In this document: piece by piece, positions 1 to 34,613 of the stretch
Position numbering within the stretch: position 1 is the first letter of the stretch
Layout: every line of letters begins with the position of its first letter
Source: a virus
IMG/VR virus record: IMGVR_UViG_3300047291_000009
Location: 1-34,613 of that record
DNA length: 34,613 nucleotides
Direction: 5' to 3' (one strand)
Notes under the pieces: generated by a model
What the model was told of the DNA's origin: nothing
Seen by the model: the letters and a program-made list of their open reading frames with translations, nothing else
The model's database searches: none
Position numbers and translations under genes: made by a program

Positions 1-93
1 CCACCTTACACAATCACAATGAATAAAGGTGAACCCACAATCATTTTCCAAGAAGACAATGTAATCATTGCTGTAGATTACTGGAATCTTCAC
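1..93 (-). CDS. Small conserved phage protein, N-terminal part (continues at the right end of the window)
   Basis: This is the first 31 codons of a 95-residue protein whose remaining 64 codons are at 34385-34579; the two parts read in frame across the circular join. I start it at GTG (93-91), giving MKIPVIYSNDYIVFLENDCG. No ATG lies in this frame, and a stop sits shortly upstream. The GTG overlaps the stop of a 17-codon upstream frame (GTGA), which implies coupled translation. The sequence resembles small proteins of short-tailed phages encoded next to the ejection proteins, some annotated as acetyltransferase-like or gp13-like. That resemblance is from memory. I see no catalytic motif I would trust. 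The gene sits between the tail fibre gene and the ejection protein genes. Confidence 0.7.
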   Translation of the reverse strand, partial: MKIPVIYSNDYIVFLENDCGFTFIHCDCVRW

Positions 94-143
94 GTATTCT
101 GTTGTTGTTCTTGTTGGTCAAAAGTTAAAACAAGTATTGACAT
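90..143 (-). CDS. 17-codon mini-frame that may couple translation to the next gene
   Basis: An ATG at 143-141 follows AAGGA by 5-6 bases, a good ribosome binding site. It opens a 17-residue frame (MSILVLTFDQQEQQQNT). The TGA stop (92-90) overlaps the GTG start of the next gene in a GTGA arrangement. It may be a leader peptide that delivers ribosomes to the GTG gene, which has no strong site of its own. Alternatively it is the true N terminus of that gene, separated by a frameshift in the CAA/AAC-rich run. A conserved function for the peptide itself is unlikely. Confidence 0.4.
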   Translation of the reverse strand: MSILVLTFDQQEQQQNT

Positions 144-145
144 GA

Positions 146-1882
146 TTATCCTTCGTACAGAATGTTGACAGAGCCAGCATCGAATGTGTCTGTGCCTGAT
201 GTTGTTGTTATTCGGAGTCGGTCAAGAGTACCTGAAAGCGTAACTCCTCCGGCACTAAGCCTACAAGCACTGCCGTTATTTAAATTACCGCCTTGAGTCC
301 ATATATTTGAGCCAAAACTATTTATAGTAACAAAACCATAGGTTAAATCAGTAGCCGTACTACCACCAGTAACAACAAAGCCACTTGTTGAAGTAGTAGA
401 TGTTCCTGAACCGTTATTGGCAACAGATACATAACCTGTACTTGTAATAGAACCAGCACCTATTTGAATTAAATAATTTGCTGTTGAACTTAAAGAAACA
501 CCACTAAACATCACAGTAATACGCTTCGCCCATGATGGGATATTGTAAAAATCTAATCCAACTACAGTGATTGTTGTTGAGCTAACTGTTTGAGATGCGC
601 TGACTGTATAAGTTCCAGCACCACCTGTACCCGTACCTAAAGCTACAATTGTTGTGCCGGCAGTTACACCTGTTCCAGTAATAACTTGACCTACCGCAAT
701 TGTTCCTGTAACAGCAGAAGCCGTCAAAGTAGTTGTAGAAATAACACCAGTAAATGAGCAAGTCGCAGTTGATATAGCAGTGCCAGAGGTAATTACTGGA
801 GTTGGTTGAGGAACAATTGCCCCACCCATTCCAGCAATATTAGATGGTGCTGTAGCGTATGCGCCAGCAGTTGCTTGTGTTAACTCAACGTATCCAACAA
901 TCCTGAATGGCACAGAAGTTCTGGCAGTAGTTGAGTAAATTACTGTTCCACTATCTGCCGTTCCAGTACCACCTTCAGCAGTTGTACTAATCAAACTACG
1001 CTCATCTAATAATCCATAAGCATTTGCATTGACAACAGCTAATTCAACTGTTCCAGCGTTGTCTATAGCCAAGACAGCCAATTTAGCTAATATTCCGCTT
1101 GCTGTTCCAAGCGTAGAGCCATTGGAAACAGTCATTGAAATAGCCGCAGTGACGTTTCTTGTTGTTGTTGTCCCTGAAGATGCAGTAGATGATCTAAAGT
1201 CTAATGAACAAGCATTCAATCCCAATGTCAATATATTTGTAGCAACAGTCGCAGTTATTGTCGGAATTTGCTTATAAGGTATATTGGAACTGCTCTCAAA
1301 TGCAAACGACCAACTTGCGGCGGTTGTTCCTGTAATAAGAATACAAGTACATCTAACAGCAGCACCAGCAGGAATCAAAGTGATTGTGTTTAAGCCACTT
1401 GATTGAACAGTTAAAACTCCAGTTGAGTTGTTGACGATCAAATAACTAAGTCCAAGTACAAGAGTACTTGTAACAGGCAAAACAACTGTTTGAGTTGTTG
1501 ATCCAGTAAAAAACTGTTGGTTGTTACTTGCCAACAATAGTGTTGTTGTTCCTGCGGCTGTTGCTGTAGTGGTGTATCCTAACTTAATATTATCAATAAC
1601 AGGAAGTACAGCATTGCTTAAAGTAGTTACACCTGTAGCAGATAGTGTTGTGAATGCACCTGTACTTGGGGTAGTTGCACCAATGGTAGAACTATCAATA
1701 GTAGAAGTTGTTATTGTTGCCCCTGATGCTGTTCCTCCACTACTATCTAGTTTTGTAGCGACAGCAGTTGCAATGTTTGCAAACTCAGTATTAATCTCAG
1801 TACCTTTGACAATCTTTAAAGGGTTGCCAGACGCAAGAGCATCCTTGGTTGCAAAATTTGTTGTTTGTGTATAGTTTGACAT
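146..1882 (-). CDS. Tail fibre / receptor-binding structural protein
   Basis: This 578-residue protein is very rich in Thr, Ser, Gly, Ala and Val and has almost no charged stretches, as in beta-structured phage fibres. The N terminus (residues 1-46, with [18 protein letters not shown]) is of the kind that attaches fibres to the tail of podoviruses. Residues 47-85 hold short T/S/G repeats. Residues about 367-442 form a Gly/Thr-rich module with [10 protein letters not shown] and [12 protein letters not shown], widespread in phage adhesins. The C terminus probably binds the host surface. It lies just downstream of the propeller-like tail gene. The fibre role is inferred from composition and N-terminal resemblance. 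Confidence 0.75.
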
Positions 1883-1890
1883 TTTTTCCC

Positions 1891-3450
1891 TTATGCAATC
1901 TTGCCATTTTTGGCTTGAAGTTCAATCTTTTGAATGGATAATTGATTGTTGTTTATATCCATCTCAACCCCTATTTGAACAATTTTCCCCTTGCTGCTTG
2001 CATTTGTTTCTATTGTTGTTAATGCAACTCCAGATGTGTAATATGCTACTACTGTGGCATTTGCACCATATTCAGCAGTACCATATTCAGCAGTTGTTTG
2101 AGTAGGTATATTGACTTGTGATGAGTAATAATTTCCCGTGAAATCATATCCCCACTTTAAAGTTACCAACTGATTAGAACCGCCAACAACAATAACCTTT
2201 ATTTTCTTTAAAATAGAGGTAACATTTATATCACCAAGGTCAGAATTGTTTGTATAGTATGCCAATCTATATGACGTTGCATCATCCAAGTATGTGCCGT
2301 ATTTTCCAATATACCCATTCTTGCCAATCAACAAATCACCATTACGCCTTGCACAAAAAGATGTTGGCTCAATACTGTCCCAAATTGTTGACCTAGAAGA
2401 ACCATCTGGCATGATTCCTTTTGTATCAAATGCGTAAACGTATTTTGATACTGGAAGATTTAACAAGTAAAGTGCATTTGTTTCTGAATATATGGCCTTA
2501 ATATTTGATGCAGTTTCACCAGAAACAGCACTCATCAAATCATTACGCACGTTCTTAGACAAGTCACGCTCAGGGGATGACTTTTCTTGAATAGTTCTCA
2601 TCAATGATCTAACACCACTATTTGATAAGAAGATAACGTCAGTGCTAGTTGTCTGGATACTGTCCCTAGCAATGCAGCCAATACCTTCAACAGTGTCGCT
2701 AAGAATTATTGAAGATGGCGTAGTTGCACCAGAATAAATTAATATTTGACGTTTGCCAAATATAAACAAAAACCCGTTATGCGCTGCTAGTCCAGTAATT
2801 TCATCAGCACCATTCACCCATACATTGTTTACGTTCAATGAACCAGAAGTACCCGTAGACCAAATATGACCAGCAATCAAGTCAGAGAAAAAGACTGTTG
2901 CGTTGTTAGTTGTGGTGTTTGCCGCCCACAATCTACCAAAGGCAGATATAACGATGTTTGCTGATGGGACTGTAGCTACGTAACCTGTCTTTTCAGATAC
3001 CCTGCAATATGTTGTAGTTGAGATAGTAGGATCAAATATCAGTGGATCATGGCCTGATTGAAAGAAGTATGTGATGCTATTAAGTGAAGCACATTGCCAA
3101 TTGTTAGCAGTAATTGTAGGTGTAGTACCGCCCCCGCCATAAGTCAATTCAGAAACAGCATTAGAACCATCAAGTTTAAACAGTTTCAAGTTACCCGCAA
3201 ACACAACAGTCAAAGTCCCATCTGCTTGCACTAACTCATTAATGACAGTGACATCATTTGCGCCCAATGCACCACTAGATGAATTTACCCTAGAGTATCC
3301 TTTGCGAGAACCGATCCGACCATACTGGTCAATGATTGCATTTTGAGCAACCAGAGCATATCCAAGGGATAAATCAAGAGGCGATTCTTGGGTATTCAAC
3401 CCTTGAAATCCTGGGGCTGTTAAAGAATAAGTCTGGAGTGCTTGGCTCAT
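1891..3450 (-). CDS. Virion structural protein, probable beta-propeller tail hub/stopper
   Basis: 519 residues. The opening ([19 protein letters not shown], then a run ending GRIGSRKGY) is a recurrent start in podovirus proteins annotated as virion structural or tail proteins. The rest is beta-rich, with repeated segments such as [15 protein letters not shown], consistent with a propeller-like fold. Its start overlaps the stop of the adaptor gene (ATGA, 3447-3450), so the two are probably made in fixed ratio. By position it should be a tail tube, hub or DNA-retention component. I cannot distinguish a T7 gp12-like role from a P22 gp10-like role. Confidence 0.6.
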
Positions 3451-4094
3451 GTTGCCACAAACTCCTGATTCTCAGGATAGCGAGTACCTTCCAATGCAAT
3501 GTAATCAGCCAACATTGCTTTGTAAAGTAAATAAGCCTCAGATGAGGATAGACCACCATCTTCACCACGTTCTACCAATGCACGGGCATAAGCATTCTGA
3601 GCCACTAGAGTGTCAGCAACAGAGACAATAGTTGAGCCTGAAGATAAGGTAGCCTGTGGTACTGTCAAGGCAAACTTGATTGTGTATACGCCATCAGGTA
3701 TTGGATATAGATTTACCTTAGTGTCATAGCTACCATCAACGCCATCAAATGCAAATTCAGTAGGGATTGAATTGACAAGTGGCGTAAAGTTCAGTTTGCG
3801 GTTCATATCCACAAAACTAATATTTGTAAGGCCAACATTGCTTGTGGTGTTAATTACATCCATCACTTGAAACTTCTGACCAGCACCTGTCAAAGAATAA
3901 GATGCTGTAGATGCTGCTGTAGTTACTGTAATCGTTTGACCTAAAACATTCCAAGAAAAAGCATCTTCAATCTGACGTTTTGCATCATTAACAAACTTGC
4001 CAATCAGTGTTGAATATGTTGTTTCTGTAACAGTAGAAACACTTGTCTCTCGCAACCTTGCGAGTACATCGTTTACAAGTTCAAGATAAGTCAT
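3447..4094 (-). CDS. Head-tail adaptor protein (gp4/gp11-like)
   Basis: 215 residues. The N-terminal helix MTYLELVNDVLARLRE followed by a second helix FVNDAKRQIEDAF is characteristic of phage adaptors that dock on the portal ring. A beta-rich central part (residues 55-150) and a C-terminal helix follow. It is coupled on both sides by ATGA overlaps (3447-3450 and 4091-4094). Position between small virion proteins and the propeller-like tail protein fits an adaptor in a short-tailed virion. The family assignment is from the helical pattern and gene order. Confidence 0.65.
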   Translation of the reverse strand: MTYLELVNDVLARLRETSVSTVTETTYSTLIGKFVNDAKRQIEDAFSWNVLGQTITVTTAASTASYSLTGAGQKFQVMDVINTTSNVGLTNISFVDMNRKLNFTPLVNSIPTEFAFDGVDGSYDTKVNLYPIPDGVYTIKFALTVPQATLSSGSTIVSVADTLVAQNAYARALVERGEDGGLSSSEAYLLYKAMLADYIALEGTRYPENQEFVAT

Positions 4095-4399
4095 CTGCTT
4101 CCAGCCTTTGCTTTGTTCCTGTCGGATATAGCTTTAGCTTTTGCCTTTGCGTCAGCCTTTGAGGTAGCACCCCATGCCTTGAGCGAAAGAAGCAGTCTTG
4201 TTGGTTCACCATTCTTGTACTCTGCACCGCTGTTGCCAGCCATACGAGCCAAGAAACTTGCCCTGCGAGGGTTATCCCCCGACTTTACTGGAGGTTTCAA
4301 ATTACCACCAGTTTCCGCATTATAAGATGATCTACCCTTGGCATTCAAGCCGCCTTTTGGATTTTGACCAGCTTTTGTTTGCCAAGTGGGTGTTTTCAT
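4091..4399 (-). CDS. DUF6321-like small basic protein
   Basis: 102 residues, strongly basic and Gly/Asn/Lys rich. The segments NPKGGLNAKGRSSYN, NLKPPVKSGDNPRR and PTRLLLSLKAWG match the pattern I remember for the DUF6321 family, found in many phages near capsid or adaptor genes. Function is unknown; basic charge suggests contact with DNA or with the capsid interior. The start overlaps nothing upstream; the stop overlaps the adaptor start (ATGA). Confidence 0.65.
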   Translation of the reverse strand: MKTPTWQTKAGQNPKGGLNAKGRSSYNAETGGNLKPPVKSGDNPRRASFLARMAGNSGAEYKNGEPTRLLLSLKAWGATSKADAKAKAKAISDRNKAKAGSR

Positions 4400-4404
4400 C
4401 TACT

Positions 4405-4575
4405 TTACCTTTTTTTCTTCTTTGTTGGTTTAGACATACCCGCAGAATTTAATGCAATTGCAACTGCTTGGCGAGGGTTCTTCACAACCTTGCCAGTTTT
4501 AGAGCCAGAGTGCAATTCACCCTTGCCATACTCAGTCATAACTTTGCTAATCTTCTTTTGGGCTTTGGTTTTCAT
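4405..4575 (-). CDS. DUF6496-like small basic protein
   Basis: 56 residues starting MKTKAQKKISKVMTEYGKG and ending in a run of lysines. The pattern (helix, then HSGSKTGKVVKNPRQAVAIA, then a basic tail) matches the DUF6496 family of short proteins in phages and bacteria. The ATG (4575-4573) overlaps the stop of the preceding gene in an ATGA arrangement, which fixes the start. Function is unknown. The Arg/Gln/Ala helix resembles histone-like or DNA-condensing peptides, but that is inference. Confidence 0.7.
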   Translation of the reverse strand: MKTKAQKKISKVMTEYGKGELHSGSKTGKVVKNPRQAVAIALNSAGMSKPTKKKKR

Positions 4576-4889
4576 ACCAACTCAGTTACAGAAACAGTTG
4601 ATGTTGTAATCGTTGCATCCTTAATGAATGCAATCTTTTGAGATGGACTTACTCGTACAATTTCAACACAATTTGGTGGAATCATTGCTGATGTTGTAAT
4701 GCTTGCAGTAGGACTTGTGCCAATTGCATAGTGGCAATGACCTTGACCACAGGCAATGCGAATCATAGTTGTAGTAGCCCCAAAAGCAGTCATCTGAACG
4801 CTGCTAGTAGTTACTGTTGCCACTTGGGTTGTGCCATTACTAGCAACGCCCCAAGCTACTTGATTTGGATCGAGTTGAAATGTAGACAT
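4572..4889 (-). CDS. Small beta-rich virion protein, possible capsid decoration or tail accessory protein
   Basis: 105 residues, Thr/Ser/Val/Ala rich and almost devoid of Lys/Arg until the end, suggesting a single beta-sandwich domain. It resembles small surface or decoration proteins of phage heads, but I recognise no specific family. It contains a short ACGQGHCHYAIG stretch (Cys, His) of unknown meaning. Neighbour overlaps are TAATG upstream (4889-4891) and ATGA downstream. Confidence 0.55.
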   Translation of the reverse strand: MSTFQLDPNQVAWGVASNGTTQVATVTTSSVQMTAFGATTTMIRIACGQGHCHYAIGTSPTASITTSAMIPPNCVEIVRVSPSQKIAFIKDATITTSTVSVTELV

Positions 4890-5041
4890 TATTTACCTCT
4901 TGAAGATTTTTTCATCATGTTAGTAGCAGTCCGACTGCCACGTATAGGCATACCCTTGGGTTTACCAACTGCAACCATGATTGCTATAGGAATGCCTTTT
5001 TTAGGGGCGTTAGCAGGAGTTTTTGGTTTAGTTGTCTTCAT
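4889..5041 (-). CDS. 50-residue basic protein, unknown
   Basis: I start it at ATG 5041, which has AAAGGA six bases upstream and gives MKTTKPKTPANAPKKGIPIA. A longer frame exists upstream but overlaps the preceding gene and lacks a binding site. The protein is Lys/Pro/Gly rich (APKKGIPIAIMVAVGKPKGM) with a serine/arginine tail, similar in style to the other short basic proteins of this block. No family recognised. Confidence 0.5.
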   Translation of the reverse strand: MKTTKPKTPANAPKKGIPIAIMVAVGKPKGMPIRGSRTATNMMKKSSRGK

Positions 5042-5042
5042 A

Positions 5043-5453
5043 TCAGTCCTTTTTGATTGAACCACCAGATTTCCAAGCATCACAAGTGCGGAGTGCTGCA
5101 CAAGTAAAGTGAAACAATTCGCAGAATCCTAGATCAGCAGCTTCAATAAACTGCTCATCATAGTCAAGTTCATTAGGTGAGCTTTTGCCCTTTTCCAATC
5201 CATCTTTGATGCACTGCATCATTGTTGGTGTCTGGATAAATGCCGCACAGTTTCCACAACGCATGGTTTTGACAACATCAGTGGGTGCGTTGTACATCTT
5301 GGCTTTCTTCAACCAAAACGCTTCATTGGGTTCGTTTGGATTAGGTGGGCCATAACCATACTCTTTAAAAGCATGGTTTCTGTTTTTCAGGTTGATATGA
5401 ATATCCTGAGTAGGAAGTGGGCAAACCTTGCCTGATAAGAGTCCTTCTTTCAT
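5043..5453 (-). CDS. Conserved phage protein with a cysteine cluster
   Basis: 136 residues from the ATG at 5453, which overlaps the upstream stop (ATGA 5450-5453). A GTG two codons earlier is the alternative. The C-terminal half has ordered cysteines: MRCGNCAAF, MMQCIKDG, LGFCELFHFTCAALRTCDAW. The pattern CxxC...C...C...C...C resembles metal- or Fe-S-binding small proteins and is one I recall from other podoviruses near capsid genes. The N-terminal half contains the YGYGPPNPNEPNEAFW segment. Function is unknown; metal binding is inferred. Confidence 0.55.
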   Translation of the reverse strand: MKEGLLSGKVCPLPTQDIHINLKNRNHAFKEYGYGPPNPNEPNEAFWLKKAKMYNAPTDVVKTMRCGNCAAFIQTPTMMQCIKDGLEKGKSSPNELDYDEQFIEAADLGFCELFHFTCAALRTCDAWKSGGSIKKD

Positions 5454-5653
5454 TTCCACAGCTTATCAGCAATAAAAGTAATGACCCCGCCCATGATTGA
5501 GGCAATCGTCATCCCCATCCAAAATCCACCTTTGCCTTTGTTTGCTAGTTCAAGCAAGGCTTTTACATCGGTACTCAATTGAGTCACCTGACCATGCAAA
5601 GTCTCTACTTGAGCCTCTAACCGACCAAAATCACGAGCATCTATCTCAGACAT
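5450..5653 (-). CDS. Small coiled-coil plus membrane-anchor protein (holin/XhlA-like shape)
   Basis: 67 residues. Residues 8-38 form a heptad-like amphipathic helix (FGRLEAQVETLHGQVTQL). Residues 44-63 are hydrophobic (FWMGMTIASIMGGVITFIA) and the tail is short and basic. This is the shape of XhlA-type membrane proteins and of some small holins. It is far from the lysis cassette at 27-29 kb, so it may instead be a virion or membrane accessory. Its start overlaps the preceding gene by eight bases. Confidence 0.5.
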   Translation of the reverse strand: MSEIDARDFGRLEAQVETLHGQVTQLSTDVKALLELANKGKGGFWMGMTIASIMGGVITFIADKLWK

Positions 5654-5864
5654 TTGCTACCTTTCGGGGTCTACCCATTTTTCTAAAAGTTGGGATGACA
5701 GGCGCAAATGCGGTATCTGTTCTAGTCTCTGATTCTACAGATTCTATGGTTACTTCTGGTTCATCAATTCTCACATAACCCTGATGACCCTTCATAGAAT
5801 CAATGTCATGTTGCAAGGTAAAACTCACTGTATTACCCGATTGAAGACAACGAAAAGTAGCCAT
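5646..5864 (-). CDS. 72-residue conserved hypothetical protein
   Basis: Started at ATG 5864 (AAGGG about five bases upstream), giving MATFRCLQSGNTVSFTLQHD. A longer frame reads back through the terminator hairpin and into the next gene, and is unlikely. Features are a beta-rich N-terminal part, an acidic middle (EPEVTIESVESETRTD) and a basic tail (MGRPRKVANV). Similar short proteins occur between capsid and tail genes of other phages. No function assigned. Confidence 0.55.
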   Translation of the reverse strand: MATFRCLQSGNTVSFTLQHDIDSMKGHQGYVRIDEPEVTIESVESETRTDTAFAPVIPTFRKMGRPRKVANV

Positions 5865-5883
5865 AAAACCCTTAAATGAGAAA

Positions 5884-5900
5884 GGGGGGACTAGCCCCCC
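5884..5900 (-). terminator. GC-rich hairpin, probable terminator or attenuator
   Basis: Six G (5884-5889) pair with six C (5895-5900) around the five-base loop ACTAG. Read on the minus strand it is followed by CCCTTTCTC-like sequence with only a short T run, so termination may be partial. It lies just after the stop of the 107-residue virion gene and before the 72-residue gene. Confidence 0.55.
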
Positions 5901-5905
5901 AATCT

Positions 5906-6229
5906 TTACACCAAACGAGCAGCTACAAGACGAATCTTGCAAGATGCCAAGTCTACAGTGCTACCAGATTCGTTTTGAACACGAATACTAATAACATTTG
6001 CGGCAGAGACATAAGCGGTAACGCTCATGCCAACTTCATCCACAGCAAAAGAGCAACCCAAGACCATATCACCTAACGCAACGCCGGGAACGGCAACAGT
6101 TTCGGTTTCACCCGCACCATCAAGCAAAGAACCAGCATCAAGCGTAGCAGTAACAGACCAAGTATCGCTAAAAAGCCCACGGAAAGTTTCGTTGTCTCTA
6201 GCGGAAACAACAGCGGTAGCAGCAGCCAT
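5906..6229 (-). CDS. Small virion-associated protein, possible capsid accessory
   Basis: 107 residues, with AGGAGA well placed upstream of the ATG. Sequence is Ala/Val/Ser rich and beta-patterned (VALGDMVLGCSFAVDEVG, VISIRVQNESGSTVDLAS), like small head accessory proteins that sit next to the major capsid gene. It is flanked on both sides by GC-rich hairpins with the same loop, so it may be expressed as its own short transcript segment at high level. No firm family. Confidence 0.55.
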   Translation of the reverse strand: MAAATAVVSARDNETFRGLFSDTWSVTATLDAGSLLDGAGETETVAVPGVALGDMVLGCSFAVDEVGMSVTAYVSAANVISIRVQNESGSTVDLASCKIRLVAARLV

Positions 6230-6251
6230 TTTGATTTCTCCTAATTAGGTT

Positions 6252-6282
6252 AAAAAAGCCCCCCTACCACTAGGGCAGGGGG
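6252..6282 (-). terminator. Intrinsic terminator after the major capsid gene
   Basis: On the minus strand CCCCCTGCC pairs with GGTAGGGGG (one A-C mismatch) around the loop CTAGT, and is followed by GC then TTTTTT. Plus-strand arms are 6260-6268 and 6274-6282; the T tract corresponds to A 6252-6257. Position immediately downstream of the capsid gene stop (6295) is typical for limiting or boosting capsid transcripts. Confidence 0.75.
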
Positions 6283-6294
6283 AAACAACTGCAA

Positions 6295-7248
6295 TTAGGC
6301 AGGAACTAAGAGAGCGAACATTGATGCAGATTTAGCTGCACCAGTGCTTGCCGCATTACGAAGAATCTGAACGCCATACAGAGTGTCAGAAGTGAACAGA
6401 GTAGCCAAATACTCTTGTTTGTACTGGATTTGTGAACGAACAGCAACTTGCTCAACCAGCACCATTGAATCACGGTGACCCATTAAACAAACTCGTGCGC
6501 CAGCAGAACCTGATGCAGTATCAGTGTTGCTTGAGACAAACACAGGGATGCCGTACAGGTTGCCAATTTCACCAGTGCGAATAGCACTGTTAGTACCACC
6601 AACAAAGGCTTGTTCAGTGTAACGAGCCAGACCCATCAAAGTGTTGCGACTTGAGGGAGGGATGATGAAGAAACGCTGATCCATTGGTGTATCAGTGTCA
6701 TCAAGACGCTGAATAGTGCGGCGAATAGCGGCATCGGTCAATGCTGACTCATTGTTGCTTCCAGCAACATAAGCAGTAGTACCGTCACCACCAATGAACG
6801 CACCAGTTGCATACACGTTTGTACCCGCACCGCCGTTGGTTGAACGACCCAACTGAACCAAGTCAGTATCAACTTGTTTAGCCAGAGCATAACCAGCGTC
6901 AGAGGTATAAAAGTTACGCAAGCTATTTAGGGCTTGGGCTTCGACAATATCTTCAATCAAACGTGAATATTCGTAATGTTTGTTGATAGATACGTTAACT
7001 TCAGACTCTGTAGCAGCAATCAAAGTGACTGCTGTTTCAGCGGCTTTTGCAGAAGCAGAACCACGGGTAGGTGCAGGAATGTGAACGGTGTCACCTTTCT
7101 TGCCCTTGAAGTTCATCTTCATAACCAAGTTCGCAAGAACCAAGTTTTTCTTATAGGCAGCTACGATTTCATCTGACCAAATTTCAGGAATGAACTTGTC
7201 TGCTGTAGTTGTGGTAACTGAACCACTAGGGGAAAATGCTGTTGCCAT
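6295..7248 (-). CDS. Major capsid protein
   Basis: 317 residues. It has the layout of HK97-fold coat proteins in podoviruses: an N-terminal arm, FIPEIWSDEIVAAYKKNLV (residues 18-36), KGKKGDTVHIPAPTRG (49-64), a long spine helix region (YSRLIEDIVEAQALNSLRNF), and a C-terminal beta region ending LFTSDTLYGVQILRNAA. It follows the scaffold gene, has GGAG upstream of the ATG, and is closed by a terminator. All three facts fit the most abundant virion protein. The identification rests on pattern and gene order. Confidence 0.85.
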   Translation of the reverse strand: MATAFSPSGSVTTTTADKFIPEIWSDEIVAAYKKNLVLANLVMKMNFKGKKGDTVHIPAPTRGSASAKAAETAVTLIAATESEVNVSINKHYEYSRLIEDIVEAQALNSLRNFYTSDAGYALAKQVDTDLVQLGRSTNGGAGTNVYATGAFIGGDGTTAYVAGSNNESALTDAAIRRTIQRLDDTDTPMDQRFFIIPPSSRNTLMGLARYTEQAFVGGTNSAIRTGEIGNLYGIPVFVSSNTDTASGSAGARVCLMGHRDSMVLVEQVAVRSQIQYKQEYLATLFTSDTLYGVQILRNAASTGAAKSASMFALLVPA

Positions 7249-7277
7249 GTTAAATCTCCAAAAAACGATAAGTTAAA

Positions 7278-8033
7278 TTATCTAACCCGTCCGTCTTGAT
7301 ACGCTTGCATGATTTCTCCGCTTAACGCCTCATAACGATCTGGGTCAGTCATCTTCAGCCGAATTAGATCAGCCCTTCGATAGACTCTTTTTCCAGACTC
7401 CCCACTTCCACCTACATCAACACCCGCTGCTTTAAGACTTGACTTGCGCTGAGTTTCCCCTGCTTCATTAGTCTGTCTTGTCTTAACGCCACGCAACTGT
7501 TTATAGGTACTCAACAATTCGTTTGCACTATCGTAATCAAACTCACCATCAGCTTTTGCGTACAAACCAAGGCGAACAGGTGAAGATTTCACCCAATTCA
7601 CAAAGTCTGCATCTTGAGCAATCTGACCAAAATCAGGATGCTCTTGCGCCAGCTTTTGTTGAATCTGCATCTTTTTGAAATCTTGACCAGCTTGTCTAGC
7701 GGCAAGTACATCGGGATGGTTATCAACAGTCCTGCGAACTGCCTCTTGTGGATTCTCGAAAAAATCTACTTCAGGCTCTTTCTCAATAGGTTGCTGTTTA
7801 GAGGAGAGGTTTTGCTTTATAAGTTCATCTGCCAGCTTTCGCACTTCCCCAACTTCCTGCGCTTGCTTTCCAATCAACTTTTCAGCCTCTTGGTGCATTT
7901 TGACCACTTCTTCTAAAGATTTCTGCCTGTATTTCTCAGGCATCTCAGAAAGTGGTGCTACTTCAGGTAGTTGCTTCTTTTGCTCAACTGCATCTAACTC
8001 ACTTAGCGACTCATCTTCATTGTCAATCAACAT
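7278..8033 (-). CDS. Capsid scaffolding protein
   Basis: 251 residues, highly charged and helical with few hydrophobics, immediately upstream of the coat gene, as scaffolds are. The N-terminal part is acidic (LIDNEDESLSELDAVEQKKQ). Residues 38-80 form a coiled-coil-like helix (KSLEEVVKMHQEAEKLIGKQ). The C-terminal part is basic (KRVYRRADLIRLKMTDPDRY) and would contact coat protein, as in P22 and T7 scaffolds. The function is inferred from composition and position. Confidence 0.75.
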   Translation of the reverse strand: MLIDNEDESLSELDAVEQKKQLPEVAPLSEMPEKYRQKSLEEVVKMHQEAEKLIGKQAQEVGEVRKLADELIKQNLSSKQQPIEKEPEVDFFENPQEAVRRTVDNHPDVLAARQAGQDFKKMQIQQKLAQEHPDFGQIAQDADFVNWVKSSPVRLGLYAKADGEFDYDSANELLSTYKQLRGVKTRQTNEAGETQRKSSLKAAGVDVGGSGESGKRVYRRADLIRLKMTDPDRYEALSGEIMQAYQDGRVR

Positions 8034-8090
8034 ATTTTTACCTTTTTCCTGCCGTTATCGGTTCTAGGACATTCAACTCGACATTTCTGT

Positions 8091-8318
8091 TTATGAGTTG
8101 TGCTTTTGCTCCCACTTCAACTGATCTAGGTGTTTCTTCTCGAACTTCCCATGCTCTGACGGGAAAGAACCAGACCACCCTTCTAGTTTGAAGTTAGGAG
8201 CAGACAGAGTACGGTTGGCTGTTTCTCCGCACTCACATCGAAAACTTGTTAACTCATAATCAACAAGTCTTTCAGTTTTATGCCCGTTTGCACAGGCAAA
8301 ATCAAACATTCTTTTCAT
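8091..8318 (-). CDS. FmdB-like zinc-ribbon protein
   Basis: 75 residues. Two cysteine knuckles, FACANGH and FRCECGET, make a degenerate zinc ribbon of the FmdB type seen in many phages upstream of scaffold genes. The conserved SAPNFKLEGWSGSFPSE segment follows. Role unknown; it may assist capsid assembly or bind nucleic acid. GAGGA precedes the ATG, and the start overlaps the end of the upstream gene by 17 bases. Confidence 0.7.
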   Translation of the reverse strand: MKRMFDFACANGHKTERLVDYELTSFRCECGETANRTLSAPNFKLEGWSGSFPSEHGKFEKKHLDQLKWEQKHNS

Positions 8319-8541
8319 TCAATTCCTCATACGCTTGTTCGCTGACCTCTTTCAAGGTTTTCAGCCAAGTCAAGATGGAAAGTTCACCTTTTTTGAACAT
8401 CAAGGTCTTTTCATCAGGAATAACGCTTATATTATTGAGTGACTCTATCATATTGTCAATATCAATAGTTAATTCTTTCCAACCGTCCATAGACATCATT
8501 GAAAAACGGTCTTCATAGTACTTAAGTAGTTCTGGACTCAT
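8302..8541 (-). CDS. 79-residue conserved phage protein
   Basis: Start chosen at ATG 8541 (GAGGAA nine bases upstream), giving MSPELLKYYEDRFSMMSMDG. A longer frame runs into the adhesin gene and lacks a site. The sequence is an all-helical acidic protein with FKKGELSILTWLKTLKEVSE, a pattern I recall from other podoviruses in this same position. Function unknown. It could be a small assembly factor. Confidence 0.6.
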   Translation of the reverse strand: MSPELLKYYEDRFSMMSMDGWKELTIDIDNMIESLNNISVIPDEKTLMFKKGELSILTWLKTLKEVSEQAYEELNEKNV

Positions 8542-8548
8542 ATATTCC

Positions 8549-9619
8549 TCAAAAGAATACCAAAAAATTGCCGTTTCCAGCACTAGGCGCAGGAGGTGCT
8601 GTGAATATCCATCCTGAGTTATTGCCGCCATTTGTGGAGTTAGCCCCTGCGTACCATCCTGCCCCGCCTGTAGCTGTAGACCGACTGATAGACAAATAGT
8701 CTGCGCTCACAGTACCGCTTGCCTTAGATAGCGTATGGCTTGCCGCCGTTACAGAGCCAATGGTTATCAAGTTTCCTGATGTGCCTAACAGACTGAAATT
8801 GCTGAACGTGCTTGTTGTTGCCGCCGTAAACAGGATAGATGCTGGCTGAACTGTGTTTGTAATGTTGCTGAATGTGTTTGAGCCTGTAATGGTCAAAGCA
8901 CCAGCACCACCTTGATTAAGTGTGCAATTAAACGTAGAGCCACCACCCACAAACGTCTTAGCGGTTGCAGCAGTCATGGAGATCGTGCCTGTGCCTGTGC
9001 CTGCTGTTGTGGTGAAGTTAGTAGGTACGGCATTGTTAAATGAAGTTGTGCTTGCTCCAGAACATACTAAAATTCCACCGTTAAATGTCAGGTTTTTTGT
9101 GCCTGTGTCAGTTATAAATCTAGTTGGACAAGTTAAAGTTTTTCCATTTAAATTTAATGTCCCATTTGTAAGGGTGCATTGATTACCAACAGTTAATGCG
9201 TCTTGTAAAATCCAACCACCGCCCACACCATCAAACAAGACGGTAGTAATAATTTTACCATTTGTAGTAATAGTTTTACCAGTTGTTGTGGCGTTAAATG
9301 TGGTTACGCCACTATAAGAACGAGTAAAGTTTGTAGCAGGGAAAAATAGACTGCCTGATACTGTCAATCCAATAGCTGACCCAGCAAGGGTCATAGTGCC
9401 ATCAAGCCCTGACGCTGTAAAGTCATTACAGACCCTTGGCGTAGTAGCCATAGTGACTGTAAATGCAGTAGCCAATACATTTGAGTTTGCATCAAAAAAT
9501 ACATTGTCTGCCGCAGTAGGAACAGAAAAGCCTCCCGTCCCACCAGAAGTGTCAGACCAGTTAGTTGTGCTTGTGGAATCCCAAGTACCTGTGCCAAGAA
9601 TCCAATAGCGATCAGCCAT
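8549..9619 (-). CDS. Beta-helix-rich adhesin / tail fibre protein
   Basis: 356 residues. The N terminus MADRYWILGTGTWDSTSTTN is common in phage and bacterial surface proteins that start with a tryptophan-rich motif. The body is a series of Thr/Gly/Asn repeats (TLTNGTLNLNGKTLTC and similar) consistent with a right-handed beta helix. The GGNNSGWIF motif near the end is a frequent terminal motif of such fibres. A strong GAGGAGGT site and a TAATG overlap fix the start. It probably contributes to host recognition together with the two genes upstream. Confidence 0.65.
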   Translation of the reverse strand: MADRYWILGTGTWDSTSTTNWSDTSGGTGGFSVPTAADNVFFDANSNVLATAFTVTMATTPRVCNDFTASGLDGTMTLAGSAIGLTVSGSLFFPATNFTRSYSGVTTFNATTTGKTITTNGKIITTVLFDGVGGGWILQDALTVGNQCTLTNGTLNLNGKTLTCPTRFITDTGTKNLTFNGGILVCSGASTTSFNNAVPTNFTTTAGTGTGTISMTAATAKTFVGGGSTFNCTLNQGGAGALTITGSNTFSNITNTVQPASILFTAATTSTFSNFSLLGTSGNLITIGSVTAASHTLSKASGTVSADYLSISRSTATGGAGWYAGANSTNGGNNSGWIFTAPPAPSAGNGNFLVFF

Positions 9620-9783
9620 TAAACCTCCTCAGTGGGGGGCGCAGTAATTACAGCAATCCAGTTATCAAACCTTTGCTGTTTCATTGTTTCAATCTGCTCA
9701 TCAGACAATCCATGATCGTCAGGCAAATGCAGAGCATCTGAGAATGTGCCGTACTGCGATGAAAAAGAAAAGTCAATCTTCAT
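9619..9783 (-). CDS. 54-residue protein of fibre clusters
   Basis: Started at ATG 9783, giving MKIDFSFSSQYGTFSDALHL. A longer frame would run back into the Mtd-like fibre gene. The DDHGLSDEQIETMKQQRFDN helix and TAPP tail match a short conserved protein I recall beside phage fibre genes. It might be a chaperone or adaptor for fibre assembly. Its stop overlaps the next ATG (TAATG). Confidence 0.55.
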   Translation of the reverse strand: MKIDFSFSSQYGTFSDALHLPDDHGLSDEQIETMKQQRFDNWIAVITAPPTEEV

Positions 9784-9785
9784 GG

Positions 9786-11027
9786 TTATGCCTGTGTGGT
9801 TACTGCTATTACATCCCAACGTGTATTGTTAGCATTGTAAATACAACCTACATACGTTGTTTTGTTTGCTGTTGTGGTGGTTGGTAAAGTTACTCCAATT
9901 ACGGTGTAAGTAGCATTCCAAGTCAATGTCTGACCAGTTCCATTGTCTAAGAGCCTAAACATTAACTTATCGCCATCAACAGGCGTTCCTGTTGGAGCAT
10001 TGATGGTAAGACCTGCTGCCAATGCTGTGTATGCGTAAACATCAGCGGTTGCAACGCTTGGGGTTAGTGTTGATGCAGATGCGGCTGAAGTAACTCTTGG
10101 GTCAATTCGCTTGTTTGTTAATGTCTCTGTACCCGTGTAGGTGGTAATAGATGCGCCAGCCAATGTAGTTGCACCAGTGCCACCATTCGCTATTGGCAAT
10201 GCTGTACCTGACAAAGTAATTGCCAATGTTCCACTTGTTGTAATCGGTGAGCCAGCAACAGACAAGAATGATGGGACAGTTGCCGCCACACTTGTTACAG
10301 TCCCTGAACCTTTACCATTAAAAGTAGTCCAATCAGTAGAAGTCAAATAACCGCTTACTGAGGTGGTAGCGGCTGGCATTGATATATCAGGTGTTGCTCC
10401 ACCAGTTGATGCAACAGGACTTGTAGCAGTTACCGATGTAACTGGGGCAGTTCCACTTGATGCGGCAGTTATTAGACCTTTGCCGTTTACTGTAAGGGTT
10501 GCATTGGTAAACGAGCCAACATTTGTGTTAACTGTGGCAAGTGTTCCTGTAGCAGTCACATTTGTAGAACCATCAAAACTAGGACTTGTATAAGCCAAGT
10601 CACCTGTAATGGCTACTGTTCTGCCAGTTGTAAGGGTTGCGGCTGAACCAGTTGTATTTTGATTTAAAGTCGGAATATCAGCGGCAACAACTGCCCTGAA
10701 TGTCGGTACTCCAGCAGACCCATTGGGTGCAGCTAAAAAGAAATTTGCAGTTTTAGAAGCATATGGGTTTAGCGTATCTCCATAACCGCTTGATAAGGAG
10801 ATTACAGGAGTTAAACCGCCTGATGAAGCAACTGGAGATGTTGCGGTAACAGCAGTGACTCCACTACCAGCACTAAAATAAGACAGACTATTCCATAGCG
10901 TAGAGCCATCACCAAGTTTAAGTTTAGATGTGTCCGTTTCTAAACCAATTTCTCCTTGAGCAAGGAGAGTATTTGCCGCTGTCCATTGGCTTGCAGTACC
11001 TCGTCTTAACTGTATTTGAATAGCCAT
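9786..11027 (-). CDS. Tail fibre with Mtd-like N-terminal domain
   Basis: 413 residues. Residues 1-50 (IQLRRGTASQWTAAN, GEIGLETDTSKLKLGDGSTLW) are the attachment domain shared by major tropism determinant-like and hyaluronidase-type fibres. The middle has repeated SVTATSPVAS segments (near residues 58, 198) and an IANGGTGATTL motif. A compact C-terminal beta domain (residues about 315-413: YAYTALAAGLTINAPTG through RWDVIAVTTQ) is found at the tip of many phage fibres. It is coupled to the collagen-like gene by TAATG. Role: receptor recognition. Confidence 0.75.
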   Translation of the reverse strand: MAIQIQLRRGTASQWTAANTLLAQGEIGLETDTSKLKLGDGSTLWNSLSYFSAGSGVTAVTATSPVASSGGLTPVISLSSGYGDTLNPYASKTANFFLAAPNGSAGVPTFRAVVAADIPTLNQNTTGSAATLTTGRTVAITGDLAYTSPSFDGSTNVTATGTLATVNTNVGSFTNATLTVNGKGLITAASSGTAPVTSVTATSPVASTGGATPDISMPAATTSVSGYLTSTDWTTFNGKGSGTVTSVAATVPSFLSVAGSPITTSGTLAITLSGTALPIANGGTGATTLAGASITTYTGTETLTNKRIDPRVTSAASASTLTPSVATADVYAYTALAAGLTINAPTGTPVDGDKLMFRLLDNGTGQTLTWNATYTVIGVTLPTTTTANKTTYVGCIYNANNTRWDVIAVTTQA

Positions 11028-11512
11028 TAAGGACTTCCTCCGTCTAGGGCAGTTGTACCGCCATAGATTGAATTATAAAAACCACCATCAGCATTATAAA
11101 AGCCTGTGCTTGAGCCAGCACCCGATAGTCCAGCCGCACCTCGCTCTCCCTTTTCACCCTTTTCGCCTTTGACTTCTCCAACATTGATTACTTTGCCATC
11201 AGACAATGTAAAAACTAAGGAGTCATCAAAATCAACTTTGGCATTTACAACTGAAACACCATCTTCACCATCTTTTCCATTTTTACCAATTGAACCGTCT
11301 TTTCCATCACGCCCATCTTTTCCATCTTTACCATCACGACCAGCATTTCCTTTATCGCCTTGAAGACCACGATCTCCTTGTTCACCTTTAAGTTTTTTGA
11401 CTGTATCAACTTGGTCAGTTAACTTAGGTAATTCTTTATCCAACAAAAGAGCAATGGCAGTTACTTTTGCCTCTGTTGAAATATCAGAAAGAATAACTTT
11501 TTTAAGGTTCAT
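11027..11512 (-). CDS. Collagen-like repeat virion protein
   Basis: 161 residues. Residues 1-42 are helical. They are followed by about 15 uninterrupted Gly-X-Y triplets (GEQGDRGLQGDKGNAGRDG onward), a beta linker (DFDDSLVFTLSDGKVINV), a second short collagen run (GEKGEKGERGAAG) and a Tyr/Gly tail. Collagen-like segments trimerise fibres and spikes in phages. It lies between portal and fibre genes and is coupled to both by ATGA and TAATG overlaps. Most likely a trimeric stalk of the adhesion apparatus. Confidence 0.75.
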   Translation of the reverse strand: MNLKKVILSDISTEAKVTAIALLLDKELPKLTDQVDTVKKLKGEQGDRGLQGDKGNAGRDGKDGKDGRDGKDGSIGKNGKDGEDGVSVVNAKVDFDDSLVFTLSDGKVINVGEVKGEKGEKGERGAAGLSGAGSSTGFYNADGGFYNSIYGGTTALDGGSP

Positions 11513-13557
11513 TGTTCACCAATGATGCTCTTTAAAAAATCATTATCTTTTTGGCTTTGATTTTGTTTGTCCATCATCTGCATTTCAACAATCTTTGCCT
11601 TGTTTTTAATATCAGACTCTTTAAGCATCAATTCAGCAATCTTAACCCGCTTATCAAACTCCTTAGAAGACAAATCATCCTGATTAGGAAGATTCTTTGT
11701 CAGGCTTGCAGTCATCTTTGCTTGCACTTCTTGAGGCATTAACTGAGTTTCAACCGACAATTTCTGTGCTTCAGCCCTGTTTTGTTCTGCTTGAGTAGTG
11801 TTTACAGCAATTTGAGCCTGTGCCGCTTGCATAGCCAACTGTTGTTGAGCTTGCTGCATCTGTTGAGCTTGTGGATCAGGCTGCATCATCTGATCCAATG
11901 CCGCCATCATCTCAAATCTGTTACTCAAACTAGAGTTAGCCACGATTCCCTTGAGAATAATCGGCAAAACAGGGGTTTGTGGGCCAAGAGTCTGCAATAA
12001 ACTGATGAATTGTTGTTGTTCGTACTCTCGTGCAATGATGCCAAGGGTTGCAGTAGGGATGAAGTTCATGTCAACAGAGGGATAACGCTCTGGATCGAAC
12101 TGCATGAACCTAAAAGCAGCTTTCTTGATGAATGGAATCAAGAAATCTTCTTGGAAGTTCACCAAGGTACGCTTATATTTCTTGATGATGGAGGCAACCG
12201 CCATCGACATACCGCCACCATCACGACTAGCTTGGCTAATCATGCCATTGGAGTCTAGAGTTCCTGTAGCTTGTAGCAACATTCGCTCAAAGTCTTTGGC
12301 AGTTGCAAGGTTGTTCGGGTCAGTTGCTCCAAACTTGAATGGATACAAAATCTCGCTAGGAGAACCATTGACCAGAATAGCTTTTCCGGGCTTTACCTCG
12401 AACTTCATACCACGGGGCAAGCGAGTTGCATCCATTGCCATCATGGGGGAGGTACTCAGTGCCAGTGAATCCAAGTGGCTGCGAGTCTGAGCATCAATGG
12501 CTTTTTGCATATTGAATGCTTTTTCCACCGTACCACGACCAAGCAAGCGATTTGGCACAGTATCGTCTTGGTAAGACAGAACTGGCCTGTCTTTCATCAT
12601 GTATGGATTTTCTTCAGCCTTTAAGAGCATTCCATCATTGGCAATCACGACAATGGCCTCAACCATATCGGTGTAGTCTTCAGCCGTTGAATTCTCAGGG
12701 AACAATTCAACAATATCCTTGTTCTCTTTCATGTTGTTGAGGTACTCACGGGGAACTAACCCGTAGTAGGTCAACAAAAGAACCTTTTCATCCTGATACT
12801 GGCTTACTTCTTGGGTAGGCTCAAGGTCAGTGTCTTCACTGGCAGTACCAATATCCACTTTGCGGTAGATTCCACGTTCAATACCTTGCACAACCTTATG
12901 AATTGAAACGTATTTTTCAATAGCCACGCCCATACAGTCATCAATGCTTGTGCCGTTAGGGTCAAACAAGAAGTTCTTGGGGTTGACAGGCATGATCTTG
13001 ACAGAAATCCTGTCTCTCTCCATCACGCCAATAGCTGCCTGACCCTGCTGATTAGGAATAGGTCGAGTCGAGGGAACATACTCAGTTTCAGTCTTAACAA
13101 CAATCTCGCCAATGCCTGTCCCATAGATTTCAGCCATCAATTCGATCTGGTCGATAGCTTTTCTGATCTTGTCCTTCTTAAAATCCTCAGTGAGTTGAGC
13201 CTTAATTATCTCAATGTCAATAGGATTGCCGTTTACATCTTGGATATTGTCTTCAATGTCAAAGAAGTCACCTTGACCAAAGATAGCTTCCATGATTTCA
13301 GCGTGACGAGTCTCAACTGCTTGTTGAGTAGCAGGAGTTACGATTCGGCTGCGTTCAGACTCACGGGTTTTGTCTTCAGATGCCCATTGACCACGGAAGA
13401 TACGCTCGTATTCCAGCCAATCAGGGAGAAAGTTGGTGTCTCTGTAGTCACGCCATCTGTTGCAGTGGTCAGTAACAAAATCTGTCAGTTCTTCATCAGC
13501 CTCAGTAGGCTCATAAAACTCGTTCTGTTCAAGTTTGACTTCTTTATTTGTTGCCAT
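11509..13557 (-). CDS. Portal protein
   Basis: 682 residues, the right size for portals of podoviruses. An N-terminal region with WLEYERIFRGQWASEDKTRE is followed by IVTPATQQAVETRHAEIMEA. A long alpha/beta core runs to about residue 560. A Gln/Ala/Met-rich helical barrel-type C terminus (MQQAQQQLAMQAAQAQIAV) ends in charged helices. It starts directly after the terminase stop (TAA then ATG) and overlaps the collagen-like gene by ATGA. It forms the dodecameric DNA channel of the capsid vertex. Confidence 0.85.
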   Translation of the reverse strand: MATNKEVKLEQNEFYEPTEADEELTDFVTDHCNRWRDYRDTNFLPDWLEYERIFRGQWASEDKTRESERSRIVTPATQQAVETRHAEIMEAIFGQGDFFDIEDNIQDVNGNPIDIEIIKAQLTEDFKKDKIRKAIDQIELMAEIYGTGIGEIVVKTETEYVPSTRPIPNQQGQAAIGVMERDRISVKIMPVNPKNFLFDPNGTSIDDCMGVAIEKYVSIHKVVQGIERGIYRKVDIGTASEDTDLEPTQEVSQYQDEKVLLLTYYGLVPREYLNNMKENKDIVELFPENSTAEDYTDMVEAIVVIANDGMLLKAEENPYMMKDRPVLSYQDDTVPNRLLGRGTVEKAFNMQKAIDAQTRSHLDSLALSTSPMMAMDATRLPRGMKFEVKPGKAILVNGSPSEILYPFKFGATDPNNLATAKDFERMLLQATGTLDSNGMISQASRDGGGMSMAVASIIKKYKRTLVNFQEDFLIPFIKKAAFRFMQFDPERYPSVDMNFIPTATLGIIAREYEQQQFISLLQTLGPQTPVLPIILKGIVANSSLSNRFEMMAALDQMMQPDPQAQQMQQAQQQLAMQAAQAQIAVNTTQAEQNRAEAQKLSVETQLMPQEVQAKMTASLTKNLPNQDDLSSKEFDKRVKIAELMLKESDIKNKAKIVEMQMMDKQNQSQKDNDFLKSIIGEQ

Positions 13558-14817
13558 TTAAATCCCCGAAATAATATCTAGAGGCTCCCACTCATCTTCT
13601 TGATCGTCTTGGAAGTATGAGGTTACAGCCAGTTGGTCAATGTAGGAAAGGGCATCAGGCAAGTCATCATGAACACCTTGGGCGGGAAACATCAAGAGTT
13701 GATCTTTGAATTCATCCCAATCTTCCTCAGAGTTCAGCACAATACGCCCATGCTCAAACCGTCCTTGGAGACTCCAGATAATCCTGTCAGTCTTTTTCCT
13801 GTTGCCGTGCGTCAAGTCAACTATGTGCGAATATACATTATTTTTACGCATTAAGTCACTCAAATACGGCAAAACTGCGTTTTTTAATGCTCCACGCTCA
13901 ATCCCAATGCTCAAAGGGCGGTATTCCCGCATCTTCAACAGGATCGTAGCCGCAGTTTCCCTGATGTCCCACCGCCCATAAACAATCTCTTTGACAAACC
14001 ATTTACCGTCCTCTGTTACTTTGACAACAGCAATGGCAGTTTGGTCTAGCCTTTTCTTGGAATTGGCAGCTTGTCTAGCCACTTCTTCAAACCCTGCCAG
14101 ATCGACAGCAATGTAGTACGAGCCATGTTCAGGTTCTTCTCCATATTTAATCCATTCTTCTTTAAAAACGTCAGAGCCAGCATTGTCAAAACTGGCAAGG
14201 TATTCCTGTTTGAAAGCAAAGGAACTTAGGGTTTTCTTGGCAGACTCAATTTCATCAGGGTCTATCAGCGGGTTGTCTTTGGTAGTGAAGTGCCACGACT
14301 TCCAATCTGAGTCTTCTTCTGACATTCCAAGTTTAAAGATGTCATAGAAGAAGTTACGACCTTTGGGAGTGCCGATGAACATAGCTCTGCCCTTTTTATC
14401 AGACAAAGACGCACGAATAACCTGTTCCCATGCTTCGGGTTTAATGTCCGCAACCTCGTCAAGCACAGCGTAGGTGAGAGACACTCCTCGCAAAGTATCT
14501 GGACGATCTGCTCCTCTGACATAGATTTTTGCTCCGTTTATCAGGGTGATGTCCATGTTATTAATGTGGCTGGCTTGGATAACCTCTCGCCCCAACTCCA
14601 TCAATACATCCCAAATAATCTGTCTTGCCTGACCATTGGTAGGCGCAACATACAGTACAGCAGAACCAGCAGTACACTGTAAACCTTCTATTAACAGGGT
14701 AATGGCTGACAGGCGAGACTTACCGCAACGCCGTCCAGCAGCAATGACTTTGAAACGGGTTTTATCAGCAAAGACTTCTTGTTGCCAAGGGAGGAGACTG
14801 AAGTTAAGGTCAGACAT
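13558..14817 (-). CDS. terL: Terminase large subunit (packaging ATPase and nuclease)
   Basis: 419 residues. The ATPase part has a Walker A AAGRRCGKS (26-34), Walker B LTYAVLDE (D120, E121) and the coupling motif IGTPKG (148-153). The RNase H-like nuclease has its acidic residues in IAVDLAG (D239), IGIERG (E306) and HDDLPDALS (D383, D384, D387). All are present, so the enzyme should be active. It moves DNA into the prohead through the portal and cuts the concatemer. It overlaps the small-subunit gene by eight bases. Confidence 0.93.
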   Translation of the reverse strand: MSDLNFSLLPWQQEVFADKTRFKVIAAGRRCGKSRLSAITLLIEGLQCTAGSAVLYVAPTNGQARQIIWDVLMELGREVIQASHINNMDITLINGAKIYVRGADRPDTLRGVSLTYAVLDEVADIKPEAWEQVIRASLSDKKGRAMFIGTPKGRNFFYDIFKLGMSEEDSDWKSWHFTTKDNPLIDPDEIESAKKTLSSFAFKQEYLASFDNAGSDVFKEEWIKYGEEPEHGSYYIAVDLAGFEEVARQAANSKKRLDQTAIAVVKVTEDGKWFVKEIVYGRWDIRETAATILLKMREYRPLSIGIERGALKNAVLPYLSDLMRKNNVYSHIVDLTHGNRKKTDRIIWSLQGRFEHGRIVLNSEEDWDEFKDQLLMFPAQGVHDDLPDALSYIDQLAVTSYFQDDQEDEWEPLDIISGI

Positions 14818-15193
14818 CTTTGCTTTCTATGTCTTCTGCTTCTATAGGGTTATCCCCTATGACTACGCCGCCAATGCCAGAAATAGTTATGTTAACTGCT
14901 GACCTCTGTTTTCCTTCTTTCTCAAACAAAGAAACGGGAAGCATTCTGTCCATACAGAGTTTGATAGCAGCCATTTGAGCAGGGTGTTCGTCATTCATGG
15001 CAATCTCAACTGCCTTGTGGACAACATTAGCACCTGCACTCTTGATTAACAGGTCTTTGAGTTCTCTTACTTGTTGTTGTTCAGTCTTAGGTAGGGTAAG
15101 TGCTTGAGGGTTATCAGCATACTTCCTCAAGGTCATAGCACCAGAACCCTTTGGTCTACCCCTTGTTTTCTTAAAGCTATCTATCACGTTCAT
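14810..15193 (-). CDS. Probable terminase small subunit
   Basis: 127 residues. A basic N-terminal KKTRGRPKGSGAMTLRKY precedes a helical centre and a conserved segment AAIKLCMDRMLPVSLFEKEG followed by VNITISGIGGV. I recall this last pattern from genes directly upstream of podovirus terL genes. It probably recognises the packaging start site, with the small basic N terminus contacting DNA. It is the first gene of the leftward virion block. Evidence is positional plus motif memory. Confidence 0.65.
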   Translation of the reverse strand: MNVIDSFKKTRGRPKGSGAMTLRKYADNPQALTLPKTEQQQVRELKDLLIKSAGANVVHKAVEIAMNDEHPAQMAAIKLCMDRMLPVSLFEKEGKQRSAVNITISGIGGVVIGDNPIEAEDIESKDV

Positions 15194-15523
15194 CTTTTAT
15201 CCAGTTGTGGGAAGAAGTTGTTGGTAACCAGCGTTGCGACCTACGGGTTTGCAGACCCACCCGATCAGGTATCTGGCGTACAGTTTCGTTACTCGACACC
15301 AACACGGCTGGAGACTGTTTGTGGGAACTACCATCTAGACAGTAGCCAATCTCCATGCGTCTTGGTCTTCCAACAAGAGTATGGACTGTTATGGTTGCGA
15401 CCCACACAGAGCATCGGGATGAATGACTTGGATTCGGCTAACTTGCAAGACACCTTACCTCAGAGGTCACATGACCGACTTCATACCTGCCAATCCACAC
15501 ACTTCTTGGAAGTTAGTACACAC
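15194..15523. other. Intergenic region between the divergent late and early blocks
   Basis: About 330 bases with no gene I trust. A minus-strand frame (15407-15177, GTG start) and a longer plus-strand frame are open but have no ribosome binding site or recognisable sequence. The region is richer in G and C than its neighbours and contains short complementary arms, e.g. GGGT/ACCC around 15240 and GGCT...ACTGT/ACAGT...AGCC around 15310-15350. I could not find a convincing leftward promoter for the terminase operon here, although one is expected. Confidence 0.5.
15457..15513. promoter_or_regulatory. Cluster of short palindromes upstream of early promoter P1
   Basis: Three inverted repeats: ACCTC-A-GAGGT (15457-15467), GGTCA-CA-TGACC (15465-15476, sharing three bases with the first) and ACTTC-TTG-GAAGT (15501-15513). 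The last ends ten bases before the -35 box of P1. They could be binding sites for a regulator of the early promoter. Small palindromes occur by chance, so confidence is limited. Confidence 0.4.
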
Positions 15524-15552
15524 TTTACATCAGAATCAGATTCTTGTATAGT
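15524..15552 (+). promoter_or_regulatory. Early promoter P1 (sigma70 type)
   Basis: TTTACA (15524-15529), a 17-base spacer, then TATAGT (15547-15552). This is close to the consensus with ideal spacing. Transcription would start near 15559 and run into the structured leader at 15582-15653. The -10 context TATAGTGT is repeated at promoter P2. Confidence 0.7.
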
Positions 15553-15558
15553 GTAGGT

Positions 15559-15653
15559 TAGTTTGATCGCACCAGACTATGAGCCTTTTAGAAGTGATAC
15601 AGCCTCCGTGCATTCGGGGGGTGCGACTGTGTCACCCCTAAAGGGCTTTTTTT
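15559..15653 (+). ncRNA. Structured leader RNA with terminator/attenuator features
   Basis: A ten-base-pair stem joins AGCCTTTTAG (15582-15591) to CTAAAGGGCT (15638-15647), with one G-U pair. Inside it GATACAG (15596-15602) pairs with CTGTGTC (15627-15633), and CCTCCG (15603-15608) with CGGGGG (15615-15620). Upstream TCGCACC (15567-15573) matches GGTGCGA (15620-15626), which would form a pseudoknot. Seven T follow at 15647-15653, directly before the ATG of the next gene. The right arm contains AAAGGG, the only ribosome binding site for that gene. So the RNA is either a short terminated transcript or a switch that hides the binding site. Confidence 0.55.
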
Positions 15654-15878
15654 ATGGCAATTCAACTGACACCTGAAGAACTGGCAAAACAGAGACAGCG
15701 TAAGGAAATGACGCAAGCATTGGAATCTTGGGAGAAAAACCTAGCCACCAAACTAGCAGAAGACAAGATTGCAAAACGCAAGGTAACCAACCCTAAGAAA
15801 ATACAAGCCTACCAACAAGGCGCAAAACAGTCATCTAAAAAGATTCTTAAAGCATTTGATGATGGGATGATTTTCTAG
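15654..15878 (+). CDS. 74-residue basic helical protein, first gene of the early region
   Basis: ATG follows seven T, with AAAGGG nine bases upstream inside a predicted stem. The protein (MAIQLTPEELAKQRQRKEMT...) is helical and rich in Lys, Gln and Ala, with a C-terminal KKILKAFDDGMIF. It resembles small early phage proteins that bind host enzymes or DNA, but I recognise no family. Promoter P2 begins inside its last codons. Confidence 0.55.
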   Translation: MAIQLTPEELAKQRQRKEMTQALESWEKNLATKLAEDKIAKRKVTNPKKIQAYQQGAKQSSKKILKAFDDGMIF

Positions 15879-15884
15879 TATAGT
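15856..15884 (+). promoter_or_regulatory. Early promoter P2 (sigma70 type)
   Basis: TTGATG (15856-15861), a 17-base spacer and TATAGT (15879-15884), with the same TATAGTGT core as P1. The -35 box and spacer lie within the end of the 74-residue gene. Start of transcription near 15891, leading into about 670 bases without a gene. Confidence 0.65.
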
Positions 15885-15890
15885 GTCAAC

Positions 15891-16195
15891 AAAAGGAGTG
15901 TCGGTTCTGCTACCCGACTCGACAGAGGGCAATCCTGTAAACCCCTGTTATGACCGCTTGGAAGCTGGTGTGCCATCGTAGTGACTACGCCGCATAGATA
16001 ATCCAGAATAAGCCTAGAAGTAGGCTCTCCTCGTGGCAGACACCCTAATCAGCTTACTGTTAAACATTAAACACCTATATTCTCTATCGGGTAGCCGCTT
16101 GCGCCCAAATGAAACTTAAAGACACACCTCACTGATTACCCTTTTCTTCCAACCAGATTATCTTTGTTAGTGTTAAACACTTAGATTGGCTTTTT
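15891..16195 (+). ncRNA. Candidate branched non-coding RNA
   Basis: There is no plausible gene here, but paired elements are dense. GTCGG/CCGAC pair near 15900-15920. ACAG.GGG pairs with CCC.CTGT near 15922-15950. A closing stem GGTGTGCCA (15967-15975) pairs with TGGC-AG-ACACC (16034-16044). It encloses two hairpins: CGTAG-TGA-CTACG (15977-15989) and AGCCTA-GAAG-TAGGCT (16011-16026). A final interrupted stem (CCA, ATCT, AGTGTT pairing with AACACT, AGAT, TGG; 16153-16189) is followed by CTTTTT. Together with P2 this suggests a transcript of about 300 nt. Its family is unknown. Large ornate phage RNAs such as GOLLD or ROOL are possible relatives, but I cannot show this. Confidence 0.5.
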
Positions 16196-16296
16196 CAGTG
16201 CGGAGGAGGCTGCCACAAATATTACAGACACACGACCACCCCCTCCCCCCTATCAAATTGATAACGATAGCGAAGTAAGCACTAACTAACACTTAC

Positions 16297-16351
16297 TAGG
16301 GCAAACCCTATATGCTCATTACAGCATAAACTATATGCGGTCGACAGCATA
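16297..16351. promoter_or_regulatory. Iterated operator: TAGGG/CCCTA repeat plus two TATGC-N8-GCATA sites
   Basis: TAGGG-CAAA-CCCTA occupies 16297-16310. Two inverted repeats of identical design follow: TATGC-N8-GCATA at 16311-16328 and 16334-16351, 23 bp centre to centre. A third GCATA (16370-16374) follows the palindrome GGATCGATCC. Equal design and near two-turn spacing suggest cooperative binding of one dimeric protein, as at a repressor operator or a replication origin. The rest of 16196-16420 shows no gene; it is AT-rich on its right side. Confidence 0.5.
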
Positions 16352-16420
16352 TGATATAGGATCGATCCAGCATAATCGACAAACCCGATATATCACAGTT
16401 TGATAAATAGTTAAAACCTA

Positions 16421-16448
16421 TTGACTAGCATTAGTTGATAGATATTAT
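16421..16448 (+). promoter_or_regulatory. Promoter P3a (sigma70 type)
   Basis: TTGACT (16421-16426), a 16-base spacer and TATTAT (16443-16448). It would drive the 16561-18479 gene group. It lies between the iterated operator and promoter P3b. Confidence 0.55.
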
Positions 16449-16474
16449 TAGTGTGGGCTTAGGGTAAGTACTGA

Positions 16475-16503
16475 TTACATAGTGTCTGACATAACGTTAT
16501 ATT
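16475..16503 (+). promoter_or_regulatory. Promoter P3b with an operator palindrome in its spacer
   Basis: TTACAT (16475-16480), 17 bases, TATATT (16498-16503). The spacer contains the palindrome TGTCTGACA (16483-16491), a box also present at 21583, 21617 and 23305. A protein bound there would block RNA polymerase. The first downstream gene starts at 16561. Confidence 0.6.
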
Positions 16504-16560
16504 AGTAGCACTGGTTAAGAATAATCAGTGTTTCAACAACCATCTAAACAGGCGTACATT

Positions 16561-16776
16561 ATGACAATCAAACTCATTCACTTAGACTCAGCTAAGAAAA
16601 TACTCACTGAGGATTTCAAGACATTCTCAGCCAACCCCTCCGCATCGAATTGGAGGGTATTAGAGGCATCCATGCTTCGTTATCAACAAGAACACACAGA
16701 GAATTTAGAGGCACTCAATCGGGTTGCCTATGCCAATATGCGTGCGGCGGGTTTACCCTCAAGTCATCAAGTCTGA
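16561..16776 (+). CDS. 71-residue hypothetical protein
   Basis: Started at ATG 16561 (MTIKLIHLDSAKKILTEDFK); a longer frame begins inside the promoter region and is unlikely. The binding site is weak (AGGCG). The product is helical, with SANPSASNWRVLEASMLRYQQEHTE-type sequence (quoted part 16633-16700), resembling small phage proteins with a conserved Trp/Arg helix. No function known. A long hairpin follows immediately. Confidence 0.5.
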   Translation: MTIKLIHLDSAKKILTEDFKTFSANPSASNWRVLEASMLRYQQEHTENLEALNRVAYANMRAAGLPSSHQV

Positions 16777-16824
16777 TTGATATCTTATAGGGTATTCACT
16801 GAGTACCCTATAGGCTTATCAATC
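16775..16824. repeat. Long two-part inverted repeat between genes
   Basis: GATTGATA (16775-16782) pairs with TATCAATC (16817-16824), and TATAGGGTA (16786-16794) with TACCCTATA (16804-16812), leaving a nine-base loop: 17 pairs in all. No T tract follows, so it is not a classical terminator on either strand. It could be an RNA processing or stability element, or an operator, since it contains the TAGGG/CCCTA motif seen at three other control sites. Confidence 0.65.
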
Positions 16825-16857
16825 CTGATAAGTAACTCAATTCAATAGGTGTTGATA

Positions 16858-17616
16858 ATGAAAAATCCATATAAATTAATTCTGACAAGCTTAGGTCTTA
16901 CCTATAAAACAATCCTAGGGGAATCCTCTGCTAAAACTGTAAAGGGTGAAAAACTAGGTTTTCTCACGGGTATTGTTTACCTTGTCCCTGATGACAACCT
17001 TTGCCCATTAGCAAAAAAAGCAGGTTGTATGCATGGCTGTTTAAAATCAGCAGGTAGGGGCGCATTCGATTCAGTACAGTTAGCCAGACAATCAAAAACT
17101 GACTATTTTTATAATAATCAATTAGCTTTTTTGTTGTCCTTAGCTGCTGATACGTGGTCAATTGAGCGGAAAGCCAAAAAACTAGGGTTTAAGCCTGTTG
17201 TACGGCCTAATGGTACAAGTGATATACCTTATGAGAATCTAATCATATGGGACAATAAAAACCTGTTTCAGTTATTCCCTGATGTAATTTTTTATGATTA
17301 CACTAAACATCCTTCTCGTAATCTAACAGGTAAGACAGCAAACAATTATGATCTTACCTATTCATTCTCAGCTATTACACCTAAACCTATCAGCATCAAA
17401 GGGTTGACAAACCCCGATAATTCTAGGACTGCTGTGGTATTCGCTAAACAAGCCGATATTCCTGAGACTTTTAGGGGTTGGACTGTTGTCGATGGGGATG
17501 ATACCGATATCAGGTTCATTGAACCTAAAAGAGTAGTAGTGGCTTTATATGCGAAGGGTAAAGCTAAAAAAGAGGATAACGGCTTTGTGCAGATCAAAGG
17601 GGTGCATTATGCTTAA
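16858..17616 (+). CDS. GP88-family protein
   Basis: 252 residues from ATG 16858 (AGGT about eight bases upstream). The cysteine segment NLCPLAKKAGCMHGCLKSAG and the following GAFDSVQLARQSKTDYFY match the layout I remember for the GP88 family (named after mycobacteriophage gene 88), found in phages and plasmids. Later conserved parts are VRPNGTSDIPYENL, FPDVIFYDYTKH and FAKQADIPETFRGW. Biochemical function is not established; the Cys cluster may bind metal. Its stop overlaps the start of the next gene. Confidence 0.7.
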   Translation: MKNPYKLILTSLGLTYKTILGESSAKTVKGEKLGFLTGIVYLVPDDNLCPLAKKAGCMHGCLKSAGRGAFDSVQLARQSKTDYFYNNQLAFLLSLAADTWSIERKAKKLGFKPVVRPNGTSDIPYENLIIWDNKNLFQLFPDVIFYDYTKHPSRNLTGKTANNYDLTYSFSAITPKPISIKGLTNPDNSRTAVVFAKQADIPETFRGWTVVDGDDTDIRFIEPKRVVVALYAKGKAKKEDNGFVQIKGVHYA

Positions 17617-17869
17617 ATCAATGATAGCTAAATATTCAGGGGTTTGCGCTATTTCAGGGGTAAAGATCAATAAGGGGGACTCAATCACTTATTGCACCGA
17701 TACCCGTAAAGCTTATATTACCGAAACAGGGGATTGTCAGATCAATATTAAACCCGATCAAGGCCGATATATATCTGACGTTTATAGGTTTAGTTCAGGG
17801 GCTGAGATATATCGAAATAAAAATGGTCGCTGCATTGATTCGCCCTGTTGCGGCTGTTGTACGGGTTAA
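17609..17869 (+). CDS. 86-residue cysteine-containing hypothetical protein
   Basis: ATG 17609 follows AAAGGGG and overlaps the end of the GP88-family gene by eight bases, so the two are coupled. The protein begins MLKSMIAKYSGVCAISGVKI and ends in a tight cysteine group (SPCCGCCTG). The first half resembles a small zinc-knuckle or beta-barrel (GVKINKGDSITYCTDTRKAY). No family recognised. It may act with the GP88 protein. Confidence 0.6.
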   Translation: MLKSMIAKYSGVCAISGVKINKGDSITYCTDTRKAYITETGDCQINIKPDQGRYISDVYRFSSGAEIYRNKNGRCIDSPCCGCCTG

Positions 17870-17879
17870 ATTCTAGACT

Positions 17880-17922
17880 GTTAGCCCTTATTTTAGGGGT
17901 TAACGGCCTGTGATTTTACAGG
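17880..17922. other. Two adjacent small hairpins after the GP88 gene pair
   Basis: GTTA-G-CCCT (17880-17888) can pair with AGGG-G-TTAAC (17895-17904), and CCTGT-GATTTT-ACAGG spans 17907-17922. No T tract follows on the plus strand. They may mark an RNA boundary. The rest of 17870-18026 shows no gene. Confidence 0.35.
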
Positions 17923-18026
17923 GTACATAGGTGTAAATAATGTAAAAAATCGACCAGATCATTCTAGGGGTAAGCTTTTTCGGCTTTGTTTGTTTAATAC
18001 TCATAATCGGTACATGGGGGTAAACC

Positions 18027-18089
18027 ATGATATATGCCGCCATTGCCTTACTTGTCAAAATCATATTAAAGAGGGTGTCAATATGCTGA
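18027..18089 (+). CDS. 20-residue hydrophobic peptide, possibly translated
   Basis: ATG 18027 has GGGGGT upstream and encodes MIYAAIALLVKIILKRVSIC, a hydrophobic helix with a basic end, like small membrane peptides. Its stop overlaps the ATG of the next gene by seven bases. An alternative frame (ATG 18014) would add a Cys/His segment, DICRHCLTCQNH, to the next gene. I cannot decide between them from sequence alone. Confidence 0.3.
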   Translation: MIYAAIALLVKIILKRVSIC

Positions 18090-18268
18090 ATGATATAAAA
18101 ATTGTATTTTATGAAGATGATAAATTCAAACATCAAACAGGTGAATTAAAGTTAGTATCCGCTAACTTTGCACAACTTGAATTGATTGTAAATTCAATCA
18201 GAGAATCGCAAAATGAGTCGGGTTATCCCTGCCATTTTAAAATCATTGCTCAAAGTCTAGATTATTAA
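18083..18268 (+). CDS. 61-residue hypothetical protein
   Basis: ATG 18083 lies seven bases after GAGGG, the best site in this frame. The product, starting MLNDIKIVFYEDDKFKHQTG, is an alpha/beta mixture with VNSIRESQNESGYPCHFKII. No family recognised. It sits in the same plus-strand group as the GP88 gene and is followed ten bases later by the next gene. Confidence 0.55.
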   Translation: MLNDIKIVFYEDDKFKHQTGELKLVSANFAQLELIVNSIRESQNESGYPCHFKIIAQSLDY

Positions 18269-18278
18269 AGGGATTAAC

Positions 18279-18479
18279 ATGATTCAATTAAGTTTTACAA
18301 ATGATTCACACACTCCCAATGCTATTTGGTTTGATTTACTTCAAGACGAAATGCCAGAGGAATATCCTGATAACTTTAACAGCTATGAATATCTGACTGA
18401 AAGTGATGCTGAAGAAATGCTGGATAACCCTTATGTCACAGAGTCGGTTAAAAAAGCATTGTCAGAGGTCTTAACATAA
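18279..18479 (+). CDS. 66-residue strongly acidic protein
   Basis: AAAGGG precedes the ATG. The protein is dense in Asp and Glu (LLQDEMPEEYPDNFNSYEYL, then ESDAEEMLDN) with few Lys or Arg. Such small acidic phage proteins are sometimes DNA mimics that block restriction or repair enzymes; here that is only a suggestion. It is the last gene before the terminator at 18500. Confidence 0.55.
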   Translation: MIQLSFTNDSHTPNAIWFDLLQDEMPEEYPDNFNSYEYLTESDAEEMLDNPYVTESVKKALSEVLT

Positions 18480-18499
18480 GTCAGTGACCACTAACATTC

Positions 18500-18521
18500 A
18501 GCCGCCTTCGGGCGGTTTTTT
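18500..18521 (+). terminator. Intrinsic terminator with UUCG tetraloop
   Basis: AGCCGCC (18500-18506), TTCG, GGCGGTT (18511-18517), then an unbroken T run to 18521. This is a textbook strong terminator ending the rightward early group. Bases 18522-18630 hold imperfect short repeats (AAGCCCTT twice, GCCTTAAAAG/GCCTTAGAAG, GCCGT twice) but no gene. Confidence 0.9.
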
Positions 18522-18630
18522 CTTGCCTACTTTTAAGCCCTTGCAAGCCCTTACCCTCTTGCACTATCCAGCCGCATTAAAATAATGCCTTAAAAGTGCC
18601 TTAGAAGCCGTTTTAGCCGTATTTTTAACG

Positions 18631-18861
18631 TCATAGGTCATCGGCGTGTTCATCGTCAACAAATAAACTGAGGCCAACATGGTTCAAATTGTGGTCTGGT
18701 CTTAATCCTACATTCCAGAAATGTGCCGCCCATCGAATGCTAATCCTGTTGCCTTCAGCTACTGAACCATTACCGATATGCTTCAATGCGGCCTTTTCCC
18801 GTTCAGTGTAGAAAATGACCTGACCTTTTGCGTCAGGCGGTTTTCTTGACTTCGATGCCAT
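18631..18861 (-). CDS. 76-residue hypothetical protein, possible small DNA-binding regulator
   Basis: It starts inside the end of the RuvC-like gene (29-base overlap), as coupled phage genes often do. A basic N terminus (MASKSRKPPDAKGQVIFY) precedes TEREKAALKHIGNGSVAEGN and a WAAHFWNVGL helix, a shape reminiscent of ribbon-helix-helix proteins. I cannot confirm the family. It is the last gene of the leftward replication group. Confidence 0.5.
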   Translation of the reverse strand: MASKSRKPPDAKGQVIFYTEREKAALKHIGNGSVAEGNRISIRWAAHFWNVGLRPDHNLNHVGLSLFVDDEHADDL

Positions 18862-19315
18862 GTAGCTCGTGCCTTAAATATTCTGCAATCAACAATGCCT
18901 CTGCTTTGTTCCCGTGTCTTTTTAAGGTTAATTTAGCCTCCGGCCAATAATATCGTGCCATGTCCAGCGACTCGTTTTTATCGGCTGACAAGTGAAAGTG
19001 CTTTTTCCATCGCTGCGGCGTGACTAAATGCACAGGGTATCGGGTTAACTCGCAAACGGCTGAAATAACCCCTACAGCACGACCAAACGCAAAGGTAGAG
19101 CTAACCCCTTGGTTTGGCATTGAATGCACCTGTTCCATGCAAATTTCTGCGCCTTCTTTGGGGTCTACTAGGCTGAGAATCCGACTCTTGAAAACAAGGG
19201 CTAGTATGTGCTTGTCCCTATGCTCAATGTCGAATGCCTCTAGGTAATTACCCTGATGGTCTAATGCACCTAATGCACCACTTACAGAGCCGGGATCAAT
19301 CCCGATGTAAATCAT
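18833..19315 (-). CDS. ruvC: RuvC-like Holliday junction resolvase
   Basis: 160 residues with the RNase H-like layout of RuvC: IGIDPGS with D7, MEQVHSMPNQG with E61, a TFAFGRAVG helix (residues 74-82), TPQRW (99-103), and the C-terminal NKAEALLIAEYL segment with E139. The usual RuvC C-terminal Asp pair is replaced by His/Glu, as in some phage members. It would cut branched DNA before packaging. It overlaps genes on both sides. Confidence 0.85.
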   Translation of the reverse strand: MIYIGIDPGSVSGALGALDHQGNYLEAFDIEHRDKHILALVFKSRILSLVDPKEGAEICMEQVHSMPNQGVSSTFAFGRAVGVISAVCELTRYPVHLVTPQRWKKHFHLSADKNESLDMARYYWPEAKLTLKRHGNKAEALLIAEYLRHELHGIEVKKTA

Positions 19316-19571
19316 TGATTTCTTTCATCTTTTTGGTCAATTCCTGACTGATGCCGTTGTAAATCCCCAAGTAGTGGCTCTCCAGTTCTTTCGCCCTGTG
19401 CCATGCGTGAGCTTTCCATCCATTCTGCGATGCCATCAGAATCAAATGGTCTAGCGTGGACTGGTAGTGATCGGCTAATGTCTCCGGTTGTCCACAAGGC
19501 TTCTGTGACTTTGACAACAGGGTGGAGTCTTGTTCCATCTTTTTGAGTGTCCAGAATTCGGTGAGCTTCAT
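19296..19571 (-). CDS. 91-residue hypothetical protein (frame B of an overlapping pair)
   Basis: Its ATG overlaps the methyltransferase stop (ATGA, 19568-19571). The C-terminal half (LDHLILMASQNGWKAHAWHR, then AKELESHYLGIYNGI) looks like a genuine helical phage protein and resembles short proteins I recall from Burkholderiales phages. The N-terminal half looks less conserved. A second frame (19581-19312) covers the same bases. Either both are used, or a frameshift joins the start of one to the end of the other. Confidence 0.5.
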   Translation of the reverse strand: MKLTEFWTLKKMEQDSTLLSKSQKPCGQPETLADHYQSTLDHLILMASQNGWKAHAWHRAKELESHYLGIYNGISQELTKKMKEINDLHRD

Positions 19572-19581
19572 TTAATGTCAT
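19312..19581 (-). CDS. 89-residue overlapping frame A (N-terminal part likely genuine)
   Basis: Its ATG follows GGAG by nine bases and comes directly after a TAA stop in the same frame. The first 35 residues (MTLNEAHRILDTQKDGTRLH ... TEALWTTGDI) match a pattern common in small phage proteins (helix, then a TGD motif). After TTGDI the sequence turns into a low-quality, Arg/Gln/Ser-rich tail, while frame B becomes convincing. This suggests a +1 shift near 19470, or two separate genes. Confidence 0.4.
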   Translation of the reverse strand: MTLNEAHRILDTQKDGTRLHPVVKVTEALWTTGDISRSLPVHARPFDSDGIAEWMESSRMAQGERTGEPLLGDLQRHQSGIDQKDERNQ

Positions 19582-20527
19582 TTAAGATTCTCCAAGCTGT
19601 TGCGGCGCACAATGGGACTTGTCCATTTCCAATGGCTTTAAGTCTGTCCACCCTAGCGGCCACCCCATCAGCCACTCTGTCCACGTTGGGTTCAGTTTCC
19701 CACCATTGTGAAGACCCGATACTTGTTCCCCAAGGTTGCCCTTTCCCCTGTCCGAAAGTGCATGGCGTGAGTCTTGAACTTTTGGTGTTCCCCATTTTTT
19801 TTTCCATGTTCTGTGATTCTCTAGATGCGGCAAACTCAACATTTGTTCCGCCTCTTGTTTCGTTATCACTCCATTTTCTATTTTTTGCATTAGATTCCCC
19901 ACCATGCCCTCTGCCGCATGACCATAACCCTTGGTCGCTGGCGTTGGCCAAATTTCCATTCGCTTCTTTAATGCTCTCCTGCTGTTGCTCCCACCGTCCA
20001 ATCCTGTCGTGTTGGGCGTATGAAAGTTGTCCACGCCATTTGGCGACAATCCAAATTCTGTCCCTCTGATGGTTTGCTCCAACATCCGCTGCTCCCAACA
20101 CTCCCCATCTCGCATCAAACCCCATGCTGGCCAAGTCTCCAAGAACTCGTCCAAGTCCCCTAGAAGTGAGCATTGGTGAGTTTTCCACAAAGACGTATCT
20201 GGGTCGTACTTCACAAATGATGCGAGCCATTTCTCCCCACATTCCTGATCGTTCTCCATCAATTCCTGCGCCTTTTCCTGCGGCACTGATGTCTTGGCAT
20301 GGAAATCCTCCCGATACAACGTCAACAATTCCTCTCCACGGTCTACCATCAAAGGTTTGAACGTCATCCCAAATCGGGAAAGGCGGGAGAATTCCGTCAT
20401 TTTGTCGGGCGCACAGTACGCTTGCGGGATAGGCTTCCCACTCGACTGCACAGACTGTTCTCCATCCAAGGAGTTTGCCGCCAAGTATTCCTCCACCAGC
20501 ACCTGCGAAAAGAGCCAACTCATTCAT
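19568..20527 (-). CDS. DNA cytosine-C5 methyltransferase
   Basis: 319 residues with the family motifs in order: motif I FAGAGGG (7-13), motif IV GGFPCQ with catalytic C77, motif VI VENSP (E115), motif VIII QRDRIW (154-159), a variable target-recognition region (about 165-275), and motif X RLKAIGNGQVP (295-305). The enzyme should modify cytosine in a specific site, protecting phage DNA from host restriction. It overlaps the replication gene by ATGA (20524-20527). Its whole length is also open in a second same-strand frame (20523-19582). Confidence 0.92.
   Translation of the reverse strand: MNELALFAGAGGGILGGKLLGWRTVCAVEWEAYPASVLCARQNDGILPPFPIWDDVQTFDGRPWRGIVDVVSGGFPCQDISAAGKGAGIDGERSGMWGEMARIICEVRPRYVFVENSPMLTSRGLGRVLGDLASMGFDARWGVLGAADVGANHQRDRIWIVAKWRGQLSYAQHDRIGRWEQQQESIKEANGNLANASDQGLWSCGRGHGGESNAKNRKWSDNETRGGTNVEFAASRESQNMEKKMGNTKSSRLTPCTFGQGKGQPWGTSIGSSQWWETEPNVDRVADGVAARVDRLKAIGNGQVPLCAATAWRILNDIK
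19582..20523 (-). CDS. 313-residue protein in a frame overlapping the whole methyltransferase gene
   Basis: The ATG lies four bases after the methyltransferase start, and the frame stays open for 313 codons. It contains segments I recognise from phage proteins annotated beside, or as part of, DNA methyltransferases: SLWKTHQCSLLGDLDEF (111-127), ETWPAWGLMRDGECWEQ (129-145), IWPTPATKGYG (191-201), and LNPTWTEWLMGWPLGWTDL (277-295) followed by KPLEMDK. The stop (TAA) is directly followed by the ATG of the next small gene. Either this is true dual coding or the known family is partly built from such overlaps. No catalytic motif is visible. Confidence 0.5.
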   Translation of the reverse strand: MSWLFSQVLVEEYLAANSLDGEQSVQSSGKPIPQAYCAPDKMTEFSRLSRFGMTFKPLMVDRGEELLTLYREDFHAKTSVPQEKAQELMENDQECGEKWLASFVKYDPDTSLWKTHQCSLLGDLDEFLETWPAWGLMRDGECWEQRMLEQTIRGTEFGLSPNGVDNFHTPNTTGLDGGSNSRRALKKRMEIWPTPATKGYGHAAEGMVGNLMQKIENGVITKQEAEQMLSLPHLENHRTWKKKWGTPKVQDSRHALSDRGKGNLGEQVSGLHNGGKLNPTWTEWLMGWPLGWTDLKPLEMDKSHCAPQQLGES

Positions 20528-20961
20528 TGTCTCCCTCTCAAAGCTGCTAGTTTTTCCCTGATATGGTCAGGCATAGAAACAGCTTTTTGGCGGTCTTGTT
20601 CTAGTTTGGCTAAGGCAGGGTCAATCTGTGGTTTTAACTGCATCTCAGGCACTTCTGCGCCATCCCATCGTTGTTGATTAAGGTAAACCAAAGGTGCAGG
20701 GATAAAAGCACCGTTTGCTTTCAGCCATTGCTCAGTGGTTTTCATCCATGCAAGGTGTTTTAGGATTTGATCTGCTTGTGTGTCGCAATAAGACTTTATC
20801 CACACTTGTTTGCATTTAGCCTTTGCCCCTTTTCTTGGAGTGTTAGGCCACATTTTCCAGAAGTCATCAAACATTGGTTTACTTTCAGACATAGGTTCTC
20901 CAAGGGTGGATAGACTCGTTTCTATCCTACCTTCTCCAGACTTATCAGTGTTCATCATCAA
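20524..20961 (-). CDS. Replication protein, probable helicase-loader or initiator module
   Basis: 145 residues; three consecutive ATG codons follow TAGGAG, so the exact first residue is unclear. An acidic, flexible N terminus leads to FDDFWKMWPNTPRKGAKAKC, then a helical domain with WMKTTEQWLKANGAFIPAPL and YLNQQRWDGAE. This arrangement is typical of the C-terminal domain of phage replication proteins that recruit the host helicase. With no polymerase or helicase gene in the window, it probably connects phage DNA to the host replisome. Confidence 0.6.
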   Translation of the reverse strand: MMMNTDKSGEGRIETSLSTLGEPMSESKPMFDDFWKMWPNTPRKGAKAKCKQVWIKSYCDTQADQILKHLAWMKTTEQWLKANGAFIPAPLVYLNQQRWDGAEVPEMQLKPQIDPALAKLEQDRQKAVSMPDHIREKLAALRGRQ

Positions 20962-21347
20962 CTCCTATCAACTAGAAAAAACCAAACAGCCCCAAGTGCG
21001 CTTGACGGATTTGTTCGCTTATACATTTGGCCTTGTTTACCACCGTGTACCAAATGCTTTACCAGTCGCCAAATCAACGCTGGTCGCCTTTTGCTCTGGG
21101 GTGTATCAGAGTGCGGTGTTTTCTTCCAAGCAGTCCATGCAGACTCACTACTAACGTGTGGAGTACGGTCTGCAAAAGCAAAAACCCCGCAAAATGCTCT
21201 GTGGTCTTGGCTCTTGGCGAGAGCAGCAGCTAAACGATTGAATCGACAAAAGTCACGCTTGCCACCTTGCAAGACCACACAGTACTCTGCGGGGTTCTCT
21301 GTCGATTCATCGTCTAAATGCCACTCTAGACGATGCAAATTATACAT
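20958..21347 (-). CDS. 129-residue questionable frame overlapping a structured leader
   Basis: The frame is open from ATG 21347 (or TTG 21356) to the start of the replication gene. It carries several Cys and Trp residues (YCVVLQGGKRDFCRFNR, RTPHVSSESAWTAWKK). However, the ATG lies within the promoter at 21339-21366, upstream of the likely transcription start. No ribosome binding site is seen, and much of the first half coincides with perfect inverted repeats. It could be translated from an upstream transcript or a later start. I keep it only as a possibility. Confidence 0.3.
   Translation of the reverse strand: MYNLHRLEWHLDDESTENPAEYCVVLQGGKRDFCRFNRLAAALAKSQDHRAFCGVFAFADRTPHVSSESAWTAWKKTPHSDTPQSKRRPALIWRLVKHLVHGGKQGQMYKRTNPSSALGAVWFFLVDRS
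21175..21335 (-). ncRNA. Structured leader or small RNA of the replication/methylation operon
   Basis: Read leftward from the promoter at 21366-21339, the RNA has a 9-bp hairpin CATCGTCTA/TAGACGATG (21335-21308). Next comes GAATCGACA (21308-21300), matching TGTCGATTC (21248-21240). Then AACCCCGCA (21296-21288) matches TGCGGGGTT (21191-21183), and TGTGGTCTTG (21279-21270) matches CAAGACCACA (21209-21200). A small hairpin GCTCT/AGAGC (21224-21210) lies inside. The AACCCCGCA arm lies in the loop of the GAATCGACA stem, so the stems cross: a pseudoknot or two alternative folds. The last arm is followed by TTTGCTTTTGC, a weak terminator-like tract. Confidence 0.55.
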
Positions 21348-21366
21348 AGAAAACAATTTGCGTCAA
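21339..21366 (-). promoter_or_regulatory. Leftward promoter P4 (sigma70 type)
   Basis: On the minus strand TTGACG (21366-21361), 16 bases, TATAAT (21344-21339), a near-perfect match. Start of transcription near 21332, exactly at the edge of the 9-bp inverted repeat CATCGTCTA/TAGACGATG, which could be an operator or the first hairpin of the transcript. It would drive the replication, methyltransferase and RuvC genes. Confidence 0.75.
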
Positions 21367-21367
21367 A

Positions 21368-21544
21368 CTATTTTTTTTTATCAAAATCAGATTCTCTTTT
21401 CTTTCGCTGATCAATCGAAGTTGCAAGCAGTTTCCTCAACCACATTGCCCCTCCCATATTCTGAAATTCATCTTTCAAAGCCTTAGTTACCCTCACGGCA
21501 ATCTGAATCTGAGTACCTGTAATATCTGATGGCGGTCTTGGCAT
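21368..21544 (-). CDS. Ribbon-helix-helix regulator
   Basis: 58 residues, starting MPRPPSDITGTQIQIAVRVT. The pattern (basic N terminus, a beta strand IQIAVRV, helix KALKDEFQNM, then GGAMWLRKLLATSIDQRKK) is that of small Arc/MetJ-like regulators common in phages. It is encoded directly upstream of promoter P4 and beside two TGTCAGACA boxes, so it is the natural candidate to bind one of these operators and control both divergent operons. The binding site (AGAAGA) is weak, which suits a low-level regulator. Confidence 0.7.
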   Translation of the reverse strand: MPRPPSDITGTQIQIAVRVTKALKDEFQNMGGAMWLRKLLATSIDQRKKRESDFDKKK

Positions 21545-21582
21545 TTTGTCTTCTGTTGGTTAAAAGATTGAATTGTTGTTTG

Positions 21583-21644
21583 TGTCAGACAGTTTGACAA
21601 TTAGGGAATGTCCTAGTGTCAGACAGAATATATTATGTCATACA
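21583..21644. promoter_or_regulatory. Divergent control region with repeated palindromes
   Basis: TGTCAGACA occurs at 21583-21591 and 21617-21625, 34 bp apart, with a partial copy TGTCATACA at 21636-21644. Between them lies TAGG-N6-CCTA (21602-21615). A TATATT box (21629-21634) could be the -10 of the rightward promoter for the 21676 operon; its -35 is not clear. On the minus strand TTGTCA (21599-21594), 16 bases, AACAAT is a weak promoter for the ribbon-helix-helix gene. This is likely the main early switch. Confidence 0.55.
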
Positions 21645-21675
21645 CTACGCTTCCCAACAACTTGAAAGGTGTCCA

Positions 21676-21846
21676 ATGTCTAAGCGTTACCAACCCTTGT
21701 TTGCAGATGAAAGCCGTGAAAAATGCCCGTATATCGGCTGCGGCGGTGCATTATTTGAAGACGAGCGCACTTACCACTGCCGTGGCTGCAATACGTTCTT
21801 TTACCCTGAAGATAAGACTCTTGAAGAAAGCTACGATGATGAGTAA
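21676..21846 (+). CDS. 56-residue zinc-ribbon protein
   Basis: Started at ATG 21676 (AAAGGTG upstream); a longer frame begins in the operator region. Cysteines CPYIGCGG and YHCRGCNTFF form a CxxxxC...CxxC zinc ribbon, followed by an acidic tail (EDKTLEESYDDE). Probably a small transcription or DNA-modulating accessory protein. First gene of the long rightward operon. Confidence 0.6.
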   Translation: MSKRYQPLFADESREKCPYIGCGGALFEDERTYHCRGCNTFFYPEDKTLEESYDDE

Positions 21847-22015
21847 ATTCAATGAACCAACCGACCCACCAGTTTTTAAAAGCCAACAGGAATTTTATGA
21901 TTGGTTGCGTAATAACGTAATTGATGAAGTTACTGTAGAAATTCAAAAGATGCAGGGGTTTGGCAAAGATACGCTAGACAGTCTGTGTGTTTTTATTCAA
22001 AGGATGAAAAAATGA
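21836..22015 (+). CDS. 59-residue hypothetical protein
   Basis: Starts inside the end of the previous gene (tandem ATG at 21836 and 21839) and ends in an ATGA overlap with the next. The sequence (MMSKFNEPTDPPVFKSQQEF then YDWLRNNVIDEV) is helical and acidic, without a known motif. Its place in the coupled operon supports expression. Confidence 0.5.
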   Translation: MMSKFNEPTDPPVFKSQQEFYDWLRNNVIDEVTVEIQKMQGFGKDTLDSLCVFIQRMKK

Positions 22016-22266
22016 CCCAAGATGAAATCATTGATATGGCTATGGAAGCAGAGTTTGTTTCTCATGGTAAACCAAGTGAAGAAGAAAGCGAATTGTTTGT
22101 TTGTACCGATAAAGATATTGTGCGCTTTGCCAAACTTGTAGCCGCCAAAGAACGTGAAGCCTGTGCATTGATATGTGAACGAGTATATAAAAGAATGTGT
22201 CCAGAGGCACAAGAAAATGAAGTTGGGATAGAGGCTGAAACCATCAGAGCCAGAGGTGAAGCATGA
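22012..22266 (+). CDS. 84-residue conserved phage protein
   Basis: ATG 22012 overlaps the preceding stop and has AAAGGA upstream. The sequence DEIIDMAMEAEF, then FAKLVAAKEREACALICERV and IRARGEA at the end, follows a pattern very common in early operons of phages of Gram-negative bacteria. It is an all-helical protein of unknown function. Confidence 0.65.
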   Translation: MTQDEIIDMAMEAEFVSHGKPSEEESELFVCTDKDIVRFAKLVAAKEREACALICERVYKRMCPEAQENEVGIEAETIRARGEA

Positions 22267-22454
22267 CACAAGAAGCATTGAAGCTGGCGAACGAACCATG
22301 TAAACACGCTTGGCAATACGCACTTCAGTTGTATGCCCAAACTGGAAAACGCTATGTTTGCGGAAGATGCGGCGAAAGGAGTGAGTGTTTTGACGGTCGA
22401 GACAGCCAAATTGAAGCAAATATTGAGCAAGCTAGAAAGGAACTCTACACATGA
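22263..22454 (+). CDS. 63-residue protein with a CxxC knuckle
   Basis: ATGA overlap with the previous gene. Contains ANEPCKHAWQYALQL and YVCGRCGERSECFDG; the first Cys/His pair and the CGRCG knuckle could bind zinc. Ends in a helix and overlaps the next gene by ATGA. Function unknown. Confidence 0.6.
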   Translation: MTQEALKLANEPCKHAWQYALQLYAQTGKRYVCGRCGERSECFDGRDSQIEANIEQARKELYT

Positions 22455-22798
22455 TTGAAGTATTGAAACAGGCACTTGAGGCGTTGGAAGATGTTGGCGT
22501 TTTGACCGACAGAGAATGGCAAGCAGTTCACAAGAACAAAGCCAACGAATTACGCCAAGCCATTGCAGAGTTGGAAAGCCAAGAGCCTGTATGCCCCGAA
22601 TGCAAAGCAGAAGTTCTTTATGAGTGCGTTGCTTGTAGTCGCAACAACTACCCACCACAGCGCACATGGGTAGGGCTGACGGATGATGAGCATTGCGACA
22701 TTTGGTACAAAGAATCACTTGATTGGATGGAATATGGCAAAGCCATTGAAGCCAAACTCAAGCAAAAGAACGGCTATGCCGAGGAGAAGAACACATGA
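22451..22798 (+). CDS. 115-residue conserved phage protein
   Basis: ATGA overlap upstream. An N-terminal helix MIEVLKQALEALEDVG and ELRQAIAELESQEP are followed by cysteines CPECKAEVLYECVACSRN and WVGLTDDEHCDIWYK. The helix, RQAIAE and WVGLTDDE parts are frequent modules in phage early proteins, assembled in different orders. It probably binds zinc; role unknown. Confidence 0.65.
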   Translation: MIEVLKQALEALEDVGVLTDREWQAVHKNKANELRQAIAELESQEPVCPECKAEVLYECVACSRNNYPPQRTWVGLTDDEHCDIWYKESLDWMEYGKAIEAKLKQKNGYAEEKNT

Positions 22799-22962
22799 AC
22801 AAAAGCGCATTTGATTACTCAGGGCCATCCCTATGGACAAGAGATGCTCAACTTCAGAAAATCAACATAGGAAAGATCAATGGCACTAAAAGGCGTGAAC
22901 AGATGAAACGCACTGAGATACCAGATTACCACCCACTTCAAAGCAGGAAAAATAAGAAATGA
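22795..22962 (+). CDS. 55-residue basic protein, first of a tandem related pair
   Basis: ATGA overlap with the preceding stop. Sequence begins MNKSAFDYSGPSLWTRDAQL and is rich in Lys, Arg and Gln, ending RKNKK. Its N-terminal half (AFDYxxxxxW) matches that of the next gene, suggesting duplication. No family recognised. Confidence 0.55.
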   Translation: MNKSAFDYSGPSLWTRDAQLQKINIGKINGTKRREQMKRTEIPDYHPLQSRKNKK

Positions 22963-23129
22963 AAACAGCCTTTGACTATAAAGATCAACCCTCAATCTGG
23001 CTGACAGACACAAAGATGAAACGGTTTAAACAAGGTGAGGAATACGCCAAGAAGAAGCAGGACAGTAGAGACATCAACGACAAGAATCAGGTGTTCATCT
23101 ACTCAAAAGCACTGTCTCGCAAAAAATGA
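22959..23129 (+). CDS. 56-residue basic protein, second of the tandem pair
   Basis: ATGA overlap upstream and downstream. Begins MKTAFDYKDQPSIWLTDTKM and continues KRFKQGEEYAKKKQDSRDIN, highly charged and helical. Shares the AFDY...W opening with the preceding gene. Possibly a small nucleic-acid-binding protein. Confidence 0.55.
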   Translation: MKTAFDYKDQPSIWLTDTKMKRFKQGEEYAKKKQDSRDINDKNQVFIYSKALSRKK

Positions 23130-23311
23130 TTCAACAAATTCGTACATTCTTTGGCAGACAAAGAGGATCGAAAGGCAACAGACATGTCAGTGTTGTCACA
23201 GGAATAGCTTGGATTTGCTTGGGTTGCGGGAAAGTGTTCACTAACAAACAGTTGTCAGCACTTCATAGGTGTATTAGGGAAATTCCCTATATCAATCATG
23301 ATAATGTCTGA
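23126..23311 (+). CDS. 61-residue C2HC zinc-finger-like protein
   Basis: ATGA overlap upstream. A basic N terminus (TFFGRQRGSKGNRHVS) precedes WICLGCGKVFTNKQLSALHR and a further Cys: Cys-x2-Cys then His-x-Cys, close to a classical finger. Likely nucleic-acid binding. The TGA stop lies within an operator palindrome (23305-23313). Confidence 0.6.
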   Translation: MIQQIRTFFGRQRGSKGNRHVSVVTGIAWICLGCGKVFTNKQLSALHRCIREIPYINHDNV

Positions 23312-23313
23312 CA
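23275..23313 (+). promoter_or_regulatory. Operator pair before the 23354 gene
   Basis: A perfect palindrome TAGGGAA-A-TTCCCTA (23275-23289) is followed by TGTCTGACA (23305-23313). Both motifs recur at the 21602-21625 control region in the same order and similar spacing. I do not see a clear -10/-35 pair, but the combination suggests an internal regulated promoter within the operon. Confidence 0.5.
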
Positions 23314-23353
23314 GAATACACGCATTGATAGGTTTTTTTAAAAGGAGTGAAAA

Positions 23354-23692
23354 ATGTTTGATATTGAGAAAGAAACTTGGATGGCATTGCAAGACCTCAA
23401 TTCTGAGGATGTTGCAGATGCAATCTGTGATAGTGATGCAATAGTAGAAGCAATACAGTCAAGTGCTTGGACTGATGTTACAGACATAATCAGAGCCAGA
23501 GTCGAGCTTAAAGCAAAGCGTTTGGCACAAGTAGCACTTGATCTGCCTTTAACCCCTTGGGTGGACTCAGAAGAAGAATTAAATCTGTGGCGTTGTTATC
23601 GCATTGAACGACAACAAGCAGCCTTGGAAGACCGCAAGGTAAAGACTAAAATCAATCCCTATTCCAAGAGCGAGGTCAACAATGAAGACTAA
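23354..23692 (+). CDS. 112-residue acidic helical protein
   Basis: AAAAGGAG gives one of the strongest ribosome binding sites in the window. The protein begins MFDIEKETWMALQDLNSEDV and is acidic in the first half, more basic at the end (QQAALEDRKVKTKINPYSK). No recognised domain. It is the first gene after the internal operator pair and overlaps the next gene by eleven bases. Confidence 0.6.
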   Translation: MFDIEKETWMALQDLNSEDVADAICDSDAIVEAIQSSAWTDVTDIIRARVELKAKRLAQVALDLPLTPWVDSEEELNLWRCYRIERQQAALEDRKVKTKINPYSKSEVNNED

Positions 23693-23870
23693 GCTATATC
23701 TTGATCGGATTATTGAGGAACATTCAAATGAATACTATTGTGCATTCTGTATTAAGCCACATAACCCAAAAAATCAGTGCTGTGATGATTCGTTTTTTAT
23801 CTTATTTCGAGATTTGGACACCGACACTCAGCATCAACGAGCGGCAGAAATTGCGGCAAAAGGCGGCTAA
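23682..23870 (+). CDS. 62-residue cysteine-containing protein
   Basis: Starts inside the preceding gene. Contains YYCAFCIKPH and NQCCDDSFFILFRDLD, consistent with a small zinc site (CxxC...CC). Ends HQRAAEIAAKGG. The pattern resembles other short early phage proteins. Function unknown. Confidence 0.55.
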   Translation: MKTKLYLDRIIEEHSNEYYCAFCIKPHNPKNQCCDDSFFILFRDLDTDTQHQRAAEIAAKGG

Positions 23871-24102
23871 ACGAATCAAGCAGCAGCCAAAGGTACAACG
23901 GGTGGTTATGCCATCCAAACTAATCACCGACCCTGAATTTGGGTATGTGAACTCAGCCCTGACAGATGTGTCAGCAACATGGAAGAAGCATTCAACAGGA
24001 GTAAAAAATGCTGGATTATTCGACAATCCTAATGCGGATAGAAAGAACAACAAAGAGTCTAGAGGAGAAGTGCCTACACAAAAAATACGCAGGGTTCAGT
24101 AA
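23785..24102 (+). CDS. Basic hypothetical protein, start uncertain
   Basis: The C-terminal part (from about 23820: INERQKLRQKAAKRIKQQPK, then VVMPSKLITDPEFGYVNSAL) looks like real coding sequence, basic then mixed. The start is unclear. ATG 23785 has no binding site and overlaps the previous gene by 86 bases; GTG 23902 has AAGG eight bases upstream. The end overlaps the next gene by 95 bases in another frame. Confidence 0.45.
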   Translation: MIRFLSYFEIWTPTLSINERQKLRQKAAKRIKQQPKVQRVVMPSKLITDPEFGYVNSALTDVSATWKKHSTGVKNAGLFDNPNADRKNNKESRGEVPTQKIRRVQ

Positions 24103-24205
24103 CGACCTTGCTCAAATTCACAGTGACTTGACGTTACTAGGAATGTGGGCAATGAGTCAAGAAGCAAGAGATATTTTTAACGATGTGATGGGAGTTGAGG
24201 AATGA
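24008..24205 (+). CDS. 65-residue helical protein
   Basis: CAGGAG lies seven bases before the ATG. The sequence, starting MLDYSTILMRIERTTKSLEE with FSNDLAQIHSDLTLLGMWAM later, is all helical and amphipathic. It overlaps the annealing-protein gene by ATGA (24202-24205), so the two are co-translated. A partner role is possible but not shown. Confidence 0.6.
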   Translation: MLDYSTILMRIERTTKSLEEKCLHKKYAGFSNDLAQIHSDLTLLGMWAMSQEARDIFNDVMGVEE

Positions 24206-24762
24206 ATCAAGAACAGGTGTTAAGTCTTCTCAGTAAGAATGTCAATGAACATACTGAGAAAAAAGGAAGTTTGACATATCTTTCATGGGCGTGGGCATGG
24301 GCTGAAGCACTCAAATCAGACCCTGATGCAACATACAAGATTGAAATGTTTGATGGTAAATGTTTCATGGAAATAAACGGCACTGCAATGGTGTTCGTAA
24401 CAGTCACAATGTTTGGCAAACCAATGACTTGCCAACTTCCAGTGATGGATTTCCGCAACAAAGCAATCATTAATCCTGATGCATTTGCAGTCAACACTGC
24501 CATCATGCGTTGCATGACTAAGGCTTTGTCTCTGCATGGTCTTGGCCTTTACATCTATGCGGGTGAAGACTTGCCAGAGGGTGAGGGTTCAGACGTTGAT
24601 GTAGGCGTGATGATTGACCATTTGGCAGCTATTGATGCTGCTTCAACCCTTGAGGAACTGAAAGATGCTTATACAACTGCTTACACTGCTTGCGGTGCTG
24701 ATAAAAGCTGGCAAAAGAAAGTAATTGATGCAAAAGATAAGCGTAAAGGAGCATTGAAATGA
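24202..24762 (+). CDS. Single-strand annealing protein, Sak/DUF1071 family
   Basis: 186 residues. The opening LTYLSWAWAWAEAL (residues 24-37), the beta strands around YKIEMFDGKCFMEINGTAMV and MVFVTVTMFGKPMTCQLPVM, and NTAIMRCMTKALSLHGLGLY with YAGEDLP are the recurrent parts of the DUF1071 family. Members are Rad52-superfamily annealing proteins. It should coat and anneal single strands made by the exonuclease encoded 460 bases downstream. The C-terminal helix region (about 135-186) is a variable tail. Confidence 0.8.
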   Translation: MNQEQVLSLLSKNVNEHTEKKGSLTYLSWAWAWAEALKSDPDATYKIEMFDGKCFMEINGTAMVFVTVTMFGKPMTCQLPVMDFRNKAIINPDAFAVNTAIMRCMTKALSLHGLGLYIYAGEDLPEGEGSDVDVGVMIDHLAAIDAASTLEELKDAYTTAYTACGADKSWQKKVIDAKDKRKGALK

Positions 24763-25043
24763 AAGTCAAAACAACCGCCCACATTCACTATTGCAAGTAC
24801 GATTGGGATACCGAAGGCAAGTTTGAAGTTCTCAGTTTTAAAGCTGAAGACGACAATTACAGAACCTATGTAGGCGAACAAGAAATTGAAATTGACGTAC
24901 CTGATGACTATGACCCACGGGGACAGAAAATTGCTGCTTTGGAAAAGCAAAAGCAAAATGTCATGGCTGAGTATCAAAAGACAGTGACTGAAATCAATGA
25001 GCGCATCAACAAGTTGCAAGCATTGGAGTACACAAATGAATAA
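24759..25043 (+). CDS. 94-residue conserved phage protein with coiled coil
   Basis: ATGA overlap with the annealing-protein gene. The N-terminal 55 residues form a beta-rich domain (EGKFEVLSFKAEDDNYRTY, then EIEIDVPDDYDPR). Residues 56-92 are a heptad-like coiled coil (ALEKQKQNVMAEYQKTVTEI). Similar proteins sit beside recombination genes in other phages. Function unknown; perhaps an accessory of the recombination pair. Confidence 0.65.
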   Translation: MKVKTTAHIHYCKYDWDTEGKFEVLSFKAEDDNYRTYVGEQEIEIDVPDDYDPRGQKIAALEKQKQNVMAEYQKTVTEINERINKLQALEYTNE

Positions 25044-25227
25044 CCCACCAGCATTTCCAACAGGCACAGGGGTTACGCCTTACAACCCCGGCATGACATT
25101 GCGTGACTACATGGCGGCAAAGGCTATGCAAGGAATGATGCATGACGTTGACCAACCACACTGTGATTACATTGCACAGAAATCTTACCAAATGGCAGAC
25201 GCAATGCTGAAAGCGAGGGAAGCATGA
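25036..25227 (+). CDS. 63-residue conserved phage protein
   Basis: Start at ATG 25036, which overlaps the previous gene's end. The segments NPPAFPTGTGVTPYNPG, MTLRDYMAAKAMQGMM and MADAMLKAREA are a well-known combination in small early proteins of many phages of Gram-negative bacteria. Function is not known. Ends in an ATGA overlap with the exonuclease gene. Confidence 0.7.
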   Translation: MNNPPAFPTGTGVTPYNPGMTLRDYMAAKAMQGMMHDVDQPHCDYIAQKSYQMADAMLKAREA

Positions 25228-25844
25228 GCGAAGTTATCCAAGGAAGCGAAGCATGGTTTCAGCAAAGATGCGGCAAGGCAACTGCATCCAGAATCTCTGA
25301 CATTGTTGCTAAGACAAAGACAGGCTACAGCACAAGCAGAGCAAACTACATGGCACAACTGGTAGTCGAGCGCATGACTAACCAAGTGGCAGAGTCTTAC
25401 AGCAATGCAGCTATGGAGTGGGGTATCGAAAACGAGGAATTTGCTCGTGCCGCATACGAGGCTAAAACAGGCAATATGGTGGATCAGGTAGGTGCTATTG
25501 ACCATCCAAGAATTGCACTGTCTGCTGCCTCTCCTGATGGCCTTGTAGGTGATGATGGATGCTTAGAGATCAAGTGTCCTAACACTGCCACACACATTGA
25601 AACCCTTTTGGGTGACGAGCCAGCAAAGAAGTATTACGACCAAATGCAGTGGCAAATGGTTTGTGCAAACAGAAGTTGGTGCGACTTTGTGAGTTTCGAC
25701 CCACGAATGCCAGCGCACTTACAACTGTTTGTCAAAAGGATCGAGCGCAATGATATTTATATTGCAGAACTCGAAAGTGAGGTTATCCGCTTCTTGGCTG
25801 AAGTAGATGACAAGGTTAAAAAACTCAATGAAATTAAGGTGTAA
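25224..25844 (+). CDS. YqaJ/lambda-exonuclease-like recombination nuclease
   Basis: 206 residues. Motifs of the family appear in order: GSEAWFQQRCGKATASRISD near the start, NAAMEWGIENEEFARAAYE, SPDGLVGDDGCLEIKCP (acidic and Lys catalytic residues), and YYDQMQWQM. The enzyme digests duplex ends to expose single strands for the annealing protein. It is coupled upstream by ATGA. An HNH endonuclease gene follows directly. Confidence 0.88.
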   Translation: MSEVIQGSEAWFQQRCGKATASRISDIVAKTKTGYSTSRANYMAQLVVERMTNQVAESYSNAAMEWGIENEEFARAAYEAKTGNMVDQVGAIDHPRIALSAASPDGLVGDDGCLEIKCPNTATHIETLLGDEPAKKYYDQMQWQMVCANRSWCDFVSFDPRMPAHLQLFVKRIERNDIYIAELESEVIRFLAEVDDKVKKLNEIKV

Positions 25845-25856
25845 ATATGGAACAGC
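25839..25856 (+). repeat. Left copy of a direct repeat flanking the HNH gene
   Basis: GTGTAAATATGGAACAGC here resembles GTGTTAAATGGAACAGC at 26339-26355. The repeat includes the stop of the exonuclease gene and the start of the HNH gene. It looks like a scar of HNH insertion. Confidence 0.55.
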
Positions 25857-26359
25857 TACAGATTAGCCAAGAGTATGTTTTTTCTGCATTTGACTATCAA
25901 GATGGTCAATTGATTAGAAAGATCGGCAGAAAAGGTGAAATTGGCTCTGTTGCTGGCTGTATTCACAAGGGTACGGGCTATGTACATATCAAGATAAAAA
26001 CAAAGTCTTTTAAGGCGCATCGTTTGATTTTCTTGTATCACAATGGATATTTGCCTGAACTCATTGACCACATTGATGGAAACAGATCAAACAATCGAAT
26101 TGAAAATTTGAGAGAGGCAAGCACACAAGAAAATGCCCATAATCAAAAGATTCGATTGACTAATTCTTCAGGCGTTAAAGGAGTTTCATGGCATAAAGTC
26201 AATAAAAAATGGAAGGTTGCATTGAGTAAAAACTATAAACCTTATTATTTTGGTTCTTACGAAGACAAAGAGTTAGCTGATCTTGTTGCTGTTGAAGCTA
26301 CGGATTTTCTACACAAAAATTTTTCAGCATATAAAGGAGTGTTAAATGGAACAGCGTGA
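25847..26359 (+). CDS. HNH homing endonuclease with AP2-like domain
   Basis: 170 residues. An N-terminal beta region (residues 10-55) is followed by the HNH core: [11 protein letters not shown] (H58, H65) and [19 protein letters not shown] (D74, H75, N87). A C-terminal AP2-like domain comprises [17 protein letters not shown] and [17 protein letters not shown]. Such genes are mobile and insert between other genes. Here it separates the exonuclease from the SSB-like gene without disrupting either. It has no good ribosome site of its own. Confidence 0.85.
26339..26355 (+). repeat. Right copy of the direct repeat flanking the HNH gene
   Basis: Covers the start codon region of the SSB-like gene (ATG 26346). 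The shared ATGGAACAGC means the first codons of the HNH gene copy those of the downstream gene. Confidence 0.55.
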
Positions 26360-26597
26360 TAACAGCGGAGTACTTTTTCGCAACGACAAGAAAGAAAAAG
26401 ACAATCATCCCGACTATAAAGGGAACATTCGGGTTGCTGGTCAGGAATTCTGGCTCTCAGCATGGATTAAAGAGGGTAAGAACGGCAAGTTCATGGGACT
26501 AGCCGTCAGCCCTAAAGAAGAACAAGCAGCACAGCCAGCTAAGGCCAAGCCTAAATCTGGTTTTGATGACTTGGAATCCGATAATATACCGTTTTGA
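26346..26597 (+). CDS. SSB-like single-stranded-DNA-binding protein
   Basis: 83 residues; AAAGGAG upstream of the ATG. An OB-like beta core ([20 protein letters not shown], then [16 protein letters not shown] and [10 protein letters not shown]) is followed by a flexible Ala/Lys/Pro linker and the acidic tail [10 protein letters not shown]. That tail is the classic protein-interaction end of SSB. It completes the exonuclease-annealing-SSB recombination set. Family membership is by tail and fold pattern. Confidence 0.7.
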
Positions 26598-26653
26598 TGT
26601 AACTTAATGGGGAAAGCGTAAGTGAGTACCCACTAACTTTGATAGGAGTTGAT

Positions 26654-26950
26654 ATGACTTTAAGTTTTATAGAACGTAAGCAGATATGGTGGAATTGGCA
26701 TAAAGAGAATCCCCATGTTTGGGAATACTTTGAAAAGTTTGCCTTAGAAGCAGTTGCCAATGGGCATAAAAAGGTCAGTCATTGGCTGATAATCAATAGA
26801 ATTAGGTGGGAAGTTACCATAGTCACTACTGGTTCAGACTTCAAGATCAGTAACGATTACATTGCTTTTTATGCAAGACTCTGGAAAGCAAAATATCCTG
26901 AATACAAGGACTTGTTTAACACTAAACAGATGATTGGAGAACCAAGATGA
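26654..26950 (+). CDS. 98-residue conserved phage protein
   Basis: Start at ATG 26654 (AGGAG upstream; an in-frame ATG 15 bases earlier overlaps the site). Segments NPHVWEYFEKFALEAVANGH, INRIRWEVTIVTTGSDFKIS and NDYIAFYARLWKAKYPEY form a pattern I know from many phages, especially those with Sak/exonuclease modules. Function unknown. ATGA overlap with the next gene. Confidence 0.65.
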   Translation: MTLSFIERKQIWWNWHKENPHVWEYFEKFALEAVANGHKKVSHWLIINRIRWEVTIVTTGSDFKISNDYIAFYARLWKAKYPEYKDLFNTKQMIGEPR

Positions 26951-27045
26951 TTGCAAATGTCTTTTCCTTGATTTTACTTTTGGCTTTTGGTGGAGGAGTC
27001 CTCATACTTGGAATATGGGTCTTCCTCCACTTCTTTGACGATTAA
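26947..27045 (+). CDS. 32-residue membrane peptide
   Basis: ATGA overlap with the preceding gene; encodes MIANVFSLILLLAFGGGVLI and then LGIWVFLHFFDD, a single membrane helix with an acidic tail. It is the last gene of the rightward operon. Its stop overlaps the stop of the convergent endolysin gene (27042-27045). A small lysis regulator or superinfection peptide is possible. Confidence 0.5.
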   Translation: MIANVFSLILLLAFGGGVLILGIWVFLHFFDD

Positions 27046-27506
27046 GCGTGTAGACCATTCAAATACTGAGTCTTTCCCGTAACCTTGACAGCAGTCAACT
27101 CTTGATTCTTCAGGTTGTTGGGGTCATACGACACATGAACCCATCCACTATCGGGTATACCCTGTGTGTAGAACTCTAAGATCAACTGTGTGTAGTCCAA
27201 GTTGTCCATGATCCACTGAGCCAGATCAGCATTAGCAATACCAGCTATCTCAATGTCAGCAGCTTGACCCTTGCAATGGTCTGATGTTTTAGAGCCACCA
27301 ACAGCCGCATTAGACTCTGGAGAGCGATAACCTGAGTTCACGGTAACAGACTTGCCAAAATGCTCTCTAACAGGCTGTAGGACGTTCTCACACAATGCTT
27401 TGAGGTTCTCAATGGTTGCTTCATCAGGCGTGTTGTCCAGACCCAAACGAGTGGCAGTGTCGGACTTTGTCAGTTCTTTCAGGGTGAAGTTGGCAGATAA
27501 GTTCAT
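27042..27506 (-). CDS. Endolysin, peptidase M15 type
   Basis: 154 residues. The zinc-peptidase motif SDHCKGQAADIE (H77, D84) and WVHVSY (H124) are intact, with VNSGYRSPESNAAVGG before them; E111 is a candidate catalytic acid. This family cleaves peptide bonds in peptidoglycan. There is no signal peptide, so release needs the holin. It overlaps the Rz gene by ATGA (27503-27506). Confidence 0.85.
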   Translation of the reverse strand: MNLSANFTLKELTKSDTATRLGLDNTPDEATIENLKALCENVLQPVREHFGKSVTVNSGYRSPESNAAVGGSKTSDHCKGQAADIEIAGIANADLAQWIMDNLDYTQLILEFYTQGIPDSGWVHVSYDPNNLKNQELTAVKVTGKTQYLNGLHA

Positions 27507-27988
27507 GGTTTGACTTTCAAGGTTTGGAGGGCTTCGTTGTAGAGGGAGACACAGGTTGCAAGTTTTCTGATGGCGGCATCTCCTTCGTCTGTGATGGCGA
27601 TAAGAGCTTTAGCAATTTCTGGGTCAAGTTCGGCTGATGCACTTCCTGAGTTACTTCCGCTGGTAGCGGTGGTATCTGAGGAGGCGTGTACGGCGCACTC
27701 TGAGGCTTTGACAGCGATCCGCAACCGCAAAGCACCACTGTCAATATCACTATTACGCTTTTGCTGTAAAAGTTTAGCATTTTGATTGGCTTTCATCAGT
27801 TGGTTAGATTGGGTATTTACAGCAGCCACAAGTGCCTGTTCCTTTTGTCGAGCATCTGCATTCAAAGCAGCAATCTGAAGCTGTTGTTTAGTAAACTCAT
27901 CGTGTTTACCCTTAGAGTATCCACCGCCAAAGGCAGAACCAATGGCGATCAATATACCCAAGATTACCCAAGGATTAAACAGACTCAT
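27503..27988 (-). CDS. Rz: Inner-membrane spanin (Rz-like)
   Basis: 161 residues. A single N-terminal membrane segment (WVILGILIAIGSAFGG, residues 7-22) is followed by a long charged periplasmic helix (QQLQIAALNADARQKEQALV). Two cysteines in the C-terminal half could form a disulfide. A second gene for an outer-membrane lipoprotein is nested inside it, which is diagnostic of Rz/Rz1. It bridges the envelope and finishes lysis by membrane fusion. Confidence 0.85.
   Translation of the reverse strand: MSLFNPWVILGILIAIGSAFGGGYSKGKHDEFTKQQLQIAALNADARQKEQALVAAVNTQSNQLMKANQNAKLLQQKRNSDIDSGALRLRIAVKASECAVHASSDTTATSGSNSGSASAELDPEIAKALIAITDEGDAAIRKLATCVSLYNEALQTLKVKP
27517..27780 (-). CDS. Rz1: Outer-membrane spanin lipoprotein (Rz1-like), nested in Rz
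   Basis: 87 residues, fully inside the Rz gene in another frame. The N terminus MLNFYSKSVIVILTVVLCGC is a lipoprotein signal with the lipobox LCGC (Cys20 would be lipidated). The rest is Pro/Ser/Thr/Gln rich (PYTPPQIPPLPAEVTQ, SPSTTKPSKP), as in Rz1 proteins. Together with Rz it forms the spanin complex. Confidence 0.8.
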   Translation of the reverse strand: MLNFYSKSVIVILTVVLCGCGSLSKPQSAPYTPPQIPPLPAEVTQEVHQPNLTQKLLKLLSPSQTKEMPPSENLQPVSPSTTKPSKP

Positions 27989-28305
27989 GGCTTAGGCGGT
28001 TCATCATTGTCAACAACTTCAGCCTTTGATGTCGCAGTAGCTATTGCTTTGACACCAGAGCGACCAGCAACACCACCCAAAACACCAGTAATAAACACCA
28101 TGATGGTATTGATCTGTTGCGTGTAAATCTTGTCAATTGCTGCCATGCCTGACATTGGCTGAGTTACAAATGAGACTGAATACAGGAACATTGCCACTGA
28201 TCCAAGAAGAATCAGGGTCAAGGAAAAGATTACGATTGCCCAAATTCTGACTTCAATTTCATCAGAAGTCATGCGAGTATTTTTGTTCATCACGATTGTT
28301 GGCAT
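27985..28305 (-). CDS. Holin-like membrane protein
   Basis: 106 residues. Started at ATG 28305 with GGAG eight bases upstream; a GTG is adjacent. Two hydrophobic helices (residues about 22-44: IWAIVIFSLTLILLGSVAMF; and 66-84: INTIMVFITGVLGGVAGRSG) and a charged C-terminal tail are typical of phage holins. It is encoded next to Rz and upstream of the endolysin, with ATGA overlap at 27985-27988. Confidence 0.65.
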   Translation of the reverse strand: MPTIVMNKNTRMTSDEIEVRIWAIVIFSLTLILLGSVAMFLYSVSFVTQPMSGMAAIDKIYTQQINTIMVFITGVLGGVAGRSGVKAIATATSKAEVVDNDEPPKP

Positions 28306-28478
28306 CACTTTTTCTCCTGTTCGGGTTTAACTAACATTTCTGGACAAGTGGCTGTAGCAGTACAAATAGGGGGTTTGCACTCAGCATTCTGCCAATTTTG
28401 AGGGTCTTGGCAAGGATATCTAAAACGATCCTGACAAGCGGTTAACAAGACTAGCGTTATCAAGAAGAATATTTTCAT
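28305..28478 (-). CDS. 57-residue lipoprotein
   Basis: MKIFFLITLVLLTAC is a clear lipoprotein signal (lipobox LTAC, Cys15). The mature part has regularly spaced cysteines (RYPCQDPQNWQNAECKPPIC, then TATCPE). I recall a similar short lipoprotein next to lysis genes of other podoviruses. It is coupled to neighbours by ATGA (28475-28478) and TGATG (28303-28307). Envelope function is likely but unproven. Confidence 0.65.
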   Translation of the reverse strand: MKIFFLITLVLLTACQDRFRYPCQDPQNWQNAECKPPICTATATCPEMLVKPEQEKK

Positions 28479-28762
28479 TTATCTTTCTCCCTTTCTTTTT
28501 GCTCAATTTTCTGTCTCATCTTTTCGACCTTTTCAACCTGAGCCTTGGCCTCATTCTTAGTCTCTAAGATGTCAAGATAAAGAAATCCCATCAGTGGCAA
28601 CAACAAGGCAATCAACAAGCAAGCAGCAATCCATCCCACTATGTCTTCCTCCACTGACTTACGAACAGTAACCACGCCCACAGGTAGAGGAGGAATATAG
28701 AAGTCGCTACTAGGTACGCTATTTTTAGCTGGAAGTTTCTTTCTTCCTCCTTGCGTTGCCAT
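28475..28762 (-). CDS. Membrane protein with periplasm-like coiled coil
   Basis: 95 residues. A basic/proline-rich N terminus (FYIPPLPVGVVTVRK) is followed by one membrane helix (WIAACLLIALLLPLMGFLYL, residues 44-63) and a charged coiled coil (KAQVEKVEKMRQKIEQKERE). This is the shape of an inner-membrane spanin-like or virion-associated protein. It overlaps the preceding gene by 124 bases and is coupled to the lipoprotein by ATGA. Confidence 0.55.
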   Translation of the reverse strand: MATQGGRKKLPAKNSVPSSDFYIPPLPVGVVTVRKSVEEDIVGWIAACLLIALLLPLMGFLYLDILETKNEAKAQVEKVEKMRQKIEQKEREKDK

Positions 28763-29346
28763 AGTTCCTGCCTCTTTATTGCCTCTTGTTTTAACCTTGC
28801 CTGAGTTTGCTCCTCTTGTATTGTCTCTCTCATGTTAAAGACCTCTGAGTACAGTGCGCCCATCTCAGGAGGACTCTGGTAAACCATGCACTCCCTGATC
28901 TGAACCACCAACTCAGCCATCTGCTGCTGTGCCATCACCCTCTTTAGAGCCGCTTCCATGTGGTTTTGGTTAGGGTCATAGACATTCTTTGACTTTTCTT
29001 CTTCTTCCCTTATGTGCGCTTCTAATTGTTCTTGAATCTTGAAGAATTCAGTGAGTTGTTTGACAATATTGACTTTGACTTGAGTTTCGTCAACAGCGAC
29101 AAACTTTTCTTTCTTTTTCGCCACAGGCTTGGGCGATTTTCCCTGTGAGACAGATGCAGTACCTGCACCAAACATTTCTGCCAACTTTGTCCAGAAACCC
29201 CTAGCCTCTTTTGCGATTCCAATGACTTCGTTAACAGTGCTTTTGACTTCCATAAAGGAAGTCTTAGCTTGCTTATACAGCTCACAGCCTTCTTTGATTG
29301 CTGCAACACAAGCATTGGCGGCAAAAAGTAGGGTGATCGGATCAAT
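28639..29346 (-). CDS. Conserved phage protein with C-terminal membrane anchor; probable ATT start
   Basis: Started at ATT 29346, six bases after AAGGA; no ATG, GTG or TTG lies between the upstream stop and ATG 29253. The extra 31 residues (IDPITLLFAANACVAAIKEG, then CELYKQAKTSF) agree with the usual N terminus I recall for this family, so the ATG start would truncate it. The protein continues with GIAKEARGFWTKLAEMFGAG, a basic linker, long helices, and a final membrane helix (IAYLVATSIFLLYLWAWLLF). It lies between ejection proteins and lysis genes; function unknown. The last 124 bases overlap the next gene. Confidence 0.6.
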   Translation of the reverse strand: MDPITLLFAANACVAAIKEGCELYKQAKTSFMEVKSTVNEVIGIAKEARGFWTKLAEMFGAGTASVSQGKSPKPVAKKKEKFVAVDETQVKVNIVKQLTEFFKIQEQLEAHIREEEEKSKNVYDPNQNHMEAALKRVMAQQQMAELVVQIRECMVYQSPPEMGALYSEVFNMRETIQEEQTQARLKQEAIKRQELWQRKEEERNFQLKIAYLVATSIFLLYLWAWLLFVSQWRKT

Positions 29347-29355
29347 TTTGTATCC

Positions 29356-31599
29356 TTAATCTCTTGTGATTTGAGAGATAGTTCCACGGGTAAGTTGAGT
29401 TTGTGTTGGTGTAGAGGCAGATACAAATTCTCTAAATGTTTGTTGCATTTGAGGGCTCATCTTTGCCATCAAAGAACTTGTAATCAATGAAGCCTGTTTC
29501 TTTGGCATGACCTCTAAGAAATCTGCCAATTTTTGTGGATCAAGCATAAGTTCAGTCATCTTTGAATCTAATTGCTTTTGACTTCCTGTCTTCAATGTGT
29601 CTAAAACAGATTTAAGAATTGTTATTCCACTGCTAATCATTCCGGGAATTTTTTCACCACCAGAAAATGCTTCTTCACCTGATGCTTTAACACCTTGACC
29701 CATCTCAATTGCTTTTTGTGATCTTGCTAAATCAGCACGAACACTTTCAACAGATTTGATTTGGTCAGAAGTCAAGAAGTCAGATAGTTTTTCATATCTT
29801 TGAACGCCAGTAGTTCTTTTAATCAAAGCGGCTGAGTTGTCAACGGCAGAAGCAAACATTCCAGCTTTTTCAACATCAGTTAAATTTAAACTCAATTTGT
29901 CAATCAGTGTTTGACCAACCTTCATTTGATTGATTTTCTTGCTATGGTCAGCAAATTTTGACAGGTAATCAGACCAAATTTGAGTTCCAGATGCATCATT
30001 AATGGATTTATCAAGAATCTTTTTGATGGATGTTTCTACATTGGTAGCTTGCGCTCCAAATGGCTCATTTCTTTGTGTCAAGAAAGACTTGATGTCGCTG
30101 CCAATTTCTTTACGCACATTGTATAAATCAACGCTGTTGATGATGCCATTTTCATCAGCAAGATTTGCTAATTTTGTGCGTAATCCTTGAAGTGAATTGA
30201 CAAGCAGTGCATTTGATCTGTCTCCAACACGACCAAGACTATCATCTATTTTTCCAATGATGGGTTGAATAGTAAGAGGATAGAAACCCTCATCAGCAAC
30301 ACTTTTCAGTTGCAACTGTTTAAAGCCAAGTTCCGCTTTTCTTTGAGCAAGAGGATCGGCAAATTCTTGTGCAGCAGTAGACAAACTTTTGGCAAGGTTG
30401 TAATTGCCTGTGTATCTATCTGGAAACTTCATTGGCATACCAGCAATTTGCGATATTTGACCGCCTTGCACTCCAGTATTTGAGCGAACCACTGCTTGCG
30501 CTTCTTCTGTAGCGGTTCTTCCTTGTGCCTGAAGATTTTGCACTACAGCCGCTTGTCTTTCTGCTATGTCAGCCTCTAATTTAGGAACAACCTGACCATA
30601 CACATTTGCTTGCTCAAGCGCAGTTTCACGCAATGGAGTAGTTTCCGCTGCCCTAGCTGCTCTTGCTGCCGCTAAGTCTGCCTCAGTACCAAATTGACCC
30701 ACTAACTCTTGTTTACGAGCAGCAGCTTGTGCTTGCCCTCTTTGTGTAAATTGCGGTTGTGTACGAACTTGGCTTGCAAGTCTTTGCTGTTCTTTTACAA
30801 GTCCTATTGCTGTTGGCGTACTTGCTAATGCTTCAGCAGTTGTAGGCTTACTACCAGAAACAATTTCACCAGCATTTCTTAAAGCAGCAATTACCTGTTG
30901 TTTTTCATCGCCAACTAAAGATTCAATATATCTTCGTGCCGCAGCTTCTTTGTTTGCTACCGTAATAGGCAAGTTGATTAACTGATCTTTTATATAGGAC
31001 AAGGCTTTTATTGTTGGTGGAATTACTCCACCTATCACAGCACCCAATCCCATGTTAAACAATTTATCAGTAAGATAAGAATCATCTTCTTTACCGCTAG
31101 GTGTTAATCCTCCTTGAATCAATCCACCGCCTATTGATTGCAATAAACCGCCAGCTTTAACAATTTTATTAACAGGGGAAAATATTGCGCCTGCAAATTC
31201 AGGAACATCTATCCCCTCTCTGCCAACGGCTGCTCTGCCTTTTTCATAAGCGGCTTGTTCTTGTCTAACATTAGCCGATGCTCCTTGTTTAATGTCTTGA
31301 CCAAACAAACCAGTTTTTGCCAATAGTTCATTTACACCTAATGCTGGCTGAATAACTGCTCCTCTTATCAAACTGTATGTAGGAGAGCCAAACCCAATCA
31401 TCTTATCTAAAAAACTTGGTTCTTCAGTTGCAACGGGTTGTGCTTGCGCTTGAGCAGGAGCATTTTGCTGACTAGCATCAGAAGCACTTGATTCTTTTAA
31501 AGATCGAGCAATTTTTGCCAACCTACGAGCATCTTCTTGATTGCCTTGAGCATCAGCTTTACGCAGAGCTTGCATTACTTCTTCATAAGTCGCTGCCAT
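29356..31599 (-). CDS. Large ejection / internal virion protein
   Basis: 747 residues from ATG 31599 (GGAG upstream); an in-frame upstream extension overlaps the previous gene and is unlikely. The N terminus YEEVMQALRKADAQGNQEDA, then RRLAKIARSL, is a tetrapeptide-repeat-like motif shared by phage injection proteins. Gly-rich hydrophobic stretches (GGLLQSIGGGLIQGGL; MGLGAVIGGVIPPTIKAL, about residues 150-205) could insert in membranes. Long helices follow. Such proteins leave the capsid and form a conduit for DNA through the host envelope. Confidence 0.65.
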   Translation of the reverse strand: MAATYEEVMQALRKADAQGNQEDARRLAKIARSLKESSASDASQQNAPAQAQAQPVATEEPSFLDKMIGFGSPTYSLIRGAVIQPALGVNELLAKTGLFGQDIKQGASANVRQEQAAYEKGRAAVGREGIDVPEFAGAIFSPVNKIVKAGGLLQSIGGGLIQGGLTPSGKEDDSYLTDKLFNMGLGAVIGGVIPPTIKALSYIKDQLINLPITVANKEAAARRYIESLVGDEKQQVIAALRNAGEIVSGSKPTTAEALASTPTAIGLVKEQQRLASQVRTQPQFTQRGQAQAAARKQELVGQFGTEADLAAARAARAAETTPLRETALEQANVYGQVVPKLEADIAERQAAVVQNLQAQGRTATEEAQAVVRSNTGVQGGQISQIAGMPMKFPDRYTGNYNLAKSLSTAAQEFADPLAQRKAELGFKQLQLKSVADEGFYPLTIQPIIGKIDDSLGRVGDRSNALLVNSLQGLRTKLANLADENGIINSVDLYNVRKEIGSDIKSFLTQRNEPFGAQATNVETSIKKILDKSINDASGTQIWSDYLSKFADHSKKINQMKVGQTLIDKLSLNLTDVEKAGMFASAVDNSAALIKRTTGVQRYEKLSDFLTSDQIKSVESVRADLARSQKAIEMGQGVKASGEEAFSGGEKIPGMISSGITILKSVLDTLKTGSQKQLDSKMTELMLDPQKLADFLEVMPKKQASLITSSLMAKMSPQMQQTFREFVSASTPTQTQLTRGTISQITRD

Positions 31600-31609
31600 A
31601 AATACTCCA

Positions 31610-33304
31610 TTATTTATATTTGTCGAACAAATCTTCATCAGATAAAATGTCTTCAAAAAACGGTTCTATTTTTGCCGCTTTTCTGCGTTGATTAATTCTG
31701 ATTTTTGTTTTTTTCTTTGCTGTTTCTGTTGCTTTGACAAAATTATCTAATGCTTCAAATGTTGTTTGAGTATCATTTTTACCATAAGCAGCAAGAAACT
31801 CATTTGCAAAACGCAATACGTCCTTATCTGTTTGAACACCGTTTTCTGCGCTTACTTTCAAGTTTGTTGCGGCCTGAACAGCACGTTCCAAATTTGCATA
31901 CGCTCTGCTTTCAGTAGTTGAATTACCAGTTGCATTAGCCACTTCATATTTACGATTGTTTAAAAATCCAAGTTCCAAAGGAGCTTTCTTTGTTTTTGGA
32001 TCAATTTTTAGATTTTCTATAACAGGAGAAAGTGTGGTGATTTGAGCATCTAAATTATCAATGAGTTCCAAATCCTTGGACTCATCTTTAATTAAACCTG
32101 CTGGCATTGGCTTGTTTGACAATTGAGATTGTTTAAACTCATTCTTTGCTTGTTCAATTTCTTTTCTACCATTAATTCTCATTTGTTCTAATTGTTTAGC
32201 ATCAGCACCTCTTTCTTTTGCAGCTTTAGCTTCTGCATCAAGTCTTTCTTGCAATCTTTCAAGTTTTGCTTCATTATCTTTACGAGCTTGTTCTGCTCTA
32301 GCCGTTCTTTGTGCTTCCTTGTCAGCAGATGCTTGAAGTACTGCCAAAACTTTGTCTGGAGAACCGTACTTAGTAACGATTCCCAAAACATCTGCTTCAG
32401 TTGCATTTGCTGGCAACTTAGACAGTTCTTCACGCAATTGCTTTTCTTGTGTATTTGACAACTCAAATTTTTCAGCTTCAGCAATTGTTTTTCTTGTGGT
32501 AGCTGAACTAACTTGTAATTTCTGACCAGCATCAGCAATTTTGGTTGCAAAGTCAGAATCACCATATTGGTAAGCCATCCTAGCTGCTTTAAAAAATGTT
32601 TCAGGATTGTTTTGGTCAAGTTGAGACATCAATGAATTACGCATTGAAATCAACTGTAACTGAGGGTCTTTACCACCCAAAGCACCGCCAATAGCACCAC
32701 CCAACTGTTGACCACCAAGGTACAGGCTGTATTGCGCCCGTGCCATTGGATCAAGTGACGCATACTGCATTGCCTGTGCTTGCATTGCTTCATTTTGCTT
32801 TTGTTGATACAAAGCACGTTGCATTGCATCTACTTCAGGAAACATTCCTAAGACACTTGTTGGTGCTGATGCTGGTGCATCATGTCTTGTATCAATTGTT
32901 AATGGACTTTCCTTAAGTTGTCCAGATAATAGTGATGCTGATGCTAGTACTGGTGCTGGTGCTGCTTCTGGTGCTGGTGTTTGATTGCCATAAAGTCTTT
33001 TAAAGTAATCGTCTTTTGATTCAATAGCAGTTCTGTCTGGATATGTTTCTTTTAAAAACTTTTGATAATCTTCAAATGTGGCAAAGGTAGGTTTAATACT
33101 ACTTTCAAAAACTCCATTACGGTTGTAATCAATAGCAGGGGGAGTACTAGCCGCAGCTCTTTCGGCGGCTACTTTAGGGTAATTTTCACGCAGCCAAGTT
33201 GGATAAAGTGCGTTACTGTCTCTGTCATTCGCCCATTCATTGAAATATTTATCCTCATTAGGATACATAACTGTATTTGATTGATTATTGATTATTTCAG
33301 CCAT
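31610..33304 (-). CDS. Ejection / internal virion protein, helical
   Basis: 564 residues; AAGGAA upstream of the ATG. The N-terminal region (YFNEWANDRDSNALYPTWLR; FEDYQKFLKETYPD) is followed by a Pro/Ala linker (APEAAPAPVLASASLLSGQ), a GQQLGGAIGGALGG segment, and a long charged coiled coil (AEQARKDNEAKLERLQERLD). Position between the other two ejection-type genes and composition suggest an internal core protein. No enzymatic motif is visible. Confidence 0.6.
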   Translation of the reverse strand: MAEIINNQSNTVMYPNEDKYFNEWANDRDSNALYPTWLRENYPKVAAERAAASTPPAIDYNRNGVFESSIKPTFATFEDYQKFLKETYPDRTAIESKDDYFKRLYGNQTPAPEAAPAPVLASASLLSGQLKESPLTIDTRHDAPASAPTSVLGMFPEVDAMQRALYQQKQNEAMQAQAMQYASLDPMARAQYSLYLGGQQLGGAIGGALGGKDPQLQLISMRNSLMSQLDQNNPETFFKAARMAYQYGDSDFATKIADAGQKLQVSSATTRKTIAEAEKFELSNTQEKQLREELSKLPANATEADVLGIVTKYGSPDKVLAVLQASADKEAQRTARAEQARKDNEAKLERLQERLDAEAKAAKERGADAKQLEQMRINGRKEIEQAKNEFKQSQLSNKPMPAGLIKDESKDLELIDNLDAQITTLSPVIENLKIDPKTKKAPLELGFLNNRKYEVANATGNSTTESRAYANLERAVQAATNLKVSAENGVQTDKDVLRFANEFLAAYGKNDTQTTFEALDNFVKATETAKKKTKIRINQRRKAAKIEPFFEDILSDEDLFDKYK

Positions 33305-33313
33305 GATTGTTCC

Positions 33314-34384
33314 TTAATAAATGCCGCCAGCATATGCTGTTTGGTTAAATGCATCTCTAGAAAGTGCATCCATTTGATATTGAGGTATACCACTTCCTCC
33401 AGCACCGCCAATATTACGGTTTTGCCACCAGTTTGAAACACCCTGACCAAATTGCTGATTGTTTGCAAGACCACTTAGAGCAGTAGCAAATGGGTTATAC
33501 GAGTCTGCTTGTCGTTGAGTCAATGCAGCATTCATTCCACCTTCAAGCAATGATCTACCAACATTAGCACCAGCTTGTGCAGATCGACCACCTAAAGCAG
33601 AACCCATCTCCAAAGGCTGTTGTCCAAGTTGCTCAAGAGTAGAACCAGCACCCAAATACGTTGTAAACGGGTTCAATGCACTGACTTGACCAGCTTGATA
33701 CTGACCCATCAACTGAGAACCACTACCAAACAATCCAGCACCAAACGCAACATTCTGTTGACCAGCTTGTTGAGCATTAGCAGCCAACTGAGCATCTTGC
33801 TGTGCCATAGCGTTGTAATACGCTTCCATCTCAGGAGAGGCAGCACCAAAACCAGCTGCACCACTAGGACGCATACCTGTAGCACCAACAGACAAACCAC
33901 CACGACCTTGTTGATACAACTGGTTCTGTAATTGAGCCATTGATCGTTCACGACTAGGGGCAAGCAAGTCCTGTTGCTGTTGCATATATTGAGCCGCAAC
34001 CTGTTGAGGAGACTGAGCAAGATACTGTTGACCAAGATTAAACAGTCCTGTAGCACCAGTTTGCAAAGGTTGATATTGCGTTCTAGCTAATTCCGCATCA
34101 GATAAAGCACCGCCTGTAAGAGCCTGTAGACGGTCTTGGTAAGCCCTTAACTCAGGACTGACATCGTAACCAGCCCCAATTACATTACCGCTGCCATCAG
34201 TTTGAAAGTTAGATGTACCGTAACGGGTAGTTATGCCAACAGGACGAAATCTTGCCGCATCTGCTGCAATTCGTGATGCCTCAAGTTGGGCATTAGCTGA
34301 AATACGAGCCGCACTTCTTGCGGAATCTCCTGCCATTGCACCACCTAATAGTGATGCTCCTGCTCCTACCAATAATGCTCCCAT
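33314..34384 (-). CDS. Ejection / internal virion protein, Gly/Ala/Gln rich
   Basis: 356 residues; AGGAGA upstream of the ATG, which lies one base after the TAA of the upstream gene. The N terminus ALLVGAGASLLGGAMAGDSA is a hydrophobic Gly-rich segment typical of podovirus DNA-transfer proteins. RISANAQLEASRIAADAARF and Gln-rich helices (QYMQQQQDLLAPSRERSM) follow, with Gly-rich spacers (FGAGLFGSGSQLMGQYQ). It is the first of the three-gene ejection group and probably interacts with membranes. Confidence 0.65.
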   Translation of the reverse strand: MGALLVGAGASLLGGAMAGDSARSAARISANAQLEASRIAADAARFRPVGITTRYGTSNFQTDGSGNVIGAGYDVSPELRAYQDRLQALTGGALSDAELARTQYQPLQTGATGLFNLGQQYLAQSPQQVAAQYMQQQQDLLAPSRERSMAQLQNQLYQQGRGGLSVGATGMRPSGAAGFGAASPEMEAYYNAMAQQDAQLAANAQQAGQQNVAFGAGLFGSGSQLMGQYQAGQVSALNPFTTYLGAGSTLEQLGQQPLEMGSALGGRSAQAGANVGRSLLEGGMNAALTQRQADSYNPFATALSGLANNQQFGQGVSNWWQNRNIGGAGGSGIPQYQMDALSRDAFNQTAYAGGIY

Positions 34385-34613
34385 TTACATTCTCCTAATA
34401 AATATTTGCCTTAATTTTGCATCTGACCCAACAAAATCTTTCAGATACTCAAATCCAACAATACCTAGAAATTTTTTATGCTTTACATCATCAATCTCAT
34501 GTATTGCATAAACATCATTTCTATGTATCTCAAACAACTTTTTTAAATCACTCAAAAATTCTTTCTTTACTTCCTTTGTCCACCTTACGCAATCACAATG
34601 AATAAAGGTGAAC
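34385..34613 (-). CDS. Small conserved phage protein, C-terminal part (N-terminal part at 1-93)
   Basis: Continuation, across the circular join, of the gene starting at 93. It adds WTKEVKKEFLSDLKKLFEIH, then VYAIHEIDDVKHKKFLGIVG and FEYLKDFVG, ending RQIFIRRM before TAA (34387-34385). The alternation of a helix with the KHKKFLGIVGFEYL strand-turn resembles the C-terminal half of GNAT-type domains in phage acetyltransferase-like proteins. The last 34 bases of the window duplicate positions 1-34. Confidence 0.7.
   Translation of the reverse strand, partial: FTFIHCDCVRWTKEVKKEFLSDLKKLFEIHRNDVYAIHEIDDVKHKKFLGIVGFEYLKDFVGSDAKLRQIFIRRM
34580..34613. repeat. Terminal repeat equal to window positions 1-34
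   Basis: Thirty-three of 34 bases match; the difference is A at 10 versus G at 34589. It lies inside the small conserved gene and changes TGT to TGC, both cysteine. It indicates circular closure of the assembled sequence (unique length about 34,579 bp), with sequence variation in the population. Confidence 0.85.

Follow-up and report, generated by a model that had tools for sequence, protein, structure and literature searches.

A pseudoknotted leader RNA with an intrinsic-terminator-like stem that holds the ribosome site, found ahead of differing genes in uncultivated freshwater phages

A genuine, strongly conserved structured RNA of about 95 bases, preceded by a promoter and followed by the first gene to one side of the terminase genes, lies at positions 15560–15653 of the 34,613-nucleotide stretch of viral DNA analysed here (IMG/VR record IMGVR_UViG_3300047291_000009, positions 1 to 34,613; hereafter the window). 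It begins approximately at the predicted transcription start and ends at the start codon, and its second hairpin has a base that looks like an intrinsic terminator and contains the ribosome site. As far as Rfam and the open-access literature reach, this leader RNA is undescribed, although absence there is no proof.

The leader RNA and its fold

A first-pass annotation had described in this region a promoter, a 10-bp outer stem with AAAGGG in its right arm, seven T and an ATG, all of which are present in the window. The innermost stem has the 6 bp given there, whereas the inner stem taken to have 7 bp is a middle stem of 9 bp (GTGATACAG/CTGTGTCAC). The elements, all on the plus strand, are the following:

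15524–15552, plus strand: sigma70-like promoter TTTACA-17-TATAGT, a consensus match
15560–15578, plus strand: 5' hairpin H1 at the predicted transcript start, with a 6-bp stem AGTTTG/CAGACT (15560–15565/15573–15578) and the loop ATCGCAC
15567–15572, plus strand: first strand of the pseudoknot, TCGCAC in the H1 loop; C15573 lengthens the pairing to 7
15582–15591, plus strand: 5' arm of the outer stem P1, AGCCTTTTAG, obtained in the MFE fold, in the alignment and with RNAalifold
15594–15602, plus strand: 5' arm of the middle stem P2, GTGATACAG, 9 bp
15603–15620, plus strand: inner hairpin P3, with the variable 6-bp stem CCTCCG/CGGGGG
15621–15626, plus strand: second strand of the pseudoknot, GTGCGA, in the bulge between P3 and P2
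15627–15635, plus strand: 3' arm of P2, CTGTGTCAC, which pairs with GTGATACAG
15638–15647, plus strand: 3' arm of P1, CTAAAGGGCT, which holds the ribosome site TAAAGG (15639–15644)
15647–15653, plus strand: terminator-like run of seven T, which is the spacer from the ribosome site to the ATG at 15654
15654–15878, plus strand: open reading frame of a basic 74-aa protein with a two-helix model; its ATG directly follows the T run

P1 has 10 bp in the window and 11 bp in the MFE fold. When the 102-nt leader was folded, the MFE was -42.2 kcal/mol against -25.7 +/- 3.4 kcal/mol in shuffles (z = -4.8), and none of 200 shuffles was as low. The two hairpins are joined by the pseudoknot TCGCACC/GGTGCGA, in which the loop of H1 meets the bulge between P3 and P2. 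A pseudoknot of 7 bp had been suspected at first. Its strands are indeed complementary in all 50 distinct relatives described below, but the partner strand belongs to the H1 hairpin, which had been missed. The pairing consists of six pairs and a seventh that shares the closing pair of H1.

Relatives and covariation

When the 74-aa protein was used as a query, it retrieved 12 viral contigs, every one with the same leader. Two DNA-pattern scans were run for more leaders, and the complete one, in which the pseudoknot was left unconstrained, returned 75 contigs. These relatives, class A, comprise 50 distinct leaders from about 75 IMG/VR contigs of uncultivated freshwater phages. The pseudoknot occurs among them in six versions (TCGCACC, TTGCGCC, TCGCGCC, TCGCGTC, TCTAGCC and TCGTGCC), each with a complementary bulge, and the stem of H1 also varies in step (AGTCTG/CAGACT, AGTTTG/CAAACT, ATCTG/CAGAT, ACTTG/CAAGT).

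Two alignments were analysed: A3, with 39 distinct rows, and A9, with 32 sequences including more distant relatives, in which P2 is GTGGTATAG/CTATGCCAC and GAGGATATAG/CTATATCTTC. In A3, two-sided changes were found in 5/6 pseudoknot pairs, with no broken cell, and in 4/6 pairs of H1. Compensatory changes in homologues had been named beforehand as the test of the proposed structure, and they are present: A9 shows two-sided changes in 18 of 37 pairs against 10.1 +/- 1.3 in shuffles, none of 500 shuffles reaching 18, a comparison to be read as a guide and not as a probability, given that kinship inflates two-sided counts. By helix, these changes fall on 5/6 pairs of H1, 5/6 of the pseudoknot (none broken), 4/9 of P2 and 4/6 of P3. 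In the same alignment 99.0% of the cells pair, against 38–48% with the partners slid, and RNAalifold, unprompted, recovered the same nested helices.

P1 behaves otherwise. Within class A it shows one-sided, pair-keeping changes only and no two-sided ones, and a G-G mismatch occurs in 3/39 rows of A3 and 2/32 of A9. On the sequence comparison, its pairing is supported in class A by conservation together with wobble changes, and between classes by the differing complementary arms presented below. P1, the ribosome site, the six or seven T and the ATG are thus near-invariant in class A, while H1, P2, P3 and the pseudoknot change in a compensatory manner.

Promoter, terminator and ribosome site

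Relatives carry a promoter at the same place with another sequence (TTGACA-17-TACAAT). The best sigma70-like site reached at least 8/12 in all 42 distinct class A upstreams, compared with 17% in shuffles. In these upstreams 5 or 7 nt separate the end of the -10 box from H1 and, therefore, going by the promoter consensus, the probable start of the RNA is H1 itself or a position one or two bases away. Upstream of the promoter, the non-coding DNA at 15370–15499 of the window is absent from many relatives and shares 73% identity with an intergenic stretch of phage MW202484.

Every class A copy has 6–7 T/C after the base of P1 (AGCC/GGCT), in accordance with what defines an intrinsic terminator in sequence (a GC-containing stem and then at least 5–6 U). 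A simple terminator scan with a loop limit of 8 nt passed over it solely because of that limit. The spacer between GGC and ATG consists of T/C only; 48 distinct relatives have 7 nt there and 3 have 6 nt, a change of T-run length (6/7) that shifts any upstream frame. The ribosome site lies wholly within P1 in every class A copy and is the sole one for the gene; this agrees with the first-pass annotation, which had placed the site of the 74-residue gene in the right arm of P1, and no other was found.

The stem formed by P1 and P2, about 21 layers just before the gene, would also suit an RNase III processing site of the T7 kind, heading an early operon of the phage. Such a site accounts neither for the strict +1 start nor for the T run and the conservation of the kissing loop, and we regard this explanation as highly improbable.

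Genes and second RNAs behind the leader

The gene order at the leader loci consists of portal, TerL and TerS on one strand, followed by the leader and its gene on the opposite strand. In the leaders checked, the open reading frame at the ATG came from one of two unrelated families: the 74-aa basic protein, or an HNH nuclease of 149–153 aa (PF01844, E = 8e-11). Each of the six pseudoknot versions occurs with both gene families. The 74-aa protein had no Pfam match above the cut-off and no PHROG or PADLOC match. Its model consists of two long helices (mean pLDDT 80) and had no significant PDB match; from this model, a likeness to helical hairpins that bind kissing RNAs, such as Rop, may be considered, only as a thought.

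Two further elements of the window lie at the end of this gene:

15856–15884, plus strand: promoter-like site TTGATG-17-TATAGT, weak (9/12), overlapping the end of the 74-aa gene
15895–16125, plus strand: second non-coding RNA candidate of about 230 nt, directly behind the 74-aa gene, with which it travels

This second candidate is conserved, with a few compensatory pairs, and contains a long-range pairing, GCTACCCGA/TCGGGTAGC. In HNH-bearing relatives the same place is taken by another conserved RNA candidate, unrelated to the first and about 228 nt long (525–752 of L109, and 20 further loci), also with a few compensatory pairs. Gene and second RNA candidate are swapped together behind an unchanged leader. 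Neither of the two candidates had an Rfam match. Between the second RNA candidate and the next genes, the window is AT-rich and gene-free at 16180–16540, a stretch that may serve as an origin or for control.

Further RNA classes with this design

With a model derived from A3, a second RNA was detected at 24–29 bits in L131 and L109, which defines class B. Class C was obtained in a structure-descriptor scan, in which the matches L115 and L020 were judged to be due to chance. The classes comprise at least 75 (A), 52 (B) and 79 (C) contigs:

Class B, 1476–1584 of L131 and 5087–5175 of L109; 52 contigs: RNA with its own promoter-like site and P1 GCCACTTA/TAAGTGGC
Class C, 444–556 of L019 and 681–794 of L218; 79 contigs, and also MW202462 and MW202544: RNA from the structure-descriptor scan

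In class B the loop of H1 is GTGGAAA or GTGAGAA and the bulge TTTCCAC or TTCTCAC, with one mixed, partly broken copy (L188). There is often no consistent open reading frame start behind these RNAs. Most of them are followed by a short conserved stretch, CCGTACTCC(A/G)CACGATAG (from about 1580 onward in L131), which reads RTPHDS in one frame. The low-scoring match by which class B was found suggests a shared ancestry of classes A and B. In class C, the H1 loop pairing TTGGCGG/CCGCCAA is joined by a second pseudoknot, in which the linker pairs with the loop of P3 and 3/6 pairs have two-sided changes; both pseudoknots covary. The T run is followed after 11–14 nt by the ATG of many unrelated genes, which by sequence resemblance include replication, HNH and GIY-YIG-like genes among others. 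This class has a less distinct promoter, with 32/55 upstreams reaching 8/12.

Scans for the two outer stems with any core returned many more combinations, with complementary partners of 7–10 bp; when the core is shuffled, 0.2% of cases have a partner of 9 bp and 5% one of 7 bp. Among them, L293, L295, L303, L304, L308, L309, L318–L320 and L323 share the class A type of outer stem (GCCTTTTAG/CTAAAGGGC) around another core, with a partner of 9–10 bp near the 5' end (e.g. TGTGnnGGCA/TGCCnnCACA). They have long linkers and no ATG at the T run, where TGCGTTTAG replaces it.

In all classes the unit spans promoter to T run. This raises the alternative of a self-contained small RNA of about 95 nt, with a 5' hairpin at +1 and an intrinsic terminator, acting in trans or as a structural element or decoy, the gene being fed by read-through only. 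Class B, which has the same design with unrelated sequence, two pseudoknot versions and often nothing consistent to translate behind it, speaks for such an RNA, as do the relatives with TGCGTTTAG where the ATG would be. Nevertheless, the ATG directly at the T run in class A and the ribosome site within P1 in every copy are needless for a pure small RNA, and no conserved unpaired seed for finding a target was identified. We hold this alternative to be rather unlikely, though it is the main rival of the reading given below.

Comparison with known systems

No match was obtained in the window with Rfam 15 at the gathering cut-off, a permissive search yielding only a chance snoRNA (E = 2.7), and there was none for the leader relatives. 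In the phage records searched, classes A and B were absent and class C was found in no more than two genomes, both assembled from Manatee Spring metagenomes. Among 84,980 species of bacteria and archaea, exact-pattern scans returned no member of classes A and C.

Riboswitches commonly combine a pseudoknotted core with a terminator and a hidden ribosome site. With attenuators and terminating riboswitches the leader shares a structured 5' region, a GC-based stem and U run ahead of the gene, and a ribosome site in a stem; here, in contrast, the terminator stem is itself the ribosome-site stem and ends at the ATG, and unrelated genes stand behind one leader. The initial reading as a riboswitch or attenuator design is borne out as to the conserved fold, the terminator-like T run and the hidden ribosome site, but no ligand, metabolic gene or conserved antiterminator was found. 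Rfam confirmed the accompanying remark that no known riboswitch class is recognisable. A metabolite riboswitch in the strict sense would agree with this layout; the lack of an Rfam class match, the non-metabolic nature of the downstream genes (a small protein or an HNH nuclease) and the occurrence of the design in classes without a common core sequence make it quite improbable.

The putL/putR RNA of phage HK022, of about 70 nt, forms two stem-loops behind an early promoter and suppresses distant terminators, with none inside (PMC9378689). Both it and the leader are two-hairpin RNAs directly behind a promoter, which we assume to be early in our case. In the leader, however, every copy has its second hairpin closed by the T run, and the two hairpins are linked by kissing; the internal terminator rules out an antiterminator RNA of the put type. 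Type III toxin-antitoxin loci (ToxIN) have the order promoter, tandem-repeat pseudoknot RNA, terminator and ToxN-like protein gene (PMC5086642), and the order of promoter, pseudoknotted RNA, terminator and protein gene is shared by the leader loci. There is, on the contrary, no tandem repeat in 15190–16279 and a single RNA unit per locus, RNA version and protein family are unmatched, and no protein of the ToxN/CptN/TenpN family was found, the 74-aa protein lacking a PHROG or PADLOC match and remaining below the Pfam cut-off while the other gene is HNH. This type of system was therefore rejected. The Downstream-peptide and glnA motifs are structured RNAs ahead of short open reading frames in environmental sequences (PMC2864571); they differ in their hosts, and the leader has no Rfam match. 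The OMEGA or HEARO RNA of IscB was also discarded, as the neighbouring protein of about 151 aa has an HNH match only, with no RuvC, and there is no Rfam match.

Cis and trans kissing

A rigid A-form estimate, which ignores bending at the 2x2 internal loop, indicates that kissing in cis needs 2–3 basal pairs of P1 to be open in class A and about one in class B. The partners could then sit on separate molecules and form RNA dimers or rings, as happens with the packaging RNA of phi29. That RNA resembles the leader in being small, in lying close to packaging genes and in having a loop and a bulge whose complementarity covaries. The loops of the leader are complementary within every molecule, as intermolecular kissing requires, and the RNA adjoins the terminase genes. 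The leader differs from the phi29 RNA in that it ends in a terminator and in that its phages have both terminase subunits, and it has no match to the corresponding Rfam family, by which it was set aside as a packaging RNA of this kind. The modelling is, moreover, crude, and longer pseudoknots come with longer linkers, which suggests a contact in cis. Kissing between molecules is, in our judgement, improbable.

A possible lock on gene expression

The reading that we favour, for which we see the chances as evenly balanced, is that the leader is a cis-acting attenuator that is off by default and combines a terminator with a hidden ribosome site. By default, the polymerase would transcribe the leader, with H1 folding first, the kissing pseudoknot next and P2 and P1 last, and would release an RNA of about 95 nt at the T run. 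Read-through transcripts would keep P1 closed and be poorly translated, so that the gene would be doubly locked and its expression would require P1 to be held open. The pseudoknotted core would be the part on which a protein, a small molecule or a state of the polymerase could act. The retention of the T run and of the ribosome site in P1 while the gene varies is the pattern expected of a lock placed before a gene. Against a lock, different genes follow the leader while its RNA stays the same, and no gene-specific feedback is visible.

In class A the kissing contact would strain the lowest 2–3 pairs of P1, and pseudoknot and terminator may compete, a speculative step given the crude geometry; the energies are of the same order (-6.7 to -9.4 kcal/mol for the pseudoknot helix and -9.4 to -12.4 kcal/mol for P1). 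The long-linker subclasses are free of this strain and, therefore, it is not a general rule. No conserved alternative antiterminator pairing was found; a pairing of the 5' AGG with the CCT of P1, present in the window, was dropped because it is not conserved in relatives.

More broadly, and with the chances somewhat against it, we tentatively propose a large, undescribed superfamily of short freshwater-phage RNAs with a 5' hairpin at the start, whose loop kisses the bulge of a second hairpin with a terminator at its base. Outer stem, core and pseudoknot would be exchanged as modules, the RNAs would stand ahead of differing genes or alone, and kissing would set the closure of the stem that holds the terminator and the ribosome site.

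Our results add three or more RNA classes with support from covariation, none of which is in Rfam. Should the lock model be true, these phages restrain genes such as those of nucleases and replication proteins by RNA structure alone, and the kissing loop would offer a clean handle on the control of intrinsic termination by a pseudoknot.
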